Assembly (NCBI RefSeq): GCF_002868845.1
Contig: NZ_PKUB01000039.1
Span: forward strand, 1-62,775
Reading direction: 5' to 3'
Length of the DNA: 62,775 nt
From: Desulfuromonas sp.
Lineage (GTDB): Bacteria > Desulfobacterota > Desulfuromonadia > Desulfuromonadales > BM501
Below the pieces are notes generated by a model. The model was not told the DNA's origin and made no database searches. It saw only the letters and a program-made list of their open reading frames with translations. Both the position numbers and the translations under genes were made by a program. Every line of letters begins with the position of its first letter. The stretch's first letter is position 1. Positions 1 to 62,775 of this stretch are shown piece by piece.

Positions 1-218
1 AGTTCTCTCACAGAGAGGCCGGATATACGGCAGCAATCCTGTCCCTGTCATTCAGTTCACAAGCCCTTGCAAAGCGGGGGGAGACCATATATGAGCGAAG
101 GCGAACGGGCGTGAGGCCGATTCTGATTTAGCTTTGCCCGTCCAGCAGACGATGCAGAACGACTGAATTCAACGACAGCGAAGTGCCACACTAGAATGAC
201 CTATTGACAGGGGGTGCC

Positions 219-1032
<814 letters not shown>

Positions 1033-1043
<11 letters not shown>

Positions 1044-2658
1044 ACACCTCTGCTTTTTGCTGATCCTGCCCCTGCTGCTGCTCGGTTCCGGCTGCTCCGA
1101 GGGCGACCTGGAGCGGACCCAGGCGCGCAGCAAGCTCGCCCTCCAGGGGACATTCATCACCGAGAGCCCCGACGAGATCCGGTTCCCGGTCAAGGTGCTG
1201 TTCGCCATCGACTGCTCCCTGAGCATGGGCGATGAGATCAACGGACAGCTCGCCGGCTCCGACCCCTACTTCCTGCGCATCGAGGCGGTCCGCAACTTCA
1301 TCAACGAGTACAACAGCAACGAGAACACCTCTTTCGAGGTCATGCTCTGGAACAACGACGTCTTCTCCCGCACCCGCACCGCCGACGGCCACGGAGGGTT
1401 CACCAAGGATCCGGCGGAGATCAACCGGGTCCTGGACGGCGCCTACAACGACACCATGACCGACTACCTCGGGACCCTCGACGCTGTCTACGGCGACATC
1501 GCGCGGGATATCCGCAACACCGACGACGAGGAGAACCTGATCCGGACCAAGTACATCGTCGTCTTCCTGAGCGACGGCATGTCCAACGTCCAGGGCGGCC
1601 GCCAGCCCGACGCCGACATCTGGAACGGCGCCAGCGACATCGCCGAGATGGTCGAAGAGAGCGGCGTCGGCGGCTTCAATTTTCACACCTTTTTGCTCCT
1701 CGGCATGTTTCCCCCCACCTCCGAGGGCCAGCAGGCCCAGTCCCTCGCCGAGGCGACCCTGGAGGGGATGGCCGACCGGGGCAACGGCCAGTTCCGGCGC
1801 TTCGACAACGCCGAGAGCGTCGACTTCATCAACATCGTCGACATGCGCCTGACCGTCGAGTACAAGATCAAGTACCTGCTCGCCTACAACTTCAACGTGC
1901 GCCCGGGCGTGGAGCTGGTCCACGTCGACAGCGACGGGGACGGCCTGCCGGACGAGGAGGAGGTGCTCTACGGCAGCGACCCGAACCTGGCCGACAGCGA
2001 CGGCGACGGCCTCGGGGACTATTTCGAGGTCAAGATGAGTTCCCCGGGGCACGAGCTCGACCCCCTGGTGCAGGACAGCCCCTGCGACCTGGCGCCGGGC
2101 GGGGTATGGCCCGACACCGACGACGACGGCCTGACCGACTGCGAGGAGTACGTGAAGGGGACCAACCGGCGCATCGTCGACACCGACCGGGACGGCATTC
2201 CCGACGGCATCGAGTTTCTGACCGGCACCAACCCCCTGGAGGTTCAGTACACCACCGACAGCGATTTCGACGGCTCCGAGGACTGGCTCGAGGTGCAGCG
2301 CCACACCAACGTTCTGTCCAACGATCCGAAGATCAGGGAGCGCTACAGCTACAACTACGACATCGTCGACAACGGGCTGGTCCCCATCGAGCAGGGCTCC
2401 TCCATGCCCTCCTACGTGCGCGAGTACAACTTCCACATCTCCAACATCGACATCATGGACACCGCCGGCTTCGAGGACGAGGAGGGCGTCGTCCTCCGGC
2501 CGGAGGGGGACAACCGGCTGCGGTTCTACGTCGCCGAGGTGCCGGAGGACAACCCCGACTCCCCGCCCGTCTTCCGCATGGCGGAGATCGTGGTGAACAT
2601 GAACGACGAGGGTCGGAACATCGTCCTGACCCCTGCCGATTTTGAACTGATGCCATGA
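1033..2658 (+). CDS. VWA-domain lipoprotein with C-terminal thrombospondin type 3-like repeats
   Basis: Lipoprotein of 541 residues. The start ATG lies inside the last codons of the upstream gene and gives a signal peptide with a lipobox (LGSGC, Cys near residue 21). A von Willebrand factor A domain follows, with a MIDAS metal-site motif DCSLS about 60 residues in and a later SDG loop. The second half carries Asp-rich calcium-repeat units ([36 protein letters not shown]). VWA plus TSP3 repeats suggests a metal-dependent adhesion or scaffolding protein on the outer face of a membrane. A longer frame from 937 would lack a signal peptide, so it was rejected. The stop overlaps an ATG (ATGA) of the next frame, supporting an operon. 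Confidence 0.85.
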
Positions 2659-2672
2659 AAGAGGGTGATCTG

Positions 2673-4976
2673 ATGAAAAGAAGCCGCGCTTTGATTTGGG
2701 GATTCTGCCTGGTGCTGCTCTCCGCCTGCTCAGGCGGCGACCCGGAGGGGGACGCCTCGGGGGCCAAGACCCTCTCCCTCGGTTCGGAGGTCTCGGGCGC
2801 CATCGCCGAGGTCGGCGAGGTCGACTGGTACCGCTACCGGGCCGTCGAGGCGAACAACGTGCTCCAGGTCAGGTGCTCCTCCAACACCTTCCGCCCGGAC
2901 GTCGATCTGCTGGTGACCGCCTACGAGGTGGACGGGGAGGGGAACAGGGTCCGGATCTACGGCGACCACGCCCCGGAGGGGAGCCAGCTGCCGGCGGACC
3001 TCGCCCTGAACCTGTACATCGACACGCCCAAGGATCTCCTCATCGCGGTGCGCGACCTGCTCGACTACGAAGCCTCGTAGCATCCCTACTACCTTTCCCT
3101 CGACTATCTCCAGGGCGGCGACGGGGACGAGAACTTCGCCAGCGCAAGTTTCCTGGCGGTCGATGACCCCGGCAGCGGCTACGACGGCAACATCGGCCAT
3201 GTCGGCGACGTCGACTGCTACACCTTTGTCGCCGGCGCCGACGGCGTGTACGCGGTGACCGTCGATTACACCCCCTTTGCCGGCGGCACCGACGTCGATC
3301 TGAAGATCGAGATCTACGACGGGGACGGGGCGCTGGTGATGAGCGATTACGGCCAGAAGAGCAAGTACCGGCTCCTTCCCTGCCTGGCCGCCGGCGACTA
3401 CTACGTGCTGATCGAGGATTTCGGCCGCGACGACTACGACACCTCCTCCAACTACCACATCGCCGTGCAGACGGCAGCGGCGGCCGAAGCGGGCGCCGAC
3501 GACAACCGCGGCGAGGCGACCGTCCTCTCCTTCGATGCCGCCCTGCAGAGCTATCTCGGCAGCGGCGCCCTCGAATACGCCGGCGACCAGGACTGGTACC
3601 ACCTGCCCCTGGCGGGGATTCCGGCCAGCGGGCTGCAGGTCCTCGAGATCAGCTTCGACGACGGCGGGGCCGGCAGCGCCTTCCGGTACCAGATCCAGCT
3701 CGAAGACGTATTCGGCGAGGTGCTCCTGGTGCACGACTACCTCGGCGGCTCGGCCACCTACAGGACCGAGATCCTGGCTGGCGGCGGCGATCACTTCCTG
3801 AGCGTCCAAAGCGCCGAAGGGCAGGCCGTCGAGGCGGCGGCGCCCTACGAGCTGTCGGTGCAGGTCCTCGACGTCGACGACCCCGCCGAGGCCGGCGCCG
3901 GCAACGACAGCATCAACACCGCCCAGGCCCTCGCCCCGGCCAGTACCCCCGAGAACGGCTGGACAGAGGCCAAGATCGCCTACCGCGGCGATGACGACTG
4001 GTACTACCTCGATACCGACAACGGCAACCCCCGGGTGCTGGAGATGTTCATGGAGACCGAGGAGCCGTCCCTGGCCGACTACGCGGTCAGCATCCTGCGC
4101 GACGACCTGATCGAGAAGGTCTACGACAGCAACGGTGAGGACGGCCCCACCGAACTCAAAACCAGCATCCTGCTGCCGGCCGGGAGCCCGGTCGGCCCCG
4201 TCACCTACTTTTTCAAGGTCTCGGACGCCCAGGGCGACGAGGGCGACGGCCTGGTGCCCTACTATATCCGGGGCAACCTGGTCGACATCCCTTCGGCCCT
4301 GCCGGCCGATCCCGGCGCCCCGGCCGGGGCCGTCTACTACGATGAAGCCTCGGAAGGGAGCAACCCCGGCGACGCCCATGTGCGCCTTGAACACAATTCC
4401 CTGCTGCAGAAGGAATACGCCGTCAATACCGCGCTGCTCGATTTCAACGGGCCCAACCCCTCCCCCGGCATCACCCGCTCGGCCGCAGGCGGCCTGACCA
4501 CGATCGCGTTCCCCTGGATCGGCGGCTACATCGACTACCAGGGCGATCAGGACTGGTTCGAGCTCGACCTGGGGCCCCTCTATCAACAGGGCGTTCCCGC
4601 CGACAGCGACTGGTATTACGACCTGCAGGTGGAGTTGTACGTCGGCGGCGCGGGGTCGCCTGTGGAATACGTCTGGAAGGTCTACCGCGACCACAACGAC
4701 AACCGCATCCTGGTCGACCGGGCGGGCGATTCGGACGGCTTCTTCGCCAGCGCCGGCGACAGCGATACGGCGGTGGCGCCGCTGAATCTTTTCACGCCCG
4801 CGGCCGGTTCCGGTGACCAATTCTGGGTGGGGGATGCCTGGGAAGGCAAGTTCTATCTCAGCCTCGGCGATTTCAACTTCGTCGATGCCGGCCGCCCCGA
4901 CGACGACTGGGGCTACGAAGTGCCTTACTACTGCAGGCTGACCCTCGTTTATCACCCGGGCGTGTCGCACCCGTAG
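2673..4976 (+). pseudogene. PPC-repeat lipoprotein, interrupted by an in-frame TAG at 3078-3080
   Basis: One continuous reading frame of 768 codons encodes a lipoprotein (lipobox LLSAC) made of repeated prepeptidase C-terminal (PPC)-like beta domains. Each is marked by a G-x-x-DWY-type motif: VDWYRY, VDCYTF, QDWYHL, DDWYYL, QDWFEL. Codon 136 is TAG; downstream the same frame continues with typical PPC sequence (HPYYLSLDY), so this is a point nonsense codon, not a frameshift. A CAG-to-TAG change would explain it, since a polar residue normally sits before the PYYL-type strand (inference). The start at 2673 is chosen over 2655 because a GAGGGTGAT site precedes it at good spacing. As read, only a 135-residue fragment would be made. 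Third gene of the TSP3/VWA cluster. Confidence 0.8.
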
Positions 4977-5045
4977 CAGCGAACAGCCTCCTCGCTGGCT
5001 GAGTATTGATCGGAGATGAGCCGTATGGCTCGCAGCACCCGTGTT

Positions 5046-5080
5046 GCCCCTGACCTGAATAGGAAAGGGGCGTGTTTTTT
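5046..5080 (+). terminator. Putative Rho-independent terminator after the PPC lipoprotein
   Basis: GCCCCT (5046-5051) pairs with AGGGGC (5066-5071) across a 14-base loop, and a run of six T ends at 5080. The stem is short, so efficiency is uncertain. It lies in the 318-base gap between the lipoprotein stop and the methyltransferase start. Confidence 0.5.
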
Positions 5081-5155
5081 CTGATGCTTAACCCCCCATG
5101 AGGGCCTTGTGGTTTTCATGTTGGGCGAATTGTGAAATTTTTTTTATAAAGTTTC

Positions 5156-5183
5156 TTGAGTTGTCGGGTTGCCCTGCTAGTAT
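5156..5183 (+). promoter_or_regulatory. Possible sigma70-type promoter for the AT-rich methyltransferase gene
   Basis: TTGAGT (5156-5161), a 16-base spacer and TAGTAT (5178-5183) resemble -35 and -10 boxes, about 110 bases before the chosen start codon. The surrounding gap (4977-5294) is otherwise AT-rich with no reading frame of note. This is a pattern match only. Confidence 0.3.
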
Positions 5184-5294
5184 CTGATTATATTTGGGCG
5201 GTCAGCGCAGGGCAAATCATCATGGGCCCGTGTTTAAGTCGTTTTTATTATTGAAATGAAAGAAGTGATTTATATTTTTTAAATGGAGAAGGCG

Positions 5295-6176
5295 ATGCAG
5301 GGATTAAAATTGAAAGCAAAAAGCGTAACACATGACCATCTCTTGGGTGTTGCAAACAGTTGTCTTTCAATTAAAGAAGAACAGAAAACCATAAGGATTT
5401 TGGATGTAGGTTGTGGTAATGGAGACCTTGTTAGTTATCTCTACTTGAGTTTCGAAGCAAAATACCCAAACAAAAATGTAGAGTTGTATGGCTTTGACGT
5501 TTTTGAGCATGGAGCAAAAAAAAATGATTATCTCAATGGTGTCATTGGGAAGCTGAGTTCTTTCGGACCGAGTGTTCCTTGGGGTGAAAGAATTACAACA
5601 ATATCTAATTCAGAGCGTTGGCCCTACGAAGATGATTATTTTGATTTGATTTTATCCAATCAGGTCTTGGAACATGTTCATGATCATGACTTTTTGTTTT
5701 CAGAAGTAGCTAGAACCTTAAAGCCTGGAGGGTTCTCTGCCCACTTATTCCCATTGAGTAGTTGTTTTGTTGAGTGTCATATACTGGTTCCTTTAGCCCA
5801 TAGAATTAAAAATTACGAGTTGCTAAAGAGTTTCATAAGGTTTTTTATTAGGGTTAAGGCGATAAGGCATTTCCCAGATTTATTGGAAAAAAACATGTCC
5901 CTGACGAGGCTCTCTGAATCTTATGCAGACTATCTTGTCAATTATACAAATTACCCGAGCACTGCAAAATGTTTGCGCTTGGGCAGAAAATACAAGATGA
6001 GAACTTCTTTTAAGTATACTAAGAATTTTTATTTACAGAAGCTAAGGTCTATGGTTGGACTTAATCCCAGACGCACGTATGACAAAAATAACACCTTTGC
6101 AGATTATGGTCTTTTCATGTTTTTGAAATATGTTTCCTGTGTCACCCTTTTTATGCAAAAGGAAAATATCAAATAG
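5295..6176 (+). CDS. Class I SAM-dependent methyltransferase, orphan, AT-rich
   Basis: Protein of 293 residues with a Methyltransf_11-type fold. Motif I is ILDVGCGNGD at about residues 35-44, the acidic end of strand 2 is in YGFDVF, and a motif II/III region reads DDYFDLILSNQVLEHVHD. The C-terminal third is basic and Tyr/Phe-rich with no recognised domain. Start 5295 is preferred over the ATG at 5283 because GGAGAAGG lies directly before it, while the earlier ATG has only AT-rich sequence upstream. Base and codon use (many AAA, TTT, ATA, AAT codons) is markedly AT-rich compared with every neighbour, and a transposase remnant lies just downstream; both suggest horizontal acquisition. The substrate is unknown; relatives often act on lipids, sugars or small molecules. 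Confidence 0.8.
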   Translation: MQGLKLKAKSVTHDHLLGVANSCLSIKEEQKTIRILDVGCGNGDLVSYLYLSFEAKYPNKNVELYGFDVFEHGAKKNDYLNGVIGKLSSFGPSVPWGERITTISNSERWPYEDDYFDLILSNQVLEHVHDHDFLFSEVARTLKPGGFSAHLFPLSSCFVECHILVPLAHRIKNYELLKSFIRFFIRVKAIRHFPDLLEKNMSLTRLSESYADYLVNYTNYPSTAKCLRLGRKYKMRTSFKYTKNFYLQKLRSMVGLNPRRTYDKNNTFADYGLFMFLKYVSCVTLFMQKENIK

Positions 6177-6251
6177 GGGCATTCAGAGGGCACAAGGCAG
6201 ATTCTAGTCAAAAGTGTACCGCCGGAGGTATCCCGGAGGCACAATAACGAT

Positions 6252-6540
6252 TTAAATTTTGCGAGGCCGACCGTGGGACATCGGCCGTAGGGAATTCCCG
6301 ACCAACGTTTCCACCTCCAGAATAAACCTTTCACTTCCAGCCGGGCGCCCTGTCCGGGGCCCTTGAAGGATGTGGCGGGTCTTTTCCACTTCATCTTCAC
6401 CTTGAAGAAACTCTACCCAATTGCCAACCATCTCAGTCAGGACGCGGCCCCGGTCCAAGGGATCGGTTTCGGCTTACTTCGCATGGCAGCGCGCGCTGGA
6501 CCAGGGGGAGTCGAAGGCGGATGCCACCATGTTCGATAAG
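6252..6540 (-). pseudogene. Remnant of REP-associated tyrosine transposase (Y1_Tnp/RAYT family)
   Basis: On the minus strand one frame reads PWSSARCHAK, then TAA, then AETDPLDRGRVLTEM..., ending in RTGRPAGSERF ... LRPMSHGRPRK. The WSSAR motif, the TGRP-xGSE-F motif and the terminal GRPRK are hallmarks of the C-terminal half of REP-associated Y1 transposases. The catalytic N-terminal half (HUH motif and Tyr) is absent and there is an internal stop, so this is a dead fragment. It occupies most of the 373-base gap between the methyltransferase and the eIF2B-like gene. The upstream limit near 6540 is approximate. Confidence 0.7.
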
Positions 6541-6549
6541 GCATGTCGG

Positions 6550-7416
6550 CTATTCCCCCCGGCGCACCCCGTTTTCGTCGATCCAGGCGCTGACGAGGCG
6601 GGCGGGGGTGATGTCGAAGTAGATGTTGCGCACCGTCAGCCCGGGGCGCTCCGGGGCGTCGAGTTCGGCGGGGTCCATCTCCTCCAGGGGCGGCGGGTCC
6701 GTGGTGGATTCGTGGCGCTTGAAACTCTCGCAGCAGACGTAGAAGGGGATGCCCTGATCCCGGGCGGCCAGGGCGAGGGGGTAGGTTCCGGCCTTGTTGA
6801 CCACCGAGCCGTCGGCGAGCAGGCTGTCGGCTCCCACCAGGGCGAGGTCGGCCTGTCCGGCGAAGAGGCCGAGCTGGGCGTCGGTCACCAGGGTCACGGG
6901 GATGCCCCACCCGCAGAGAGACTCGGCCAGTTTGTGCCCCTCGCAGAGGGGGCGCGACTCGCTGATCACCGCCGTGACGCCCTCCTCCCCGAGTCGTGCG
7001 AAGACCGTCAGGACCGTGGAACTGAGGCTGTGGGAAAGAACGGTTTTCCCCGCTCCGATCAGCCTGGCGGCGTGCGCCGCCGCCCTCTCCACCGCGACCC
7101 TCGAGATCCGGCAGAGTCTGTTCGCGGCCTCGGAGGCGCCCTGGCGGAGAGCCGCCAGGTCTTCTTCCGGAAGGGCGTCGAGGTCCCTTAGCCAGCGCGA
7201 AAGCAGGTTGTCGATGGGGGCCATGCTCGGCCGGGCGGCAGCCAGGGCGGCGGCCTGCTCCCGCAGGAGGCGGCGCAGATCCGGCGGGGCGCCCGCCGGG
7301 TTCTGCAGGGCGCTGTCGCAGAGGGCCTTGAGGCAGAAGCGGGCGAGCTCGCTGGCCCCCCGGGTGCGGTCGACGGCCAGCTCGACGCATCGCCTCTCGA
7401 ACTCGCTCTTAGCCAT
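6550..7416 (-). CDS. eIF-2B alpha/beta/delta-like protein (IF-2B superfamily)
   Basis: Protein of 288 residues. An N-terminal helical part is followed by an IF-2B Rossmann-like domain with family motifs: SHS-SST (about 130), VISESRPLCEGHKLA (about 150), VGADSLLADGSVVNKAGT (about 192-210) and a late FDITP near the end. The superfamily includes methylthioribose-1-phosphate isomerase, ribose-1,5-bisphosphate isomerase and eIF2B regulatory subunits. The typical isomerase residues (Cys and Asp) are not clearly identifiable here, so the reaction is not assigned. Its start overlaps the end of the upstream Nudix gene by 8 bases, so the two are translationally coupled. This suggests joint work on a phosphorylated sugar or nucleotide-derived metabolite (inference). 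Confidence 0.8.
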   Translation of the reverse strand: MAKSEFERRCVELAVDRTRGASELARFCLKALCDSALQNPAGAPPDLRRLLREQAAALAAARPSMAPIDNLLSRWLRDLDALPEEDLAALRQGASEAANRLCRISRVAVERAAAHAARLIGAGKTVLSHSLSSTVLTVFARLGEEGVTAVISESRPLCEGHKLAESLCGWGIPVTLVTDAQLGLFAGQADLALVGADSLLADGSVVNKAGTYPLALAARDQGIPFYVCCESFKRHESTTDPPPLEEMDPAELDAPERPGLTVRNIYFDITPARLVSAWIDENGVRRGE

Positions 7417-7861
7417 CGGTCTCTCCCACTTCCAGGCAGGCCGACAGGGCCTCGGCCAGGGCCGGCACGGTCTCGAAGCTCTTCACCTCTTCCGGCCTCA
7501 CCCAGCACGATTCCACGTGCTCCCAGTCGAGGCGGAGCCCCGATGCGTCGTCCAGGTCGAACAGGAAGGGGTGGACGATCCAGCACACCTCCAACTTTCG
7601 GTCGAGCACCTCGAGGGGGGCTCCCGCCCTCGCCAGGCGGAGCCTGTCGGCGGGCAGGCCGGTCTCCTCGCGGATTTCTCTCAGGGCCTGGGCGAGGGCC
7701 GTGGGGTCTTCCAGAAAGCCGCTCACCCCGGCCCAACGGCCCCGGTAGCTGCCGACCCGGTCGCTTCGCCGCAGGAGCAGGATCCTGCCGTCGTGTCGCA
7801 GGAAGGCGGTCACCACCGCCCGTCTTTCCATCTCGGCCGGGACGGCCCTGGGAAGGGTCAA
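7409..7861 (-). CDS. Nudix hydrolase
   Basis: Protein of 150 residues with a Nudix fold. The C-terminal half of the box is intact (REIREETGL, about residues 62-70, supplying the catalytic metal-binding Glu residues). The first half (GFLEDPTALAQAL) is one residue shorter than the canonical G-x5-E-x7 spacing and has Pro where the first Glu is usual. The family hydrolyses nucleoside diphosphates linked to another moiety; the substrate here is unknown. The gene is first in a two-gene minus-strand unit and overlaps the eIF2B-like gene by 8 bases. It is divergent from the RNA methyltransferase gene, with the shared promoter region at 7862-8019. Confidence 0.85.
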   Translation of the reverse strand: MTLPRAVPAEMERRAVVTAFLRHDGRILLLRRSDRVGSYRGRWAGVSGFLEDPTALAQALREIREETGLPADRLRLARAGAPLEVLDRKLEVCWIVHPFLFDLDDASGLRLDWEHVESCWVRPEEVKSFETVPALAEALSACLEVGETDG

Positions 7862-8019
7862 GGAACTCTCCTGTTCTTTGTTCAGGCCGGGGGCGCCCCG
7901 GCGACGGGGAAATGAGTCCGGCCTTTCGGGGAGAGCGAAAACGATTTGCCTTTGCCTGGGGTGACGGGACGTTGTATTTTAGGGCGCCCGGCCCGAAGCC
8001 GAGGGAAGGAGGCGTGGAA

Positions 8020-8550
8020 GTGAGAAGAGAGTCCCGAAAGCACATGTTGCAGCGCTACAACAAGGAGCGCCAGCGCAACCTGTTGGCCCGGCCCGGCGCC
8101 CACGATTTCGTCCTGGTGCTCGACAACCTCAAGCCGGGCTTCAACGTCCCCAAGATCTTTCGCAGCGCCGAGGCGTTCGGTGCCAGAGAGGTCCACCTGG
8201 TCAACATCGGCCCCTTCGACCCGGCGCCGGCCAAGGGCTCCTTCCGCAAGGTTCCGGCCCGTTTCCACGACGATTTCCGTCCGTGCCAAGACAGCCTCCG
8301 GTCCGAGGGGTACGATCTGTTCGTTCTCGATCCGGGGTGCCCCGACGTGCTCGGCGCCTTCGAGCTGCCTGAAAAGAGCGCCTTCGTTCTCGGCAACGAG
8401 GAGTTCGGGTTCAGCTTCGAACCGACCGATTACCCCTGTTTGCGCCGCCTGTCCATCCCTCAGTTCGGGAGGGTGCAGAGCCTCAACGTGAGCATCGCCG
8501 CGTCTATCGTCATGTACGAGTATCTTCGTCAGAGAGGGACGGGGCCGTGA
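8020..8550 (+). CDS. SpoU/TrmH-family RNA 2'-O-methyltransferase
   Basis: Protein of 176 residues with the SPOUT knot motifs: FNVPKIFRSAEAFGAREV (motif 1), VLGNEEFGFS (motif 2) and SLNVSIAASIVMYEY (motif 3). The family methylates ribose 2'-OH in tRNA or rRNA using SAM; the target of this member is not evident. The GTG at 8020 is chosen as start: AAGGAGG at 8006-8012 sits 7 bases upstream, whereas the GTG at 8014 is only one base away from it. Upstream in-frame sequence extends far but has no family similarity. It lacks the extra N-terminal RNA-binding domain of RlmB-type enzymes. Confidence 0.85.
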   Translation: MRRESRKHMLQRYNKERQRNLLARPGAHDFVLVLDNLKPGFNVPKIFRSAEAFGAREVHLVNIGPFDPAPAKGSFRKVPARFHDDFRPCQDSLRSEGYDLFVLDPGCPDVLGAFELPEKSAFVLGNEEFGFSFEPTDYPCLRRLSIPQFGRVQSLNVSIAASIVMYEYLRQRGTGP

Positions 8551-8586
8551 GCCCGGTCTCCTGAGGCGGTGGGGCGGGTTGAGGCT

Positions 8587-8787
8587 TCACTGGTGGTAAT
8601 CGCCCTCGCGCCTCTCCTTGCCCTGAAAAAACATTCCCCTCACCCCGCGCAGCGGGTCCCGGCCGACCTGGACCCACCCGTCCGAGCGTTTGAACCTGTC
8701 GATGAGTCCGAAATCGACCAGATTCTCGAGGTCCTTGGGCTCGATCGAGCCCTTTTCCCCGTTTTTGAAAACGACAGAAATTCGCAT
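8587..8787 (-). CDS. GSU3473-like small protein
   Basis: Protein of 66 residues beginning MRISVVFKNGEKG, with LENLVDFGLIDRFKRSDGWV and a basic tail. It resembles the small GSU3473-type proteins seen in Geobacter relatives, in which a short beta-hairpin with an FxRSDGWV-type motif recurs. No function is known. It lies downstream of the cytochrome lipoprotein gene on the same strand but beyond that gene's terminator, so it is probably transcribed separately. Confidence 0.6.
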   Translation of the reverse strand: MRISVVFKNGEKGSIEPKDLENLVDFGLIDRFKRSDGWVQVGRDPLRGVRGMFFQGKERREGDYHQ

Positions 8788-8960
8788 CGCGGTTACCTCA
8801 TGTCCTGAGGGATTTCATTCCTATATAGCCAACCATATCCTGCGGGCCTTGCAAGACGGGCGAAACGTTTTTTCGCTTGACAAAACGCGGGCAGGGCTTT
8901 TTATGGGTCGCAGGCCGAAGGGAAAAGGGCTTGGGGGGGAGGCGCCTTTCCCGCAGACCC

Positions 8961-8985
8961 GAAAAAGGGCCCCCGAGGGGGCCCT
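8961..8985 (-). terminator. Rho-independent terminator after the cytochrome c7-like lipoprotein gene
   Basis: A perfect GC-rich inverted repeat (GGGCCCCC at 8967-8974 with GGGGGCCC at 8977-8984) is bordered on its left by AAAAA, which reads as TTTTT on the minus strand. It lies 25 bases past the minus-strand stop at 9010. Confidence 0.85.
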
Positions 8986-9009
8986 GTCGAGGCTCCGGTA
9001 CCGGGAGAG

Positions 9010-9666
9010 TTACTTCTTGTGGCAGTCCTTGCAGCCGGTGGGACCTTTGCCCTCCTTCTTGTGGCAGCCCTTGCAGAGTTCGTGGGCTTTGTCTTTTTCC
9101 AGTTCGAAATGGCCCGGTTCGCCGGCGCCGTGGAAGGTCTGGCAGCCGTAGGCATCGGCATGGGTCTTGTGGGGGAGGGAGACGGCCCCCATCTTGTTTT
9201 CGAGGGTCATCATTTCCGGGGCCTCGGCCGCCACGGCGACCTTGGACACCGTCGTGGAGACTTCCGCGCCCGCCTGCTCGGCCGCCGCAGTCACGGTCTT
9301 CTCGGTCGTGGTGACGGTCTGGGAGACGGCGGTCCCTGCGGCGCCGCCTTCAAACAGCTCTTCCAGGTTCTCTTTGCCCTGGGCCTGCTCGGAGGTGCCC
9401 TCCATCATCCCGGCCATTGTCTCCTTGGCCGCCTCGGTCGTCTCCCCGATTTTCTCCCCGGCGCTCTTCGCAGCCTCGGTCACCTTTTCGGCGGCCATCC
9501 CCGCGGCTTCTTCGGCCTTCGCCGCGGCGCTTTTGGTCTTCTCCATCATCTTCTCGGTCATCGAGGGCGCGCCCGCCGTCTTCTCCGCGGGGGCCTCCTC
9601 CTGTTTGCCGCAGGCCGTCATGAGCAAGACGGCGCATGCCATTGCCAACCACGCTTTGCTTCTCAT
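9010..9666 (-). CDS. Lipoprotein with C-terminal c7-type multiheme cytochrome domain, one heme motif altered
   Basis: Protein of 218 residues. A lipoprotein signal (lipobox LMTAC) is followed by a roughly 110-residue Ala/Lys/Glu/Thr-rich, probably helical spacer and a small C-terminal domain like the triheme c7 cytochromes. Two standard heme motifs are clear (CKGCH and CKDCH). The first site reads CQTFH instead of CxxCH, because codon 9133-9135 is TTC (Phe) where TGC (Cys) is expected. Distal His candidates (LPHKTH, AH) are present. It is probably a periplasmic membrane-tethered electron carrier. AAGGAGAAGG precedes the start. The altered motif may leave that site with single-thioether heme attachment or none. 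Confidence 0.85.
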   Translation of the reverse strand: MRSKAWLAMACAVLLMTACGKQEEAPAEKTAGAPSMTEKMMEKTKSAAAKAEEAAGMAAEKVTEAAKSAGEKIGETTEAAKETMAGMMEGTSEQAQGKENLEELFEGGAAGTAVSQTVTTTEKTVTAAAEQAGAEVSTTVSKVAVAAEAPEMMTLENKMGAVSLPHKTHADAYGCQTFHGAGEPGHFELEKDKAHELCKGCHKKEGKGPTGCKDCHKK

Positions 9667-9979
9667 ACCTTCTCCTTTCCGTGTTCGTTTTTTTCTGTGA
9701 GAAATGAGTTTACCAGCAAATGTGTCATTCTCCAGAGGGGGAGCATCCGGGCCTCATTTGGTCCAAAGAAGCCGAGCCCGCCTCCGGCCCCCGCCGCTTC
9801 CCTATCCAAAGACTCTCTTCTTTAACCATGAAAATACCATGTCTCCGCGCACCTTTCGCAAAGGCCTGTTATTCTTGATGACAATGGCGATTCTCTGACG
9901 GCGGCGCGCCCGGGTCTTATGCCCGCGGGCCGAACCTCCGGCGGTCCCCCAGTATTCGAGAAAGCGAGGACGTTCCCCG
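9667..9979. other. Intergenic region between divergent cytochrome and gltB genes
   Basis: The 313-base gap holds the ribosome site of the minus-strand cytochrome gene at its left end and GAGGA before gltB at its right. A small perfect hairpin CCTTT-CGC-AAAGG lies at 9852-9864. I see no convincing promoter boxes, repeat or reading frame. Any control of gltB nitrogen response cannot be read from it. Confidence 0.5.
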
Positions 9980-12900
9980 ATGAACCTGGCGCATCAATTT
10001 CGCGACAGCTGCGGAGTGGGCCTGCTCGCCCACCTGCGCAACGAACCGAGCCACGGGCTGCTGACCGACTCCATCCGCGCCCTGGACCGCATGATGCACC
10101 GCGGTGCGGTCGCCGCCGACGGCAAGAGCGGCGACGGCTGCGGCCTGCTCTGCGCCATGCCGACCCGTTTCATGCGCCGGGTGGCCGGGGAGGAGGGGGT
10201 GCCGCTGCCGGAGACATTCGCGGTGGCGACCCTCTTCCTTTCCGACCCGCAGGGGCAGCAGGCGCTCTTCGCCGAGGCCTGCGCCCGCAACGATCTCCGG
10301 GCGGTCCTCTTCCGCGAGGTGCCCCTCGACACCGACGCCCTCGGCGAGTACGCCCTGGACCGGATTCCGAAGATCGTCCAGGCTTTCGTGACCCCGGCCG
10401 AGCTGATCGCCACCCGCCGCTTCGACGCCCTGCTCTACCTGACCCGCAAGGAGCTGGAGCATGCCCTGGCGGACGATCCCGGCTTCTACATCCCGAGCTT
10501 CTCCCGCACTCTCGTCTCCTACAAGGGGCTGGTGACGCCGAGGAACCTGCCCCGGCTCTTTCCCGATTTGAAGCGGGAGGAGTTCGCCACCGGCTTCGTC
10601 CTCTTTCACCAGCGCTTCTCCACCAACACCCTGCCCGAGTGGCGCCTGGCCCAGCCCCTGCGCACCCTGGCCCACAACGGCGAGATCAACTCCATCCGCG
10701 GCAACCGCTTCAACGCCCTCGCCAAGGCGGCGGCGATGCGCAGCACGGTCTTCTCCGACGACGAGCTGGGGCGCCTGATGCCGATCCTGCAGGCCGGGGC
10801 GAGCGACAGCGCCAACCTCGACAACATGTTCGAGTTCCTTCTGGTCAACGGGGTCGATTTTTTCAAGGCGGCGCGGATGCTGATCCCCCCGGCCCGCCAC
10901 AACGTCGCCCACATGCCGGCCAAGCTGCGCTCCTTCTACGAGTACACCGCCCCGGCCTGGGAGCCCTGGGACGGGCCGGCGGCGGCCTGCGTCACCAACG
11001 GCCGCTACGTCGGCTGCGTCCTCGACCGCAACGGCCTGCGACCTGGCAAGTACGTGATCACGGTCGACGACCGGCTGCTGCTGACGAGCGAGTACGGGGT
11101 GCTCGGCACCCCTCCGGAGAAGGTGCGGAGCCGCGGCCGCCTGCAGAGCGGCGAGATGATCGCCGCCGACCTGGAGCAGGGGCAGATCTTCTTCACCCGC
11201 GACATCGACCGCTACCTGATGAACTCCCAGCCCTACAACGAGTGGCTGACCGACCGCACCTACTACCTGCAGGAGTTCATCGAGCTTCAGTTCGAGGAGC
11301 TCGGCGACTACCGGCCCGACGACCTGCACCGCCTGCAGCGCTACCACAACGTCACCAACGAGACCGTGGAGCAGATCGTCAAGCCGATGCTCCTCGAGGG
11401 CAAGGAGTCGACCGGCTCCATGGGCGACGACACCCCGCCGGCGGCCTTCTCCACGGTCCAGCGCAGCTTCAGCGACTATTTCCGGCAGAAGTTCGCCCAG
11501 GTCACCAACCCCCCCATCGACCCCTACCGGGAGACGGTGGTGATGTCGACCACCATCGGCATCGGCGAGATCGGCAACCCGCTGATCGAGACCCCCGACC
11601 GGGGCCGGCGCCTGAAGAGCATCTCGCCGATCCTCTCCCGCGACATCTTCGACGCCCTCCTCTCCTTCGGCGACCCCCACAAGCCCCGTTACGAGCCCTG
11701 CTATCGCCACCGGAGCTTCGCCACCGGCTTCGCCGAAGACCTGGAGGGGAGCCTGGAGGCCCTCGGCGGGCGGGTCGTCGCCGCGGTTCGCGAAGAGGGG
11801 GTGCGGGTGGTGATCCTCGACGACCGCTGCCTCGGCCCGGAGACCCGAATCATCCCCATGGCCCTGGCGGTCGGCTATCTCAACGGGCGCCTGCTGCGGG
11901 AGGGGTTGCGCCACCATGTGTCTCTGGTGGCGGTCACCGGCGCGGTCACCGACGCCCACGGCGCCTGCGTGCTGATCGGCTACGGGGCGGTCGCCGTTTA
12001 CCCCTGGCTCCTCTACGCCACCGGCCTGCAGGCCTGCGAGCGCCAGGGGGCCACCGCCCGGGAGACCCGCCTCGCCCTGCTCAACCTCTACCGGGCCCTG
12101 ACCCGGGGGATCCTCAAGGTGATGTCGAAGATGGGCATCAGCACCGTCTCCAGCTACCGCAACGCCGCCCTGTTCGACATCCTCGGACTTTCCCGGGAGG
12201 TGGTTGCGGCGTGCTTCCCCGCCTCGCCGGCCCTGCTGCCCGGCCTCGGCTGGGCCGAGCTGGAGGAGCGGATCGCCACGGTCCACCGCCGGGTCTTCCG
12301 GCAGAGCTACATGGAGCCGGTCTACCCCCTGGAGCTTGGGAGCTTCTACCGCGCCAACCCCGGCGGCGAGTACCACGACTTCGGCTCGGAGGTGATCGCG
12401 GCGCTGCACGCCTATGCCGCCACCCTGCGGCGCGAGGACTACCTGAAATTCCGGAAGCGGATCACCGGTCGGGGGCGCCGCTTCGTGCGCGATTTCCTCG
12501 TCTTCGCCAGCGCCCGGGCGCCGGTGCCGCTGGAGGAGGTGGAGCCGGTCGAGGCGATCACCCGGCGCTTCGACTCGGCCGCCATGTCCCTCGGCTCCAT
12601 CTCCCCCGAGGCCCACGAGGCCCTCGCCGAGGCGATGCACATCCTCGGTGGCCGCTCCAACAGCGGCGAGGGGGGCGAGGACCCGGAGCGGCTGAAGACG
12701 GTCCGCAACAGCAAGATCAAGCAGGTCGCCTCGGGCCGCTTCGGGGTCACCCCGGCCTACCTGCGCAGCGCCGAGGAGATCCAGATCAAGGTCGCCCAGG
12801 GGGCCAAGCCGGGCGAGGGGGGGCAACTGCCGGGCGAGAAGGTGACCCCCCTGATCGCCTCCCTGCGCTTCACGATCCCCGGGGTCACCCTGATCTCGCC

Positions 12901-14401
12901 GCCGCCCCACCACGACATCTACTCCATCGAGGACCTGGCCCAGCTGATCTTCGACCTCAAGCAGGTCAATCCCGAGGCCCGGGTCTGCGTCAAGCTCGTC
13001 TCCAGCGAGGGGGTCGGCACCATCGCCGCCGGGGTGGCCAAGGCCTACGCCGACCGTATCGTCATCTCCGGCGCCGACGGCGGCACCGGGGCGGCGCCGC
13101 AGAGCTCGATCAAGTTCGCCGGCAACCCCTGGGAGCTGGGCCTGGCCGAGGTCAACCAGAGCCTCAAGGGCAACGGCCTGCGCGATCTGGTCCAGCTGCA
13201 GACCGACGGCGGCCTCAAAATCGGCGCCGACGTGGTCAAGGCGGCCCTGCTCGGTGCCGAGTCCTACGGTTTCGGCACCGCCCTGCTGGTGATGCTCGGC
13301 TGCAAGATGCTGCGGGTCTGCCACCTCAACCGCTGCACCGTCGGCGTCGCCACCCAGGACGATGCGCTGCGCGCCCACTACGTCGGCACGGTGGAGAAGG
13401 TGGTGGATTACCTGCGCAACGTGGCCGAGGACGTGCGCGAGGTTCTCGCCGGGCTCGGCCTGCGCAGCCTCGACGAGGCGATCGGCCGGGTCGACCTGCT
13501 GCAGGCGGACGACCACCCGGAGGCGCGGAAATTCGACTTCTCCGAGCTGCTGCGGCCCGCCCCCGGCCCCTCCACCTGCCAGAGGCGCAACGATCCCTTC
13601 GACCGGAATGCTTTCGAGAAGTCGGTGCTTCAGGAGGTCACCCCGGTCATCAAGAACCCCCTGGAGGAGATCGTCGTCGAGCGCCGCATCGCCAACATCA
13701 ACCGCTCCTTCGGGGCCCTGATCAGCGGCGAGATCGCCCGCTACTACGGCGACGCCGGCCTGCCCAAGGAGGCGATCACCTTCAGGTTCACCGGGGCCGC
13801 CGGCCAGTCCCTCGGCGCCTTCCTGATCCACGGGGTCAACATCTATCTCGAGGGGGTGGCCAACGACTACGTCGGCAAGGGAATGAGCGCCGGCCGCATC
13901 ATCGTCACCCCCCGCCCCTACCAGGAAGGGGCCGCCGCAGTCGGCAATACCTGCCTGTACGGGGCCACCGGCGGCAAGCTGTTCGTGGCCGGCACCGCCG
14001 GCGAGCGCTTCGCGGTGCGCAACTCGGGGGCCCTGGCGGTGGTGGAGGGGACCGGCGACCACGCCTGCGAGTACATGACCGGCGGAACCGTCGTCATTCT
14101 CGGCGAGACCGGGATCAACTTCGGCGCCGGCATGACGGGGGGGGCGGCCTTCGTCTACGACCGCCACAAGAACTTCATCGACAAGCTCAACCGGGAGCTG
14201 GTGGAGGCGCGGCGCATCGACGTCGACCAGGACAGCGAGGCCAAGCTGTACCTGAAGAAGATCCTGGTCAGCTTCCACAACCGCACCCGCAGCCCACGGG
14301 CGCGCCGCATCCTCGACCATTACCGGGAGGAGCTGGCCTATTTCTGGATGATGACGCCGAAGGACATGCGGGCGCCGCTCAATCCGAAAGAGGGAGACTA
14401 G
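9980..14401 (+). CDS. gltB: Glutamate synthase (NADPH) large subunit
   Basis: Protein of 1473 residues, full length for the family. It transfers the amide of glutamine to 2-oxoglutarate, giving two glutamates. A short propeptide (MNLAHQFRDS) precedes the catalytic Cys of the class II amidotransferase domain (CGVGLLAHL, residues 11 on). The central domain follows, then the FMN-binding synthase domain (GGRSNSGEGGED, GAKPGEGGQLPG, SGADGGTGAAPQS), the Cys cluster for the 3Fe-4S centre (GCKMLRVCHLNRC) and a C-terminal GXGXG beta-helix (about 1200-1390). GAGGA precedes the ATG. gltD follows after 105 bases. Together with glutamine synthetase elsewhere this forms the ammonium assimilation route. Confidence 0.97.
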   Translation: MNLAHQFRDSCGVGLLAHLRNEPSHGLLTDSIRALDRMMHRGAVAADGKSGDGCGLLCAMPTRFMRRVAGEEGVPLPETFAVATLFLSDPQGQQALFAEACARNDLRAVLFREVPLDTDALGEYALDRIPKIVQAFVTPAELIATRRFDALLYLTRKELEHALADDPGFYIPSFSRTLVSYKGLVTPRNLPRLFPDLKREEFATGFVLFHQRFSTNTLPEWRLAQPLRTLAHNGEINSIRGNRFNALAKAAAMRSTVFSDDELGRLMPILQAGASDSANLDNMFEFLLVNGVDFFKAARMLIPPARHNVAHMPAKLRSFYEYTAPAWEPWDGPAAACVTNGRYVGCVLDRNGLRPGKYVITVDDRLLLTSEYGVLGTPPEKVRSRGRLQSGEMIAADLEQGQIFFTRDIDRYLMNSQPYNEWLTDRTYYLQEFIELQFEELGDYRPDDLHRLQRYHNVTNETVEQIVKPMLLEGKESTGSMGDDTPPAAFSTVQRSFSDYFRQKFAQVTNPPIDPYRETVVMSTTIGIGEIGNPLIETPDRGRRLKSISPILSRDIFDALLSFGDPHKPRYEPCYRHRSFATGFAEDLEGSLEALGGRVVAAVREEGVRVVILDDRCLGPETRIIPMALAVGYLNGRLLREGLRHHVSLVAVTGAVTDAHGACVLIGYGAVAVYPWLLYATGLQACERQGATARETRLALLNLYRALTRGILKVMSKMGISTVSSYRNAALFDILGLSREVVAACFPASPALLPGLGWAELEERIATVHRRVFRQSYMEPVYPLELGSFYRANPGGEYHDFGSEVIAALHAYAATLRREDYLKFRKRITGRGRRFVRDFLVFASARAPVPLEEVEPVEAITRRFDSAAMSLGSISPEAHEALAEAMHILGGRSNSGEGGEDPERLKTVRNSKIKQVASGRFGVTPAYLRSAEEIQIKVAQGAKPGEGGQLPGEKVTPLIASLRFTIPGVTLISPPPHHDIYSIEDLAQLIFDLKQVNPEARVCVKLVSSEGVGTIAAGVAKAYADRIVISGADGGTGAAPQSSIKFAGNPWELGLAEVNQSLKGNGLRDLVQLQTDGGLKIGADVVKAALLGAESYGFGTALLVMLGCKMLRVCHLNRCTVGVATQDDALRAHYVGTVEKVVDYLRNVAEDVREVLAGLGLRSLDEAIGRVDLLQADDHPEARKFDFSELLRPAPGPSTCQRRNDPFDRNAFEKSVLQEVTPVIKNPLEEIVVERRIANINRSFGALISGEIARYYGDAGLPKEAITFRFTGAAGQSLGAFLIHGVNIYLEGVANDYVGKGMSAGRIIVTPRPYQEGAAAVGNTCLYGATGGKLFVAGTAGERFAVRNSGALAVVEGTGDHACEYMTGGTVVILGETGINFGAGMTGGAAFVYDRHKNFIDKLNRELVEARRIDVDQDSEAKLYLKKILVSFHNRTRSPRARRILDHYREELAYFWMMTPKDMRAPLNPKEGD

Positions 14402-14506
14402 GAGCCAGGAAAGGATTACAAGCTAAAAGACCAATTGGGCAACATCAATAAGGCGCCGGCTGTGCCGCAGGTGCGGTGCAGACGGCGGCCGCCGCAAGAG
14501 GCACCT

Positions 14507-15910
14507 ATGCAGAGTTTCATCGATAACGAGAGGCAGGAGCCGGAAAAGCGGGACGTCAGCCGCCGCACCCGCTCCTTCGAGGAGATCTACCGCTTCTTCA
14601 CCCGCCGTCAGGCGGCCCAGCAGGCCGAGCGCTGCGTGCAGTGCGGCGACCCCTTCTGCACCACCCTCGGCTGCCCGCTGAACAACGCCATCCCCCAGTG
14701 GCTGGAGGCGATCGCCGAGAAGGACCTGGAGAAGGCCTTCCGCCTCTCCAACGAGACATCGCCCTTTCCCGAGATCCTCGGCCGCATCTGCCCCCACAAC
14801 CGGGTCTGCGAGGGGGCCTGCACCCTCGAGGACGGCTACGGGGCGATCACCATCGGCGCCATCGAGGCCTCGATCACCGACCTCGGCTTGAAGGCCGGCT
14901 ACCGGCTTCCCTTCCCCGGGGTTCGGAGCGACAAGAAGGTCGCCGTGGTCGGCTCCGGCCCCGCCGGGTTTTCCTGCGCCCATTTCCTGCTGCGCGCCGG
15001 CATCGGCGTCGACATGTACGAGCGCTCCGAGCTGCCCGGGGGACTCCTCTCCTACGGCATTACCGGCTTCAAGCTCGGCAAGGAGCTCATCGCCCGCCGC
15101 TTCGGCATCCTCCGGGCGGCGGGCCTGGGTCTGCATCTGGGCAAGGAGGTCGGCACCGACCTGCCCCTCAACGGACTGCTGGACAAGTACGACGCCGTCT
15201 TTCTCGGTCTCGGCGCCACCTACGGCAAGCGGGCCGGGATCGAGAACGAGGACCACGAGCAGGTCTTCCTGGCCATGGAGTACCTCTCCAACGTCCAGCG
15301 GCGGCTCTACGGGCAGCCGTGGATGGAGGGCTTCGCGGTCGGCGGCAAGCGGGTCGTTGTGGTCGGAGGCGGCGACACCGCCATGGACTGCGTGCGGACC
15401 GCGGTGCGGGAGGGGGCCGAGAGCGTGACCTGCCTCTACCGGCGCGACGAGGCCAACATGCCCGGCAGCGCCAAAGAATTCCACAACGCCGTCGAGGAGG
15501 GGGTCGTCTTCCTGTTCAACGAGGCCCCCGCGCGTATCGACCTGGACGCCGGCGGGGCCCTCGTCGGCCTCGATGCCGTGCGCACCCGCCTCGGCGAACC
15601 CGGCCCCGACGGCCGGCAGAAGGTGTTCGACGTGGAGGGGGGCGAGCACTGCGTGCCGGCCGACGTGGTGATCATGGCCCTGGGGTTCGACACCGGGGCG
15701 ACCCGCTACCTGCGCGATGCCGGGGTCGAGCTTGGCAAGTGGGGCCAGGTCGTCATCGATCCCGCCACCGGCCGGACCGCCAAGGACAGGGTCTACGCCG
15801 GCGGCGACTGCTACCGGGGGGCCGACCTGGTGGTCACCGCCGCGGCCGACGGCCGCCGGGCGGCCCTTGCCATTATGGAGACGTTGCTCGGGGGCGGGGG
15901 AGAGGACTAG
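14507..15910 (+). CDS. gltD: Glutamate synthase (NADPH) small subunit
   Basis: Protein of 467 residues that passes electrons from NADPH to the large subunit through FAD and Fe-S centres. The N-terminal domain holds two Cys clusters (CVQCGDPFC...GCPLNN and CPHNRVCEGAC). FAD and NADPH dinucleotide motifs follow (VAVVGSGPAGFSCA and VVVVGGGDTAMDC), and a late GGDCYRGADLVVTA FAD-binding stretch ends the domain. Start 14507 is chosen because AAGAGG lies upstream at good spacing and the N-terminus (MQSFIDNER) then matches the usual length of the family; an in-frame TTG at 14435 would add 24 basic residues. The stop overlaps that of the convergent radical SAM gene within CTAG. Confidence 0.95.
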   Translation: MQSFIDNERQEPEKRDVSRRTRSFEEIYRFFTRRQAAQQAERCVQCGDPFCTTLGCPLNNAIPQWLEAIAEKDLEKAFRLSNETSPFPEILGRICPHNRVCEGACTLEDGYGAITIGAIEASITDLGLKAGYRLPFPGVRSDKKVAVVGSGPAGFSCAHFLLRAGIGVDMYERSELPGGLLSYGITGFKLGKELIARRFGILRAAGLGLHLGKEVGTDLPLNGLLDKYDAVFLGLGATYGKRAGIENEDHEQVFLAMEYLSNVQRRLYGQPWMEGFAVGGKRVVVVGGGDTAMDCVRTAVREGAESVTCLYRRDEANMPGSAKEFHNAVEEGVVFLFNEAPARIDLDAGGALVGLDAVRTRLGEPGPDGRQKVFDVEGGEHCVPADVVIMALGFDTGATRYLRDAGVELGKWGQVVIDPATGRTAKDRVYAGGDCYRGADLVVTAAADGRRAALAIMETLLGGGGED

Positions 15911-16827
15911 TTCTTGTCGAGGCGGTGCAGGCCGAGCTCGCCGGCGGTCTTCACCGCGGCGCGGAATTCGGCGAAGGCGGGGCGGCGGTCGAGGGGCGGG
16001 TATTCGGCGGCGCGGTAGCAGGGGCGGTACTGGTCCATCAGGTTGAGGTAGGTCTCGGTGGAAATCTCCCGGGCGAGAAAGGCGAGGACCCGGTCGGTGC
16101 CGGCGAGGTTCCCGGGGAGGACCAGGTGTCGCACCAGCAGGCCCCGCCGGGCGACCCCCTCCCCGTCGAGGACGAGGTCGCCGACCTGGCGGTGCATCTC
16201 ACGAACCGCGGCCCGGTTGACCCCGGGGTAGTTCTCCACCCCGAGGTGCTTGCGGGCGACGGCGTCGTCGGCGAACTTCATGTCGGGCATGTAGATATCG
16301 ACCACCCCGTCGAGCAGCTTCAGGGCCTCGGGACTGTCGTAGCCGCCGGTGTTGTAGACGACCGGCAGGCTCAGCCCCCCCTCGGCGGCGAGGACCAGGG
16401 CGGCGAGGAACTGGGCGACGACGTGGCTGGGGGTGACCAGGTTGATGTTGTGGCAGCCCATCCCCTGCAGTTCCAGCATCATGGCGGCCAGTTCCCCGGT
16501 CGTGACCTCTCGCCCCTCGCCCCGCTGGCTGATGTCCCAGTTCTGGCAGAAGACGCAGCGCAGGGGGCACCAGCTGAAAAAGATCGTGCCCGAGCCGTAG
16601 AGGCCGACCAGGGGCGGTTCTTCACCGTGGTGGGGGCCGTGGCTGCAGACCAGGGCGTACTCCCCCGTGCGGCAGGCCGCGCCCTTGGCCGAGAGGAGGC
16701 GGTTGACGCCGCAGCGGCGGGCGCACAGGTCGCAGCGCTCCATGCGGCGGCGGGCCTCGGCGGCTCGCCGTTCGAGCTCTCCGCTCTCGAGGAGTGTGAG
16801 GTAGGCGGGGGCAAAGGGGGCGGACAT
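15907..16827 (-). CDS. PflX-like radical SAM protein (pyruvate formate-lyase-activase homologue)
   Basis: Protein of 306 residues. The N-terminal Cys-rich segment (CDLCARRCGVNR, then CRTG) is followed by the radical SAM motif CPLRCVFC (about residue 91) and a partial TIM barrel. This arrangement is that of the uncharacterised Fe-S protein family called PflX, related to pyruvate formate-lyase activating enzymes. It would generate a 5'-deoxyadenosyl radical; the target is unknown, and no glycyl-radical enzyme is encoded nearby. It is transcribed convergently to gltD and downstream of the THUMP and DUF1232 genes. Confidence 0.85.
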   Translation of the reverse strand: MSAPFAPAYLTLLESGELERRAAEARRRMERCDLCARRCGVNRLLSAKGAACRTGEYALVCSHGPHHGEEPPLVGLYGSGTIFFSWCPLRCVFCQNWDISQRGEGREVTTGELAAMMLELQGMGCHNINLVTPSHVVAQFLAALVLAAEGGLSLPVVYNTGGYDSPEALKLLDGVVDIYMPDMKFADDAVARKHLGVENYPGVNRAAVREMHRQVGDLVLDGEGVARRGLLVRHLVLPGNLAGTDRVLAFLAREISTETYLNLMDQYRPCYRAAEYPPLDRRPAFAEFRAAVKTAGELGLHRLDKN

Positions 16828-16890
16828 GGGCGGCCTTCCCGGTATCGGGCAGGCCCCGATATCCTCTCTACCGACCCTGTATGGCGGGGG

Positions 16891-17115
16891 TCAATTCTCC
16901 GGGGTGATGTCCCTCGGGTCCTTGCTGCCGAAGATGTTGAGCAGGTCGATCCCGAAGTAGCGCAGGCAGGCCAGGAGCAGGGCCACGGCGCCGGCCTCGT
17001 CGAGGTTGCCGAGCAGGGGAATGTTGTCGGGGATGATCTCGAAGAAGCCGGCCCCGGGGTTGAGCACGTAGACCAGGGCGAAGATGCCGAGCAGGGCCAC
17101 GACCACGCCGCGCAT
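16891..17115 (-). CDS. DUF1232 (YkvA-like) small membrane protein
   Basis: Protein of 74 residues. A hydrophobic N-terminal helix (MRGVVVALLGIFALVYVL) is followed by the DUF1232 signature, with Pro/Asp-rich IIPDNIPLLGNLDEAG and a second hydrophobic stretch (VALLLACLRYFGI). No function is known for the family. Its ATG shares the A of the stop codon of the THUMP gene (TGATG), so it is translated by coupling. Confidence 0.75.
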   Translation of the reverse strand: MRGVVVALLGIFALVYVLNPGAGFFEIIPDNIPLLGNLDEAGAVALLLACLRYFGIDLLNIFGSKDPRDITPEN

Positions 17116-17657
17116 CAGCTGACCCTCACGAAGGGGCGATAGCGCTCGATCATCTCTTCTGTCAGCAGGCCCACACCGCAGCGGTCGCCGACCGTCTCGA
17201 TCACCACGATCGCCTCGGGATGCTCGAAGTCGACGTGGGCGAGCTGCTCCCGGCGGGCCAGTTCCTCCTCGATGTGGGCGTCGACGGCGCGCTCCACTTC
17301 GGGGGAGACGATGGTCCCCTTGAGGCCGCGCCGCTCCAGGCGCACGTAGAAGCGTTTTCCTGCGAGCCGCTCGATATAGGGGGCGATCGCTTCCTTGACC
17401 TTGTCGAGGAACTCTTCGGCGCCGAAGGTGAAGGTCCGCTCCACCGGCACCGCCCGGCCCAGGTCCTGGAAGGCGATGAGCCGTTCCTCGCGCCGCTGCC
17501 GGACCTCCTCCAGAAAGACCTGCGGGTCGTTTACCTTCCCCAGCAGCACTCCCAAAAACCCGGTCTTGTGAAAATCGCCGTAGGGCCTGAGCTCTTCCAG
17601 CAGGTGACGGAAGCGCCCCTCGCTGGCGGTGGTGACGACGAGGTTGAATTCCCACAT
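17115..17657 (-). CDS. THUMP-domain protein
   Basis: Protein of 180 residues. An N-terminal segment MWEFNLVVTTASEGR is followed by a THUMP-like RNA-binding domain (FTFGAEEFLDKVKEAIAPYIERL ... FYVRLERRGLKG ... VDFEHPEAIVVIETVGDRCGVGLL). THUMP domains present tRNA to modification enzymes; this protein has no catalytic domain and recalls the TAN1-type acetyltransferase adaptor, so an adaptor role in tRNA modification is possible (inference). It is first of a coupled pair with the DUF1232 gene. Confidence 0.75.
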   Translation of the reverse strand: MWEFNLVVTTASEGRFRHLLEELRPYGDFHKTGFLGVLLGKVNDPQVFLEEVRQRREERLIAFQDLGRAVPVERTFTFGAEEFLDKVKEAIAPYIERLAGKRFYVRLERRGLKGTIVSPEVERAVDAHIEEELARREQLAHVDFEHPEAIVVIETVGDRCGVGLLTEEMIERYRPFVRVS

Positions 17658-17765
17658 GGCGGCCTCCTCTGGGTGTCTCTTTCGAGTCTAGCGGAGGTGG
17701 CGGGAATGGCAAGGAGGTCCCGCCGGCCGGGCGGGTCAGGGGCAGATCAGGTGGGAGGGGTCGGT

Positions 17766-18401
17766 TCAGGCCGGCCTGCGGGCGAGAAGGAGAAAGACCG
17801 GGTAGCCACGGGGCCCCTGTTCCCGCTTTTTGGTGATGCGGCAGGCGGTGACGAAGCGCACCGCTTCGAAGCCTGCCGCCTCGGCCAACTCCCGGAGCTG
17901 GTTGCGGTCGAAGCCGTGGTGGGCGATGCCCGCCGGGTTGTCGTGGAAGGAGCCGTCTTCGGCGTCGAGGTCGGCCAGGGCCAGGATGGCGCCGGGGCGA
18001 AGCCCTCGGAAGAAGAGGGAGAGCAGTTCGGCGGTTCCGGGGACGTGGTGCAGGACCATGCAGCTGAAGACCAGGTCATAGGGGCTCTCCGGCAGGGACG
18101 GCGGGCCGGCAGGAGAGAGCCAGGCGGTCACGTTGGCCAGGCCGGCGGCCCGCGCCTTCTCCTCCAGCGCGGCGAGCATTCCCGGGGCATTGTCGACGGC
18201 GGTGAGATGGGCGAACCGGGGAGCGAGTTGCAGGCCCACCAGTCCGGTGCCGCAGCCGAACTCCAGCGCCTGCATGGCGCCGTCCAGGGGGGTCTCTCGG
18301 GCGATCGCCTCGGCCACCGCCCGGGCGAGGGCGGTCCGCCGCGGGTCGGCGTCCCAGGTGGCGGCGGCTTTGCTGAAGTCCCTCGGTTTGGCTTCGCTCA
18401 T
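17766..18401 (-). CDS. Class I SAM-dependent methyltransferase
   Basis: Protein of 211 residues with a Methyltransf_11/25-type fold. Motif I is ALEFGCGTGLVGL (about residues 45-57), the strand 2 acidic residue is in TAVDNAPGML, and motifs II/III are YDLVFSCMVLHHV and LRPGAILALADLD. The early segment RDFSKAAATWDADPRR resembles ubiquinone/menaquinone and small-molecule methyltransferases. The substrate is unknown. Start 18401 is selected because the family N-terminus begins with this MSEAKPRDF segment; the frame continues upstream without family similarity. Confidence 0.8.
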   Translation of the reverse strand: MSEAKPRDFSKAAATWDADPRRTALARAVAEAIARETPLDGAMQALEFGCGTGLVGLQLAPRFAHLTAVDNAPGMLAALEEKARAAGLANVTAWLSPAGPPSLPESPYDLVFSCMVLHHVPGTAELLSLFFRGLRPGAILALADLDAEDGSFHDNPAGIAHHGFDRNQLRELAEAAGFEAVRFVTACRITKKREQGPRGYPVFLLLARRPA

Positions 18402-18417
18402 CGGTGACCCGGCCAGT

Positions 18418-18984
18418 TCAACTGTGGAGGATGTTTCCGAGGTGGACGGCCATGTGGTTGGGGGTGGGGCCGCCGATCCGGCGGAGGAAGCTGGCCAGGG
18501 AGAAACTCGGCGCCACCCCCGCATAATCGATGGAGATGTCGGTGATGTTCACGAAAGAGTCGCTCTTTCGGTAGATCTCCTGGGAGTCGGCAATGCCGTT
18601 GAAGGTGTGGGCCCGCAGCAGAAAGCGGATGGGCTCCATCTGGGTCTTCCGCTCCTCGTACTCCTGGCGCTTCGCATCGTTGCCCAGGTAGCGGTCCGGG
18701 TGGTAGTCGGTCACTGCGAGGAGGTCGTTGACGTCGATGTGGGCGGTGGTCATGCTGGGGCAGATCCGGCGCTGGGGGTCGTTGAGGGCGAAGAATTCGG
18801 TGTCTGTCAGGTAGACTTTGCCGGAGCGGTGCATGTGGTCCCGGGCCCAGTGGGTGGCGCTCGACTGTTCGTTGAAGATGTCGGGGATGGTCAGGGCGTA
18901 GGGGTCATCGGGCAGGGTGATGGTGCCGACTACCGCGAAGAACTGGTCCTTGGGAAAGAGGATGAGTCTGCGGGCGCTGCTCAT
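18418..18984 (-). CDS. Unknown protein, PilT-linked
   Basis: Protein of 188 residues, not recognised. It starts MSSARRLILFPKDQFFAVVG and has alternating beta-like strands in two similar halves: an N-terminal one with RLILFPKDQFFAVVGTITLPD and a C-terminal one with PIRFLLRAHTFNGI followed by DSFVNITDISID. There is no signal peptide or membrane segment. AAGAGG precedes the chosen ATG. The two-part layout resembles that of the neighbouring 149-residue protein, suggesting distant paralogues (inference). Both lie downstream of the PilT gene on the same strand. Confidence 0.6.
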   Translation of the reverse strand: MSSARRLILFPKDQFFAVVGTITLPDDPYALTIPDIFNEQSSATHWARDHMHRSGKVYLTDTEFFALNDPQRRICPSMTTAHIDVNDLLAVTDYHPDRYLGNDAKRQEYEERKTQMEPIRFLLRAHTFNGIADSQEIYRKSDSFVNITDISIDYAGVAPSFSLASFLRRIGGPTPNHMAVHLGNILHS

Positions 18985-19123
18985 AGTGGCCTCTTGGAGG
19001 GGGTGAACATCTGAAGACAGGGCGGAGGGGGCTGGCCCCACGCCTGATTTAAGTTAGCATTCATTGGAAGGAAAAGGGAGGGAAAAAATCTTACCGTTGT
19101 TTAATGTGGAAAAGGGTGTTCCC

Positions 19124-19573
19124 TCAGTCCCTGACGGAAAGGACGAAGCAGGGGTTGAGGTAGGCCACCTCCCCGGGGAGGAAGAGGGGGAAGAAGCGTA
19201 GCGGCTGGTTCAGGAAATCTCGAACCCGGCAGTTGCCGTCGGGGAGGTTGACGCATACCTCGCCGCGCACCTGCGGTCCGTGGAGGGTCGTCACTTCGAC
19301 CGGATACCGCCGGCCCAGGGTCATCAGCTCGTCCACCTCTCCGTCGGCGTCGGTCCTGGCCACGCTGATGTTGGCCACGTTCAGGTGCAGCAGACCCTCG
19401 GCGGTTTCCACGGGGATAAAGGCGTCTTCGCCGTTGAGCAGTTCGCCCACCCTCTGCGGGCCGAGGCGGTGCATCTCGTAGAGGCTGAGGAAGACCGTCC
19501 CTTCGATATCGCTGCCATCGGCGAGGGTGAAGAGGACCCGGCGGCGGTTTTTCTCTATCTTCTGTTCTCCCAT
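19124..19573 (-). CDS. Unknown beta-rich protein (DUF6812-like), PilT-linked
   Basis: Protein of 149 residues, soluble. It contains RRVLFTLADGSDIEGTVFL, a segment ELLNGEDAFIPVETAEGLLHLNVANIS, and a repeat-like second half (YPVEVTTLHGPQVRGEVCVNLPDG, DFLNQPLRFFPLF). The pattern 'value strand, LPDG/LADG, FLN, FIPV' recurs twice, as in DUF6812-type small beta domains. AAGGAGG directly before the ATG supports the start at 19573. It lies 10 bases after the PilT stop and is therefore probably in the same operon; a regulatory or accessory role with the pilus ATPase is only an inference. Confidence 0.65.
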   Translation of the reverse strand: MGEQKIEKNRRRVLFTLADGSDIEGTVFLSLYEMHRLGPQRVGELLNGEDAFIPVETAEGLLHLNVANISVARTDADGEVDELMTLGRRYPVEVTTLHGPQVRGEVCVNLPDGNCRVRDFLNQPLRFFPLFLPGEVAYLNPCFVLSVRD

Positions 19574-19583
19574 GGGAGCCTCC

Positions 19584-20627
19584 TTATTCGAACAGGGCCT
19601 TGTTGACGGCAAAGCGCTGGGCCTCCTCGCGGGAGACCTTCTCCGCGGATAGCAGATCCTGGAGGGCCTGGTCCATCAACTGCATCCCCTGACTCCGGCC
19701 GGTCTGGATGATCGAGGGGATCTGGAAGGTCTTGCCCTCGCGGATCAGGTTGGAGACCGCCGGGGTGACGGAGAGGATCTCCAGGGCGGCGCAACGCTTG
19801 CCGTCGACGGTCTTGAGCAGCTGCTGGGCAATGACTCCCCGCAGCGATTCGCCGAGCATGGCCCGGACCTGCTCCTGCTGGCTGGTCGGGAAGACGTTGA
19901 TGATCCGGTCGACGGTCTTGGCGGCGCTGCTGGTGTGCAGGGTGCCGTAGACCAAGTGGCCGGTCTCGGCGGCGGTGATGGCCAGCTCGATGGTCTCCAG
20001 GTCGCGCATCTCCCCGACCAGGATGATGTCCGGGTCCTCGCGCAGGGCCGCCTTGAGGGCCGCCGCGAAGGACTGGGTGTGGCGCCCCACCTCCCGCTGG
20101 TTGACCAGGCTCTGCTGGCTGAGGTGGACGAACTCGATGGGGTCCTCGACGGTGAGGATGTGCTCCTTGCGGGTCTTGTTGACGTGGTCGATCATCGCCG
20201 CCAGGGTCGTCGACTTGCCGCTTCCCGTCGGTCCGGTGACCAGGACCAGGCCCTTCTTGTAGGTGGTGAAGTTGAGGACCGTCTCCGGCAGCCCCAGCTG
20301 CTCGGCGGTGAGGATCTCGGTGGGGATGAGGCGGAAGACCGCGCTGATGCCGAGACGGCCCATGAAGATGTTGGCCCGGAAGCGGGATTCCAGGGCGCTC
20401 ACCTCGTAGGCGAAGTCGAGGTCGCTCGTCTCCTCGAACTGCCGGCGCTGGTCCTCGTTCATGATTTCGTAGAGGAGGGTCTTGTTCTGCTCGTGGCTCA
20501 GATCCCGGTTCATGACCGGGACCAGGTCCCCCGACTTGCGCACCAGGGGAGGGTTGCCCGGAGACATGTGGAGGTCCGAGCCCCCCTTTTCCTTCAATAC
20601 TTTGAACAGTGCGTCAATTTTGGCCAT
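19584..20627 (-). CDS. pilT: PilT-family type IV pilus twitching motility ATPase
   Basis: Protein of 347 residues, usual length for PilT. It powers retraction of type IV pili at the inner membrane base. Visible motifs are an N-terminal PAS-like domain (KIDALFKVLKEKGGSDLHM), Walker A GPTGSGKSTT (about 130), an Asp box, Walker B with ILVGEMRDLETIELA, a His box (GTLHTSSAAKTVDRI) and the PilT-type C-terminus with a VSNLIREGK segment followed by SIIQTGRSQGMQ. Desulfuromonadales usually carry several pilT paralogues; this copy is not adjacent to pilB or pilC. It is followed by the DUF6812-like gene after 10 bases. Confidence 0.9.
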   Translation of the reverse strand: MAKIDALFKVLKEKGGSDLHMSPGNPPLVRKSGDLVPVMNRDLSHEQNKTLLYEIMNEDQRRQFEETSDLDFAYEVSALESRFRANIFMGRLGISAVFRLIPTEILTAEQLGLPETVLNFTTYKKGLVLVTGPTGSGKSTTLAAMIDHVNKTRKEHILTVEDPIEFVHLSQQSLVNQREVGRHTQSFAAALKAALREDPDIILVGEMRDLETIELAITAAETGHLVYGTLHTSSAAKTVDRIINVFPTSQQEQVRAMLGESLRGVIAQQLLKTVDGKRCAALEILSVTPAVSNLIREGKTFQIPSIIQTGRSQGMQLMDQALQDLLSAEKVSREEAQRFAVNKALFE

Positions 20628-20793
20628 GTCAAGGTCCCGACAGCCTCGTGCCGTTCCCCGGAAGGGGCGGCAAGGATCCGTTGTTAGGGTGGTTTTCGCT
20701 CTGCGGGGTGCGACCCGGAAGGGATTCCCGGCGGCGCGGCCCCGCGCCTCCGGGTGAAAATGCAGGATGCGTGCCTTTCCCGGCGGCCGGGAC

Positions 20794-23328
20794 TCAGGGG
20801 GCGGGCGGCGGGGAGGCGAAGAAGGCCTCGATGCGGGCGAAGACCTCTTCGGTGGGGGCGGCCACGGTCTCGGCGTCGGGCAGGGAGCGCAGGAAGATGC
20901 GGCCGTAGCCCTTCTTTACCACCCGGGCATCGAGGATCAGCACCACCCCGCGGTCCTCCCGGTGGCGGATGAGTCGGCCGAAGCCCTGCTTGAACTTGAG
21001 CACTGCCTGGGGAACGGTGTACTCCATGAAGGGATCGCCGCCAGCCCTCTCGATGGCCTCGGCGCGGGCCTCGAGGACCGGCTCGGTGGGGACCTTGAAG
21101 GGGAGCCGGGCGATGATCACCTGCTCCAGGGCGCGTCCCGGCACGTCGACCCCTTCCCAGAAGGAGTCGGTGCCGAAAAGGACGCTGGTCGGGTCCTGGG
21201 CGAACTTTTGCAGCAGGCGGTGGCGGTTCTCCTCCCCCTGGCGCAGGCAGTGGTAGCCCCGGGCTGCGAGGACAGGCGAGAGTTCGGCGTGGACCCGCTG
21301 CAGCAGCGAGTAGGCGGTGAACAGGACGAAGGAGCGGCCGTCGGCGGCGAGGACCGCCCTCTCGACGAGGTCGCGAACCGCCTCCGGGAAGCCGGCCCGC
21401 CCCGGCTCGGGGATGTCGGTGGGGACCGCCACCAGGGCCTGGTGGGCGAAGTCGAAGGGGGAGGCCAGCAGCAGCTCGCCGACCCGCCCCGGCTCGGTCC
21501 GGTCGAGACCCACCCGGTGCCGGAAGAAGTCGAAGGAGGTGCCGACGGCGAGGGTGGCGCTGGTCATGACCACGGTCTTGAAGCGGTCGTAGATCGCCCG
21601 CTTGAGGTGGCCGGCCACCTCGAGCCAGGCGCTGCACAGGCGGGGGACGACCCCGCTGCCCCGGCCGATGCGACCCCGCTTCACCTCGATCCAGGAGCAG
21701 GTTCCCTCGGCGCAGGCGACGAAGCCGCCGAGATCGGAGGCGATCCCCTCGAGACGGGCGGCGATGCCCCGGATGTCCACCAGGTTCGAGGAGAGCTTGT
21801 CGTGGACCGCCTCGGGAATCTTGTCGCAGGCCCGGAGCAGCTCCCGGACCGCTTTCGCCAGCAGGCCCGTCTCCTTGGAGAGTTTCCTGACCCGCTCCTC
21901 GATCTCTCCCCAGGTCTCGCCGGCGGCGAAGGCCGGCACGATCCGGTGCCGGATCTCCTCCCTGTCGGAGAGCCGGCGGCCGAGGGACGCGGCCAGGTCT
22001 GTGCCGATCTGCTCCAGGTCCCGCACGGCGCGGTCGAAGCGGGCCTGGCGGTCGACCAGCAGGTTCTCCACCCTGCCGTGAAGGTCCCGGTAAAGCTCGT
22101 CCTCGCTGTCGGGCAGTTCCCGGGCGAGGCTTGAGAGGAAGCGGGGCAGGAGTCCCATGTCGGCCTTGCGGGGGTGGCGCAGGCGGTTCAGCACCCGGGC
22201 GAAGGAGAAGCGGGTGATTTGGGCTGAGAAGTAGTTTGTGGCCACGTCCTCCAGGTGATGGGCCTCGTCGAGGATGATCCGCTCGAAGGGGGGCAGCACC
22301 GCGGCGGCCGAGTAGTTGTCGGTCTGGTCGCGCAGGGCCAGGTCTGACAGGAGCAGGGCGTGGTTGACCACCAGGAGGTCGGCCTGGGCCGCCCGGCGGC
22401 GCGCCCGGTGGAAGAAGCAGGCGCCGTAGTGCTGGCAGCGCACCCGGGCGCACTGGTCGAACTCGCAGCGCACCTCCTCCCAGACCTGTTGCCGGGGGAG
22501 AAAGGTCAGCTCCTCTTTCGAGCCGTCGGCCGTCTTTGCCGCCCACTCGCCGACCGCGGCCAGCTCGCCGGCGTGCTCGTCGTCGAACAGGCCCGGCTCC
22601 AGGCGGGCGCTCTCCAGCCGCCGGAGGCACAGGTAGTTGCCTCGCCCCTTGACCAGCACCGCACGGAACTGCAGTCCGGAGACCCGCTGCAGGAAGGGGA
22701 TGTCCTTGCGGACGAGCTGCTCCTGGAGATTGATGGTGTTGGTGGAGACGACCACCCGCTCTTCGTTGCCCAGCGCCCAGAGGATGGCGGGAACCAGGTA
22801 GGCCAGGCTCTTGCCGGTGCCGGTGCCGGCCTCGACGACGCCCAGCTTCCCCCCGTTGAAGGCCTCGCCGACGGCGAAGGCCATGCGCAGCTGCTCTGGG
22901 CGATCTTCGTAGCCGGGCAGGCTCTTCGCCACCTCCCCGCCGGGCCCGAGGATGGCGTCGATCCGCTCCGGCTCGACCCGCTGCTCGGTGCGGGGAGCGA
23001 AGGCCTCGACCACCCGGTAGACCCTCTCCGCCCCGTTGTCGACGATGTAGAAGCCGACCCCGAGGGCGCCCAGCCGGGAGGCGATCTCGATGTCGGCTCC
23101 CGAGGGCTGAAGGTGGCCGGAGGGATGATTGTGGATGACGACCTCCCCGTGGGAGCAGGCCTGCATGATCGCCGGGACCGCCTCCTGCGAGCCGCGGGCC
23201 AGCACCTCCACCTCGACCACACGAAGGTCGGCGTCGGTGCGGCCGACGAAGAAGACCTCGTTGCCGCCGGCATCGGTGATCGCAGCCCGCATCAGCTGCC
23301 GGGCGTCGGGGGAAAAGCTTTGTTCCAT
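20794..23328 (-). CDS. DinG-type superfamily 2 helicase with N-terminal RadC-like JAMM domain
   Basis: Protein of 844 residues. The first ~100 residues form a JAB/JAMM metal-dependent domain with the motif HNHPSGHLQPSGAD, as in RadC. From about 130 a DinG/XPD-like helicase follows: Walker A VEAGTGTGKSLAY, the Fe-S cluster Cys residues (one in GNYLCLRR, then CEFDQCARVRCQHYGAC), the DEAH box ILDEAHHLEDVA, and late motifs (TDSFWEGVDVPG, QGFGRLIRHREDRG). It should unwind DNA 5' to 3' at the expense of ATP. The JAMM metal ligands (His, His, Asp) appear intact, so the added domain may cleave a peptide or isopeptide bond or merely bind. AAGGAG precedes the ATG. It is transcribed away from the V-ATPase operon. 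Confidence 0.88.
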   Translation of the reverse strand: MEQSFSPDARQLMRAAITDAGGNEVFFVGRTDADLRVVEVEVLARGSQEAVPAIMQACSHGEVVIHNHPSGHLQPSGADIEIASRLGALGVGFYIVDNGAERVYRVVEAFAPRTEQRVEPERIDAILGPGGEVAKSLPGYEDRPEQLRMAFAVGEAFNGGKLGVVEAGTGTGKSLAYLVPAILWALGNEERVVVSTNTINLQEQLVRKDIPFLQRVSGLQFRAVLVKGRGNYLCLRRLESARLEPGLFDDEHAGELAAVGEWAAKTADGSKEELTFLPRQQVWEEVRCEFDQCARVRCQHYGACFFHRARRRAAQADLLVVNHALLLSDLALRDQTDNYSAAAVLPPFERIILDEAHHLEDVATNYFSAQITRFSFARVLNRLRHPRKADMGLLPRFLSSLARELPDSEDELYRDLHGRVENLLVDRQARFDRAVRDLEQIGTDLAASLGRRLSDREEIRHRIVPAFAAGETWGEIEERVRKLSKETGLLAKAVRELLRACDKIPEAVHDKLSSNLVDIRGIAARLEGIASDLGGFVACAEGTCSWIEVKRGRIGRGSGVVPRLCSAWLEVAGHLKRAIYDRFKTVVMTSATLAVGTSFDFFRHRVGLDRTEPGRVGELLLASPFDFAHQALVAVPTDIPEPGRAGFPEAVRDLVERAVLAADGRSFVLFTAYSLLQRVHAELSPVLAARGYHCLRQGEENRHRLLQKFAQDPTSVLFGTDSFWEGVDVPGRALEQVIIARLPFKVPTEPVLEARAEAIERAGGDPFMEYTVPQAVLKFKQGFGRLIRHREDRGVVLILDARVVKKGYGRIFLRSLPDAETVAAPTEEVFARIEAFFASPPPAP

Positions 23329-23546
23329 GATTGCTCCTTCGCGCGGGCATTATAGGGGAGGGGCGGGGAAAAGGGAAGGGAGGGAGAGGGGTCGGCCGTC
23401 CGGGAGGCTTAATGGGCGGGAGCTCTGCGCTTCGCAGCCCCTCTGCTATACTTGGCTGAAAGGGACTATCTCGCGGCAATCATTGGAAGAATCGTTTCGG
23501 TGGCGGTTGGTCACGCCAAAACGGCCGCATCGAGGCAGGAGGTCCG

Positions 23547-23891
23547 ATGGAAGAGGGCACCCTCAGGGAAGTCGTCAGGCTGGAGCGGGAGATCCACCGG
23601 CAACTCGCCGAGGAGCAGTTGCGGGCCGACGAAGGGCTCGAACGACTCCGCCGGGAACTCGAAGAGGAATACGAGGAGCAGTCGAAGGCCCTGGCCGAGG
23701 CCCTGGAACAGGCCGTCGAGGAGGCGAAGCGACAGAGCGAGGAGCGGGCGGCCGGGATGCTGGCCGAGTCGCGCCGCCAGGCCGAGCGCCTGGCGGCGAT
23801 GAGCGATGAACAGCTGGGGAGGATCGTCCATAGGCAGATAGCCCTCATCGTGCCGGGAGAGGCGCATGATCGTCCGGATGTCGAAGGTTGA
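23547..23891 (+). CDS. V/A-type ATPase peripheral stalk subunit (H/G-like)
   Basis: Protein of 114 residues, almost entirely a charged coiled coil (REVVRLEREIHRQLAEEQL ... AKRQSEERAAGMLAESRRQ). It is the first gene of the operon, as in other bacterial V/A-ATPases, and would pair with subunit E to form the peripheral stalk. GGAGG precedes the ATG. Its last 26 bases overlap the start of subunit I. A TATACT box at 23447-23452 could be a -10 element for the operon, but no good -35 match accompanies it. Confidence 0.75.
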   Translation: MEEGTLREVVRLEREIHRQLAEEQLRADEGLERLRRELEEEYEEQSKALAEALEQAVEEAKRQSEERAAGMLAESRRQAERLAAMSDEQLGRIVHRQIALIVPGEAHDRPDVEG

Positions 23892-25752
23892 AATCGTCGG
23901 CACCAAGGGGCGGCTGATGGAGACCCTGACCCTGCTGCGGGAGCGCGGGGTGTTCCAGATCGAGCCGGAGATCGAGGAGCTGGCCGAGGGGGGCTACTGG
24001 GGCCGTGTCCGGGCCCTGGCTCCCGACGAAAAGGCCCTGTCGGAGCGGCTTTTTTTCCAGGACCTGCGGGACAGGATCGAGGAGCTCCTCTCCTACCTGC
24101 CCAAGGTCGACGTGCGCAGGGGCTATCTGGAGCCGCTGTCGGTGATCGACATTTTCCCGCCCCTGGTGGAGAAGCACCTGGCGGCGTGCCGGGAGCGGCA
24201 TCTGGCGAAGGAGTCGCGCCTGAAGGAGCTGGCCGAGTTCGGCGGCTACTCGGACCTGCTCGGAGCGCTGGAGCCCCTGCTCGAGGGGGTGGACCGGGAG
24301 ACCGGCCTGGAGCTGGTCGGGGTCACCATCAGGGCGCCGGAACTGGTCGGCCGTCTCCGCGAACTCGCCGAACAGATCACCGAGGGCCGCTTCCAGATGG
24401 AGACGGCCCGCTCGGAGAACGGCACCGTTGTGGGCCTGATCGCCACCGAGAAGGGGTTCGCCGACACCATCCGCTCGGCCCTGCAGGCCGAGCAGGTGCC
24501 GGAGATGACCTTTCCCGCCGGCTTTGCGGAGCTGCCTTTTGCCCAGAAGGCAGCAGCGCTGAGGGCCCAGTTCGCCGAGGTCGCCGAGCAGGTCGCGGTG
24601 CTCGAGGGAGAGCTGGAGGGTTTCGCCCGGCGCTGGCTTCCCATGTACCGGCGGGTCCGGGAGTGGCTCGAGGAAAGGCTTGCCCTGCTCCAGGTCACCG
24701 CCTCTGTCTTCGAGACCGAGATGTGCTTCTTCTGCCACGGCTGGGTCCCCTCGGCGGAGGCGGCGGCGCTTCGGCAGGTCCTCGCCGAGCGCTTCGGCGG
24801 CGAGGTCCACCTCGCGGTGAAAAAAATCCTGGAGCGGGATCTGGAGCGGGTCCCGGTCGCCCTGAAGAACCCCGCCTATTTCCGGCCCTTCGAACTCTTC
24901 GCCCGGCTGCTGCCGCTGCCCAGTTACACCTCCTACGACCCGACCCCCTTCCTCGGGATCTTCTTTCCCCTCTTCTTCGGCATGATCCTCGGCGACATCG
25001 GCTACGGGGTGCTCCTGCTGCTGGCCGCCCTGATCCTGATCCGCCTTTGCAGGGCCCGGACCCTTGTTTCCGACGGAGCCAAGATCCTCGGGGTTTCCGC
25101 CCTGTACTGCATTCTGTTCGGGATCCTCTTCGGAGAGTGCTTCGGCGACCTCGGCCACCGCCTGTTCGGGCTGCAGCCCCTCTGCTTCGAGCGCAGCGCC
25201 GCGATCGTGCCGATGATTTATTTCACCCTTTCCGTCGGGGTGATGCACGTCTGCCTGGGGCTCCTTATCGGGGCGTTTTCGGCCCTCAAGCGCAGGCTCC
25301 GCGGCGAGGCCATGTTCAGGTTGTTAAGCCTGGTGATCGTGCTCTGCGCCGTTGTGTTGCTGGTCGGCGTCATCGCACCCCTGCCCTGGCAGGTGAATCG
25401 CCCGCTGCTGGCCACGGTCCTGGTCGCCGCCCCGTTGCTGGTGCTCGCCAAGGGGCTGCTCGCGCCCCTGGAGTTGCTCAAGATTTTCGGCAACATTATT
25501 TCCTACGTCCGCATCATGGCCATCGGCCTGACCTCGGTTCTGCTGGCCCAGGTGGCCAACCGCCTCGGCGGGATGACCGGCGACATCGTGGCCGGCATCC
25601 TGGTGGCCGGCCTGCTCCATGCCTTCAACCTGCTGCTCGGGGTGTTCGCCCCCACCGTCCACTCCCTGCGTCTGCACTACGTGGAGTTTTTCGGCAAGTT
25701 CCTTGAGTTCGGGGGGCGCCGCTTCGAGCCCTTGGAGAAAGGGCCGAAGTGA
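23866..25752 (+). CDS. ntpI: V/A-type ATPase subunit I (membrane stator subunit a)
   Basis: Protein of 628 residues. The N-terminal cytoplasmic half (residues 1-320) contains a coiled coil and connects to the peripheral stalks. The C-terminal half carries about seven or eight membrane helices starting near FLGIFFPLFFGMILGDIGYG, the typical family signature. A conserved Arg in the IISYVRIMAIGL region lies next to the ring Glu and takes part in ion transfer. The ATG at 23866 has GGGAGAGG upstream and overlaps the previous gene. Confidence 0.92.
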   Translation: MIVRMSKVEIVGTKGRLMETLTLLRERGVFQIEPEIEELAEGGYWGRVRALAPDEKALSERLFFQDLRDRIEELLSYLPKVDVRRGYLEPLSVIDIFPPLVEKHLAACRERHLAKESRLKELAEFGGYSDLLGALEPLLEGVDRETGLELVGVTIRAPELVGRLRELAEQITEGRFQMETARSENGTVVGLIATEKGFADTIRSALQAEQVPEMTFPAGFAELPFAQKAAALRAQFAEVAEQVAVLEGELEGFARRWLPMYRRVREWLEERLALLQVTASVFETEMCFFCHGWVPSAEAAALRQVLAERFGGEVHLAVKKILERDLERVPVALKNPAYFRPFELFARLLPLPSYTSYDPTPFLGIFFPLFFGMILGDIGYGVLLLLAALILIRLCRARTLVSDGAKILGVSALYCILFGILFGECFGDLGHRLFGLQPLCFERSAAIVPMIYFTLSVGVMHVCLGLLIGAFSALKRRLRGEAMFRLLSLVIVLCAVVLLVGVIAPLPWQVNRPLLATVLVAAPLLVLAKGLLAPLELLKIFGNIISYVRIMAIGLTSVLLAQVANRLGGMTGDIVAGILVAGLLHAFNLLLGVFAPTVHSLRLHYVEFFGKFLEFGGRRFEPLEKGPK

Positions 25753-25808
25753 GGGGGCGCCAAGAGGCCGTCACCGACCCGGAAAGGGAGAGAAAGGAGA
25801 ATGTGTCC

Positions 25809-26024
25809 ATGGAAAAGGCGATAATCGCATTTGCCGCGGCTCTGGCGGTGGGACTGCCGGCCCTGGCCACGGCCTGGGCCCAGTCGCGCATCGGCGCCGC
25901 TGGAGCGGGGACCCTGGCCGAAAAGCCCGAATTGACCGGAACCATCATCATCCTGGTGGCCATTCCCGAGACCATGACCATCCTCGGCTTCGTGGTCTCG
26001 GTGATGATCCTGCTGATGTACTGA
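25809..26024 (+). CDS. ntpK: V/A-type ATPase subunit K (membrane ring proteolipid)
   Basis: Protein of 71 residues forming one helical hairpin. The ion-binding Glu lies in helix 2 (AIPETMTILGF). A Gln in helix 1 (AWAQSRIGAAG) and the Thr after the Glu align with the Gln and Ser ligands of sodium-binding rings, so Na+ use is possible (inference). The ATG at 25809 is preferred; a GTG at 25803 is in frame, and AAGGAG (25794-25799) is usable for either. The longer frame from 25749 adds a charged leader with no family support. Confidence 0.88.
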   Translation: MEKAIIAFAAALAVGLPALATAWAQSRIGAAGAGTLAEKPELTGTIIILVAIPETMTILGFVVSVMILLMY

Positions 26025-26028
26025 GCCC

Positions 26029-26619
26029 ATGAGCCAGGAGAAGCTTTTGGAGGCTCTGCGACGTCAGGGGGAGGAGAAGACCCGGGCGGTGCGGGAGCAG
26101 GCCGAGGCAGAGGAACAGAAGGCCCGCGGCGAGGCCCTGGAGCGGCTCGATCGGCTGGAGGCGGAGTTCCGGGAGCGGCGGGGCAGGGCCCTGGACGAGC
26201 AGTCCGGAGCCCTGCTGGGGGAGGCGGCCGCAAAGATGCGCAGGGTTCGCCTGGAGGCCGAGCATGCTCTGGCCGAGCGCCTCTGGAGCCTGGCCCGCGA
26301 CGCCCTGCCCCGACTTCGCGGGGACGGGTACCCGGCGGCCTTTGCCGGCCTGGTGGGGGAGTTGCACCCCCTCGAGTGGCAGACCGTTCGGGTCAACCCC
26401 GCCGACCGGGACCTGGCCGCCGGGCACTTCCCCGGGGCCGAGATCGGCACCGACCCGGGCATTGTCGGCGGCCTGGAGGCGGTCGCTCCGGGTGGAAAAG
26501 TCCGGGTCTGCTCCACCTGGGAAAAACGCCTGGAGAGGGCCTGGGACGAACTGCTGCCCGGCCTGTTCCGGGAAATCCGCCGTGAGCTGGAGGACGATGA
26601 CGCTGCTGCGAAGTCTTGA
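26029..26619 (+). CDS. ntpE: V/A-type ATPase subunit E (peripheral stalk)
   Basis: Protein of 196 residues. The N-terminal half is a charged coiled coil (MSQEKLLEALRRQGEEKTRA...), and the C-terminal half is a small globular domain (VRVNPADRDLAAGHF, then TDPGIVGGLEAV) that binds the catalytic head. It begins 5 bases after the K stop and overlaps subunit C by 23 bases. Confidence 0.88.
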   Translation: MSQEKLLEALRRQGEEKTRAVREQAEAEEQKARGEALERLDRLEAEFRERRGRALDEQSGALLGEAAAKMRRVRLEAEHALAERLWSLARDALPRLRGDGYPAAFAGLVGELHPLEWQTVRVNPADRDLAAGHFPGAEIGTDPGIVGGLEAVAPGGKVRVCSTWEKRLERAWDELLPGLFREIRRELEDDDAAAKS

Positions 26620-27520
26620 GAACCGGGGGTATCCGGGCGACTACCTCCTGGCCCGGGTGCGGGGGCGGCGGGGGAGGCTGGTGGCCGACTGGCGGGCCGC
26701 CGCGGCCCTCCCCTCTTCTCCGGAGGGGCACCCGGGAGACGCCTGGGGGCTTTTCCAGCGCGAGCTGTGCTGGCTCGCCGCCCAGATGAACCGTTCCCTG
26801 CAGAAGGCCTTTGTGCCGGTTTTCGAATACCTCTAGCTGCGGACGGTGATCCTCTGCCTGAGAAACAAGCAGGGCCGGGAGGACGGCACGGTGAGGGACC
26901 TGCTGCGGCAGAGCCTGCTCGACCGGCGGGTGAAGCGGATGCTGACGGAGAGCCGCGACGCCCATGCCGCGGCGAGGGCCCTGGAAACCCTCCTCCTTTG
27001 CTACGATCCCCTGTTCAAGGGGCTGGCGGCAGGCTATGCCCAGGAGGGACTGCGAAGCTTCGAAGAGCGGCTCTCCGGCGGCTTCCTGGTCCTGAGGGCG
27101 GGGCAGAAGCTTCACCCTGCGGTTGCCGCCTTCTTCCGCTACCTTGTCGACATCCGCAACCTGCTCTCCCTCTACAAGCACCTGCGCTGGAAGCTCCGCG
27201 AAGCTCCTCCCGTCCTGGCGGGGGGGAAGATCCAAAGGGGGCTGCTGGTGCAGGTCTGGAAGGGGGGCGATCCGTCCGGCCTCGGCCCCCTTCTCGAGCG
27301 CCTGACCGGATCGCGGCCTGAGCTGACCGCCAGCGGCCTGGAAGGGGCACTGCTCGGCGGGCTGAGTGACCTGCTGCGGCGCCAGGGGCGGGATCCCCTG
27401 CAGGCCGGGGTGCTCCTCGACTATCTGTGGCGCAGCTACGTTCAGGCTCGCAACCGGAGCCTGCTGCAGAGGATGGGGGACAGCTTTGAGGGGGACCTGG
27501 CCGAGGAGCTGATCCGGTGA
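26597..27520 (+). pseudogene. ntpC: V/A-type ATPase subunit C, interrupted by an in-frame TAG at 26834-26836
   Basis: The reading frame of 308 codons is that of the C (d-like) subunit that links the central rotor to the membrane ring. Codon 80 is TAG. The same frame then continues with characteristic sequence (LRTVILCLRNK, YLVDIRNLLSLYKHLRWK, FEGDLAEELIR), so the break is a nonsense codon, not a shift. The protein before it ends ...FVPVFEYL; a GAG or CAG codon would fit the usual YLE/Q-LR-type junction (inference). The second part could begin at the GTG at 26846, but no ribosome site precedes it. If real, the defect should uncouple or prevent assembly of the whole V-ATPase. Confidence 0.82.
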
Positions 27521-27837
27521 GGCGGGTCGTGTTTCTCACCCCCGCGGCGGCCCGCCACGGCTTCGCCCTGGCCGGGATGGGGGAGCGGACCGTGGCCGAG
27601 GGGGAGACCCGGCAGGCTCTGCAGGAGGTCATGGCCGAGCCCGACGTGGGGGTGGTGGTGGCCGACGAGCGCTTGCTGCGTGAGGTATCCGAGGAGAGTC
27701 TGCGGGAGATGGAGGGCCGCTGGGGGGGGATCCTGCTCGCCCTGCCGACCCCGGAAAAGGGTGCCGCCGAGGAGCTGGACTACGCCCAGAGGCTGATCCG
27801 CAGGGCCCTCGGCTACCATGTGAGGCTGAAGCTATGA
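27517..27837 (+). CDS. V/A-type ATPase subunit F (central stalk)
   Basis: Protein of 106 residues with the small alpha/beta fold of subunit F (VVFLTPAAARHGFALAG ... DVGVVVADERLL ... GILLALPTP). It sits on the central rotor with subunit D. The GTG start overlaps the TGA of subunit C (GTGA) and its stop overlaps the ATG of subunit A, so translation is tightly coupled along the operon. Confidence 0.85.
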   Translation: MRRVVFLTPAAARHGFALAGMGERTVAEGETRQALQEVMAEPDVGVVVADERLLREVSEESLREMEGRWGGILLALPTPEKGAAEELDYAQRLIRRALGYHVRLKL

Positions 27838-29444
27838 GCGGACGCATAACCGGCCTGTCCGGGCCGACGGTGACCGTCGACCTCCGGGGCTTGAAGCTCT
27901 ACGACCGGGTCTTCGTCGGGCGGGCGCGGCTCGCCGGTGAGGTGGTGCGGCTTGAGCGGGACCGGGCGGTCGTCCAGGTCTACGAGGACACCCGGGGACT
28001 GGGGGTGGGCGAGCCGGCCGAGAGCAGCGAAAGGCCCCTGACCGTCAAGCTCGGCCCGGGCCTGCTCGCCGGGATGTTCGACGGCCTGCAACGCCCCCTG
28101 GAGGCCCTGCGGGAGGAGACCGGCCCCTTTATCGGCAGCGGCCGGGAGCTCTTCCCCCTCGACCTCGACCATAGCTGGACCTTCCATCCCCTGGCCCGGG
28201 CAGGGCAGAGGGTGGAGGAGGGCGAGGCTCTCGGCTACGTGGAGGAGGGGCCCTTCCGTCACCTGATCGCCGCCGGCGCCGCCGGAACCATCGCCTCCCT
28301 GGCGGAGGGGGAGATCACCCTCCGCGAGCCGCTTGGCCACCTTCAGGACGGACAGGCGCTGAAGGCCTGGCAGGAGTGGCCGGCGCGCCAGCCGCGTCCC
28401 TACCGCAGGCACCTGGCGCCCACCCAGCCCCTGGTCACCGGGCAGCGCTGCATCGATTTCCTCTTCCCCCTGGTCAAGGGGGGGACCGCCATCTTCCCCG
28501 GCGGATTCGGCACCGGCAAGACGGTTCTCGAGCAGTCGATCGCCAAATTCGCCGACGTGGACCTGGTGGTCTACGTCGGCTGCGGCGAGCGGGGCAACGA
28601 GATGGCCGAACTGCTCGGGGAGATCGTCACCCTGTCGGACCCCTGGAGGGAGGGGGACCTGATGTCTCGGACGATGGTGGTGGTGAACACCTCCAACATG
28701 CCGGTGGCGGCCCGGGAGGCCTCCATCTACACGGCGGTGACCATGGCCGAGTACTACCGGGACATGGGCTACCACGTCCTCTTCCTGGCCGACAGTATCT
28801 CCCGCTGGGCCGAGGCCCTGCGGGAGATCTCCGCCTCCCTGGAGGAGATGCCGGGGGAGGAGGGGTACCCGACCTATCTCGGTTCGCGCCTGTCGGCCTT
28901 TCTGGAGCGGGCGGGGGTGGTGGAGACGGCGGGCGGAGCGACCGGCTCGCTGAGCATGATCCTCTCGGTCTCCCCGCCGGGAGGGGACTTTACCGAGCCG
29001 GTGACCCAGGCCTGCCTGCGCAGCGCCGGGGCCTTCTTCATGCTCGACACCTCCCTGGCCCACAGCCGCCACTTCCCCGCCATCCATTGGGGGCAGAGCT
29101 ACTCCCTGTACGAGGGGGAGGCCGCGGTCTTCTTCGCCGAGCAGGTCTCCCCCCAATGGGAGGAGCAGAGGGGGCGCTGTCGGGAGCTGCTGCGCCGGGA
29201 GGAGGCCCTCAAGGAGGTGGCGGAGATCGTCGGCATGGAGGGCCTGCAGGACGCCGACCGCCTGCTGATGGTGGCCGCCGAGAGGATTCGCCGCGAGTTC
29301 CTTTGCCAGAACGCCTATACCGAAGACGCCTTCTCTCCTCCGGAGAAGACCCTGGCCGCCATCGGGGAGATCCTTGCCTTTTACGCCGGGGCCGAGGAGC
29401 GGCTCGCCGCCGGGGAAGCCCTGGACGAAATTCTTTCGAGGTAG
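27834..29444 (+). CDS. ntpA: V/A-type ATPase catalytic subunit A
   Basis: Protein of 536 residues and the nucleotide-hydrolysing subunit. The P-loop is GGFGTGKTV (about 222-230); further signatures are CGERGNEM, the segment NTSNMPVAAREASIY, and ADSISRWAEALREIS. The non-homologous bulge region specific to A subunits is present. Compared with the Thermus enzyme, about 45-50 residues are missing at the C-terminus: the protein stops at LDEILSR, just where homologues continue. Subunit B starts 4 bases later. Whether the short end is normal for this lineage cannot be judged here. Confidence 0.93.
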   Translation: MSGRITGLSGPTVTVDLRGLKLYDRVFVGRARLAGEVVRLERDRAVVQVYEDTRGLGVGEPAESSERPLTVKLGPGLLAGMFDGLQRPLEALREETGPFIGSGRELFPLDLDHSWTFHPLARAGQRVEEGEALGYVEEGPFRHLIAAGAAGTIASLAEGEITLREPLGHLQDGQALKAWQEWPARQPRPYRRHLAPTQPLVTGQRCIDFLFPLVKGGTAIFPGGFGTGKTVLEQSIAKFADVDLVVYVGCGERGNEMAELLGEIVTLSDPWREGDLMSRTMVVVNTSNMPVAAREASIYTAVTMAEYYRDMGYHVLFLADSISRWAEALREISASLEEMPGEEGYPTYLGSRLSAFLERAGVVETAGGATGSLSMILSVSPPGGDFTEPVTQACLRSAGAFFMLDTSLAHSRHFPAIHWGQSYSLYEGEAAVFFAEQVSPQWEEQRGRCRELLRREEALKEVAEIVGMEGLQDADRLLMVAAERIRREFLCQNAYTEDAFSPPEKTLAAIGEILAFYAGAEERLAAGEALDEILSR

Positions 29445-29448
29445 CGCG

Positions 29449-30774
29449 ATGCGCCTTGCCGAACACGCCTATGCAACCATCGCCTCCATCCGGGGGGCCC
29501 TGCTCTTTCTGGACGGGGTCCACGGGGCCCGCCTCGGCGAGGCGGTGCGTATCGTCTTCCCGGACGGCAGAGGCATGGCCGGGGAGGTCCTGAAGGTCGA
29601 GAGAGAGACGGTGCTGATCCAGGCCTTCGGGGAGACCCGGGGGCTTGACGTGGAGAACTCCGCGGTGGTCTTCAGCGACGCGCTGAAGAGGGCGCCGCTC
29701 TCCGCGGACTGCATCGGACGGGTCTTCGACGGCTCCTTTCGGCCCATCGACGGCCTGCCCATGTTCGTCCCCGAGGGGTGGGTGCCGCTGCTCGGTGCTC
29801 CCATCAACCCCGCCGCCCGGGCCGAGCCGGAGGAGTTCATCGAGACCGGCTTTTCCACCATCGACGGACTCAACACCCTCGTCAAGGGGCAGAAACTGCC
29901 GGTCTTCTCCTGCGCCGGGCTTCCCTCCAAGGAGATGGCCGCGGCCATCCTCCAGGGCTCTCGGCTGGCCGGGGGGGGCGACTTCGTGGTGGTCTTCGTG
30001 GCCCTCGGCCTGACCCACCACGACTTCACCTTCTACCTTCAGGCCCTGGAGGGGATGAAGGGCGACTTCGTGGCCTTCGTCAACCGGGCCGACGAGCCGG
30101 TGGTCGAAAGGCTGCTGGCGCCGCGCCTCGGCCTGGCCGTCGCCGAGGACCTGGCCTTCTCCCGGGGGATGGACGTGCTGGTGCTGGTCACCGACATGGC
30201 CAATTACTGCGACGCCCTGCGCGAGGTCTCCACCGCCCGGGAAGAGCTCCCCGGGCGGCGGGGCTACCCCGGCTACATGTACTCGGACCTGGCCTCCATC
30301 TACGAGCGGGCCGGGCGTATCAAGGGCCGGCCCGGGTCGGTGACGATGGTTCCGGTGGTGACCATGCCCGAGGACGACATCACCCACCCCATCCCCGACC
30401 TCACCGGCTATATCACCGAGGGGCAGGTCGTCCTCTCCCGGGAGCTTCACCAGAAGGGGATCTTCCCCCCCGTAGACGTCCTTCCCAGCCTCTCCCGGCT
30501 CATGCAGCACGGCATCGGCGAGGGCCACACCCGGGCCGACCACCGGCGCATCGCCAACCTGCTCTACCGCACCTACGCCAAGGGGCGCGAACTGCGCAAG
30601 CTGGAGGCGATCGTCGGTCGGGAGGGGATGATCGAGGCCGACCAGCAGATGCTCGACCTGGCCGACGCCTTCGAGGAGGAGATCGTCAGGCAGGGCCTGG
30701 AGCGTCGCAGCATCGGCCAGACCCTCGACGCCGGCCTGGAGTTGCTGCGGCGCTTCGGAGTGGAGGAGCCATGA
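29449..30774 (+). CDS. ntpB: V/A-type ATPase regulatory subunit B
   Basis: Protein of 441 residues, the non-catalytic partner of A in the hexameric head. It shows the B-type features: no classic P-loop (SCAGLPSKEMAA instead), then FVNRADEPVVERLLAPR, VLVLVTDMANYCDALREVS, and the segments YSDLASIYERAGR and MPEDDITHPIPDLTGYITEGQ. The ATG at 29449 follows a GAGG site in the end of subunit A; a longer frame from 29374 has no family support. The stop overlaps the ATG of subunit D. Confidence 0.93.
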   Translation: MRLAEHAYATIASIRGALLFLDGVHGARLGEAVRIVFPDGRGMAGEVLKVERETVLIQAFGETRGLDVENSAVVFSDALKRAPLSADCIGRVFDGSFRPIDGLPMFVPEGWVPLLGAPINPAARAEPEEFIETGFSTIDGLNTLVKGQKLPVFSCAGLPSKEMAAAILQGSRLAGGGDFVVVFVALGLTHHDFTFYLQALEGMKGDFVAFVNRADEPVVERLLAPRLGLAVAEDLAFSRGMDVLVLVTDMANYCDALREVSTAREELPGRRGYPGYMYSDLASIYERAGRIKGRPGSVTMVPVVTMPEDDITHPIPDLTGYITEGQVVLSRELHQKGIFPPVDVLPSLSRLMQHGIGEGHTRADHRRIANLLYRTYAKGRELRKLEAIVGREGMIEADQQMLDLADAFEEEIVRQGLERRSIGQTLDAGLELLRRFGVEEP

Positions 30775-31394
30775 TTCACCCGACCCGGACCAACCTGCTC
30801 CTGCTCAAGGACAAGTCCCGCTCGGTGGTCAACAGCATCGCCATCCTCAAGGGGCGCCGCCAGGCGCTGATCCGCGAGCTGCTCTCCGCCAGCCTCCCCC
30901 TGCTGCGGGCCCGGGACGAGATCCGTACCCTCTACGGCCGGGCCCTGACCGAGCTGCAGCTGAGCCTCGGCCACGAGGGAGACGATTTCGTCCGTTCCCT
31001 GGTGCCGCTGAGCCGCCGGGAGCTGGGGCTGCAGATCGTCCCCCGCAAGGTCATGGGGGTCGCCTACCGCGACGTGACCGTAGAGCAGAGCCCGGTCCGT
31101 TCTCCGGACCAGAGGGAGTACGACTTCGCAGTCACCACCCCTCACCTGGAGGAGGCGATCGGCCTGTTCGAGACGGTCGTCGAGGAGATGCTGCGCATCG
31201 CCGCCTTCGAGGCGAAGCTGAAGCGCCTGGGGGCAGAACTGCTGCGCATAACCCGGCGCATTCGGGTCCTGGAGGAGCGCATCCAGCCGCGGTTGCGGGC
31301 CCAGATCCGCAGTATCGCCCAGTATCTCGGCGAGCGGGAGCGGGAGGCCCACTACCGGCTCAAACTGTTCAAGGGGAAGGTGGTCGGAGGTTAG
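30771..31394 (+). CDS. ntpD: V/A-type ATPase subunit D (central rotor shaft)
   Basis: Protein of 207 residues made of two long helices, typical of subunit D: the start MIHPTRTNLLLLKDKSRSV, and the C-terminal helix with RRIRVLEERIQPRLRAQIRSI. It is the last gene of the operon. Its stop overlaps the stop of the convergent NDUFA9-like gene (31391-31394). Confidence 0.92.
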   Translation: MIHPTRTNLLLLKDKSRSVVNSIAILKGRRQALIRELLSASLPLLRARDEIRTLYGRALTELQLSLGHEGDDFVRSLVPLSRRELGLQIVPRKVMGVAYRDVTVEQSPVRSPDQREYDFAVTTPHLEEAIGLFETVVEEMLRIAAFEAKLKRLGAELLRITRRIRVLEERIQPRLRAQIRSIAQYLGEREREAHYRLKLFKGKVVGG

Positions 31395-32287
31395 CCAGCG
31401 AGGATCTCCTTCACCCCCTCGGCGAAGGAGACCGGGGAGAGCCCGAAGGTCTCGGCCCAGGGGCCAGGGTCGCAGACGTTCCCCTCGAGGAGCATGGTCA
31501 GTTGGTCGCTGGTGATGGGGAAGCGGGGCACCCCCTCGAGCAGGGCGACGAGGGGTTTCATCAGGAGCAGGGGCTGGTGGACTTTGCACACGCGGCTCTT
31601 GCCAACGGCCGCGCCGATGGCGTCGAGGACCTCGTCGTAGCTGTAGTCCTGCGGGCCGCAGCAGAGGTAGGTCTGGCCGATGGTCTCCGGCTTGTCCAGG
31701 GCGAGGGCGAAGCTTCGGGCCACGTCCTCCACCGCCACCGGGGCCATGCGGTAGCGGCCGTCGCCGAAAACCGGGACTACCGGCAGGCGACGGACCAGTT
31801 CGGCGAGGGTGTTGACGAACTCGCCCCCCGCCCCGAAGACGAGGGACGGGCGGAAGATCGTCCAGTCGAGGGAGGAGGCGCGCACAGCCTTCTCGGCCAG
31901 CCACTTGGTCCGGTGATAGCCGGTGGCGGCTCCTTCGCGGGAGCCGTTGGCGCTCATCTGCAGGTAGCGTCGCACCCCCTGGCTCTGAGCCGCCGCGACC
32001 ACGTTGCGGGTCGCCTCGGCGTGCAGCTTTTCAAAGGTGATCCCCCGCCCCGGGAACTCCCGGATGATGCCGACCAGGTGGATGACCGCGTCGCACCCTT
32101 CGAGGGCCCCAGCCAGGGTCGCGGGGTCGGCGGCGTCGCCCGGTCGGGTCTCGATCCCCTCGCGGGTCGCAAGCTTCTTCTCGGAGCCGGGGCGCACCAG
32201 GCAGCGCACTTCGTGCCCCGCCGCGCCCAGCTGGCGCAGGATCTCTCCCCCCACGAAACCGGTCCCCCCGGTGACGAAAACCTTCAT
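31391..32287 (-). CDS. NDUFA9-like NAD(P)-binding SDR-family protein
   Basis: Protein of 298 residues, atypical short-chain dehydrogenase fold. The Rossmann motif TGGTGFVG lies at residues 6-13; the NDUFA9-type segments DAVIHLVGI, the YHRTK active-site-like motif and FRPSLVFGAGG follow. Relatives include complex I accessory subunit NDUFA9 and epimerase-like proteins; a role with membrane quinone or lipid enzymes is possible but unproven. It lies downstream of rtcB on the same strand, separated by a repeat-containing gap. Confidence 0.82.
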   Translation of the reverse strand: MKVFVTGGTGFVGGEILRQLGAAGHEVRCLVRPGSEKKLATREGIETRPGDAADPATLAGALEGCDAVIHLVGIIREFPGRGITFEKLHAEATRNVVAAAQSQGVRRYLQMSANGSREGAATGYHRTKWLAEKAVRASSLDWTIFRPSLVFGAGGEFVNTLAELVRRLPVVPVFGDGRYRMAPVAVEDVARSFALALDKPETIGQTYLCCGPQDYSYDEVLDAIGAAVGKSRVCKVHQPLLLMKPLVALLEGVPRFPITSDQLTMLLEGNVCDPGPWAETFGLSPVSFAEGVKEILAG

Positions 32288-32310
32288 GGCAACCTCCGAA
32301 AAAATTTGAA

Positions 32311-32388
32311 TTCAGAATCCGGGAGCCAGAATCCAGAATAGAATCCCTGACTGCTGAAAATCCGGCGCCTCAATTCCTCTCTGGCTCC
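32311..32388. repeat. Intergenic direct and inverted repeats between rtcB and the NDUFA9-like gene
   Basis: CAGAATCC occurs twice as a direct repeat (32313-32320 and 32327-32334). GGAGCCAGA (32322-32330) is perfectly inverted as TCTGGCTCC (32380-32388), giving a 9-base stem with a large loop. Short repeats of this GGAGCCAGAAT kind occur between genes in related bacteria (from memory). It fills the 106-base gap. Confidence 0.6.
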
Positions 32389-32393
32389 TGGCT

Positions 32394-33836
32394 CTACCCC
32401 TTCACCACCGCCAGCGGGCGGAGGCGGGCGACGATCTTGCCGATGCCGTCCTGCTGAACTACCTGAACCACTTCGGCGACGTCCTTGTACGCCTCGGGAA
32501 TCTCCTCGGCGACGGTGGCCCGGCCCGCGGCGCGGATGAGGATGCCCCGGGCCGCCAGTTCGGCCTCGATGTTGCGGCCGCGGGCAAGTTTCTTGGCGGC
32601 GTGTCGCGACAGCATCCGGCCGGCGCCGTGGCAGGTGGAGCCGAAGGTCTCCGCGAAGCCCCCCTCGGTTCCGACCAGTACGTAGGAGTAGCGCCCCATG
32701 TCCCCGGGGATGAGGACCGGCTGCCCTACCGCGCGGTACGCCTCGGGAGTCTCGGGGTGGCCGGGGGGGAAGGCGCGGGTGGCCCCCTTGCGGTGGACGC
32801 AGAGGCGCCGCTCGCGGCCCCCGACGGTGTGGGTCTCCCACTTGGCGATGTTGTGGCAGACGTCGTAGATGACCGACAGGCGCAGGTCGCCCGGTCCCAG
32901 GCCGAGCACCTGCTCGAAGGACTCGCGCACCCAGGCGGTGATGAGCTGGCGGTTGGCGAAGGCGAAGTTGGCTGCGCAGGCCATGGCGGCCATGTACTGG
33001 AGCGCTTCGGGGCTCTTCAGGGGAGCGCAGCACAGTTGCCGGTCGGGCAGGTCGATGCCGTACCTGCGGCTCGCCGCGAGCATGACCAGGATGTAGTCGT
33101 CGCAGACCTGGTGGCCGAACCCCCGGCTTCCGGTGTGGATGGTCACGGTCAGCTGGCCGGGGAAGAGCCCCAGGGCGTCGGCGGCCTTGCGGTCCTGAAT
33201 CTCCTCCACCTCCTGAACCTCCAGAAAGTGATTCCCGCTGCCCAGGGTGCCGAGCTGGGCCCGACCCCTCTCCATGGCACGATCGGAGACGAACTCCGGA
33301 TCGGCCCCGGCGATGGTGCCCCCCGCTTCGATGTGGCGCAAATCCTCCTCGCCGCCATAGCCGTGCTCCACCGCCCAGCGTGCTCCCTTCTGCAGCACCT
33401 TGCGCTCTTCCTGATGCAAAAGCTTCAGGTCGCGGCGCTGTGAGCCGACCCCGGAGGGGACGTTGCGGAACAGGGTGTTGACCAGTTCCTTGAGTCGGGG
33501 GCGGGCCTCTGCGGCGGCCAGGCCGCTGCGCAGCAGGCGTACCCCGCAGTTGATGTCGTAGCCGACCCCGCCGGGGGAAACGACCCCTTCTTCGGGCTCG
33601 AAGGCGGCGACTCCGCCGATGGGGAAGCCGTAGCCCCAGTGAATGTCGGGCATGGCGATGGAGGGGCCGACGATGCCGGGAAGGGTGGCCACGTTGCGCA
33701 CCTGCTCGAGGGCCTGCTCCTTCTGCAGGAAGGCCATCATCGCCTCGCTGGCGAAGACCAGCCCCTCGGTGCGCATCGCCCCTTCCCGGGGGATGCGCCA
33801 GCGGCAGGCGTCGATTTTCTCGATTTTCACGGTCAT
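32394..33836 (-). CDS. rtcB: RtcB-family RNA-splicing ligase (3'-phosphate RNA ligase)
   Basis: Protein of 480 residues. It joins RNA 2',3'-cyclic phosphate or 3'-phosphate ends to 5'-OH ends using GTP and Mn2+. Visible motifs are MPDIHWGYGFPIGG, the metal Cys in YDINCGVRLL, LGSGNHFLEVQ, HTGSRGFGHQVC and, near the end, the guanylylation-site region STCHGAGRMLSRHAAKK, whose His is the conserved nucleophile. The archease gene lies 67 bases upstream on the same strand; archease speeds RtcB turnover, so the pair forms an RNA repair or tRNA ligation unit. Confidence 0.95.
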   Translation of the reverse strand: MTVKIEKIDACRWRIPREGAMRTEGLVFASEAMMAFLQKEQALEQVRNVATLPGIVGPSIAMPDIHWGYGFPIGGVAAFEPEEGVVSPGGVGYDINCGVRLLRSGLAAAEARPRLKELVNTLFRNVPSGVGSQRRDLKLLHQEERKVLQKGARWAVEHGYGGEEDLRHIEAGGTIAGADPEFVSDRAMERGRAQLGTLGSGNHFLEVQEVEEIQDRKAADALGLFPGQLTVTIHTGSRGFGHQVCDDYILVMLAASRRYGIDLPDRQLCCAPLKSPEALQYMAAMACAANFAFANRQLITAWVRESFEQVLGLGPGDLRLSVIYDVCHNIAKWETHTVGGRERRLCVHRKGATRAFPPGHPETPEAYRAVGQPVLIPGDMGRYSYVLVGTEGGFAETFGSTCHGAGRMLSRHAAKKLARGRNIEAELAARGILIRAAGRATVAEEIPEAYKDVAEVVQVVQQDGIGKIVARLRPLAVVKG

Positions 33837-33903
33837 TGCAAAAAAGGCTTCAGGGGGCAGACCTCCCCGGCCCCTTCAGCCCGTCGCCTTTCTCCGTGGT
33901 GTT

Positions 33904-34320
33904 TTACAGGTCCAGGTAGACCCGGGCCCGCCACAGATCGTCCCTTTTCTCCACCTTGACCTGGTGGTAGGTTGCGGCTTTGACTTCCCTCTGCACAAGA
34001 TGTTCCTTCGGGTCGAAGGGCGTCCCGCGAACCACGCCTTTCAGGAAGTCCTTCCCGACTTCCGAGACCTGGAAATCGAGGGGCACCAGGCTGCGGATCT
34101 CAAAGAGGAACAGAATCTCGTTGAGCCAGTTGACGAGCAACTCCTCCCGATCCGCTCCGCCGATGGTGACCGTCTCCTCCACGAACGGGGAAGCCTCAAT
34201 GACTCCGAAGAGGATTTCTGTCAGGCCACGGGCGGCCTCGACAAAGAGCTCTTCAAGGGTCGCGGCGGAGGCCTCGATTCCCATGTCGGCAGTGTGTTCC
34301 AGCAGCCGGTAGCTCGCCAC
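33904..34320 (-). CDS. Archease (RtcB activating protein)
   Basis: Protein of 138 residues, typical archease. The N-terminus SYRLLEHTADMGIEA contains the conserved His-Thr-Ala-Asp metal-site residues, LFVEAARGLTEI follows, and the C-terminus has YHQVKVEKRDDLWRARVYLDL. It binds calcium or another metal and promotes guanylylation of RtcB. Its position just upstream of rtcB supports this role. Confidence 0.93.
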   Translation of the reverse strand: MASYRLLEHTADMGIEASAATLEELFVEAARGLTEILFGVIEASPFVEETVTIGGADREELLVNWLNEILFLFEIRSLVPLDFQVSEVGKDFLKGVVRGTPFDPKEHLVQREVKAATYHQVKVEKRDDLWRARVYLDL

Positions 34321-34368
34321 GGACTTCCCTCTTCACGCCCGCGGCGCAGCATCGGCCCCGGGGTCGGT

Positions 34369-34884
34369 TTAGGCCCTTCGTTCCCACGTCACCCTGCAGA
34401 CCGAGTGCTCATCGGTCCAGGATACCCGCAGATCCCCCTGGTGGGCCTTGTGCAGAGCCCTGCCGAGGTGTTCGGCCAACTTCTGCTCGGTCGTCTCGAT
34501 GCAAAGGTCGTCCCCCTGCCGGTCGACGCTGATGATCCGCTCCAGGGGGTTTTTGGCCCTGGCTTTGCTCTCCTCGTTCTTGAGAATGTTGCGGATCTCC
34601 TCCTCATGTTCCCACAGGTAGCTGCCGCGCAGGGTGACGATCCCCTCGGGATAGTGCTCGGCGACCTTGCGGCAGGCGGGGCAGGTGACCCAGCCCACGT
34701 CTTTGCTCTTCCTGGCTTCTTCGAATCCCGCCGGGTCTGTGTACCAGCGTTTGTTGCGGTAGACGGACTGGCAGCTGCCGCAGACGGAGGTCTCTTTCAG
34801 GCCTTCCTCGGGCAGGTAGGGGTCGCTGCTGGTCTGGGCGCGGCCGCGCTTGTCGCTGATTCCAAATTTGGTGTCTTTTCGCAT
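34369..34884 (-). CDS. BCAM0308-like protein with two CXXC motifs
   Basis: Protein of 171 residues with an N-terminal basic stretch, then two CXXC knuckles (CGSCQS and CPACRK, about residues 35 and 67) that may hold zinc, and a C-terminal alpha/beta domain (IISVDRQGDDLCIETTEQKLAEHLG). It resembles BCAM0308-family proteins and, loosely, NMD3-type zinc domains. Function unknown. The ATG at 34884 is preceded by an AAGGGTGAT site. It lies upstream of archease and rtcB on the same strand, separated by 48 bases, and could belong to the same transcript. Confidence 0.65.
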   Translation of the reverse strand: MRKDTKFGISDKRGRAQTSSDPYLPEEGLKETSVCGSCQSVYRNKRWYTDPAGFEEARKSKDVGWVTCPACRKVAEHYPEGIVTLRGSYLWEHEEEIRNILKNEESKARAKNPLERIISVDRQGDDLCIETTEQKLAEHLGRALHKAHQGDLRVSWTDEHSVCRVTWERRA

Positions 34885-34957
34885 TCTTATCACCCTTTTC
34901 TGGCTGGAGGTTTGCCTCCCTGATTTCAGTATAGCACCATTGTCGGGGGTGTGTTTT

Positions 34958-35650
34958 TCAGGGCCCTTCCTTGCCTTTGCGCATCTTTTTGTAGACCAGG
35001 GGCAGTACGACCACCATGACCAGGAAAAGCCCGAGGGGCAGAAGGAAGTCGGGGGTGAGGAAGGCCCGCCATCCCCCCCCCGCGGCCTTCTGAGTCGCTT
35101 CGGTGAGGTAGCAGTAGGCAAAGGTGCCCGGAATGATCCCGAGGGCGGTGGAGATGAAGTAGTACCGGAAGCTGACCTTGGAGAGGCCCGCTCCGAAGTT
35201 GATGCCGTTGAAGGGGAAGAGGGGGATCAGGCGCATGATGAAGAGGATCTTGAGACCGTGCTTTTCGATGCTCTCGTCGAAATCCTTGAGTTTGCCCCCC
35301 CGCAGGAAGCGGGCCACGAAGTCCCGGCCCAGGGTGCGGGCCATGAGAAAACAGCCGCAGGCGCCGATCGTGGCGCCGGCGACGATGTAGAGGGTGGCGG
35401 GCAGGGCGCCGAAGGCCAGGGCCCCGGCGATGGTGAGGACCACCCCCGGGAAGGCGAAGACGGTGAAGACGATGTAGAGCACGATGTAGATCAGCGGCGC
35501 CCAGAAGCCCGCCTGCTCCAGGAAGCGGCCGAGCTGCTCCTGGGACAGGTAGCTGCCGACGCCGGTGAACTTGGCCAGCGCCACCAGAGCGGCCAGAAAC
35601 AGGATCAGCAGGGCGAACTTGAGGCCGGCCTTGCTAGACGTTTCGCTCAT
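34958..35650 (-). CDS. TVP38/TMEM64 (DedA-superfamily) membrane protein
   Basis: Protein of 230 residues with about five membrane helices. It contains the family core: FAFPGVVLTIAGALAFG, the loop with GATIGACGCFLMARTLGRDF, the basic stretch and FIMRLIPLFPFNGINFGAGL. Such proteins are implicated in lipid flipping or membrane homeostasis. The neighbouring cyclase-family gene lies 21 bases upstream. Confidence 0.88.
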   Translation of the reverse strand: MSETSSKAGLKFALLILFLAALVALAKFTGVGSYLSQEQLGRFLEQAGFWAPLIYIVLYIVFTVFAFPGVVLTIAGALAFGALPATLYIVAGATIGACGCFLMARTLGRDFVARFLRGGKLKDFDESIEKHGLKILFIMRLIPLFPFNGINFGAGLSKVSFRYYFISTALGIIPGTFAYCYLTEATQKAAGGGWRAFLTPDFLLPLGLFLVMVVVLPLVYKKMRKGKEGP

Positions 35651-35671
35651 GCCCGAAATCTCCTTTTGTTC

Positions 35672-36343
35672 CTAGCGCGGCCAGCGGGTGTGGTGCTCTT
35701 CGCGAGTGGGCGGCGCTTCGGGGGCGCGCAGAACGGCCCGGCAGGGAGCGCCCTCGGCGCCGTCGAGACGCAGCGGCAGGCAGATCAGCTCGTAAGGGCC
35801 CCGTTTCACCCCGGACAGGTTGAGCCCCTCGAGCACGGTCACGCCGGCCTCCAGGAGGGTCCGGTGCACCGCCCCGGTGGAGCGGAAGGGCTCGATCGAG
35901 AGGTAGTCGATGCCCACCAACCGGACCCCGATCTCTACCAGGTAGGCGGCCCCGTCCGGGGTCAGGCCGTCGTAGTCCTCGCTGAAGTCGGACCGGGACC
36001 AGAGCAGGGAGTTGCGGGTGCGCAGCAGGAGGCGGCCCTGGCCCTTCAGCTTGAGTTTTCTCAGTTCTTCTCCCCTGATGTCCCCCCGGCGGTGGGCCAG
36101 GTCCACCACCATGCACGGCCCGACGAGGGTCTCCAGGGGAATGTCTCCGACGGTTCCCTCCTCCCCCAGCAGGTGGGCGGGGGCGTCGAGGTGGGTGCCG
36201 GCGTGGCTACCCAGGCGCAGCCGGCTGAGGCGGAAACTCTCTGGCGTACCCGGGACCGTTTCCTCCATCCTTTCGAAGGGGGGATCCCCCGGATAGCGGG
36301 GGAGGGCGGGGGAGAGGGGGACGCTGATGTCGTGCAGGGGCAT
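35672..36343 (-). CDS. Cyclase-family (kynurenine formamidase-like) hydrolase
   Basis: Protein of 223 residues with the metal-binding signature SHAGTHLDAPAH (about residues 46-57), and LVGIDYLSIEPF and ELICLPLRLDGAEGAP in the C-terminal half. Family members hydrolyse amides such as N-formylkynurenine with zinc or manganese; the actual substrate is not evident. It is first of a two-gene unit with the TVP38 protein and divergent from the hydrogenase operon, with a 289-base shared upstream region. Confidence 0.85.
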   Translation of the reverse strand: MPLHDISVPLSPALPRYPGDPPFERMEETVPGTPESFRLSRLRLGSHAGTHLDAPAHLLGEEGTVGDIPLETLVGPCMVVDLAHRRGDIRGEELRKLKLKGQGRLLLRTRNSLLWSRSDFSEDYDGLTPDGAAYLVEIGVRLVGIDYLSIEPFRSTGAVHRTLLEAGVTVLEGLNLSGVKRGPYELICLPLRLDGAEGAPCRAVLRAPEAPPTREEHHTRWPR

Positions 36344-36494
36344 GGCGCGGTTGTCCTTTTCGGGGTGGCGGCGGAGGCGGAATTTGTCCCCGGTCGCTTG
36401 CTTAAGCCGGTTTGGAACCTATAATGAATAGCACATGCGGAAGGGATCCGTAAAACCCCTCTTCCCAAAGTATACGAAACCACAGGTGGATTTC

Positions 36495-36537
36495 TTGACA
36501 GAGGGGCGTCAAAATAATAAAACAATGTTATTATTTT
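36495..36537 (+). promoter_or_regulatory. TTGACA box with adjacent AT-rich perfect inverted repeat upstream of the hydrogenase operon
   Basis: TTGACA (36495-36500) is followed by AAAATAATAA (36511-36520), a 7-base centre and its perfect inverse TTATTATTTT (36528-36537). The repeat would cover the -10 region and transcription start, so it looks like an operator for a dimeric regulator. A clear -10 box is lacking. It lies about 96 bases before the hydrogenase start codon. Confidence 0.4.
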
Positions 36538-36632
36538 CTTGGGATATGGCCAAGTTCTTCCTTTTCGGCCTTAAAATAAAAACATAATACCGTTTGTTTG
36601 TCATTCTGCCTTGCGGAAAGGAGGTCAGATCT

Positions 36633-37751
36633 ATGAAGGACCACCACCCGTCCGATCAGGCTTCGGTGCCTGAAGGAATCCTGGAGAGCTGGGAGGCCAA
36701 AGGGGTCAGTCGTCGGGATTTTCTCAAGTTCTGCAGCGCGATGACCGCTACCCTGGCCCTGCCGGCGACCTTCGTGCCCCGCATCGCCCAGGCCCTCGAG
36801 GACACGCGGATACCGGTCATCTGGCTCGAGTTCCAGGCCTGCACCGGGGACACCGAAGCCCTGCTGCGGGGCAACCAGCCGACCGCGGCCGAGCTGATCC
36901 TCGACCACCTCTCGGTGGAATACATCGAGACAGTGATGGCCGCCGCCGGCCACCAGGCCGAAGAAGCCAAGAACCGGGCGGTGGAGAAGTACAAGGGGCA
37001 GTACCTGGTCCTGGTGGACGGTTCGGTGCCGACCGGCGAGGGAGGGGCCTATTGCACCATCGCCGGCGAGAGCGCCCTCGAGGTCGCGCGCAAGGTGTGC
37101 GGCAACGCCGCCGCCACGATCGCCGTGGGCAGCTGTGCCTCCTTCGGGGGGGTGCCGGCCGCGGCGCCCAATCCCACCGGGGCGGTCTCCATCGCCGAGG
37201 CGGTGCCCGGGGCGACGGTGCTCAACATGCCGGGCTGCCCGGTCAACGCCCAGAACCTGACGGCGGTCATCGTCCACTTCCTCACCTTCGGCAGGCTCCC
37301 CGCCACCGACCGCCTGGGCCGCCCTCTCTTCGCCTACGGCAAGCGCATCCACGACAACTGCGAGCGGCGCATCCACTTCGACGCCGGCCAGTACGCCGAG
37401 GGTTTCGGCGACGAGGGGCACCGCAAGGGCTACTGCCTGTACAAGCTCGGCTGCAAGGGTCCCGAGACCTTCCACAACTGCCCGTCGGTGCGTTACAACG
37501 AGGGGCAGAGCTGGCCGGTCATGGCCGGCCACGGCTGCATCGGCTGCTCGGAGCCCGGCTTCTGGGACACCATGAGTCCCTTCTACCGGCGCCTTCCCAA
37601 TGTGCCCGGTTTCGGCGTCGAGGCCACCGCCGACAAGATCGGCCTCGGCCTGGCGGCGGCCACCGCCCTGGCCTTCGGGGCCCACGGGGTGGCGAGCGCC
37701 TTCCGCAAGGGGGATAAGGTCGAAGCTGATAAAGTGATCAAGGAGGACTAG
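36633..37751 (+). CDS. hyaA: [NiFe]-hydrogenase small subunit, Tat-exported
   Basis: Protein of 372 residues (HyaS in Geobacter naming). A twin-arginine signal (VSRRDFLKFC) and hydrophobic stretch lead to the Fe-S protein: EFQACTGDTEALL (proximal cluster), VGSCASFGGVPAAAP, MPGCPVN, and the medial/distal cluster segments with YCLYKLGCKGP, NCPSVRYNEGQ and GHGCIGCSEPGFWD. The C-terminus has a weak hydrophobic region that may anchor it. It transfers electrons from the Ni-Fe site to the membrane cytochrome. AAAGGAGG precedes the ATG at 36633. Four genes follow closely in one operon. Confidence 0.93.
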   Translation: MKDHHPSDQASVPEGILESWEAKGVSRRDFLKFCSAMTATLALPATFVPRIAQALEDTRIPVIWLEFQACTGDTEALLRGNQPTAAELILDHLSVEYIETVMAAAGHQAEEAKNRAVEKYKGQYLVLVDGSVPTGEGGAYCTIAGESALEVARKVCGNAAATIAVGSCASFGGVPAAAPNPTGAVSIAEAVPGATVLNMPGCPVNAQNLTAVIVHFLTFGRLPATDRLGRPLFAYGKRIHDNCERRIHFDAGQYAEGFGDEGHRKGYCLYKLGCKGPETFHNCPSVRYNEGQSWPVMAGHGCIGCSEPGFWDTMSPFYRRLPNVPGFGVEATADKIGLGLAAATALAFGAHGVASAFRKGDKVEADKVIKED

Positions 37752-37754
37752 CCC

Positions 37755-39467
37755 ATGGCCAAGAAGATTGTTGTCGATCCGATTACCCGTATTGAGGGCC
37801 ACCTGCGCATCGAGGCCCAGATAGAGGGGGGCAAGATCGCCGCGGCCTGGAGCTCCTCCACCGCCTTCCGCGGCATCGAAACCATCCTCAAGGGGCGCGA
37901 CCCGCGCGACGCTCACCACTTCACCCAGCGTTTCTGCGGGGTCTGCACGACGGTCCACTCCATGGCGAGCATCCGTTGCGTCGAGGACGCCCTCAAGATC
38001 CAGATTCCCGACAACGCCCGCCTGATCCGCAACCTGATCATGGCCAGCCAGAACGTACAGGACCACGTCATCCACTTCTACCACCTGCACGCTCTCGACT
38101 GGGTGGACATCACCGGGGCTCTCAAGGCCGACCCGGCCGCCACCGCCAAGCTGGCCCAGTCCCTGTCGGACTGGCCCAAGTCGAGCGCCGCCTATTTCAA
38201 GACGGTCCAGGAGAGGATCGGCGCCTTTGTCGGCACCGGCCGCCTCGGCCCCTTTCAGAACGCCTACTGGGGGCACAGCGCCTACAAGCTGCCGCCCGAG
38301 GCCAACCTGATGGCGGTGGCCCACTACCTCGAGGCCCTCGAATGGCAGAAGGACGTGATCAAGGTCCACGCCATCCTCGGCGCCAAGAACCCCCATCCCC
38401 AGACCTTCCTCGTCGGGGGGATGGCGATCCCCGTCGATCCCGACAGCCAGAACGCCCTCAACGCCGACAAGCTCGCCCTGATCCGCAAACTGCTGCGCAA
38501 GGCCCACAGGTTCGTCGAGCAGGTCTACATCCCCGACCTGCTGGCGGTGGCCTCCTTTTACAAGGAGTGGGCCGGCATCGGCGGCGGGGTCGGCAACTTC
38601 CTCGCCTACGGCGACTTCCCCATGGACAATGGCGGCGCTTCGGAGAACCTCTACTTCCCCCGCGGGGTGGTCATGGGCAAGGACCTGGCCAACGTCATGG
38701 AGATGGACCCGGCCAAGATCACCGAATACGTGACCCACTCGTGGTACACCTACGACCAGGGGGACGACAAGGGGTTGCATCCCTTCGACGGAGAGACCAG
38801 CCCCAAGTACACCGGCCCAAAACCACCCTACGAGCATCTCGATACCGACCAGAAGTACTCCTGGGTCAAATCGCCCCGCTACCTGGACCAACCGATGGAG
38901 GTCGGTCCCCTGGCGCGCATGGTCATCGCCTACGCCAAGGGGCATCCCGAGGTCCAGCAGACGGTCAATTTCGTCCTCGGCAAGCTGGGGGTCGGCCCCG
39001 AGGCCCTCTTCTCCACCCTCGGCCGCACCGCCGCCCGGGGCATCGAGACCCTGCTCCTTTCGGGCAAGGCAGAAGAGTGGCTCAACGGACTGGCGGACAA
39101 CATGGGCCGGGGCATTCTCGAAGTGCACAACGGCGACCGGTGGGATCCTTCCACATGGCCTGCCGAGGCCCAGGGCTTCGGTTTTCACGAGGCCCCCCGC
39201 GGGGCCCTCGGCCATTGGGTCCGCATCGAAAATGGGGCCATCGCCAACTATCAGGCCGTGGTCCCCTCCACCTGGAACGCCGGTCCGCGCGACGCCCTGG
39301 GGCAGATGGGCCCTTACGAGGCCGCCCTGGTCGGCACCCCTGTGGCCGACCCGGAAAAGCCGGTGGAAATCCTGCGCACGATCCATTCCTTCGACCCCTG
39401 CCTGGCCTGCGCGGTCCACGTCCTGGACGGGACCGGCTCGGAAATCGTCCGGGTTCGGGCTCTTTAG
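37755..39467 (+). CDS. hyaB: [NiFe]-hydrogenase large (catalytic) subunit
   Basis: Protein of 570 residues (HyaL in Geobacter naming), oxidising H2 at the periplasmic side. The nickel ligands are in RFCGVC (L1, about residue 55) and DPCLACAVH (L2). After the final His about 15 residues (VLDGTGSEIVRVRAL) remain, which is the peptide removed by a maturation protease. All four metal ligands are Cys, with no Sec codon. It begins 3 bases after the small subunit stop. Sequence type fits group 1 membrane-bound uptake hydrogenases. Confidence 0.95.
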   Translation: MAKKIVVDPITRIEGHLRIEAQIEGGKIAAAWSSSTAFRGIETILKGRDPRDAHHFTQRFCGVCTTVHSMASIRCVEDALKIQIPDNARLIRNLIMASQNVQDHVIHFYHLHALDWVDITGALKADPAATAKLAQSLSDWPKSSAAYFKTVQERIGAFVGTGRLGPFQNAYWGHSAYKLPPEANLMAVAHYLEALEWQKDVIKVHAILGAKNPHPQTFLVGGMAIPVDPDSQNALNADKLALIRKLLRKAHRFVEQVYIPDLLAVASFYKEWAGIGGGVGNFLAYGDFPMDNGGASENLYFPRGVVMGKDLANVMEMDPAKITEYVTHSWYTYDQGDDKGLHPFDGETSPKYTGPKPPYEHLDTDQKYSWVKSPRYLDQPMEVGPLARMVIAYAKGHPEVQQTVNFVLGKLGVGPEALFSTLGRTAARGIETLLLSGKAEEWLNGLADNMGRGILEVHNGDRWDPSTWPAEAQGFGFHEAPRGALGHWVRIENGAIANYQAVVPSTWNAGPRDALGQMGPYEAALVGTPVADPEKPVEILRTIHSFDPCLACAVHVLDGTGSEIVRVRAL

Positions 39468-39483
39468 AGCAAGGAGGGACGCC

Positions 39484-40137
39484 ATGGAAATACGCTATGT
39501 CTGGGAACTTCCGGTCCGCCTGACCCACTGGGTCAACGCTCTGTGCGTGGTGGTGCTGTCCCTCACAGGCTTCTACATCGGACATCCCTTTATTGGCGGT
39601 GCCGGCTCGGCGGCCTTCGTCATGGGCTGGGTCCGCTTTGTCCACTTCACTTTCGCCTACCTCTTCCTCGTCTCGGTGCTGGTCAGGTACTACTGGTTCT
39701 TCGCCGGAAACCACGACTCTTCCTGGAGGATGTACACCTCCTGGTTCACCAGGGAGGGACGGGGCAGGGCCTTGAAATTCTTCCGTTACTACACCTTCAC
39801 CGGCCGGACCATCCCCTACGAGGTCGGCCATAACCCCCTTGCAGTGCTGGCCTACGCCGCGGTCTTCACCCTCTTCGTGGTCCAGATCGTGACCGGCTTC
39901 GCCCTCTACGGCCAGTTCGCCCCGGGCGGATTCTGGGACGGCACGCTCGGGTGGCTGCTGGTCAGCTTCGATTCCCAGAACCTGCGTCTGGTCCATCATC
40001 TGGTGATGTGGCTGCTGACAGGTTTCGCCATTAACCACGTCTACAGCGCCTGGCTGATGGACGTGAAGGAGATGAACGGCACCATGAGCAGCATTTTCGG
40101 CGGTTACAAGTACATCGAGCCGGAGGACCTCTCGTGA
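39484..40137 (+). CDS. hyaC: Ni/Fe-hydrogenase cytochrome b subunit
   Basis: Protein of 217 residues with four membrane helices. It carries heme-ligand His candidates in LTHWVNALCVVVLSLTGF, WVRFVHFTFAYLF, and LVHHLVMWLLTGFAINH. It passes electrons from the small subunit to the quinone pool. GGAGG-like sequence precedes the ATG. Its stop overlaps the start of the protease gene (GTGAGG). Confidence 0.92.
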   Translation: MEIRYVWELPVRLTHWVNALCVVVLSLTGFYIGHPFIGGAGSAAFVMGWVRFVHFTFAYLFLVSVLVRYYWFFAGNHDSSWRMYTSWFTREGRGRALKFFRYYTFTGRTIPYEVGHNPLAVLAYAAVFTLFVVQIVTGFALYGQFAPGGFWDGTLGWLLVSFDSQNLRLVHHLVMWLLTGFAINHVYSAWLMDVKEMNGTMSSIFGGYKYIEPEDLS

Positions 40138-40664
40138 GGGCGCTGATACTCGGCCTCGGTAATGCCCTGATGACCGATGACGCCCTCGGGGTGCTGGCGG
40201 TCGAAGAACTGCAAAGCCGGTACCGCTTTCCTGCCGGGGTGAGAGTCGTGGACGGCGGAACCCTCGGACTCGATCTGCTGCCCCTCCTGGAGGGGGTGGA
40301 CCGGCTGCTGCTGGTCGATGCTCTGCAGATGGGGGCCAAGCCGGGGGCGGTCTTCCGGTTGGCCGGGGAGGAGGTGCCGCGGGCCCTGGCCAGCAAGTTG
40401 TCGGTGCACCAGATGGGGGCTCAGGATCTGCTTGCTCTGGCCGAGCTGCGCGGGCACCTGCCCGGGGAGCTGGTGGTCTGGGGGGTCCAGCCACGCTAAG
40501 TGGAGGTCGGTCTGAAGCTGACCCCGCCCGTGGCCGCAGCCCTCGATTCCCTGCTCGAAGGGATTCTCGGGGAAGTGGCCGGGTGGGGCTTGGCGCCGCG
40601 TCCGGCCACCGGGCGGCGCTCTTCCCGGGACCGATCGGTGCGCTTCCCTTTCTTCGCCGGGTGA
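40134..40664 (+). pseudogene. hyaD: Hydrogenase maturation protease, interrupted by an in-frame TAA at 40497-40499
   Basis: The GTG-started frame encodes the HyaD/HybD-type endopeptidase that cuts the C-terminal tail of the large subunit. Conserved parts are GLGNALMTDDALG (metal Asp), LLLVDALQMG (metal Asp) and VHQMG (metal His), followed by VVWGVQP. Codon 122 is TAA; in the same frame the expected C-terminal part continues (VEVGLKLTPPVAAALDSLLEGIL), ending at TGA 40662-40664 for a total of 177 codons. So one nonsense codon truncates the last third. All three metal ligands lie before the stop, so partial function is conceivable, though the C-terminal helix would be lost. Confidence 0.8.
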
Positions 40665-40668
40665 GACC

Positions 40669-41076
40669 ATGCGCCTTGCCCTTCTGGCCGCCGGCATGCT
40701 CTTCTTCCTTTCCGCCTGCAGCGACTCCCCCTCCTTCCCCCGCCGGGAGCCTCCCGCAGCTCTCCTGACCGATCCGGGCAGCCGGGCCGCCGGGGCGGGG
40801 CTCTTTGCCCGCCACTGCGCCGTCTGTCATGGCAGCCCCGCAGAGGGGCGCAGCTCCCGCGCCGATTTCTTCCTGCCCCCCGCCTCCTCTTTCCGGGAAA
40901 GTCGTTATCGTCGCCTCGATCCCGCCTATCTGTTCTGGCGCATCGAGGTCGGCAAGACCGCCGAGCCTTACCGCTCCCGCGGATCGGTGATGCCCGCCTG
41001 GGGGCCCCACTTTTCCGAGGAGCAGATTTGGCAGATCGTCGCCTATCTGCTCGGGCGAAGCGGAGGAGAGTCTTAG
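40669..41076 (+). CDS. Monoheme c-type cytochrome lipoprotein
   Basis: Protein of 135 residues. The lipobox FLSAC gives a membrane-tethered periplasmic protein. The class I cytochrome c domain has heme motif CAVCH (about residue 45), a likely Met ligand in SVMPAWG and the C-terminal helix [11 protein letters not shown]. It lies 4 bases after the hydrogenase protease frame and before a strong terminator, so it may act as an electron partner of the hydrogenase (inference). Confidence 0.88.
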
Positions 41077-41098
41077 GCGAAAATGGAAATTTAACAGT

Positions 41099-41132
41099 AA
41101 AAAAACCCCTTCCGAATGGAGGGGTGTTTTTA
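41099..41132 (+). terminator. Rho-independent terminator ending the hydrogenase operon
   Basis: ACCCC(TTCC) pairs with (GGA)GGGGT around GAAT at about 41105-41125, followed by GTTTTTATT. An A-run on the left side means it could also work in reverse. It lies 23 bases past the cytochrome stop. Confidence 0.8.
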
Positions 41133-41387
41133 TTCACACTTTTTCATTTTTTATTTTGGATAAATTTGTTACAAGGGGCGCTGGATGAAACGGCGTCCCT
41201 TTTTTCTAAATATGGGAAAACGGGAAACATGTGGGATCGGGTTTGGCCGTTTCCTGGAAGAATCCGCGGAAGCGGGCGGTTTTATGAAGCGCCAATGAAA
41301 CGGTCGGGAGGATCCCTGCGGAGGGCGTCTTTCCCGGCGGCACGGGGCGCAATAATGCAGGATTCGACAGCACGGAAGGAGAAGGAC
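41133..41387 (+). other. Leader region of pckA
   Basis: Between the terminator and the pckA start lie about 255 bases, first very AT-rich (41133-41175), then mixed. The AT-rich part probably holds the promoter, but no box pair is convincing. An open frame runs into pckA from upstream without family similarity and is regarded as non-coding. AAGGAGAAGG lies directly before pckA. Confidence 0.45.
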
Positions 41388-42977
41388 ATGTCGAAAACGG
41401 TGGAACTGGATGCGGCAATGCTCGGCCTGAAAAGTGTCGGCAAGCTCTATCACAACCTGAGTTACGATGAGCTTTTCGAGCATGAGACCAAAAACAGCGA
41501 GGGCCAGGTGTCGGACAACGGCACCATGATGGTCGACACCGGCAAGTTCACCGGTCGCTCCCCCAAAGACAAGTACTTCGTCCACCAGTTGCCCTCCTTC
41601 GAGAACATCGCCTGGGGCAAGATCAACAAGGCTGTGGCTCCCGAGGTCTTCGACGAGCTCTACGCCGAGGTGACCGACTACCTCTCGGGCAAGGACCTCT
41701 ATGTCACCGATGGCTTCTGCGGTTCCAATGAGAAGACCCGCAAGTCGGTGCGTTTCGTCACCGAGTTCGGCTGGCAGTCCCACTTCGTCAAGAACATGTT
41801 CATTCGCCCCGGCGAGCAGGACCTGGAGGGGTTCGCCCCCGGCTTCACCGTCTACAACGCCAGCAACCTGAGCAACAAGGACTGGGAGCGCCACGGTCTC
41901 AACTCCGAGGTTTTCGTCATTTTCAACATCGAGAAGAACGTGGCGATCATCGGCGGCACCTGGTACGGCGGGGAGATGAAGAAGGGCATCTTCACCATGA
42001 TGAACTACTGGCTGCCGCTGCAGGGGATCCTCTCCATGCACTGCTCGGCCAACGTCGGCGCCGCCGGAGACGTATGCCTCTTCTTCGGCCTTTCCGGTAC
42101 CGGCAAGACGACCCTCTCCACCGACGCCTCCCGCAAACTCATCGGCGACGACGAGCACGGCTGGGACGACGACGGCATCTTCAACTTCGAGGGGGGCTGC
42201 TACGCCAAGACCATCAACCTGAGCCAGGAGAGCGAGCCGGAGATCTACCAGGCGATCCAGCGCGACGCGCTGCTCGAGAACGTCGTCGCCTGCGACAAGG
42301 GAATCATCGACTTTGACGACGATTCCAAGACCGAGAACACCCGCGTCTCCTATCCCATCGAGCACATCGAGAACCACGAGCCGTCCCTGAAGGCGGATCA
42401 TCCGAAGAACATCATCTTCCTCACCTGCGACGCCTTCGGTGTGTTGCCCCCGGTCAGCAAGCTGACCCGCGAGCAGGCAATGTACTACTTCCTCTCCGGC
42501 TACACCGCCAAGGTCGCCGGGACCGAGCGCGGTGTCACCGAGCCTTCGGCGACCTTCTCCGCCTGCTTCGGCGAGGCCTTCCTCCCCCTGCACCCCACCG
42601 CCTACGCCAAGCTCCTCGGCGAGAAGATGGAGAAGCACGGGGTCAACGCCTACCTGGTCAACACCGGCTGGGCCGGCGGCGGCTACGGCGTCGGCAAGCG
42701 GATGAGCATCAAGGCGACCCGGGCCTGCGTCAACGCCATCCTCGACGGCAGCATCGAGAACGCCGAGTTTGACCAGACCCGCTGGTTCCGCTTGAACATC
42801 CCGAAGGAGCTGCCCGGTGTCGACAGCGCCCTGCTCAACCCGCGCAACGCCTGGACCGACAAAGAGGACTTCGACGCGACCGCCAACAAGCTTGCCGGGA
42901 TGTTCATCGAGAACTTCAAGAAGTACATCCAGGACGGCGACGACTTCGACTTCACTCAGGCCGGGCCGCGGATGTAG
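41388..42977 (+). CDS. pckA: Phosphoenolpyruvate carboxykinase (ATP)
   Basis: Protein of 529 residues. It converts oxaloacetate and ATP to PEP, CO2 and ADP, a main gluconeogenic step in acetate-oxidising bacteria. Visible signatures are [11 protein letters not shown] (substrate loop), the metal-binding region [11 protein letters not shown], the kinase P-loop [13 protein letters not shown] (about 240), and the conserved [31 protein letters not shown] and the match to the family N-terminus fix the ATG at 41388. It is transcribed alone between two terminators. Confidence 0.96.
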
Positions 42978-43002
42978 GGTCTGTTTTTAAAAGTGATGAC
43001 TG

Positions 43003-43036
43003 AAAAGGGGCAGCCCCGCCGGGGCCGCCCCTTTTT
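43003..43036 (+). terminator. Rho-independent terminator after pckA
   Basis: AAAAGGGGC (43003-43011) pairs with GCCCCTTTTT (43027-43036), enclosing an inner CCCC-GCC-GGGG hairpin, giving a strong stem with a T-run. Confidence 0.88.
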
Positions 43037-43113
43037 CTTTGGGTTGAAATTCCCTTCCTGATCTGAGAGGGTGGGAAGCAGCAGGGCAAGCGCTCCGTGG
43101 AGATCTTCGCAAC

Positions 43114-43884
43114 ATGTGCCTTATCCTCTTTTCCTACAACCAGCATCCCGATAATCGCCTTGTCATGGCGGCCAACCGCGACGAGTTCTTCGCCCGGCCC
43201 ACCGCCCCGGCCGCCTTCTGGGAAGAGGCGCCGGGGGTTCTTTCGGGGCGGGACCTGCAGGGCGGCGGGAGTTGGTTCGGCATCACCCGCTGCGGACGGC
43301 TGGCGGCGGTGACCAATTTCCGGGACCGGGGCGAGCTTCAGGAGGGCGGCACGTCCCGCGGCCTGCTGGTGAGCGACTACCTTCTGGGGGAAGAGCCGCC
43401 CGGGGACTACCTGCGGCGGGTGGCCCGCCGCGGTGCTGAATACAAGGGGTTCAACCTGCTGGCCGGCGATGGTGAGGGGCTCTGGTACTATTCCAACCGC
43501 CAGGGGCGCGTCCGCCGCCTTCCGCCGGGGCTTTACGGACTGAGCAATCATCTGCTCGACACCCCCTGGCCCAAGGTGGCGGGGGGCAAGGTCGCCCTGG
43601 CCGCTGCTCTGGACGGGACACCGGACCCGGAGGCCCTCTTCGCCCTGCTCGCCGACACCACCCGGGTCGCCGATGCCGAGCTGCCCGATACGGGGTTCGG
43701 CCCGGAGTGGGAGCGCATTCTCTCCTCCCGGTTCATCGCCGGCCCCGATTACGGCACCCGCTCCAGCTCCGTGTTGCTGGTCGGCCGGGAAGGCCGGGTG
43801 GAATTCACCGAGAGGAGCTACGCGAAAAACCACGGCTCGTGGCGGGAGGAACGTTTTACGTTTCAAATCGCTTGCAATGATTAG
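43114..43884 (+). CDS. NRDE-motif (TANGO2-like) protein
   Basis: Protein of 256 residues that begins MCLILFSYN with Cys at position 2, and has the NRDE motif (AANRDEFFARPT) that names the family. The N-terminal Cys suggests an Ntn-hydrolase fold. Eukaryotic TANGO2 is linked to heme or lipid handling; the bacterial role is not established. TSRGLLV, YGLSNHLLDTPWPKV and TRSSSVLLV are further family segments. Confidence 0.88.
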   Translation: MCLILFSYNQHPDNRLVMAANRDEFFARPTAPAAFWEEAPGVLSGRDLQGGGSWFGITRCGRLAAVTNFRDRGELQEGGTSRGLLVSDYLLGEEPPGDYLRRVARRGAEYKGFNLLAGDGEGLWYYSNRQGRVRRLPPGLYGLSNHLLDTPWPKVAGGKVALAAALDGTPDPEALFALLADTTRVADAELPDTGFGPEWERILSSRFIAGPDYGTRSSSVLLVGREGRVEFTERSYAKNHGSWREERFTFQIACND

Positions 43885-43977
43885 CGCGGCCACAACCCGC
43901 TGGACATTTATTTGATATTTATGTATTTTTGGCAACGAAGCTAGTCGGCAGGTTCACCTCAGCTTTCGGAGCCAGGC

Positions 43978-46326
43978 TTGGACCAATCTATCGAGAAGAG
44001 AGAGCCGCACATCCCCGAGGAGATCCCTCTCCTTCCCGTTCGGGACGTTGTCATATTCCCCTACATGATCCTCCCCCTCTTTGTGGGGCGCGAAAAATCG
44101 GTCGCGGCGGTCGATGCGGCCCTGTCCCGTGACCGTCTTATCTTCCTGGCTTCCCAGAAGGAGCTGGCCGAGGAAGAGCCGGAACCCGAGGACATCTATC
44201 GGGTCGGCACCGTGGCCATGATCATGCGCATGCTCAAGCTCCCCGACGGCCGGCTGAAGGTTCTGGTCCAGGGACTCGGCAAGGCGCGCCTTGCCGAATT
44301 TCTCTCCCGGGAGCCCTTCTTCCATGTCCGGGTCGAGCGCCTTGACGAGCCCGGTCAGGCCGAGCTGCCCCTGGAGACCGAGGCTCTCATGCGCACCGTG
44401 CACGACCAGCTCGCTCAGCTGGTCAATATGGGCAAGGCGATCTCCCCCGAGGTCATGGTCGTGGTGGAGAATATCGAGGAACCGGGCGGCCTGGCGGACC
44501 TTGTTGCGAGCAACATCGGTCTCAAGGTCGCCGACGCCCAGGAAATGCTCGAACTTTTTGACCCCGTGGAGCGCCTGCGGCGGGTCAAGGACATGCTGGC
44601 CAAGGAGCTTGAACTGACAGCGGTTCAGAGCCGCATCCAGACCCAGGCCCAGGAGGAGATGGGCAAGACCCAGCGCGAGTATTTCCTGCGCGAGCAGCTG
44701 CGAGCCATTCAGGCCGAGTTGGGAGAGAGCGATCCGCGGGCCGAGGACGTGGCCGAGCTGCGCCTCAAACTCAAGGACGCCAGGCTTCCGGAGGAGGCCC
44801 TGGCCGATGCCGAGAAGCAGCTGCGGCGCCTCGAGAGCATGCACCACGAGGCGGCCGAGTATTCCATGCTGCGCACCTACCTGGACTGGCTGGTGGATCT
44901 GCCCTGGGGCCGGGTAACCCGCGACAATCTCGACCTGAAAAAGGCCAAGGCCGTTCTCGACGAGGACCATTACAACCTGGAGAAGGTCAAGGACCGGATT
45001 CTGGAATTTCTCGCCGTGCGCAAGCTGAAACGGGAGCCGAAGGGGCCGGTGCTCTGCTTCGTCGGCCCGCCCGGGGTGGGCAAGACGAGCCTGGGCAAGT
45101 CGATCGCCCGGGCCCTGGGGCGCAAGTTCGTGCGCATTTCCCTCGGCGGGGTGCGCGACGAGGCGGAGATCCGGGGGCACCGCCGCACCTACGTGGGCGC
45201 CCTGCCCGGGCGCATCCTTCAGGGCATGAAACAAGCCGGCACCAACAACCCGGTCTTCATGCTCGACGAGCTGGACAAGGTCGGGGCCGATTTCCGCGGC
45301 GACCCCTCGGCGGCGCTGCTGGAGCTGCTCGACCCCGAGCAGAACCACGCTTTCTCCGACCACTACATCAACCTCCCCTTCGACCTCTCCCGGGTTCTGT
45401 TCATCGCCACCGCCAACATCATGGATCCGGTCCCCTCGGCCCTCAAGGACCGCCTCGAGGTCATCCGGCTCTCGGGCTACACCGCCGAGGAGAAGCTGCA
45501 CATCGCCCGGCGCTTTCTGGTTCCGCGGCAGATTCAGGAAAACGGTCTCAAGGAGGGACAGGTGCGCTTCTCCGGAACCGCCCTTCTCAAGCTGGTTGCC
45601 GGCTACACCGCCGAGGCCGGCTTGCGCAACCTGGAGCGGGAGATCGGCAGCATTTGCCGCAAGGTGGCCCGGCGCTTCGGCGAGGGCAAGAAACGGCCGG
45701 TGCTGGTCACCGAGGCCGCGGTGGAGCGCTTCCTTGGACCCGTGCGTTACCTGCCCGAGGAGGAACGCCTGGAGAGCGAGGTGGGGGTCGCCACCGGCCT
45801 GGCCTGGACCGAGGTGGGTGGCGAGGTCCTCTACGTCGAGGTCAATACCATGAAGGGCAAGGGGGACCTGACCCTTACCGGGCACCTGGGGGAGGTCATG
45901 AAGGAGAGCGCTCAGGCCGCCCTCTCCTACGCCCGGGCCCATGCCGGAGAACTCGGGATCGACCCCGGCTTTTTCGAAGAACGGGACGTCCACATCCACG
46001 TTCCTGCGGGGGCCATCCCCAAGGACGGCCCGAGCGCCGGGGTCACCATGGCGGTAGCCCTTATCTCGGCCCTTTCCGGCCGCCGGGTCAGTAAGGACGT
46101 GGCCATGACCGGCGAGATCACCCTGCGCGGCAAGGTGCTGCCGGTGGGGGGGCTCAAGGAGAAGACCTTGGCGGCGCTGCGGGCCCATATAAATACGATC
46201 ATCGTTCCCCACCGCAACGCCAAGGACTTGGAGGAGATTCCGGCGCACCTGCGCAAGAAGCTGCGCTTCGTGGTGGCGAAAAGCATGGAGGAGGTGCTCT
46301 GCGCGGCCCTCGAAGGCGTGGAATGA
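43978..46326 (+). CDS. lon: Endopeptidase Lon (ATP-dependent protease La)
   Basis: Protein of 782 residues that degrades misfolded and regulatory proteins. It has an N-terminal LON substrate domain ([18 protein letters not shown]), a coiled coil ([20 protein letters not shown]), an AAA+ module (Walker [10 protein letters not shown], Walker [10 protein letters not shown]) and a Ser-Lys protease domain (DGPSAGVTM with catalytic Ser, [11 protein letters not shown] with Lys). The TTG at 43978 is the probable start, with GGAG about 8 bases upstream; no ATG occurs before the conserved domain. thiL overlaps its stop. Confidence 0.95.
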
Positions 46327-47315
46327 AGCTCTCCGACCTGGGAGAGTTCTGCTTTATCGAGCGGCTGCGGGATTCGGTCCCGGCCGGCAGCGGGGTGCGC
46401 TGCGGCATCGGTGACGACTGCGCGGCCCTCGAGCTTCCGCCGGGGGAGTTGCTCCTGACGACCACCGACATGCTTATCGAGGAGGTTCACTTCCGCCGTC
46501 AGTGGACCGACCTGCGGTTGCTCGGGCGCAAGAGCGTGGCGGTGAACGTGAGCGACGTCGCCGCCATGGGCGGCACCCCGCGGCATCTCTTTCTCGGCCT
46601 GGGGATTCCCCGGGAGATGGAGGTGGAGGAGCTGGACGCCTTCATGGCGGGATTTCTGGAGAGTGCCGCCCGGTACGGCGCCTGCCTCGCGGGAGGCGAC
46701 ACCTGCCGGTCGCCGGGGCCGCTGTTGATCTCCGTCACTGCGGAGGGATCGGTTCCCGAAGGGGAGCTGGTCGGCCGGGAGGGCGCCCGGCCCGGGGATG
46801 CCGTCTACGTTTCGGGAACCCTGGGGGACAGCGCCCTGGCCCTGCGCCTGCTGCAGGACGAGTGCTCCCCCGATCCCCACCTGGCCCGACGCCACCACGA
46901 TCCCGAGGCGCGGGTCGGTCTGGGCCGGGCCCTGGCGCGGGCCGGCCTGCCCACGGCGATGATCGACCTGTCCGACGGGCTGCTCGCCGATCTGGGGCAC
47001 ATCCTGGAGGCCTCCAAGGTCGGGGCCCGGGTGGACGAGGCGGCCCTGCCCCTCTCCGAGCCCTTCCGCCGCGCCAGCGAAAGGGATCCGGCCCTTCTGG
47101 AGCTGGCCCTGGCCGGCGGGGAGGACTACGAACTGTTGTTCACCGTTCCCCCGGACCGGGAGGCGGGGATCTCAGGACTGGCCCGGGAGGCGGGCCTGCC
47201 CCTGACCCGGGTGGGGAGCGTGGGGCTGGCTAATGACGGGCTGACCGTCCAGGATCGCCAGGGAGCGGTTCGGCGGCCGACGCGCGGCGGCTTCAACCAC
47301 TTTGGCCGGAAGTAG
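46323..47315 (+). CDS. thiL: Thiamine-monophosphate kinase
   Basis: Protein of 330 residues (PurM-like fold) that phosphorylates thiamine monophosphate to the diphosphate coenzyme. Recognised motifs are GIGDDCAAL, TTDMLIEEVHF, GRKSVAVNVSDVAAMGG, AGGDTCRSPG and late IDLSDGLLADLGHI and AGGEDYELLF. The ATG overlaps the Lon stop (ATGA), so they are co-translated. Other thi genes are not in the window. Confidence 0.93.
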   Translation: MKLSDLGEFCFIERLRDSVPAGSGVRCGIGDDCAALELPPGELLLTTTDMLIEEVHFRRQWTDLRLLGRKSVAVNVSDVAAMGGTPRHLFLGLGIPREMEVEELDAFMAGFLESAARYGACLAGGDTCRSPGPLLISVTAEGSVPEGELVGREGARPGDAVYVSGTLGDSALALRLLQDECSPDPHLARRHHDPEARVGLGRALARAGLPTAMIDLSDGLLADLGHILEASKVGARVDEAALPLSEPFRRASERDPALLELALAGGEDYELLFTVPPDREAGISGLAREAGLPLTRVGSVGLANDGLTVQDRQGAVRRPTRGGFNHFGRK

Positions 47316-47387
47316 GGGAGCGGCCCTTCCGGTCCGCGACAAGATTCTCCGGGGCCGTTGGGTCGATGTTTGCTGAAGGGACGGGAC

Positions 47388-48251
47388 ATGACTGCAGTGG
47401 CGCAGGAACAGCACGGCGATGTGAGACCGGTCCCATTCGTGGGCAGCTGCTTCCCCGAGGAGCAGTTCGCCGCGCTGCGCGACCTGCTCGTGGCCCGCAG
47501 GGGGTTTGACCTGTCCCAGTACAAGGACCGGGGCGTCAAGCGCCGGGTCGCAAAGCGGGTGCGGGCCCGGGGGTTTCACCAGGCCGGCCCCTACCTGGAA
47601 CTGCTGGTAAAGGACGAAGCGGAGCTGGATGCCCTGCTGGGGGCGCTGACCGTGCACGTCTCCCACTTTTTCCGGAACCCTTCGACCTTCGCCGCGCTTG
47701 AGACGAGGGTTCTGCCCGAGCTTTTCGACCGGTCCCGGCGACTGGGGCAGGCCGCCTTGCGCCTCTGGAGTGTCGGTTGTTCCAGCGGGGAGGAGCCCTA
47801 TTCCCTGGCCCTGCTGCTCGAGGGACTGTCCCGCCCGGAGGCCGATGTCTCCATTCTGGCCACGGATGTCAGCGCGGCGATCTTGGAGCGGGCCCGGGAG
47901 GGGGTATTCGATTCAGGGCGGCTGGGCGAGGTGCCGCCGGCGCTCAAAGAGCGCTATTTCGTTCCCCGCGGCAGCAGCTACCGGCTGGCAGAGGAGATCC
48001 GCGCCAAGGTGGCGTTCCGGTCTCACGACCTGTTGAGTTCGGAAGCCTACCCCGGGGCCGAGCTCGTGTTGTGCCGCAACGTGCTCATCTACTTCTCCCG
48101 GGAGGCGCAGGAGAGGATATTGTGCCGTCTTGGCGATGCCCTGCCCAGCGGCGGCTACCTGGTCCTCGGCAAGGCCGAGACTCTGCTGGGGGAGGCCCGT
48201 CAGAGGTTTCTCGTCGAGAGTCCTGCGGAGAGGATCTACCGGCGCTGCTGA
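47388..48251 (+). CDS. cheR: CheR chemoreceptor glutamate methyltransferase
   Basis: Protein of 287 residues. It transfers methyl groups from SAM to receptor glutamates. The N-terminal helical domain (DLSQYKDRGVKRRVAKRVRARG) binds receptors, followed by VSHFFRNPSTF and the SAM site LWSVGCSSGEEPYSLAL. A conserved CRNVLIYF lies later. Start 47388 is chosen with an AAGGGACGGG site; an upstream TTG at 47358 is less likely. It opens the chemotaxis cluster cheR-mcp-cheW-cheY-cheA-cheC-cheD. Confidence 0.92.
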   Translation: MTAVAQEQHGDVRPVPFVGSCFPEEQFAALRDLLVARRGFDLSQYKDRGVKRRVAKRVRARGFHQAGPYLELLVKDEAELDALLGALTVHVSHFFRNPSTFAALETRVLPELFDRSRRLGQAALRLWSVGCSSGEEPYSLALLLEGLSRPEADVSILATDVSAAILERAREGVFDSGRLGEVPPALKERYFVPRGSSYRLAEEIRAKVAFRSHDLLSSEAYPGAELVLCRNVLIYFSREAQERILCRLGDALPSGGYLVLGKAETLLGEARQRFLVESPAERIYRRC

Positions 48252-48319
48252 GTCCCGGAGCGGGGGCCGGTCGCTGCATTTGAAGCCTGGCAGGTCTGAC
48301 TTTTTCAAGGAGCGGGTCG

Positions 48320-49597
48320 ATGCGTGTGGAAATCAGTTACAAATTCATTATGGGCTTCATCATCGTGGTGGGCTCGATCGTGCTGGTCAATGTCCTGGTC
48401 CCCTATCTGGGGATTCCTGCCGACTGGCAGCAGCTCTTCACGGTGGCCTGCGCGATTCTCGTGGGCCTGGTACTCGGCTGGGTCTTCTCCAAGGCCTTTA
48501 CCGCCAATATCAGGATCCTCACCGAGGCCGCCGAGCGGCTCAGCCACGGCGACCTGACCCGCAACGTCCGTCTGCGCGAGAGCCTGCTCGTGGACGAGAC
48601 GGCCGATCTGGCCGGCTCCCTGAACCGGGTGGTGGACAGCCTGCGGGAGCTGGTCGGCTACATCCGCTCCTCTTCGGTGAAGGTCGCCGAGTCGTCCCAG
48701 GGGCTTTCCGCCACCTCCCAGCAGATGAGCGCTTCCACCCAGGATGTGACCAAGACCGTCGAGCAGATCAGCGAGGGGGCGGAGACCCAGGCCGAGATGG
48801 TGGAGAAGTCCTCCCAGTTCATCAAGGAGATGGCCGTCTCGATCGATCTCATCGCCGCCTCGGCCCACAAGCTCGCCGCTTCTGCGAGCGATACCGCCCG
48901 GGTCGCCCAGCACGGCGGGGAGATGGCCGGGGCCACCATGAAGAAAATGAACCAGGTCCTCGACGGGGTGGAGAGGAACGGAAAGCAGATGGCTTCTTTC
49001 GGGGGTCAGGTACAAAAAATCGGCAAGATTGTCGACGTCATCACCGGCATTGCCCAGAAGACGAACCTCCTGGCCATGAACGCCACCATCGAGGCGGCCC
49101 GGGCCGGCGAGTACGGACGCGGCTTCGCCGTGGTGGCCGAGGAGATCAGCAAGCTCGCAGACTCGGCCGGTGAGTCGGCCGGGGAGATCACAGATCTGGT
49201 GGAGTCGATTCGCGAGGAGAGCCAGCAGGTCCAGGTCTCGATTCAGGAGAGCATTCAGGAGATCGGTTCCGGACGGGAGGCCGTCGACACCACCGGGAGC
49301 GCATTCGAAGAGATTATTCAGAACGCCAATCTCACCCGGACCAAGGCCACCAGCATAGCCGAGCTTTCGGACACGCAGACCGAGGGGGCCCGGAATATGG
49401 TGGCCGCCATCGAGGAGATCTCGCGGGTGGTCACGGACAACGCCGCCGCCACCCAGCAGGTCTCCGCGGCCACCGAGCAGCAGTCGGCCTCCATGGAGGA
49501 GATGGCCCAGTCGGCCGGGGACCTCTCGGCTTTGGCGGAGGACCTGCTGAACGTGGTCAGCAAATTCCAACTCGGTGGCGAGAAGAGCGAGGCATGA
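48320..49597 (+). CDS. Methyl-accepting chemotaxis protein without a periplasmic sensor domain
   Basis: Protein of 425 residues. Two N-terminal membrane helices ([19 protein letters not shown] and [19 protein letters not shown]) are separated by only about 10 residues, so there is no ligand-binding domain. A HAMP segment ([17 protein letters not shown]) and the signalling hairpin with tip [20 protein letters not shown] follow. It may respond to membrane or energy state. AAGGAG precedes the ATG; its last bases overlap cheW. Confidence 0.92.
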
Positions 49598-50010
49598 ACC
49601 AGGTTCTGGTCTTTCGCCAGGGGGGTGCCCTCTACGGCCTGGAGGTCACCGACATCCAGGAACTCGTCGAGGCCCCTCCCCTATACTACATCCCCCGGGC
49701 CGCAGGCCACTACTCCGGGGCGATCAATTTCCACGGCAACGTCGTGCCGGTTCTCGACCTGGGGGTCTGGCTGGCCCGGCCGGGGCAGGGCAGGGACCAC
49801 AGGGTCATTGTCCTCTCTCTCCAGCTGGGCGCTCTGGCCCTCGCCGTGGAGGCGGTGCAGAGGATCGTGCCCCTCGATGCCGAGGCTCTTCAGCCGGCCT
49901 CCGAGGAACGGTCGGAGGGAATGTTTATCCGTGCGGTATTCGTTCGGGAAGAGCAGCCCATCAACCTGCTCGACCCGGCCAAGCTGATTGCTGGCCTGGA
50001 ACAGGCTTGA
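49594..50010 (+). CDS. cheW: CheW chemotaxis coupling protein
   Basis: Protein of 138 residues with the CheW SH3-like fold ([19 protein letters not shown] ... [16 protein letters not shown] ... [18 protein letters not shown]). It links receptors to CheA. The start overlaps the receptor gene's stop (ATGA), so the two are coupled. Confidence 0.92.
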
Positions 50011-50030
50011 ATGAATTACGGGAGGTAAAG

Positions 50031-50399
50031 ATGGGGATTCGGATTTTGATTGTTGACGATGCCCTTTTCATGCGCAACATGCTGAAGGACATTTTCGTTC
50101 GCGCCGGCTATGAGGTGGTCGGCGAGGCTTCCAACGGCGTGGAAGCGGTGGAGAGGTACCGGGAACTCCGGCCCGCCCTTGTCACCATGGACATCGTCAT
50201 GCCCATCAAGAGCGGTATCGAGGCTCTTCAGGAGATCACCAAGGAGAACCCCGAGGCTTGCGTGGTCATGTGCAGTGCCCTCGGCCAGGAGTCCCTGGTG
50301 GTCGAGGCGGTGCAGGCCGGGGCCAAGGAATTCATCGTCAAGCCCTTTCAGGAAAAGCGGGTGCTCGACGTGGTGGAGCGTGTCGTCGCGCAAAATTAG
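50031..50399 (+). CDS. cheY: CheY-type single-domain response regulator
   Basis: Protein of 122 residues forming a receiver domain only. It has the acidic pair in LIVDDA, the phospho-acceptor Asp in VTMDIVMP, the switch Ser in VVMCSALGQ and the Lys in FIVKPF. It would be phosphorylated by the neighbouring CheA and dephosphorylated by CheC. A GGAGGT site lies 5 bases before the ATG. Confidence 0.93.
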   Translation: MGIRILIVDDALFMRNMLKDIFVRAGYEVVGEASNGVEAVERYRELRPALVTMDIVMPIKSGIEALQEITKENPEACVVMCSALGQESLVVEAVQAGAKEFIVKPFQEKRVLDVVERVVAQN

Positions 50400-50483
50400 G
50401 CCGGCGGCCGTTTTCGCCCGCCGCTCCGCGGCAGGATCTCCCCTGTTTCGGACAGGCCGTTTACACGCAAGATAGGCATCCCC

Positions 50484-52349
50484 ATGGACATGTCCAAATA
50501 CCGCGAGATGTACCTGGCCGAGGCCAAGGAACATCTCCAGAACATGGGAGACCTTCTGCTGACCCTAGAGAAGGACCCGGGGGACCGCGAAGGTATCGAC
50601 GCCCTGTTTCGCGAGGCCCATTCCATCAAGGGGATGGCGGCCTCTATGGGCTTCGAGAAGAGTGCCGCCGTGGCGCACAGCATGGAAGATCTCATGGACG
50701 GCTTCCGCAAGTCGGGCGTCGTTCCTGCCGAGGCGATCGACCGCCTGCTTGAGGGCTCCGACCTGCTGGAAGGCCTGCTCGAGGATGTGCAGGCCGACCG
50801 GGAAGAACGCTCCGTGGAGGCCTACCTCTCGGCAGAGGCTCCTGTCGAGGCGGCCGCTCCAGCTCCCCCTCCGCGGGCGAGCGCGACCCGGGCCGCCGCC
50901 TCTCCTGAGTCCACTCGCGGGGCCGGCCTGGATGTGCGGGTGGAACTGGCCGCCGACGCCCTGGCCCCCGCTGCCCGCTCCCTGCTGATCCTTCGGGAAC
51001 TCGAGGGGTTGGGACGGGTCGTAGCCTGTCGCCCCAGCGCCGAGCAGTTGAGCGCCGGGAAGTCCTCCCGGACCCTGGTGGCGCGCTTGGCCGCAGGCGT
51101 CGAAGGCGTACGGGTAGAAAAGGCCCTGGCGTCGATGCCTGATGTGGCCCGGGTCGCCGTGGCCACCCTGGCCCCGAAGGCGCCCCCCGCTCCCCAGCGG
51201 CGCAAGGAGGACCTGAGTCCCTCGGTCCGGGTGCGTACTGCCCTTCTGGATCGATTCGTCAACCTCACCGGTGAGCTGATCACCAGCCGCTATACTCTGC
51301 AGGCGGCCGCCGCTCATGAAAGCTGGCCGGAGGTCCGCGAGGGGGTCGCCCAGCTCGCCCGCCTGGTCAGCAATCTTCATCACCATGTGCTGCGGGTGCG
51401 CATGATGCCCCTGGAGAGCATCACCGGGCGGCTGCCCCGCCTGGTTCGGGACCTCGGCCGCAAGACCGGAAAGAAGGTGCGTCTGCGCATCGAAGGGGAA
51501 GCTGTCGAGCTGGACCGGGCCATCCTTGAGGCACTGGCCGATCCCCTGGTTCACATGGTGCGCAATGCGGTGGACCACGGCATCGAGCGCAGCGGGGACG
51601 TTCTGGTCAGGGCCCGGCGGGAGAAGGACATGGCCCTGCTGGAGGTTGTGGACAACGGGCGGGGCATGGACCCGGCGGTTATCCGCGCCAAGGCGCTGGA
51701 AAAGGGTCTGGTCTCTGCGGCCCAGGCCGACGCCCTTTCCGATCGGGCGTCGCTGCGCCTGGTCTGCCTGCCCGGTTTCTCGACTGCTGTCGAGGTCAGC
51801 CAGACCTCCGGCCGCGGTGTCGGTATGGACGTGGTCAAGTCTGCCGTGGAGAGCCTCGGAGGCTCCTTCGACATCGCCTCCCAACCGGGGCGCGGCACCC
51901 GACTGCGACTCAGGTTTCCCCTGTCGGTGGCCATTGTCCAGGTCCTGCTGGTCGAATGCGCCGGCCACCTTCTCGGCATTCCCACAACCAAGGTGATCAG
52001 CACCCTGGAGGCGGCGCCCGGTCAGGTGAAGCGTTCCGGCCGCGGCATGGCCGTTTCCCTGGACGAGGCCCTTGTTCCGCTCCTTTCCCTGCGCAAGATT
52101 CTGGGCCTGCCGGCGCGTCCCTCCCGGGGCAACCTTCCCCTCGTCCTGACGGAAATCCGGGGGCGCCGGGTCGCCCTGACAGTCGATCGCCTCGCCGGGG
52201 TGCGCGAGGTCTTCGTCAAGAACCTTGCCCCTCCCCTTGACCGGCACGGAGGGGTCTCCGGAACCACCATCCTGGGCGACGGAAGCGTCGTCTTTATTAT
52301 CGACCCCCGGTCCCTTTTGGAGACCCGGCCTCGCAAGGTCGCCGCCTGA
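50484..52349 (+). CDS. cheA: CheA chemotaxis histidine kinase
   Basis: Protein of 621 residues. The order is HPt (phospho-His in EAHSIKGMAASMGF, about residue 46), an Ala/Pro linker and a degenerate P2-like segment, dimerisation helices (VRTALLDRFVNLTGELITSR), the ATPase domain (N-box HMVRNAVDHGIE, G1 VVDNGRGMD, G2 GRGVGMDVVKS) and a C-terminal CheW-like domain. The stretch between the N-box and G1 is shorter than in enteric CheA. It phosphorylates CheY. Confidence 0.94.
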   Translation: MDMSKYREMYLAEAKEHLQNMGDLLLTLEKDPGDREGIDALFREAHSIKGMAASMGFEKSAAVAHSMEDLMDGFRKSGVVPAEAIDRLLEGSDLLEGLLEDVQADREERSVEAYLSAEAPVEAAAPAPPPRASATRAAASPESTRGAGLDVRVELAADALAPAARSLLILRELEGLGRVVACRPSAEQLSAGKSSRTLVARLAAGVEGVRVEKALASMPDVARVAVATLAPKAPPAPQRRKEDLSPSVRVRTALLDRFVNLTGELITSRYTLQAAAAHESWPEVREGVAQLARLVSNLHHHVLRVRMMPLESITGRLPRLVRDLGRKTGKKVRLRIEGEAVELDRAILEALADPLVHMVRNAVDHGIERSGDVLVRARREKDMALLEVVDNGRGMDPAVIRAKALEKGLVSAAQADALSDRASLRLVCLPGFSTAVEVSQTSGRGVGMDVVKSAVESLGGSFDIASQPGRGTRLRLRFPLSVAIVQVLLVECAGHLLGIPTTKVISTLEAAPGQVKRSGRGMAVSLDEALVPLLSLRKILGLPARPSRGNLPLVLTEIRGRRVALTVDRLAGVREVFVKNLAPPLDRHGGVSGTTILGDGSVVFIIDPRSLLETRPRKVAA

Positions 52350-52368
52350 AAGCCAGGAGAAAGATCCT

Positions 52369-52989
52369 ATGTCATTCAATCGCCTGACCGAAGGGCAGCT
52401 CGACGCCCTCAAGGAGATCAGCAACATCGGGATGGGGCACGCCGCAACGGCTCTCTCCCAGCTCATCGGCTCCACCGTTTATCTGCGGGTGCCGAAGATC
52501 ACCGTAGTCGACATCGCCCGGGTTCCCGAACAGCTGGGGGGGGCGGAAAGGGTCGTGGCCGGGGTCACCCTGCAGGTCCTCGGCGACGCCCGGGGAAACA
52601 TCCTGCTGGTCTTTCCCCAGAAGAGCGCCCTCCAGCTCCTCTCGCGCCTCATCAAGCAGGAGGGCGAGGAGTTGGTAATGAACGAGATCAACGCCTCGAC
52701 CCTCAAGGAGGTGGGGAATATCCTGGCTTCGGCTTACCTCAGCGCCCTCGGCAGCCTGCTCCACATGACCCTCATCCCGTCCATTCCCCTGCTCGCCTAC
52801 GACATGGCGGGGGCCATCGTGGACAACGTCCTCATCGAGTTGAGCATGGCCGGGGACATGGCCCTCATGGTGGAGACCGAATTCAGCGGCGAGGGTGCCG
52901 ACGACCTCGGGGTCAAGGGGCACTTCCTTCTCCTTCCCGATCCGGAAACGCTCCACATCCTGATCAATGCCGTGGGAGGCGATCTATGA
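52369..52989 (+). CDS. cheC: CheC phosphatase of CheY-P
   Basis: Protein of 206 residues with two copies of the family active-site signature (LKEISNIGMGHAATAL near the N-terminus and LKEVGNILASAYLSAL about residue 110). Each contains the Glu and Asn needed for dephosphorylation. CheC is normally activated by CheD, whose gene directly follows with an overlapping start. The ATG at 52369 follows CAGGAGAAAG. Confidence 0.92.
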   Translation: MSFNRLTEGQLDALKEISNIGMGHAATALSQLIGSTVYLRVPKITVVDIARVPEQLGGAERVVAGVTLQVLGDARGNILLVFPQKSALQLLSRLIKQEGEELVMNEINASTLKEVGNILASAYLSALGSLLHMTLIPSIPLLAYDMAGAIVDNVLIELSMAGDMALMVETEFSGEGADDLGVKGHFLLLPDPETLHILINAVGGDL

Positions 52990-53477
52990 CCTCCAAGGTG
53001 CGGGTGGGAATCTCCGAGTACCGGGTGGCCGAAGGCCCCGCTGTGCTGGTGACCTACGGCCTCGGGTCGTGCCTTGGAATCGTCCTCTATGATGCCCGGG
53101 TCAGGGTGGGCGGGCTGGCCCACACCCTGCTGCCCCGGCCGCGCCCGGGGATGGAGCAGACCCGAATGACCAAGTTCGTCGATGCCGCCCTGCGGCTCAT
53201 GCTCGAGGAGCTTCTGGTCATGGGGGCCGAGCGGGAACGCCTGCAGGCCAGGATCGTCGGCGGGGCCAACATGTTCGAGCCCCTGCACGGCGCGGCCAAG
53301 GAGACCATCGGCGAGCGCAACGTGCGCGCCGCCAGGGAAACCCTCCGGGAGCTGGGCATTCCCCTGCTCGCCGAGGACGTCGGCGGTCGCCACGGACGGA
53401 CCGTGGAGTTCGACCTGGGCAGCGGAGAAGTCCGGGTGCGCTCGATGAGGGGGGAACATGCATTGCTTCCCCTCTAG
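52986..53477 (+). CDS. cheD: CheD chemoreceptor glutamine deamidase
   Basis: Protein of 163 residues. It has the catalytic Cys in TYGLGSCLGIVLYD (about residue 29) and the His in VGGLAHTLLP (about residue 46). It deamidates receptor glutamines and forms a complex with CheC. Its ATG overlaps the cheC stop. There is no cheB in the cluster. Confidence 0.93.
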   Translation: MTSKVRVGISEYRVAEGPAVLVTYGLGSCLGIVLYDARVRVGGLAHTLLPRPRPGMEQTRMTKFVDAALRLMLEELLVMGAERERLQARIVGGANMFEPLHGAAKETIGERNVRAARETLRELGIPLLAEDVGGRHGRTVEFDLGSGEVRVRSMRGEHALLPL

Positions 53478-53493
53478 GGCTTCGGGAGTCGCC

Positions 53494-54249
53494 ATGCGCG
53501 CATCGGCGCTTGTTCTGATTCTGATTGTTTCGGCCCTGGCGCTGCCCGGCCGGTCCGGTGCGGCAGCTGAACCTCGTCTCGAGGCCGTGGTCAGCGCCCT
53601 GGAGAGCCCCTTTCGGGAAGGGGCTGCCGCGCAGAGTGCGATTGCCGACTTCGAGGCCGATTTCTTCCAGAAGGCTTACCTCGTCTCCCTCGACCGCCTT
53701 CAGGAAGGCCGGGGGCGGGTCGCGGTCAAATTCGACCGCACCGGCACGGACGGTCTGCCGAGGACCCTTTTTCGCTGGGAGTACGAGCAGCCGGCGGTCC
53801 AGCAGATCGTCTCGGACGGGCGCACCATGTGGGTTTATCTCCCCGAAAACCGGCAGGTGCTTCGCTCTGAGATCGACCTGGCGGCCCCGACCCGGCCCGA
53901 CGATCCCCTCATTTTCCTGACCGGACTGGGCAACCTGGAGCGGGATTTTCACATCGCCTGGGCCGTTCCCGACCGGGATGCGGCCGGCAATTTCGTTCTC
54001 GAGCTCAAACCCCGTGCTTCCTCGACCTTTATCCAGAGCCTGATGTTCGTGGTGGATCGGGGGGCCGTCGCTTCCCCGAAAAATGCGGATTTCCCCATTC
54101 TCTCGGCGACCCTTTTCGATCCGGGCGGCAATCGCACCACCATCGAGTTCGCCCGGGGGCGGACCAACCAGGGGCTGCCCGACAGCCGGTTCCGCTTCGA
54201 GGTCCCCGAGGGGGTGGAGATCTTCAATCCGGCCGACCTCATGCAGTAA
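53494..54249 (+). CDS. LolA-like outer-membrane lipoprotein carrier protein
   Basis: Exported protein of 251 residues. A signal peptide (MRASALVLILIVSALALPG) leads to a LolA-type half-barrel: FEADFFQKAYLVSLDRLQEGRGRV, LFRWEYEQPAVQQIVSDGRTMWVYLPENRQV, RFRFEVPEGVEIFNP. It would shuttle lipoproteins across the periplasm to the outer membrane. GGGAG before the ATG at 53494 sets the start; the longer frame from 53458 overlaps cheD and spoils the signal peptide. LolB or LolCDE genes are not nearby, so this could be a paralogue. Confidence 0.85.
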   Translation: MRASALVLILIVSALALPGRSGAAAEPRLEAVVSALESPFREGAAAQSAIADFEADFFQKAYLVSLDRLQEGRGRVAVKFDRTGTDGLPRTLFRWEYEQPAVQQIVSDGRTMWVYLPENRQVLRSEIDLAAPTRPDDPLIFLTGLGNLERDFHIAWAVPDRDAAGNFVLELKPRASSTFIQSLMFVVDRGAVASPKNADFPILSATLFDPGGNRTTIEFARGRTNQGLPDSRFRFEVPEGVEIFNPADLMQ

Positions 54250-54486
54250 AGGCGGGTTTCCCCTTCCCTTTCGGGACCTTACCGTGATAAAGTTTCTTTT
54301 TTGACGGGACCCGTTCGCGTTCGGAACGCCTTTCTTCGGAGCGACCTCCGGAACAAAGACGCCAACCCAGGTATCGAGAACGCGGAGAAACCCGAGGCAT
54401 CCGTCTGTCTTTGCAAGGCCTTTCCCGCTGCGGCTCTGCGTTGCCGCGCTAAAGGCCCTTCGTATTTTCCCAGGGAGATCGAGCTC

Positions 54487-54972
54487 ATGCCCAGTTTCGA
54501 CATCGTTTCGAAGGCCGATATGCAAGAGGTGGACAACGCGGTCAACCAGACCAGCAAGGAAATTGCCCAGCGCTATGATTTCAAGGGGACGCACAACGAG
54601 ATCGCCCTTGAGGAAGACTCCATCCTGCTCTTGGGGGCCGATGATTACAAACTCGACGCCATGATCGACGTGCTGAAGGGGAAGCTGGTCCGGCGCAGCG
54701 TCTCGCCCAAGTGCCTCGATTTCGGCAAAAAGGAGCCGGCCTCCGGCGGCGCGGTACGCCAGCGGGTCGCCATCGTTCAGGGGGTCTCCAAAGAGAAGGG
54801 CAAGGAGATCGTCAAGATCGTCAAGGAGACCAAGATCAAGGTGCAGGCCCAGATTATGGAGGACCAGGTGCGGGTGACCGGGAAAAAGATCGATGACCTT
54901 CAGGAAGTCATGGGACTCCTCAAGAAAAAGGACCTGGGCATCGAGTTGCAGTTTGTCAACATGAGGTCCTAG
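54487..54972 (+). CDS. YajQ-family nucleotide-binding protein
   Basis: Protein of 161 residues with the family pattern [30 protein letters not shown] and the late [13 protein letters not shown]. In some bacteria YajQ homologues bind cyclic di-GMP, but this is not shown for the whole family. AGGGAGA lies before the ATG at 54487. The 237-base gap upstream (54250-54486) has no visible gene. Confidence 0.92.
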
Positions 54973-55093
54973 GGCCCCGCCTGGCGAGCCGCGTCGATTA
55001 GAAAACGGAATTTGCCGCACGGGATCGAGACAAGAGAAGCGTGGGGAAGGTTTTCACGCCATTCTCCCCGCGGCGTTACGAAGGGAATACGCA

Positions 55094-56461
55094 TTGGAAA
55101 GACAAAAGGTCTGCCTGGTCAGCCTTGGCTGCCCGAAAAACCTGGTCGATGCCGAGGTCATGCTCGGACACCTGCCCGAGGACCGCTTCGAGATCATCGT
55201 CGACGAGTCCGAGGCCGATATCATCATCGTCAACACCTGCTCCTTCATCAAGGAGGCCAAGGAGGAGTCGGTGGAGACCATCCTCGAGGTGGCCGACTAC
55301 AAGACCAATGGGCACTGCCGCCTGCTGGCGGTGTGCGGCTGTCTCCCCCAGCGCTACCGGGAGGAGCTGGCCGAGGACCTTCCAGAGGTCGACCTGTTCA
55401 TGGGGACCGGCGACGCTCCCCGCATCGTCGAGCTGCTAGATGCCGTGGAGGCGGGGGCGCAGGCCCTGCAGGCCGTGGGGGAGCCCGAGTTCCTCTACGA
55501 TCACACCACCCCCCGGGTCACCTCGTCCCCCTTCTACTCGACCTACGTCAAGATCGCCGAGGGGTGCGCCAACCTCTGCTCTTACTGCGTCATTCCCCAG
55601 GTGCGCGGGACCCTGCGCTCGCGCAGCATCGCCTCGGTGGTCGACGAGGTGCGGACCCTCGCTGCGGCCGGGGTCAAGGAAATCAACCTCATCGCCCAGG
55701 ACATCACCGCCTATGGCAGTGACCGGGACGACGGGGCCCGGATCGAGGATTTGCTGCGCGAGCTGGTCAAGATCGAGGGCCTGGCCTGGCTGCGCCTGCT
55801 CTACGCCTACCCTGACGGCATCAGCGACGAGCTTCTCGATCTGATGGCCTCGGAGGAGAAGATCTGCAACTATCTCGACATCCCCCTGCAGCACATCGAC
55901 GACGCGGTCCTTGCCATGATGAATCGCCGCGTTGACGAGGCCGGCATCCGAAGCCTCCTTGATCGGATCCGCAGGCGCATCCCCGACGTCACCCTGCGCA
56001 CCTCTTTTATCGTCGGCTTCCCCGGAGAAACCGAGGGGCAGTTCTCCCGGCTTCACGAGTTCGTCAAAGAGGGGCATTTCGAGCGCGTCGGGGTGTTTCG
56101 TTATTCCCGGGAAGAGGGGACCTCGGCGGCGGAGCTGGAGGAGCAGGTGCCGGAGCGGACCAAGCGCACCCGCTATCATAAGCTGATGAAGGCCCAGAAC
56201 CGAATCTCCTTCCGCAAGAACCGCGACCTGGTCGGGCGCACTGAGCCGGTTCTGGTGGAGGGCTACAGCGAGGAGACCGATCTGCTGCTGCGCGGGCGCA
56301 GCATCCGCCAGGCTCCCGACGTGGACGGCCAGGTCTACATCACCGCCGGCCAGGCCGATGTCGGCGAGATCGTTATGCTGCGCATCACCGACTCCTCGGA
56401 TTACGACCTCATCGGCGAGATCGTCGAGCCCTCCTCCCTGCCGAGCGCCGCGCAGGTCTGA
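55094..56461 (+). CDS. rimO: Ribosomal protein S12 methylthiotransferase RimO
   Basis: Protein of 455 residues. It adds a methylthio group to Asp in ribosomal protein S12. The N-terminal UPF0004 domain has three Cys for one Fe-S cluster ([20 protein letters not shown]). The radical SAM motif is CANLCSYC, and a C-terminal TRAM domain ([20 protein letters not shown]) ends it. The TTG at 55094 is the probable start, preceded by AAGGGA. Confidence 0.94.
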
Positions 56462-56515
56462 TCGAGCGTTCCCCCGGGCCCGGCCCCTGCGGCCGGGCCT
56501 GCCGAGGAGTCACTC

Positions 56516-57517
56516 TTGCCCTTCACCCGCCCCCTGCTCATCCTTCTCCTGCTGTCCCTGGTGGCCTTCTTCGCCCTCCAGCGGACCCCGAAGACCATTT
56601 CCGAAACGGTCAGCCGCAGCCGCATTCTCATGGGGACTGTGGTGGAGATCACCGCCCTCGGCGCCGATCCGGGAGGTCTCGACGAGGCGGTGGAGGCCGC
56701 CTTCGAAGAGATGGCCCGCATCGAGCGGCTTATGTCCTCCCACTTGTCCGGCAGCGAGGTCGCCCGGCTCTCGGCGGCCCCCGAGGGTCTCGAGGTTTCG
56801 GCGGAGACCTCCGAGGTCCTGGAACTGGCCCTGACGGTGTTCGAGGAGAGCGGGGGGGCCTTCGACCCGGCCCTCGGCCGTCTCAAGGCCCTGTGGAGCA
56901 TCGAGTCGGACCACCCCCGGGTTCCGAGCAGGGAACAGGTTCGAACGGCCCTGGCTACCGCCGGGCCTGGAGCGCTGCAGATGGAGGGGCGCCGGGTAGA
57001 CAAGAAAAGTTCAGAGACCAGCGTCGACCTGGGGGGGGTCGCCAAGGGATACGCCATCGACCGGGCCGTGGACGTCCTGCGCCGGGCGGGGATCTCCAGC
57101 GCATCGGTGAACGCCGGCGGCGACCTGCGCCTGCTGGGGGACAAGGGCGGCAGACCCTGGAAGATCGGCCTTCAGCATCCCCGGCGCCAGGGGGAACTGC
57201 TCGCCACCCTCGACCTGGAGGGGGTTGCCGTGGTCACCTCGGGGGACTACGAGCGGTATTTCGAGCGGGACGGAATCCGCTACCACCATCTGTTCGATCC
57301 GCACAGCGGCTACCCGGCCTCTCTCTGCCGGAGCGTGACCGTGGTCGCTCCGCGCGCGGACCTGGCCGACGCCCTGGCCACGGCCGCCTTCGTGCTCGGC
57401 CCCGAACGGGGGCTGAGTCTCCTGGAGGGGCGGCCGGGGGTCGAAGGGCTGGTCGTGGCCGCAGACGGCAGCCGCTCGGCGACCTCTGGGCTGGAGGGGA
57501 GGCTCTCGTGGCGGTGA
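56516..57517 (+). CDS. apbE: FAD:protein FMN transferase (ApbE)
   Basis: Protein of 333 residues with an N-terminal membrane or signal segment (PLLILLLLSLVAFFAL). It attaches FMN to Thr/Ser of flavoproteins such as Rnf/Nqr subunits in the periplasm. Family motifs are RILMGTVVEITALG, GAFDPALGRL, the segment with VDLGGVAKGYAID, and HHLFDPHSGYPAS. The TTG start has GAGGAG upstream. NusG_II and Gx genes follow with overlaps. Confidence 0.92.
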   Translation: MPFTRPLLILLLLSLVAFFALQRTPKTISETVSRSRILMGTVVEITALGADPGGLDEAVEAAFEEMARIERLMSSHLSGSEVARLSAAPEGLEVSAETSEVLELALTVFEESGGAFDPALGRLKALWSIESDHPRVPSREQVRTALATAGPGALQMEGRRVDKKSSETSVDLGGVAKGYAIDRAVDVLRRAGISSASVNAGGDLRLLGDKGGRPWKIGLQHPRRQGELLATLDLEGVAVVTSGDYERYFERDGIRYHHLFDPHSGYPASLCRSVTVVAPRADLADALATAAFVLGPERGLSLLEGRPGVEGLVVAADGSRSATSGLEGRLSWR

Positions 57518-57903
57518 AGGCCGTGCTGAAGCGGACCACGCTCCTTGACCGGGCCATCGTCCTTCTTCTGCTGGCGGCGGCGGTCGCCTCTCTGTGGCTG
57601 GTGGGGCGGGGCCCGCAGGGGGGGCGGGTGGTGGTGGAGCAGGGCGGGAAGGTGGTTTACACCGCCCCCCTGGACGAAGACCGGACCGTTTCGTTGCCCG
57701 GCCCCCTGGGGAAGACGGTGCTGGCGATCCGCGGCGGCGCGGTCTGCGTGGCCGAATCCCCATGTCCCCTCAAGGTCTGCATGGGGATGGGGGAGGTGGC
57801 CCGGGCGGGGGAGCTTCTGGCCTGCGTGCCGAACGAATTCCTGATCCGCATCGAGGGCCAAATGTCCCTGGAGCGGGGCGACTATGACCTCCTCAGCCGC
57901 TGA
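57508..57903 (+). CDS. NusG domain II-containing protein
   Basis: Protein of 131 residues. One N-terminal membrane helix (DRAIVLLLLAAAVASLWLV) precedes a NusG_II beta domain with conserved Cys residues (GGAVCVAESPCPLKVCMGMGE). Such genes accompany apbE and Gx genes near Rnf-type complexes. The GTG at 57508 follows GGAGGGGAGG; it overlaps apbE by 10 bases. Confidence 0.85.
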   Translation: MAVKAVLKRTTLLDRAIVLLLLAAAVASLWLVGRGPQGGRVVVEQGGKVVYTAPLDEDRTVSLPGPLGKTVLAIRGGAVCVAESPCPLKVCMGMGEVARAGELLACVPNEFLIRIEGQMSLERGDYDLLSR

Positions 57904-58486
57904 TCCGCAGGCCCTTGAGGCCTCCCGCCGGCGCATCTTCCTGGCCCTCTTCGCCGCCCTGGCGGTGGCCCTGCACACGGTGGAGGCGCTCCTTCCTTCG
58001 CCGGCGCCCTGGTTCCGCCTCGGTTTCGCCAACATCCTGGCCCTGGCGGCGCTCTTTCTGTACGGCGGCCGGGCCGCCTGGACGGTCAACCTGACCCGGA
58101 TCGGGGTCGGCTCCCTGGTCCTGGGCAACCTCTTCTCCCCCGGCTTTTTCCTCTCCCTTTCGGGCGGGGTGGCAGCGACCGCCCTGATGACCGGAGCGCG
58201 GGGAGTGTTCGGCCGCCGCATCGGGCCGGTCGGGGTGTCGGCCCTCGGGGCCGCCGGTCACGCGGCGGGGCAGATGCTCGTTGCATGGCTGCTCATCGTG
58301 CGCCACGACGGCCTCTGGCAGCTGCTCCCCTTTTTCCTGCTGTTCGCCCTCGGCACCGGGGTGGCCAACGGAATTGCCGCCGACCTGCTGCTCGGCCTGC
58401 TGCTGCGGCATCCGGCCCTGGCGAAGGCGGGGCGGGAGGGCGAAGGGATCAGTCGACCGCCAGGGCCTCCAGCTCTTCGGCGGTGA
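57884..58486 (+). CDS. Gx transporter family membrane protein
   Basis: Protein of 200 residues, about five hydrophobic helices, of the family also called heptaprenyl diphosphate synthase component I (FLALFAALAVALHTVEALLP, FRLGFANILALAALFLYGG). It belongs to the apbE-NusG_II-Gx set found with electron-transport complexes. Its start overlaps NusG_II by 20 bases, and its tail overlaps the convergent hslO gene by 38 bases. Confidence 0.85.
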   Translation: MTSSAADPQALEASRRRIFLALFAALAVALHTVEALLPSPAPWFRLGFANILALAALFLYGGRAAWTVNLTRIGVGSLVLGNLFSPGFFLSLSGGVAATALMTGARGVFGRRIGPVGVSALGAAGHAAGQMLVAWLLIVRHDGLWQLLPFFLLFALGTGVANGIAADLLLGLLLRHPALAKAGREGEGISRPPGPPALRR

Positions 58487-59318
58487 AGGCGTAGCGCTCC
58501 TTGCAGTATTCGCAGGTGACGCTGGCCGGTTCCGCCTGCCGGGCGAGCTGGAGGAGTTCCTCCTTGCCCAGGGCCAGCAGCAGGTTCAGCACCTGGCGGC
58601 GGTTGCAGCTGCAGCGAAAGGCCAGGTCGGTTCTTGTCTTGACAGCGAAGGGGATGCCGGCGAAAATTTGTTCCAGGATCTGCTCCGGCCCGAAGCCCTC
58701 GCGGAGCAGGGCGGTGATGGGCGGCAGGGCCTTGAGGCGTTCCTCCAGCAGGGGCAGGCGGGATTCGTCGCCCCCCGGCATGGCCTGGACCAGGAAGCCC
58801 CCGGCGGCGGCGACTTTTCCTTCGGTCTCCAGGTAGACCCCCAGGGCCACCGTGGAGGGGGTCTGCTCCGAGGTGGTCAGGTAGTAGGCGAGGTCCTCGG
58901 CGATGGTGCTGCGGTAGAGCTGCACCATGCCCCGGTAGGGCTCCTTGAGGCCGAGGTCCTTGACCACGTGAAGGAAGCCCGCCTTGCCGATCGCGCCGGC
59001 CACGTCGAAGGTCCCGTCCCGGGGGGGGAGGTTGGGGCAGGGGACCTTGACCGTGGCGCGCAGGTGGCCGTCGGCGTCGGTTTCCGCCTGGAGTTTCTGC
59101 AGGGGGCCGTTGCCCTCGATGGAGAGGCCCAGGCGCTGGCGCCCCTTGAGCAGGCCTCCGAACAGGGCCGCCCCGGTGACGAGGCGTCCCAGCGCCACCG
59201 TGGCGGTGGGGTCGGTGCCCTGGCGGCGGCGGGTCTCCTCCACCAGGGCGGTGGTGACCGCCGCACTCGCCCGCAGGGCGCCGTCCTCGGTGAGAATCCG
59301 AACCATGTGGTCTCGCAT
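58449..59318 (-). CDS. hslO: Hsp33 redox-regulated chaperone
   Basis: Protein of 289 residues. Under oxidative stress it becomes an active holdase when its zinc-binding Cys residues form disulfides. The C-terminal zinc site is visible (RCSCN and CEYC, about residues 236 and 269). The N-terminal domain has GRLVTGAALFGGLLKG and the core CPNLPPRDGTFDV. It starts with MRDHMVRIL; an ATG four codons later is an alternative. Confidence 0.94.
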   Translation of the reverse strand: MRDHMVRILTEDGALRASAAVTTALVEETRRRQGTDPTATVALGRLVTGAALFGGLLKGRQRLGLSIEGNGPLQKLQAETDADGHLRATVKVPCPNLPPRDGTFDVAGAIGKAGFLHVVKDLGLKEPYRGMVQLYRSTIAEDLAYYLTTSEQTPSTVALGVYLETEGKVAAAGGFLVQAMPGGDESRLPLLEERLKALPPITALLREGFGPEQILEQIFAGIPFAVKTRTDLAFRCSCNRRQVLNLLLALGKEELLQLARQAEPASVTCEYCKERYAFTAEELEALAVD

Positions 59319-59373
59319 GCCGACTCCCCGGACAGGCCGGGCCTGTCCTTTGCTGATGATCAGAAGAAAATCC

Positions 59374-59392
59374 GCCCCTTCGCAAAAGGGGC
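59374..59392. other. Hairpin in the divergent hslO / nucleotidyltransferase upstream region
   Basis: GCCCCTT (59374-59380) pairs perfectly with AAGGGGC (59386-59392) around CGCAA. There is no T-run on either strand at the end of the stem, so it is not a standard terminator. It sits between two divergent genes, within their 139-base promoter region. Role unknown. Confidence 0.4.
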
Positions 59393-59457
59393 CCGTCGCT
59401 GCAGCATGCTAGCGGAATCCATATCGGTCTGACAAGGCCTTTGACAAGGAGGATGTC

Positions 59458-60450
59458 ATGAAAATCGTTCTTCCCGTGGCGGGCAAGGGAACCCGCCTGC
59501 GTCCCCACACCCATACCAAGGCCAAGTCCCTCGTCCAAGTGGCGGGCAAGACGGTCCTGGAGCACATCATCAGCCGCCTCGAGCCCCTCCAGGCCGCCGA
59601 GTACATCTTCATCACCGACGAGAACGGCAGCCAGATCGAGGACTTCATGGCCGAGAAGTTCCCTGGCCTGAACTGCACCTACACGGTGCAGAAGGAGCGC
59701 CTCGGACCGGCCCACGCCGTCGCCCTGGCGGCGCCGCGGGTTGGGGAGGGGGACGACGTGCTGGTGGTCTTCAACGACACCATCTTCGTCACCGACCTGA
59801 CCCGCATCCCCGATCTCTGCGCCGACTGCGACGGCCTCATCTACTCCAAGGAGGTGGAGGACTACCAGCGCTTCGGCGTCAACGTCCTGGTGGAGGACTA
59901 CATCGCCGACATGGTGGAGAAGCCCGACACTCCCGTGTCGCGCCTGGCCCAGGTCGGTCTCTACTACCTCAAGGACGGGGCCGGCTTCATGCGCTTCATC
60001 GAGGAGACGATCGCCGCGGGCGAAACGGTCAAGGGGGAGTACTACCTGCCGTCGGTCTTCATGCGCATGATCGGCGAGGGGCTTAAGTTCCGGGCTCCGG
60101 AGATCGACGCCTGGCTCGACTGCGGCAAGCCAGAGACCCTCCTCGAGACCAACCGCTTCCTGCTCGACGGCAGGCACCACAGCCACGGCCAGGTGGAGAA
60201 CTCGGTGCTCATCGCCCCGGTGCACATCGACTACGGAGCGACGGTGCGCAACTGCATCATCGGCCCCAACGTCTCGGTGGCCGCCGGCAGCGTCATCGAG
60301 GAGAGCATCATCAGGGACTCCATCATCAACGCCGACAGCGAGGTGCGCGACATGATCCTCGAAAAGGCCCTGCTCGGCGACTCGGTACGCCTGGTCGGCT
60401 CGCCGCGCCGGATGAACATCGGCGATCACTCCCTGATCGAGATGGAATGA
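59458..60450 (+). CDS. Sugar-phosphate nucleotidyltransferase with left-handed beta-helix tail
   Basis: Protein of 330 residues. The N-terminal nucleotidyl transferase domain has LPVAGKGTRLRPHTHTKAKSLVQVAGK, the metal Asp in VVFNDTIF and VEKPDTPVSRLAQVGLYYL; a LbH hexapeptide-repeat part follows (VRNCIIGPNVSVAAGSVIEESII). It resembles glucose-1-phosphate thymidylyl/uridylyl transferases and so makes an NDP-sugar, but the sugar and base cannot be read. AAGGAGGATGTC precedes the ATG. Confidence 0.85.
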   Translation: MKIVLPVAGKGTRLRPHTHTKAKSLVQVAGKTVLEHIISRLEPLQAAEYIFITDENGSQIEDFMAEKFPGLNCTYTVQKERLGPAHAVALAAPRVGEGDDVLVVFNDTIFVTDLTRIPDLCADCDGLIYSKEVEDYQRFGVNVLVEDYIADMVEKPDTPVSRLAQVGLYYLKDGAGFMRFIEETIAAGETVKGEYYLPSVFMRMIGEGLKFRAPEIDAWLDCGKPETLLETNRFLLDGRHHSHGQVENSVLIAPVHIDYGATVRNCIIGPNVSVAAGSVIEESIIRDSIINADSEVRDMILEKALLGDSVRLVGSPRRMNIGDHSLIEME

Positions 60451-60464
60451 TAAATCCGGCATAA

Positions 60465-60487
60465 CCTGTAAGCTGTAAGCTGAAGGT
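60465..60487. repeat. Short tandem repeat CTGTAAG
   Basis: CTGTAAG CTGTAAG CTGAAGG gives two perfect copies and one imperfect copy in the 62-base gap before the DUF445 gene. Short arrays of GTAAGCT are known between genes in several bacteria (from memory). A role is not evident. Confidence 0.55.
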
Positions 60488-60512
60488 TGAAATCCCCTTT
60501 GAAAGCAACGCA

Positions 60513-62117
60513 ATGGCTGCAATCGAAATCTACCTTCCCTATCTGATCCCGCCGGTCCTCGGCGCCCTTATCGGTTATGTGACCAACTACATCGCCATTC
60601 GCATGCTGTTTCGGCCGCTGCGGGCCTGGCGGCTTCTCGGGGTGCGCGTTCCCCTGACGCCGGGGATCATTCCCTCCAAGCGGGGGGAGCTCGCCCGAAG
60701 GATGGGGGAGATGGTCGGAAGCCACTTGTTCACCTCCGAGGATGTTGGCCAGGCACTGGCCAGGGAGGGCTTTCGCCGCGAACTCAAGGGGGCGGTGAGC
60801 GAGAAACTGGGTCAGTTCGTCGATCGCGATCTCGGCCCTCTCGAATCCCTGGTGCCGGCCGAGTTCCGGAATCGTTTCCGAGACCTGGTCGATTACCTGC
60901 GCTGGCGGGCGGTGAAGGTCGTTTTCGACTACCTGGAGAGCGAGGAGTTCGAGACCCGTTTCCGCGACTACCTGCGGCAGTGGGGCGACGAGCTGCTGAG
61001 CCGGGACCTGCAGAGCTTTCTCGACCCCCAGCGCTACGACCGGCTGCGGGGGCACATGGACGAGAAGATCTCTTCTTTTCTCGGTTCCGAGGGGGTCGGC
61101 CGGGCCGTCGGCCGGTTCGTCGACGGCAAGACCGAGGCCTGGGTCAGTTCGCGGCGCACTCTGCGGGAACTGCTCCCCGCAGACCTGGTCGAGGTGATTC
61201 TCGCCCAGCTGGAGAAGGAAATACCGCCCCTGCTCGAGAAACTGGGGGGGATGCTCTACGACCCCGATTTCCGGACACGCCTGGTCAAGAAGGGCAAGGA
61301 GGGGATCGAGGGCTTCCTCGACTCCCTCGGCGGTCTCTCCGGCCTGCTCGCCGGCTTCATCAACATGGACAAGGTCTACGAGCGCATTCCCGAGTTCCTG
61401 GACAAGGCCGGCGACGAGATCGCCCGCTGGCTGCGCGAGGAAAAGACTCAGGAACAGGTGGCGGCCCTGCTGCGGGAGCGCATCGACGGTCTGCTCGACC
61501 GCTCCCTGGGCGACTACCTGGAGAAGGTGCCCTACGAAAAGGTGGCGGGGGTTCGGCGTTTCGTCCGCAGGCGGGCGGTGGAGACGGTTCAGAGCCGGCG
61601 CGCAGCCGAATCGGTCCTGGCCCTGGCCGAGGGAGGGATGGACCGACTCAAGGACCGCCCTTTCGCATCGCTGCTCGAAAGGGCCCTTCCCGAGGGGGGG
61701 CTGGAGCGGAGTCGCCAGGCTCTGGTCGACCGGCTTCTGGGTGTGCTGCGCTCTCCCGGGGCGCGGCGGGCCCTCGAGGCGGTGCTGGCCGAAAAGCTGG
61801 AGCAGTGGCTTTTCCGTCAATCCCTCGGCAAGCTCTCGGCCCGGGTCCCCGGAGATCTGCGGGAGGAACTGGAGGAGGGCCTCTACCGGCAGCTGGCCGA
61901 ACTGCTGAAGAAAGAGGTTCCCCCCTTGGTGGAAACCCTCAACGTGCGGCGCATGGTCGAGGAGAAGGTCAATTCCCTCGATCTGCTTCAGGTCGAGGGA
62001 CTGCTCATGGGGGTGATGAAGGAGCAGTTCAAGTACATCAACCTGTTCGGCGGCCTGCTCGGCTTTCTCATCGGCCTGCTCAACGTGGGGGCCCTCGTCT
62101 TGCTGGCGGGGGGCTGA
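60513..62117 (+). CDS. DUF445 membrane protein
   Basis: Protein of 534 residues. An N-terminal hydrophobic segment (YLIPPVLGALIGYVTNYIAI with the conserved RMLFRPLRAW and PLTPGIIPSKRGELARRMGEM) and a C-terminal helix (FGGLLGFLIGLLNVGALVLL) flank a long amphipathic/coiled-coil middle. This is the DUF445 family pattern; the function is unknown. Confidence 0.88.
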   Translation: MAAIEIYLPYLIPPVLGALIGYVTNYIAIRMLFRPLRAWRLLGVRVPLTPGIIPSKRGELARRMGEMVGSHLFTSEDVGQALAREGFRRELKGAVSEKLGQFVDRDLGPLESLVPAEFRNRFRDLVDYLRWRAVKVVFDYLESEEFETRFRDYLRQWGDELLSRDLQSFLDPQRYDRLRGHMDEKISSFLGSEGVGRAVGRFVDGKTEAWVSSRRTLRELLPADLVEVILAQLEKEIPPLLEKLGGMLYDPDFRTRLVKKGKEGIEGFLDSLGGLSGLLAGFINMDKVYERIPEFLDKAGDEIARWLREEKTQEQVAALLRERIDGLLDRSLGDYLEKVPYEKVAGVRRFVRRRAVETVQSRRAAESVLALAEGGMDRLKDRPFASLLERALPEGGLERSRQALVDRLLGVLRSPGARRALEAVLAEKLEQWLFRQSLGKLSARVPGDLREELEEGLYRQLAELLKKEVPPLVETLNVRRMVEEKVNSLDLLQVEGLLMGVMKEQFKYINLFGGLLGFLIGLLNVGALVLLAGG

Positions 62118-62278
62118 TCCCGGGAATTAATCCCTTGCTCCGGGGCGGGGCGTTCCTGTATCGTAGAGCTTATAGATCAGACTCGGGGAAAACTTTTGTT
62201 GCCCCATCGCCCTGAGACCTTCCCATCCGTCTGTTCCCTTGGCGGGACATAGGATCTTCAACTTTCGGGAGAATATTA

Positions 62279-62775
62279 ATGCGACGTATTTTGATCGGCC
62301 TGATCCTTTGCTCTTTTTTTGCCGCCGGCACGGCCTTCGGCTTCACCGGTACGAGTTTCTCTGAATTGAAAGAATTGGCTGTGAAAGGGGATGCCTCTGC
62401 CATGGCGAAATTGGGAGTCATGCATTCCACCGGCGTGGGGGCGGAAAAAAACAAGGAAGAGGCATTCAACTGGTACAAGAAGTCGGCCGAAGCGGGCTAT
62501 CCCAACGGCCAGTGGAACCTGGCCTTCATGTACGCCCGGGGCGAGGGGGTGGAGAAAAATCTCATCCTGGCCCGGATGTGGTTCCGCAAGGCGGCGGAGC
62601 AGGGGTTTCCCAACGCTCAGTACGACCTGGGGATGATGTACCTCGAGGGGGTGGGGATGGAGAAAAGTCCCGCCATGGGCGGCAAGTGGATCGGCAAGGC
62701 CGCCGAGCAGGGCTACCGCGAGGCCCAGTACGCTCTCGGCATGATGTATCTCAACGGCTTCGGCAAGGAGAAGGA
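62279..62775 (+). CDS. Exported Sel1-repeat protein (incomplete at the window end)
   Basis: At least 165 residues. A signal peptide (MRRILIGLILCSFFAAGTAFG) is followed by Sel1/TPR-like repeats: DASAMAKLGVMHSTGVG, YPNGQWNLAFMYARGEGV, FPNAQYDLGMMYLEGVG, YREAQYALGMMYLNGFG. Such solenoids mediate protein-protein contacts in the periplasm. The gene runs off the window end. GGGAGA lies 7-12 bases before the ATG. Confidence 0.88.
   Translation, partial: MRRILIGLILCSFFAAGTAFGFTGTSFSELKELAVKGDASAMAKLGVMHSTGVGAEKNKEEAFNWYKKSAEAGYPNGQWNLAFMYARGEGVEKNLILARMWFRKAAEQGFPNAQYDLGMMYLEGVGMEKSPAMGGKWIGKAAEQGYREAQYALGMMYLNGFGKEK

Follow-up and report, generated by a model that had tools for sequence, protein, structure and literature searches.

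A RadC-like DinG helicase of Desulfuromonas and the metal site of its N-terminal JAB domain

Organization of the fused gene and its product

The window, that is, the whole stretch of 62,775 nt of Desulfuromonas sp. DNA analysed here, encodes at positions 20794-23328 of the minus strand one protein of 844 aa that starts with an ATG, and its open reading frame is exactly the one first given. The gene is flanked by that of a PilT-like ATPase (T2SSE) and by a V-type ATPase operon, whose genes (subunits I, c and E) begin beside it on the other strand (positions 23866-26619). The features of the locus, in the direction of transcription, are the following:

23334-23339, minus strand: likely ribosome-binding site AAGGAG, in the sequence just upstream of the ATG
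20794-23328, minus strand: whole gene, RadC-like (JAB/JAMM) DinG-type helicase, 844 aa (open reading frame; Pfam RadC, DEAD_2 and Helicase_C_2; AlphaFold2 pLDDT 89.8, pTM 0.84)
22999-23328, minus strand: N-terminal JAB/JAMM domain, approximately residues 1-110 (Pfam RadC at 8-89; model of the domain alone)
23257-23259, minus strand: E24, upstream JAMM glutamate (invariant in alignments A1 and A2)
23092-23133, minus strand: HNHPSGHLQPSGAD motif with H66, H68, S76 and D79 (JAMM spacing HxHx7SxxD; invariant in alignments A1 and A2)
22936-22998, minus strand: weakly conserved linker, residues 111-131 (mean column conservation 0.43)
22204-22935, minus strand: helicase motor domain 1 with Fe-S insertion, residues 132-375 (DEAD/DEAD_2; structural match to 6FWS, Z 38.0)
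22807-22827, minus strand: Walker A, GTGTGKS, residues 168-174 (K173 conserved with and without the fusion)
22417-22629, minus strand: Fe-S cysteines C234, C293, C298 and C304 (in the phylum sample, all four occur in 16/16 fused and 20/20 unfused DinG proteins)
22258-22269, minus strand: DEAH box, residues 354-357 (D354 and E355 conserved)
21649-22203, minus strand: Arch domain, residues ~376-560, boundaries approximate (long helices in the model; the fastest-evolving domain)
20815-21648, minus strand: helicase motor domain 2 and C-terminal helix 826-838 (Helicase_C_2 at 659-818; helix in the model)
20965-20988, minus strand: helicase motif VI, QGFGRLIR (R785 and R788 conserved)

Within this single protein, the Pfam RadC match at residues 8-89 reached 33 bits (cut-off 22.1; E 6.4e-8), and DEAD_2 and Helicase_C_2 were above their cut-offs too. 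The AlphaFold2 model of the whole protein is confident, and comparison of its helicase part with the E. coli DinG-ssDNA structure (6FWS) gave an rmsd of 7.1 over 641 aligned residues. In the predicted model, the helix at 826-838 follows motor domain 2 in the same way as the alpha7 helix of YoaA. The Pfam domains, the four cysteines and the model thus bear out the original prediction of a JAMM domain linked to an Fe-S SF2 helicase of DinG type, here DinG/YoaA-like. The metalloprotease-type motif is likewise intact, as had been claimed, since H66, H68, S76 and D79 are all present; to these must be added the nearly invariant E24, which was not listed at that time. Together they have the spacing E ... 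HxHx7SxxD, and HxHx7SxxD is the motif described for AfJAMM (PMC300881).

We also modelled the JAB domain alone (pLDDT 89.9). The best Foldseek match was RadC (2QLC, E 1.1e-6), while VIA-align gave close values for Rpn11 (Z 9.9), BubCD (9.7), PfJAMM1 (9.2) and RadC (8.6), most of them no more than about 1 unit apart; no nuclease appeared among the matches listed. Profile-profile comparison matched the domain to RadC at 97.3%, and both share the JAB fold and the HNHPSG-PS-D motif. In contrast, the scores of the fused protein against canonical RadC models were low (PRK00024, 27.9 bits vs 180; TIGR00608, 20.7 vs 133.85). The HPRE segment and the D-H pair, which are invariant in the RadC proteins of the class (alignment A3), are absent in alignments A1 and A2; the fused domain has N98 in place of the histidine of that pair and also lacks the upstream HhH part of canonical RadC. 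The label ‘RadC-like’ therefore holds at the superfamily level, by these profile and alignment comparisons, and does not extend to canonical RadC, for which the scores are far below cut-offs and the HPRE segment is missing.

Distribution, copy number and genomic context

A survey of domain architectures for JAB-DinG fusions, which had been put forward with the original prediction, found the gene in 117 out of 117 sampled genomes of the class. The orthologues are colinear and nearly always of full length, so the motif and the fusion are not due to chance. In a phylum sample of 297 genomes, fused proteins outside the class were limited to a few families, and most of the other genomes with a match carried a separate JAB-less DinG of ~650 aa. 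At L162 and L164, JAB-less DinG proteins of the phylum lie in open frames of ~1350 aa, with ~650 extra N-terminal residues. The fused gene was also present in records labelled KSB1, Planctomycetes, Acidobacteria, Spirochaetes, Myxococcales and Hydrogenedentota, many of which are MAGs. A helicase tree, in which outgroups from other phyla are barely represented, separated the fused proteins from 20 JAB-less proteins of the phylum (support of 1.0 for the JAB-less clade and 0.71 for the fused side), a topology compatible with one fusion event. A mobile-element origin was considered and rejected: among the matches listed over the JAB part there was no phage and a single plasmid-labelled record, a 2.1-Mb Fusobacterium replicon.

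The protein is the only one with Helicase_C_2 in the window's genome, and a second match over the cut-off was lacking in 15 of the 16 other genomes that carry the fusion. Because of this, as far as sequence comparison tells, the gene probably fills the housekeeping DinG/YoaA role in its class, where RadC-like DinG is the usual form of such a helicase. Stand-alone RadC is also found in nearly all of the 98 class genomes checked (G034 and G105 have the fused form only, and the copy of G028 seems broken); therefore, the fused JAB domain is no RadC replacement. RadC domains were also seen in open frames of ~2800-3300 aa (G019:C25:17135, G074:C2:323610 and G082:C1:2775587), possibly polyvalent mobile-element proteins.

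The gene neighbourhood is not conserved, the largest neighbouring family being present at only 13 of 101 loci, and hence no repair partner is indicated. In the upstream regions of 101 fused genes, LexA boxes (Geobacter, E. coli, Gram-positive and alpha types) were no more frequent than in shuffled sequence. The canonical radC gene lies 0.1-2.4 kb from the fused gene in one family and 11-17 kb in another (L196-L202), and often 50-120 kb elsewhere; we gave this proximity little weight as a functional linkage because it may be inherited gene order.

Organisms with a RadC-like DinG have been said to lack HolC (chi), and the YoaA-like helix has hence been considered to serve probably another purpose (Cheng 2025, PMC11981726). 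Contrary to this remark, which is not among the formal criteria of the subgroup, the window's genome, the one genome tested, contains by sequence match a HolC homologue (PF04364, 101.4 bits, E 1.1e-28; C22:55401-55802, L299:1504-1917). It can be aligned to E. coli chi and, in an alignment read by eye, has Trp and Phe at the positions matching W57 and F64, the chi residues named in PMC8378479. The equivalents of YoaA R619/T620 are not evident at the C-terminus of the fused protein. An interaction with HolC is therefore predicted as possible only, given that HolC is present but these two residues are not evident.

Conservation of the metal site and natural exceptions

In whole-protein searches, which provide our main count, 134 of 136 proteins whose JAB domain could be read retain the full set of five motif residues (E/H/H/S/D). 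A pattern-guided set, which is biased towards conserved motifs, gave 77 out of 77 complete domains with the five residues. Family-wide loss of the ligands, the finding that the original prediction had named as speaking against it, is thus not what was observed, though three lineages have lost them. Rough dN/dS values calculated by the Nei-Gojobori method for pairs of relatives were 0.105 for the JAB domain, 0.061 for motor domain 1, 0.073 for motor domain 2, 0.136 for the Arch domain and 0.131 for the linker, which places the JAB domain (∼0.10) under the Arch domain and somewhat over the motors. By these counts and ratios, strong selection acts on the metal site.

The exceptions are pseudo-JAB forms, as read from their sequences: the domain is retained and the ligands are lost in three lineages. 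In G049 (L293, same order) the motif has degenerated to A/H/H/T/E and the helicase Pfam domains are kept. In G171 (L139, another class) it reads G/R/R/E/E, with helicase motifs, cysteines and helicase Pfam domains intact. The third is a protein of 822 aa from Fusobacterium vincentii (L298:2977-5445; one record), alignable over its full length at 32% identity, whose N-terminus matches the JAB profile at positions 2-106 (21.3 bits) and in which E24 and both histidines are gone and D79 is replaced by Glu. These forms run parallel to pExoDinG, the published pseudo-exonuclease DinG, and offer ready controls to separate catalysis from structure. Faster helicase evolution after JAB decay is not claimed, since, despite long terminal branches, the distances from root to tip are not unusual.

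The JAB domain is wholly absent from G050 (L195:3433-6400; also L210:8933-11900), where the helicase open reading frame begins inside the 3′ end of the only radC. In relatives of the same genus, the sequence on its upstream side has its counterpart at the radC locus and that on its downstream side at the helicase locus. This arrangement is absent from the other genomes of the genus, and it may be an assembly error because G050 is a single fragmented assembly. We have not found the three ligand-loss lineages or the domain loss of G050 described before; together with the presence of HolC, they are the small new facts of this analysis. As the motor persists in the rare lineages where the ligands or the entire domain have disappeared, the catalytic step would be useful to the helicase but dispensable.

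Candidate roles of the JAB domain and comparison with known systems

To our knowledge, RadC is a common bacterial protein without known activity, and we know of no RadC-type JAB domain with a known substrate, metal or activity. JAMM enzymes of known chemistry cleave amide bonds, either peptide or isopeptide, and for this reason a protein is the likeliest target. By analogy, our leading candidate, favoured tentatively, is that the JAB domain may act as a peptidase that cleaves DNA-bound or DNA-crosslinked proteins once the motor has unfolded them. DinG and XPD relatives translocate along single-stranded DNA with 5′-3′ polarity. The motor of the fused protein would load on such DNA at blocked forks or gaps and would then meet an obstacle, which the JAB domain would cut; the likeliest target would be a DNA-bound or crosslinked protein unfolded by the motor, as FANCJ does for SPRTN. 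The fold of the isolated domain, closest to RadC and to JAMM proteases or deubiquitinases, favours a peptidase, and so does G050, where the JAB domain is lacking and the only radC runs into the beginning of the helicase gene. Several points stand against it: a groove for a ubiquitin-like tail has been argued to be absent in RadC, with a nuclease favoured instead (PMC5512222, PMC3482391); other N-terminal domains at the same position of DinG are nucleases (ExoDinG, EndoDinG); three lineages have lost the ligands yet retained the helicase; and neither a LexA-type box upstream nor a conserved neighbourhood was found.

The first alternative, which we regard as possible but rather unlikely, is that of a nuclease or nucleotide-processing enzyme trimming the strand exposed by the helicase, in the manner of the DnaQ-type exonuclease of S. 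aureus DinG. Position and gene context are the basis of this proposal. The JAB and deaminase folds are related, and the domain shares its position with the exonuclease of ExoDinG, in which exonuclease and helicase activities have both been demonstrated (PMC12345164). However, the site is that of a JAMM hydrolase, and the fold matches of the isolated domain listed above comprise RadC, proteases and deubiquitinases. We know of no JAMM nuclease. A published DALI comparison agrees with our fold matches, the neighbours of the domain being metalloproteases and not nucleases (Cheng 2025, PMC11981726).

Somewhat less probable still is a binding or regulatory module that contacts DNA or protein or controls the motor, with the ligands serving fold or binding more than cleavage. 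The three lineages that keep the domain without the full ligand set (G049, G171 and Fusobacterium vincentii), in parallel with pExoDinG, would fit such a module, but catalysis fits better than binding alone because the five residues persist in 134 of 136 very diverged proteins while most of the rest of the domain varies. Removal of a small protein tag, ubiquitin-like or other, from a repair protein or a replisome component is improbable: the fold is near Rpn11, PfJAMM1 and the bacterial BubCD but the locus neighbourhood holds no conserved gene for a tag or conjugating enzyme and the groove for a ubiquitin tail is reported to be absent in RadC (PMC5512222).

Going back to the peptidase, the eukaryotic-type precedent for its division of labour is FANCJ, an XPD-type helicase that unfolds a DNA-protein adduct, after which the SPRTN protease cuts it (PMC12279946; PMC10175854). 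This precedent makes a protease, and with it the adduct removal suggested in the original prediction, a reasonable candidate, so that the original prediction is plausible in part. Both systems would pair an XPD-type helicase with a metalloprotease; FANCJ and SPRTN are distinct polypeptides, of which SPRTN lies outside the JAMM enzymes, and the likeness is one of analogy, the pairs not being homologous. A bolder version, in which the fused protein would be a one-piece bacterial counterpart of FANCJ-SPRTN, with the helicase unfolding the crosslinked protein and the JAMM domain cutting it, possibly brought to the fork through HolC-SSB, would give a RadC-type domain its first biochemical role, and we consider it a long shot. 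What matters is that a RadC-type domain with an intact metal site is built into the apparently sole DinG-family helicase of the cell, which makes RadC function testable in a simple way: mutation of one ligand in one protein could probe helicase, nuclease and protease roles as well as survival.

With regard to other helicases, we discarded CasDinG of type IV CRISPR, as the Csf4 model TIGR03117 scored 104.3 vs 400 bits and PADLOC models matched the helicase only. S. aureus ExoDinG (8ZEF/9II8) resembles the fused protein in having a hydrolase-type domain at the same N-terminal position and a helicase that aligns with Z 36.6, but that domain is a DnaQ-type exonuclease instead of a JAB domain and the Fe-S site of ExoDinG is degenerate, whereas that of the fused protein is intact. 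E. coli YoaA is the best-scoring helicase model (589.7 bits) and also has a C-terminal helix past motor domain 2. Nevertheless, the fused protein does not reach the equivalog cut-off of 680 (NF053712), carries the extra JAB domain and has no LexA box that we could find. Both traits by which Cheng 2025 recognizes YoaA, the alpha7 helix and a HolC in the genome, are present here, the helix by prediction.

The architecture itself is already known. Fusions of RadC to DinG/Rad3 helicases were noted earlier by the Aravind group, who proposed a nuclease (PMC5512222, PMC3482391), chemically the opposite of the protease of the original prediction. The original prediction was right about the fusion, and the use of the fusion as a hint of function had already been published. 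Cheng 2025 (PMC11981726) later defined the ‘RadC-like DinG’ subgroup and modelled, without experiments, the Desulfuromonas soudanensis protein with four conserved residues and a zinc. The 844-aa protein has the N-terminal RadC-like domain with E24, H66, H68 and D79, motor domain 1, the four-cysteine Fe-S domain, the Arch domain, motor domain 2 and, by prediction, the alpha7-like C-terminal helix. Domain order, E/H/H/D site, four-cysteine helicase and broad taxonomic group are the same as those of RadC-like DinG, and we found no difference in kind; the HolC homologue in the window's genome departs only from the published remark cited above.
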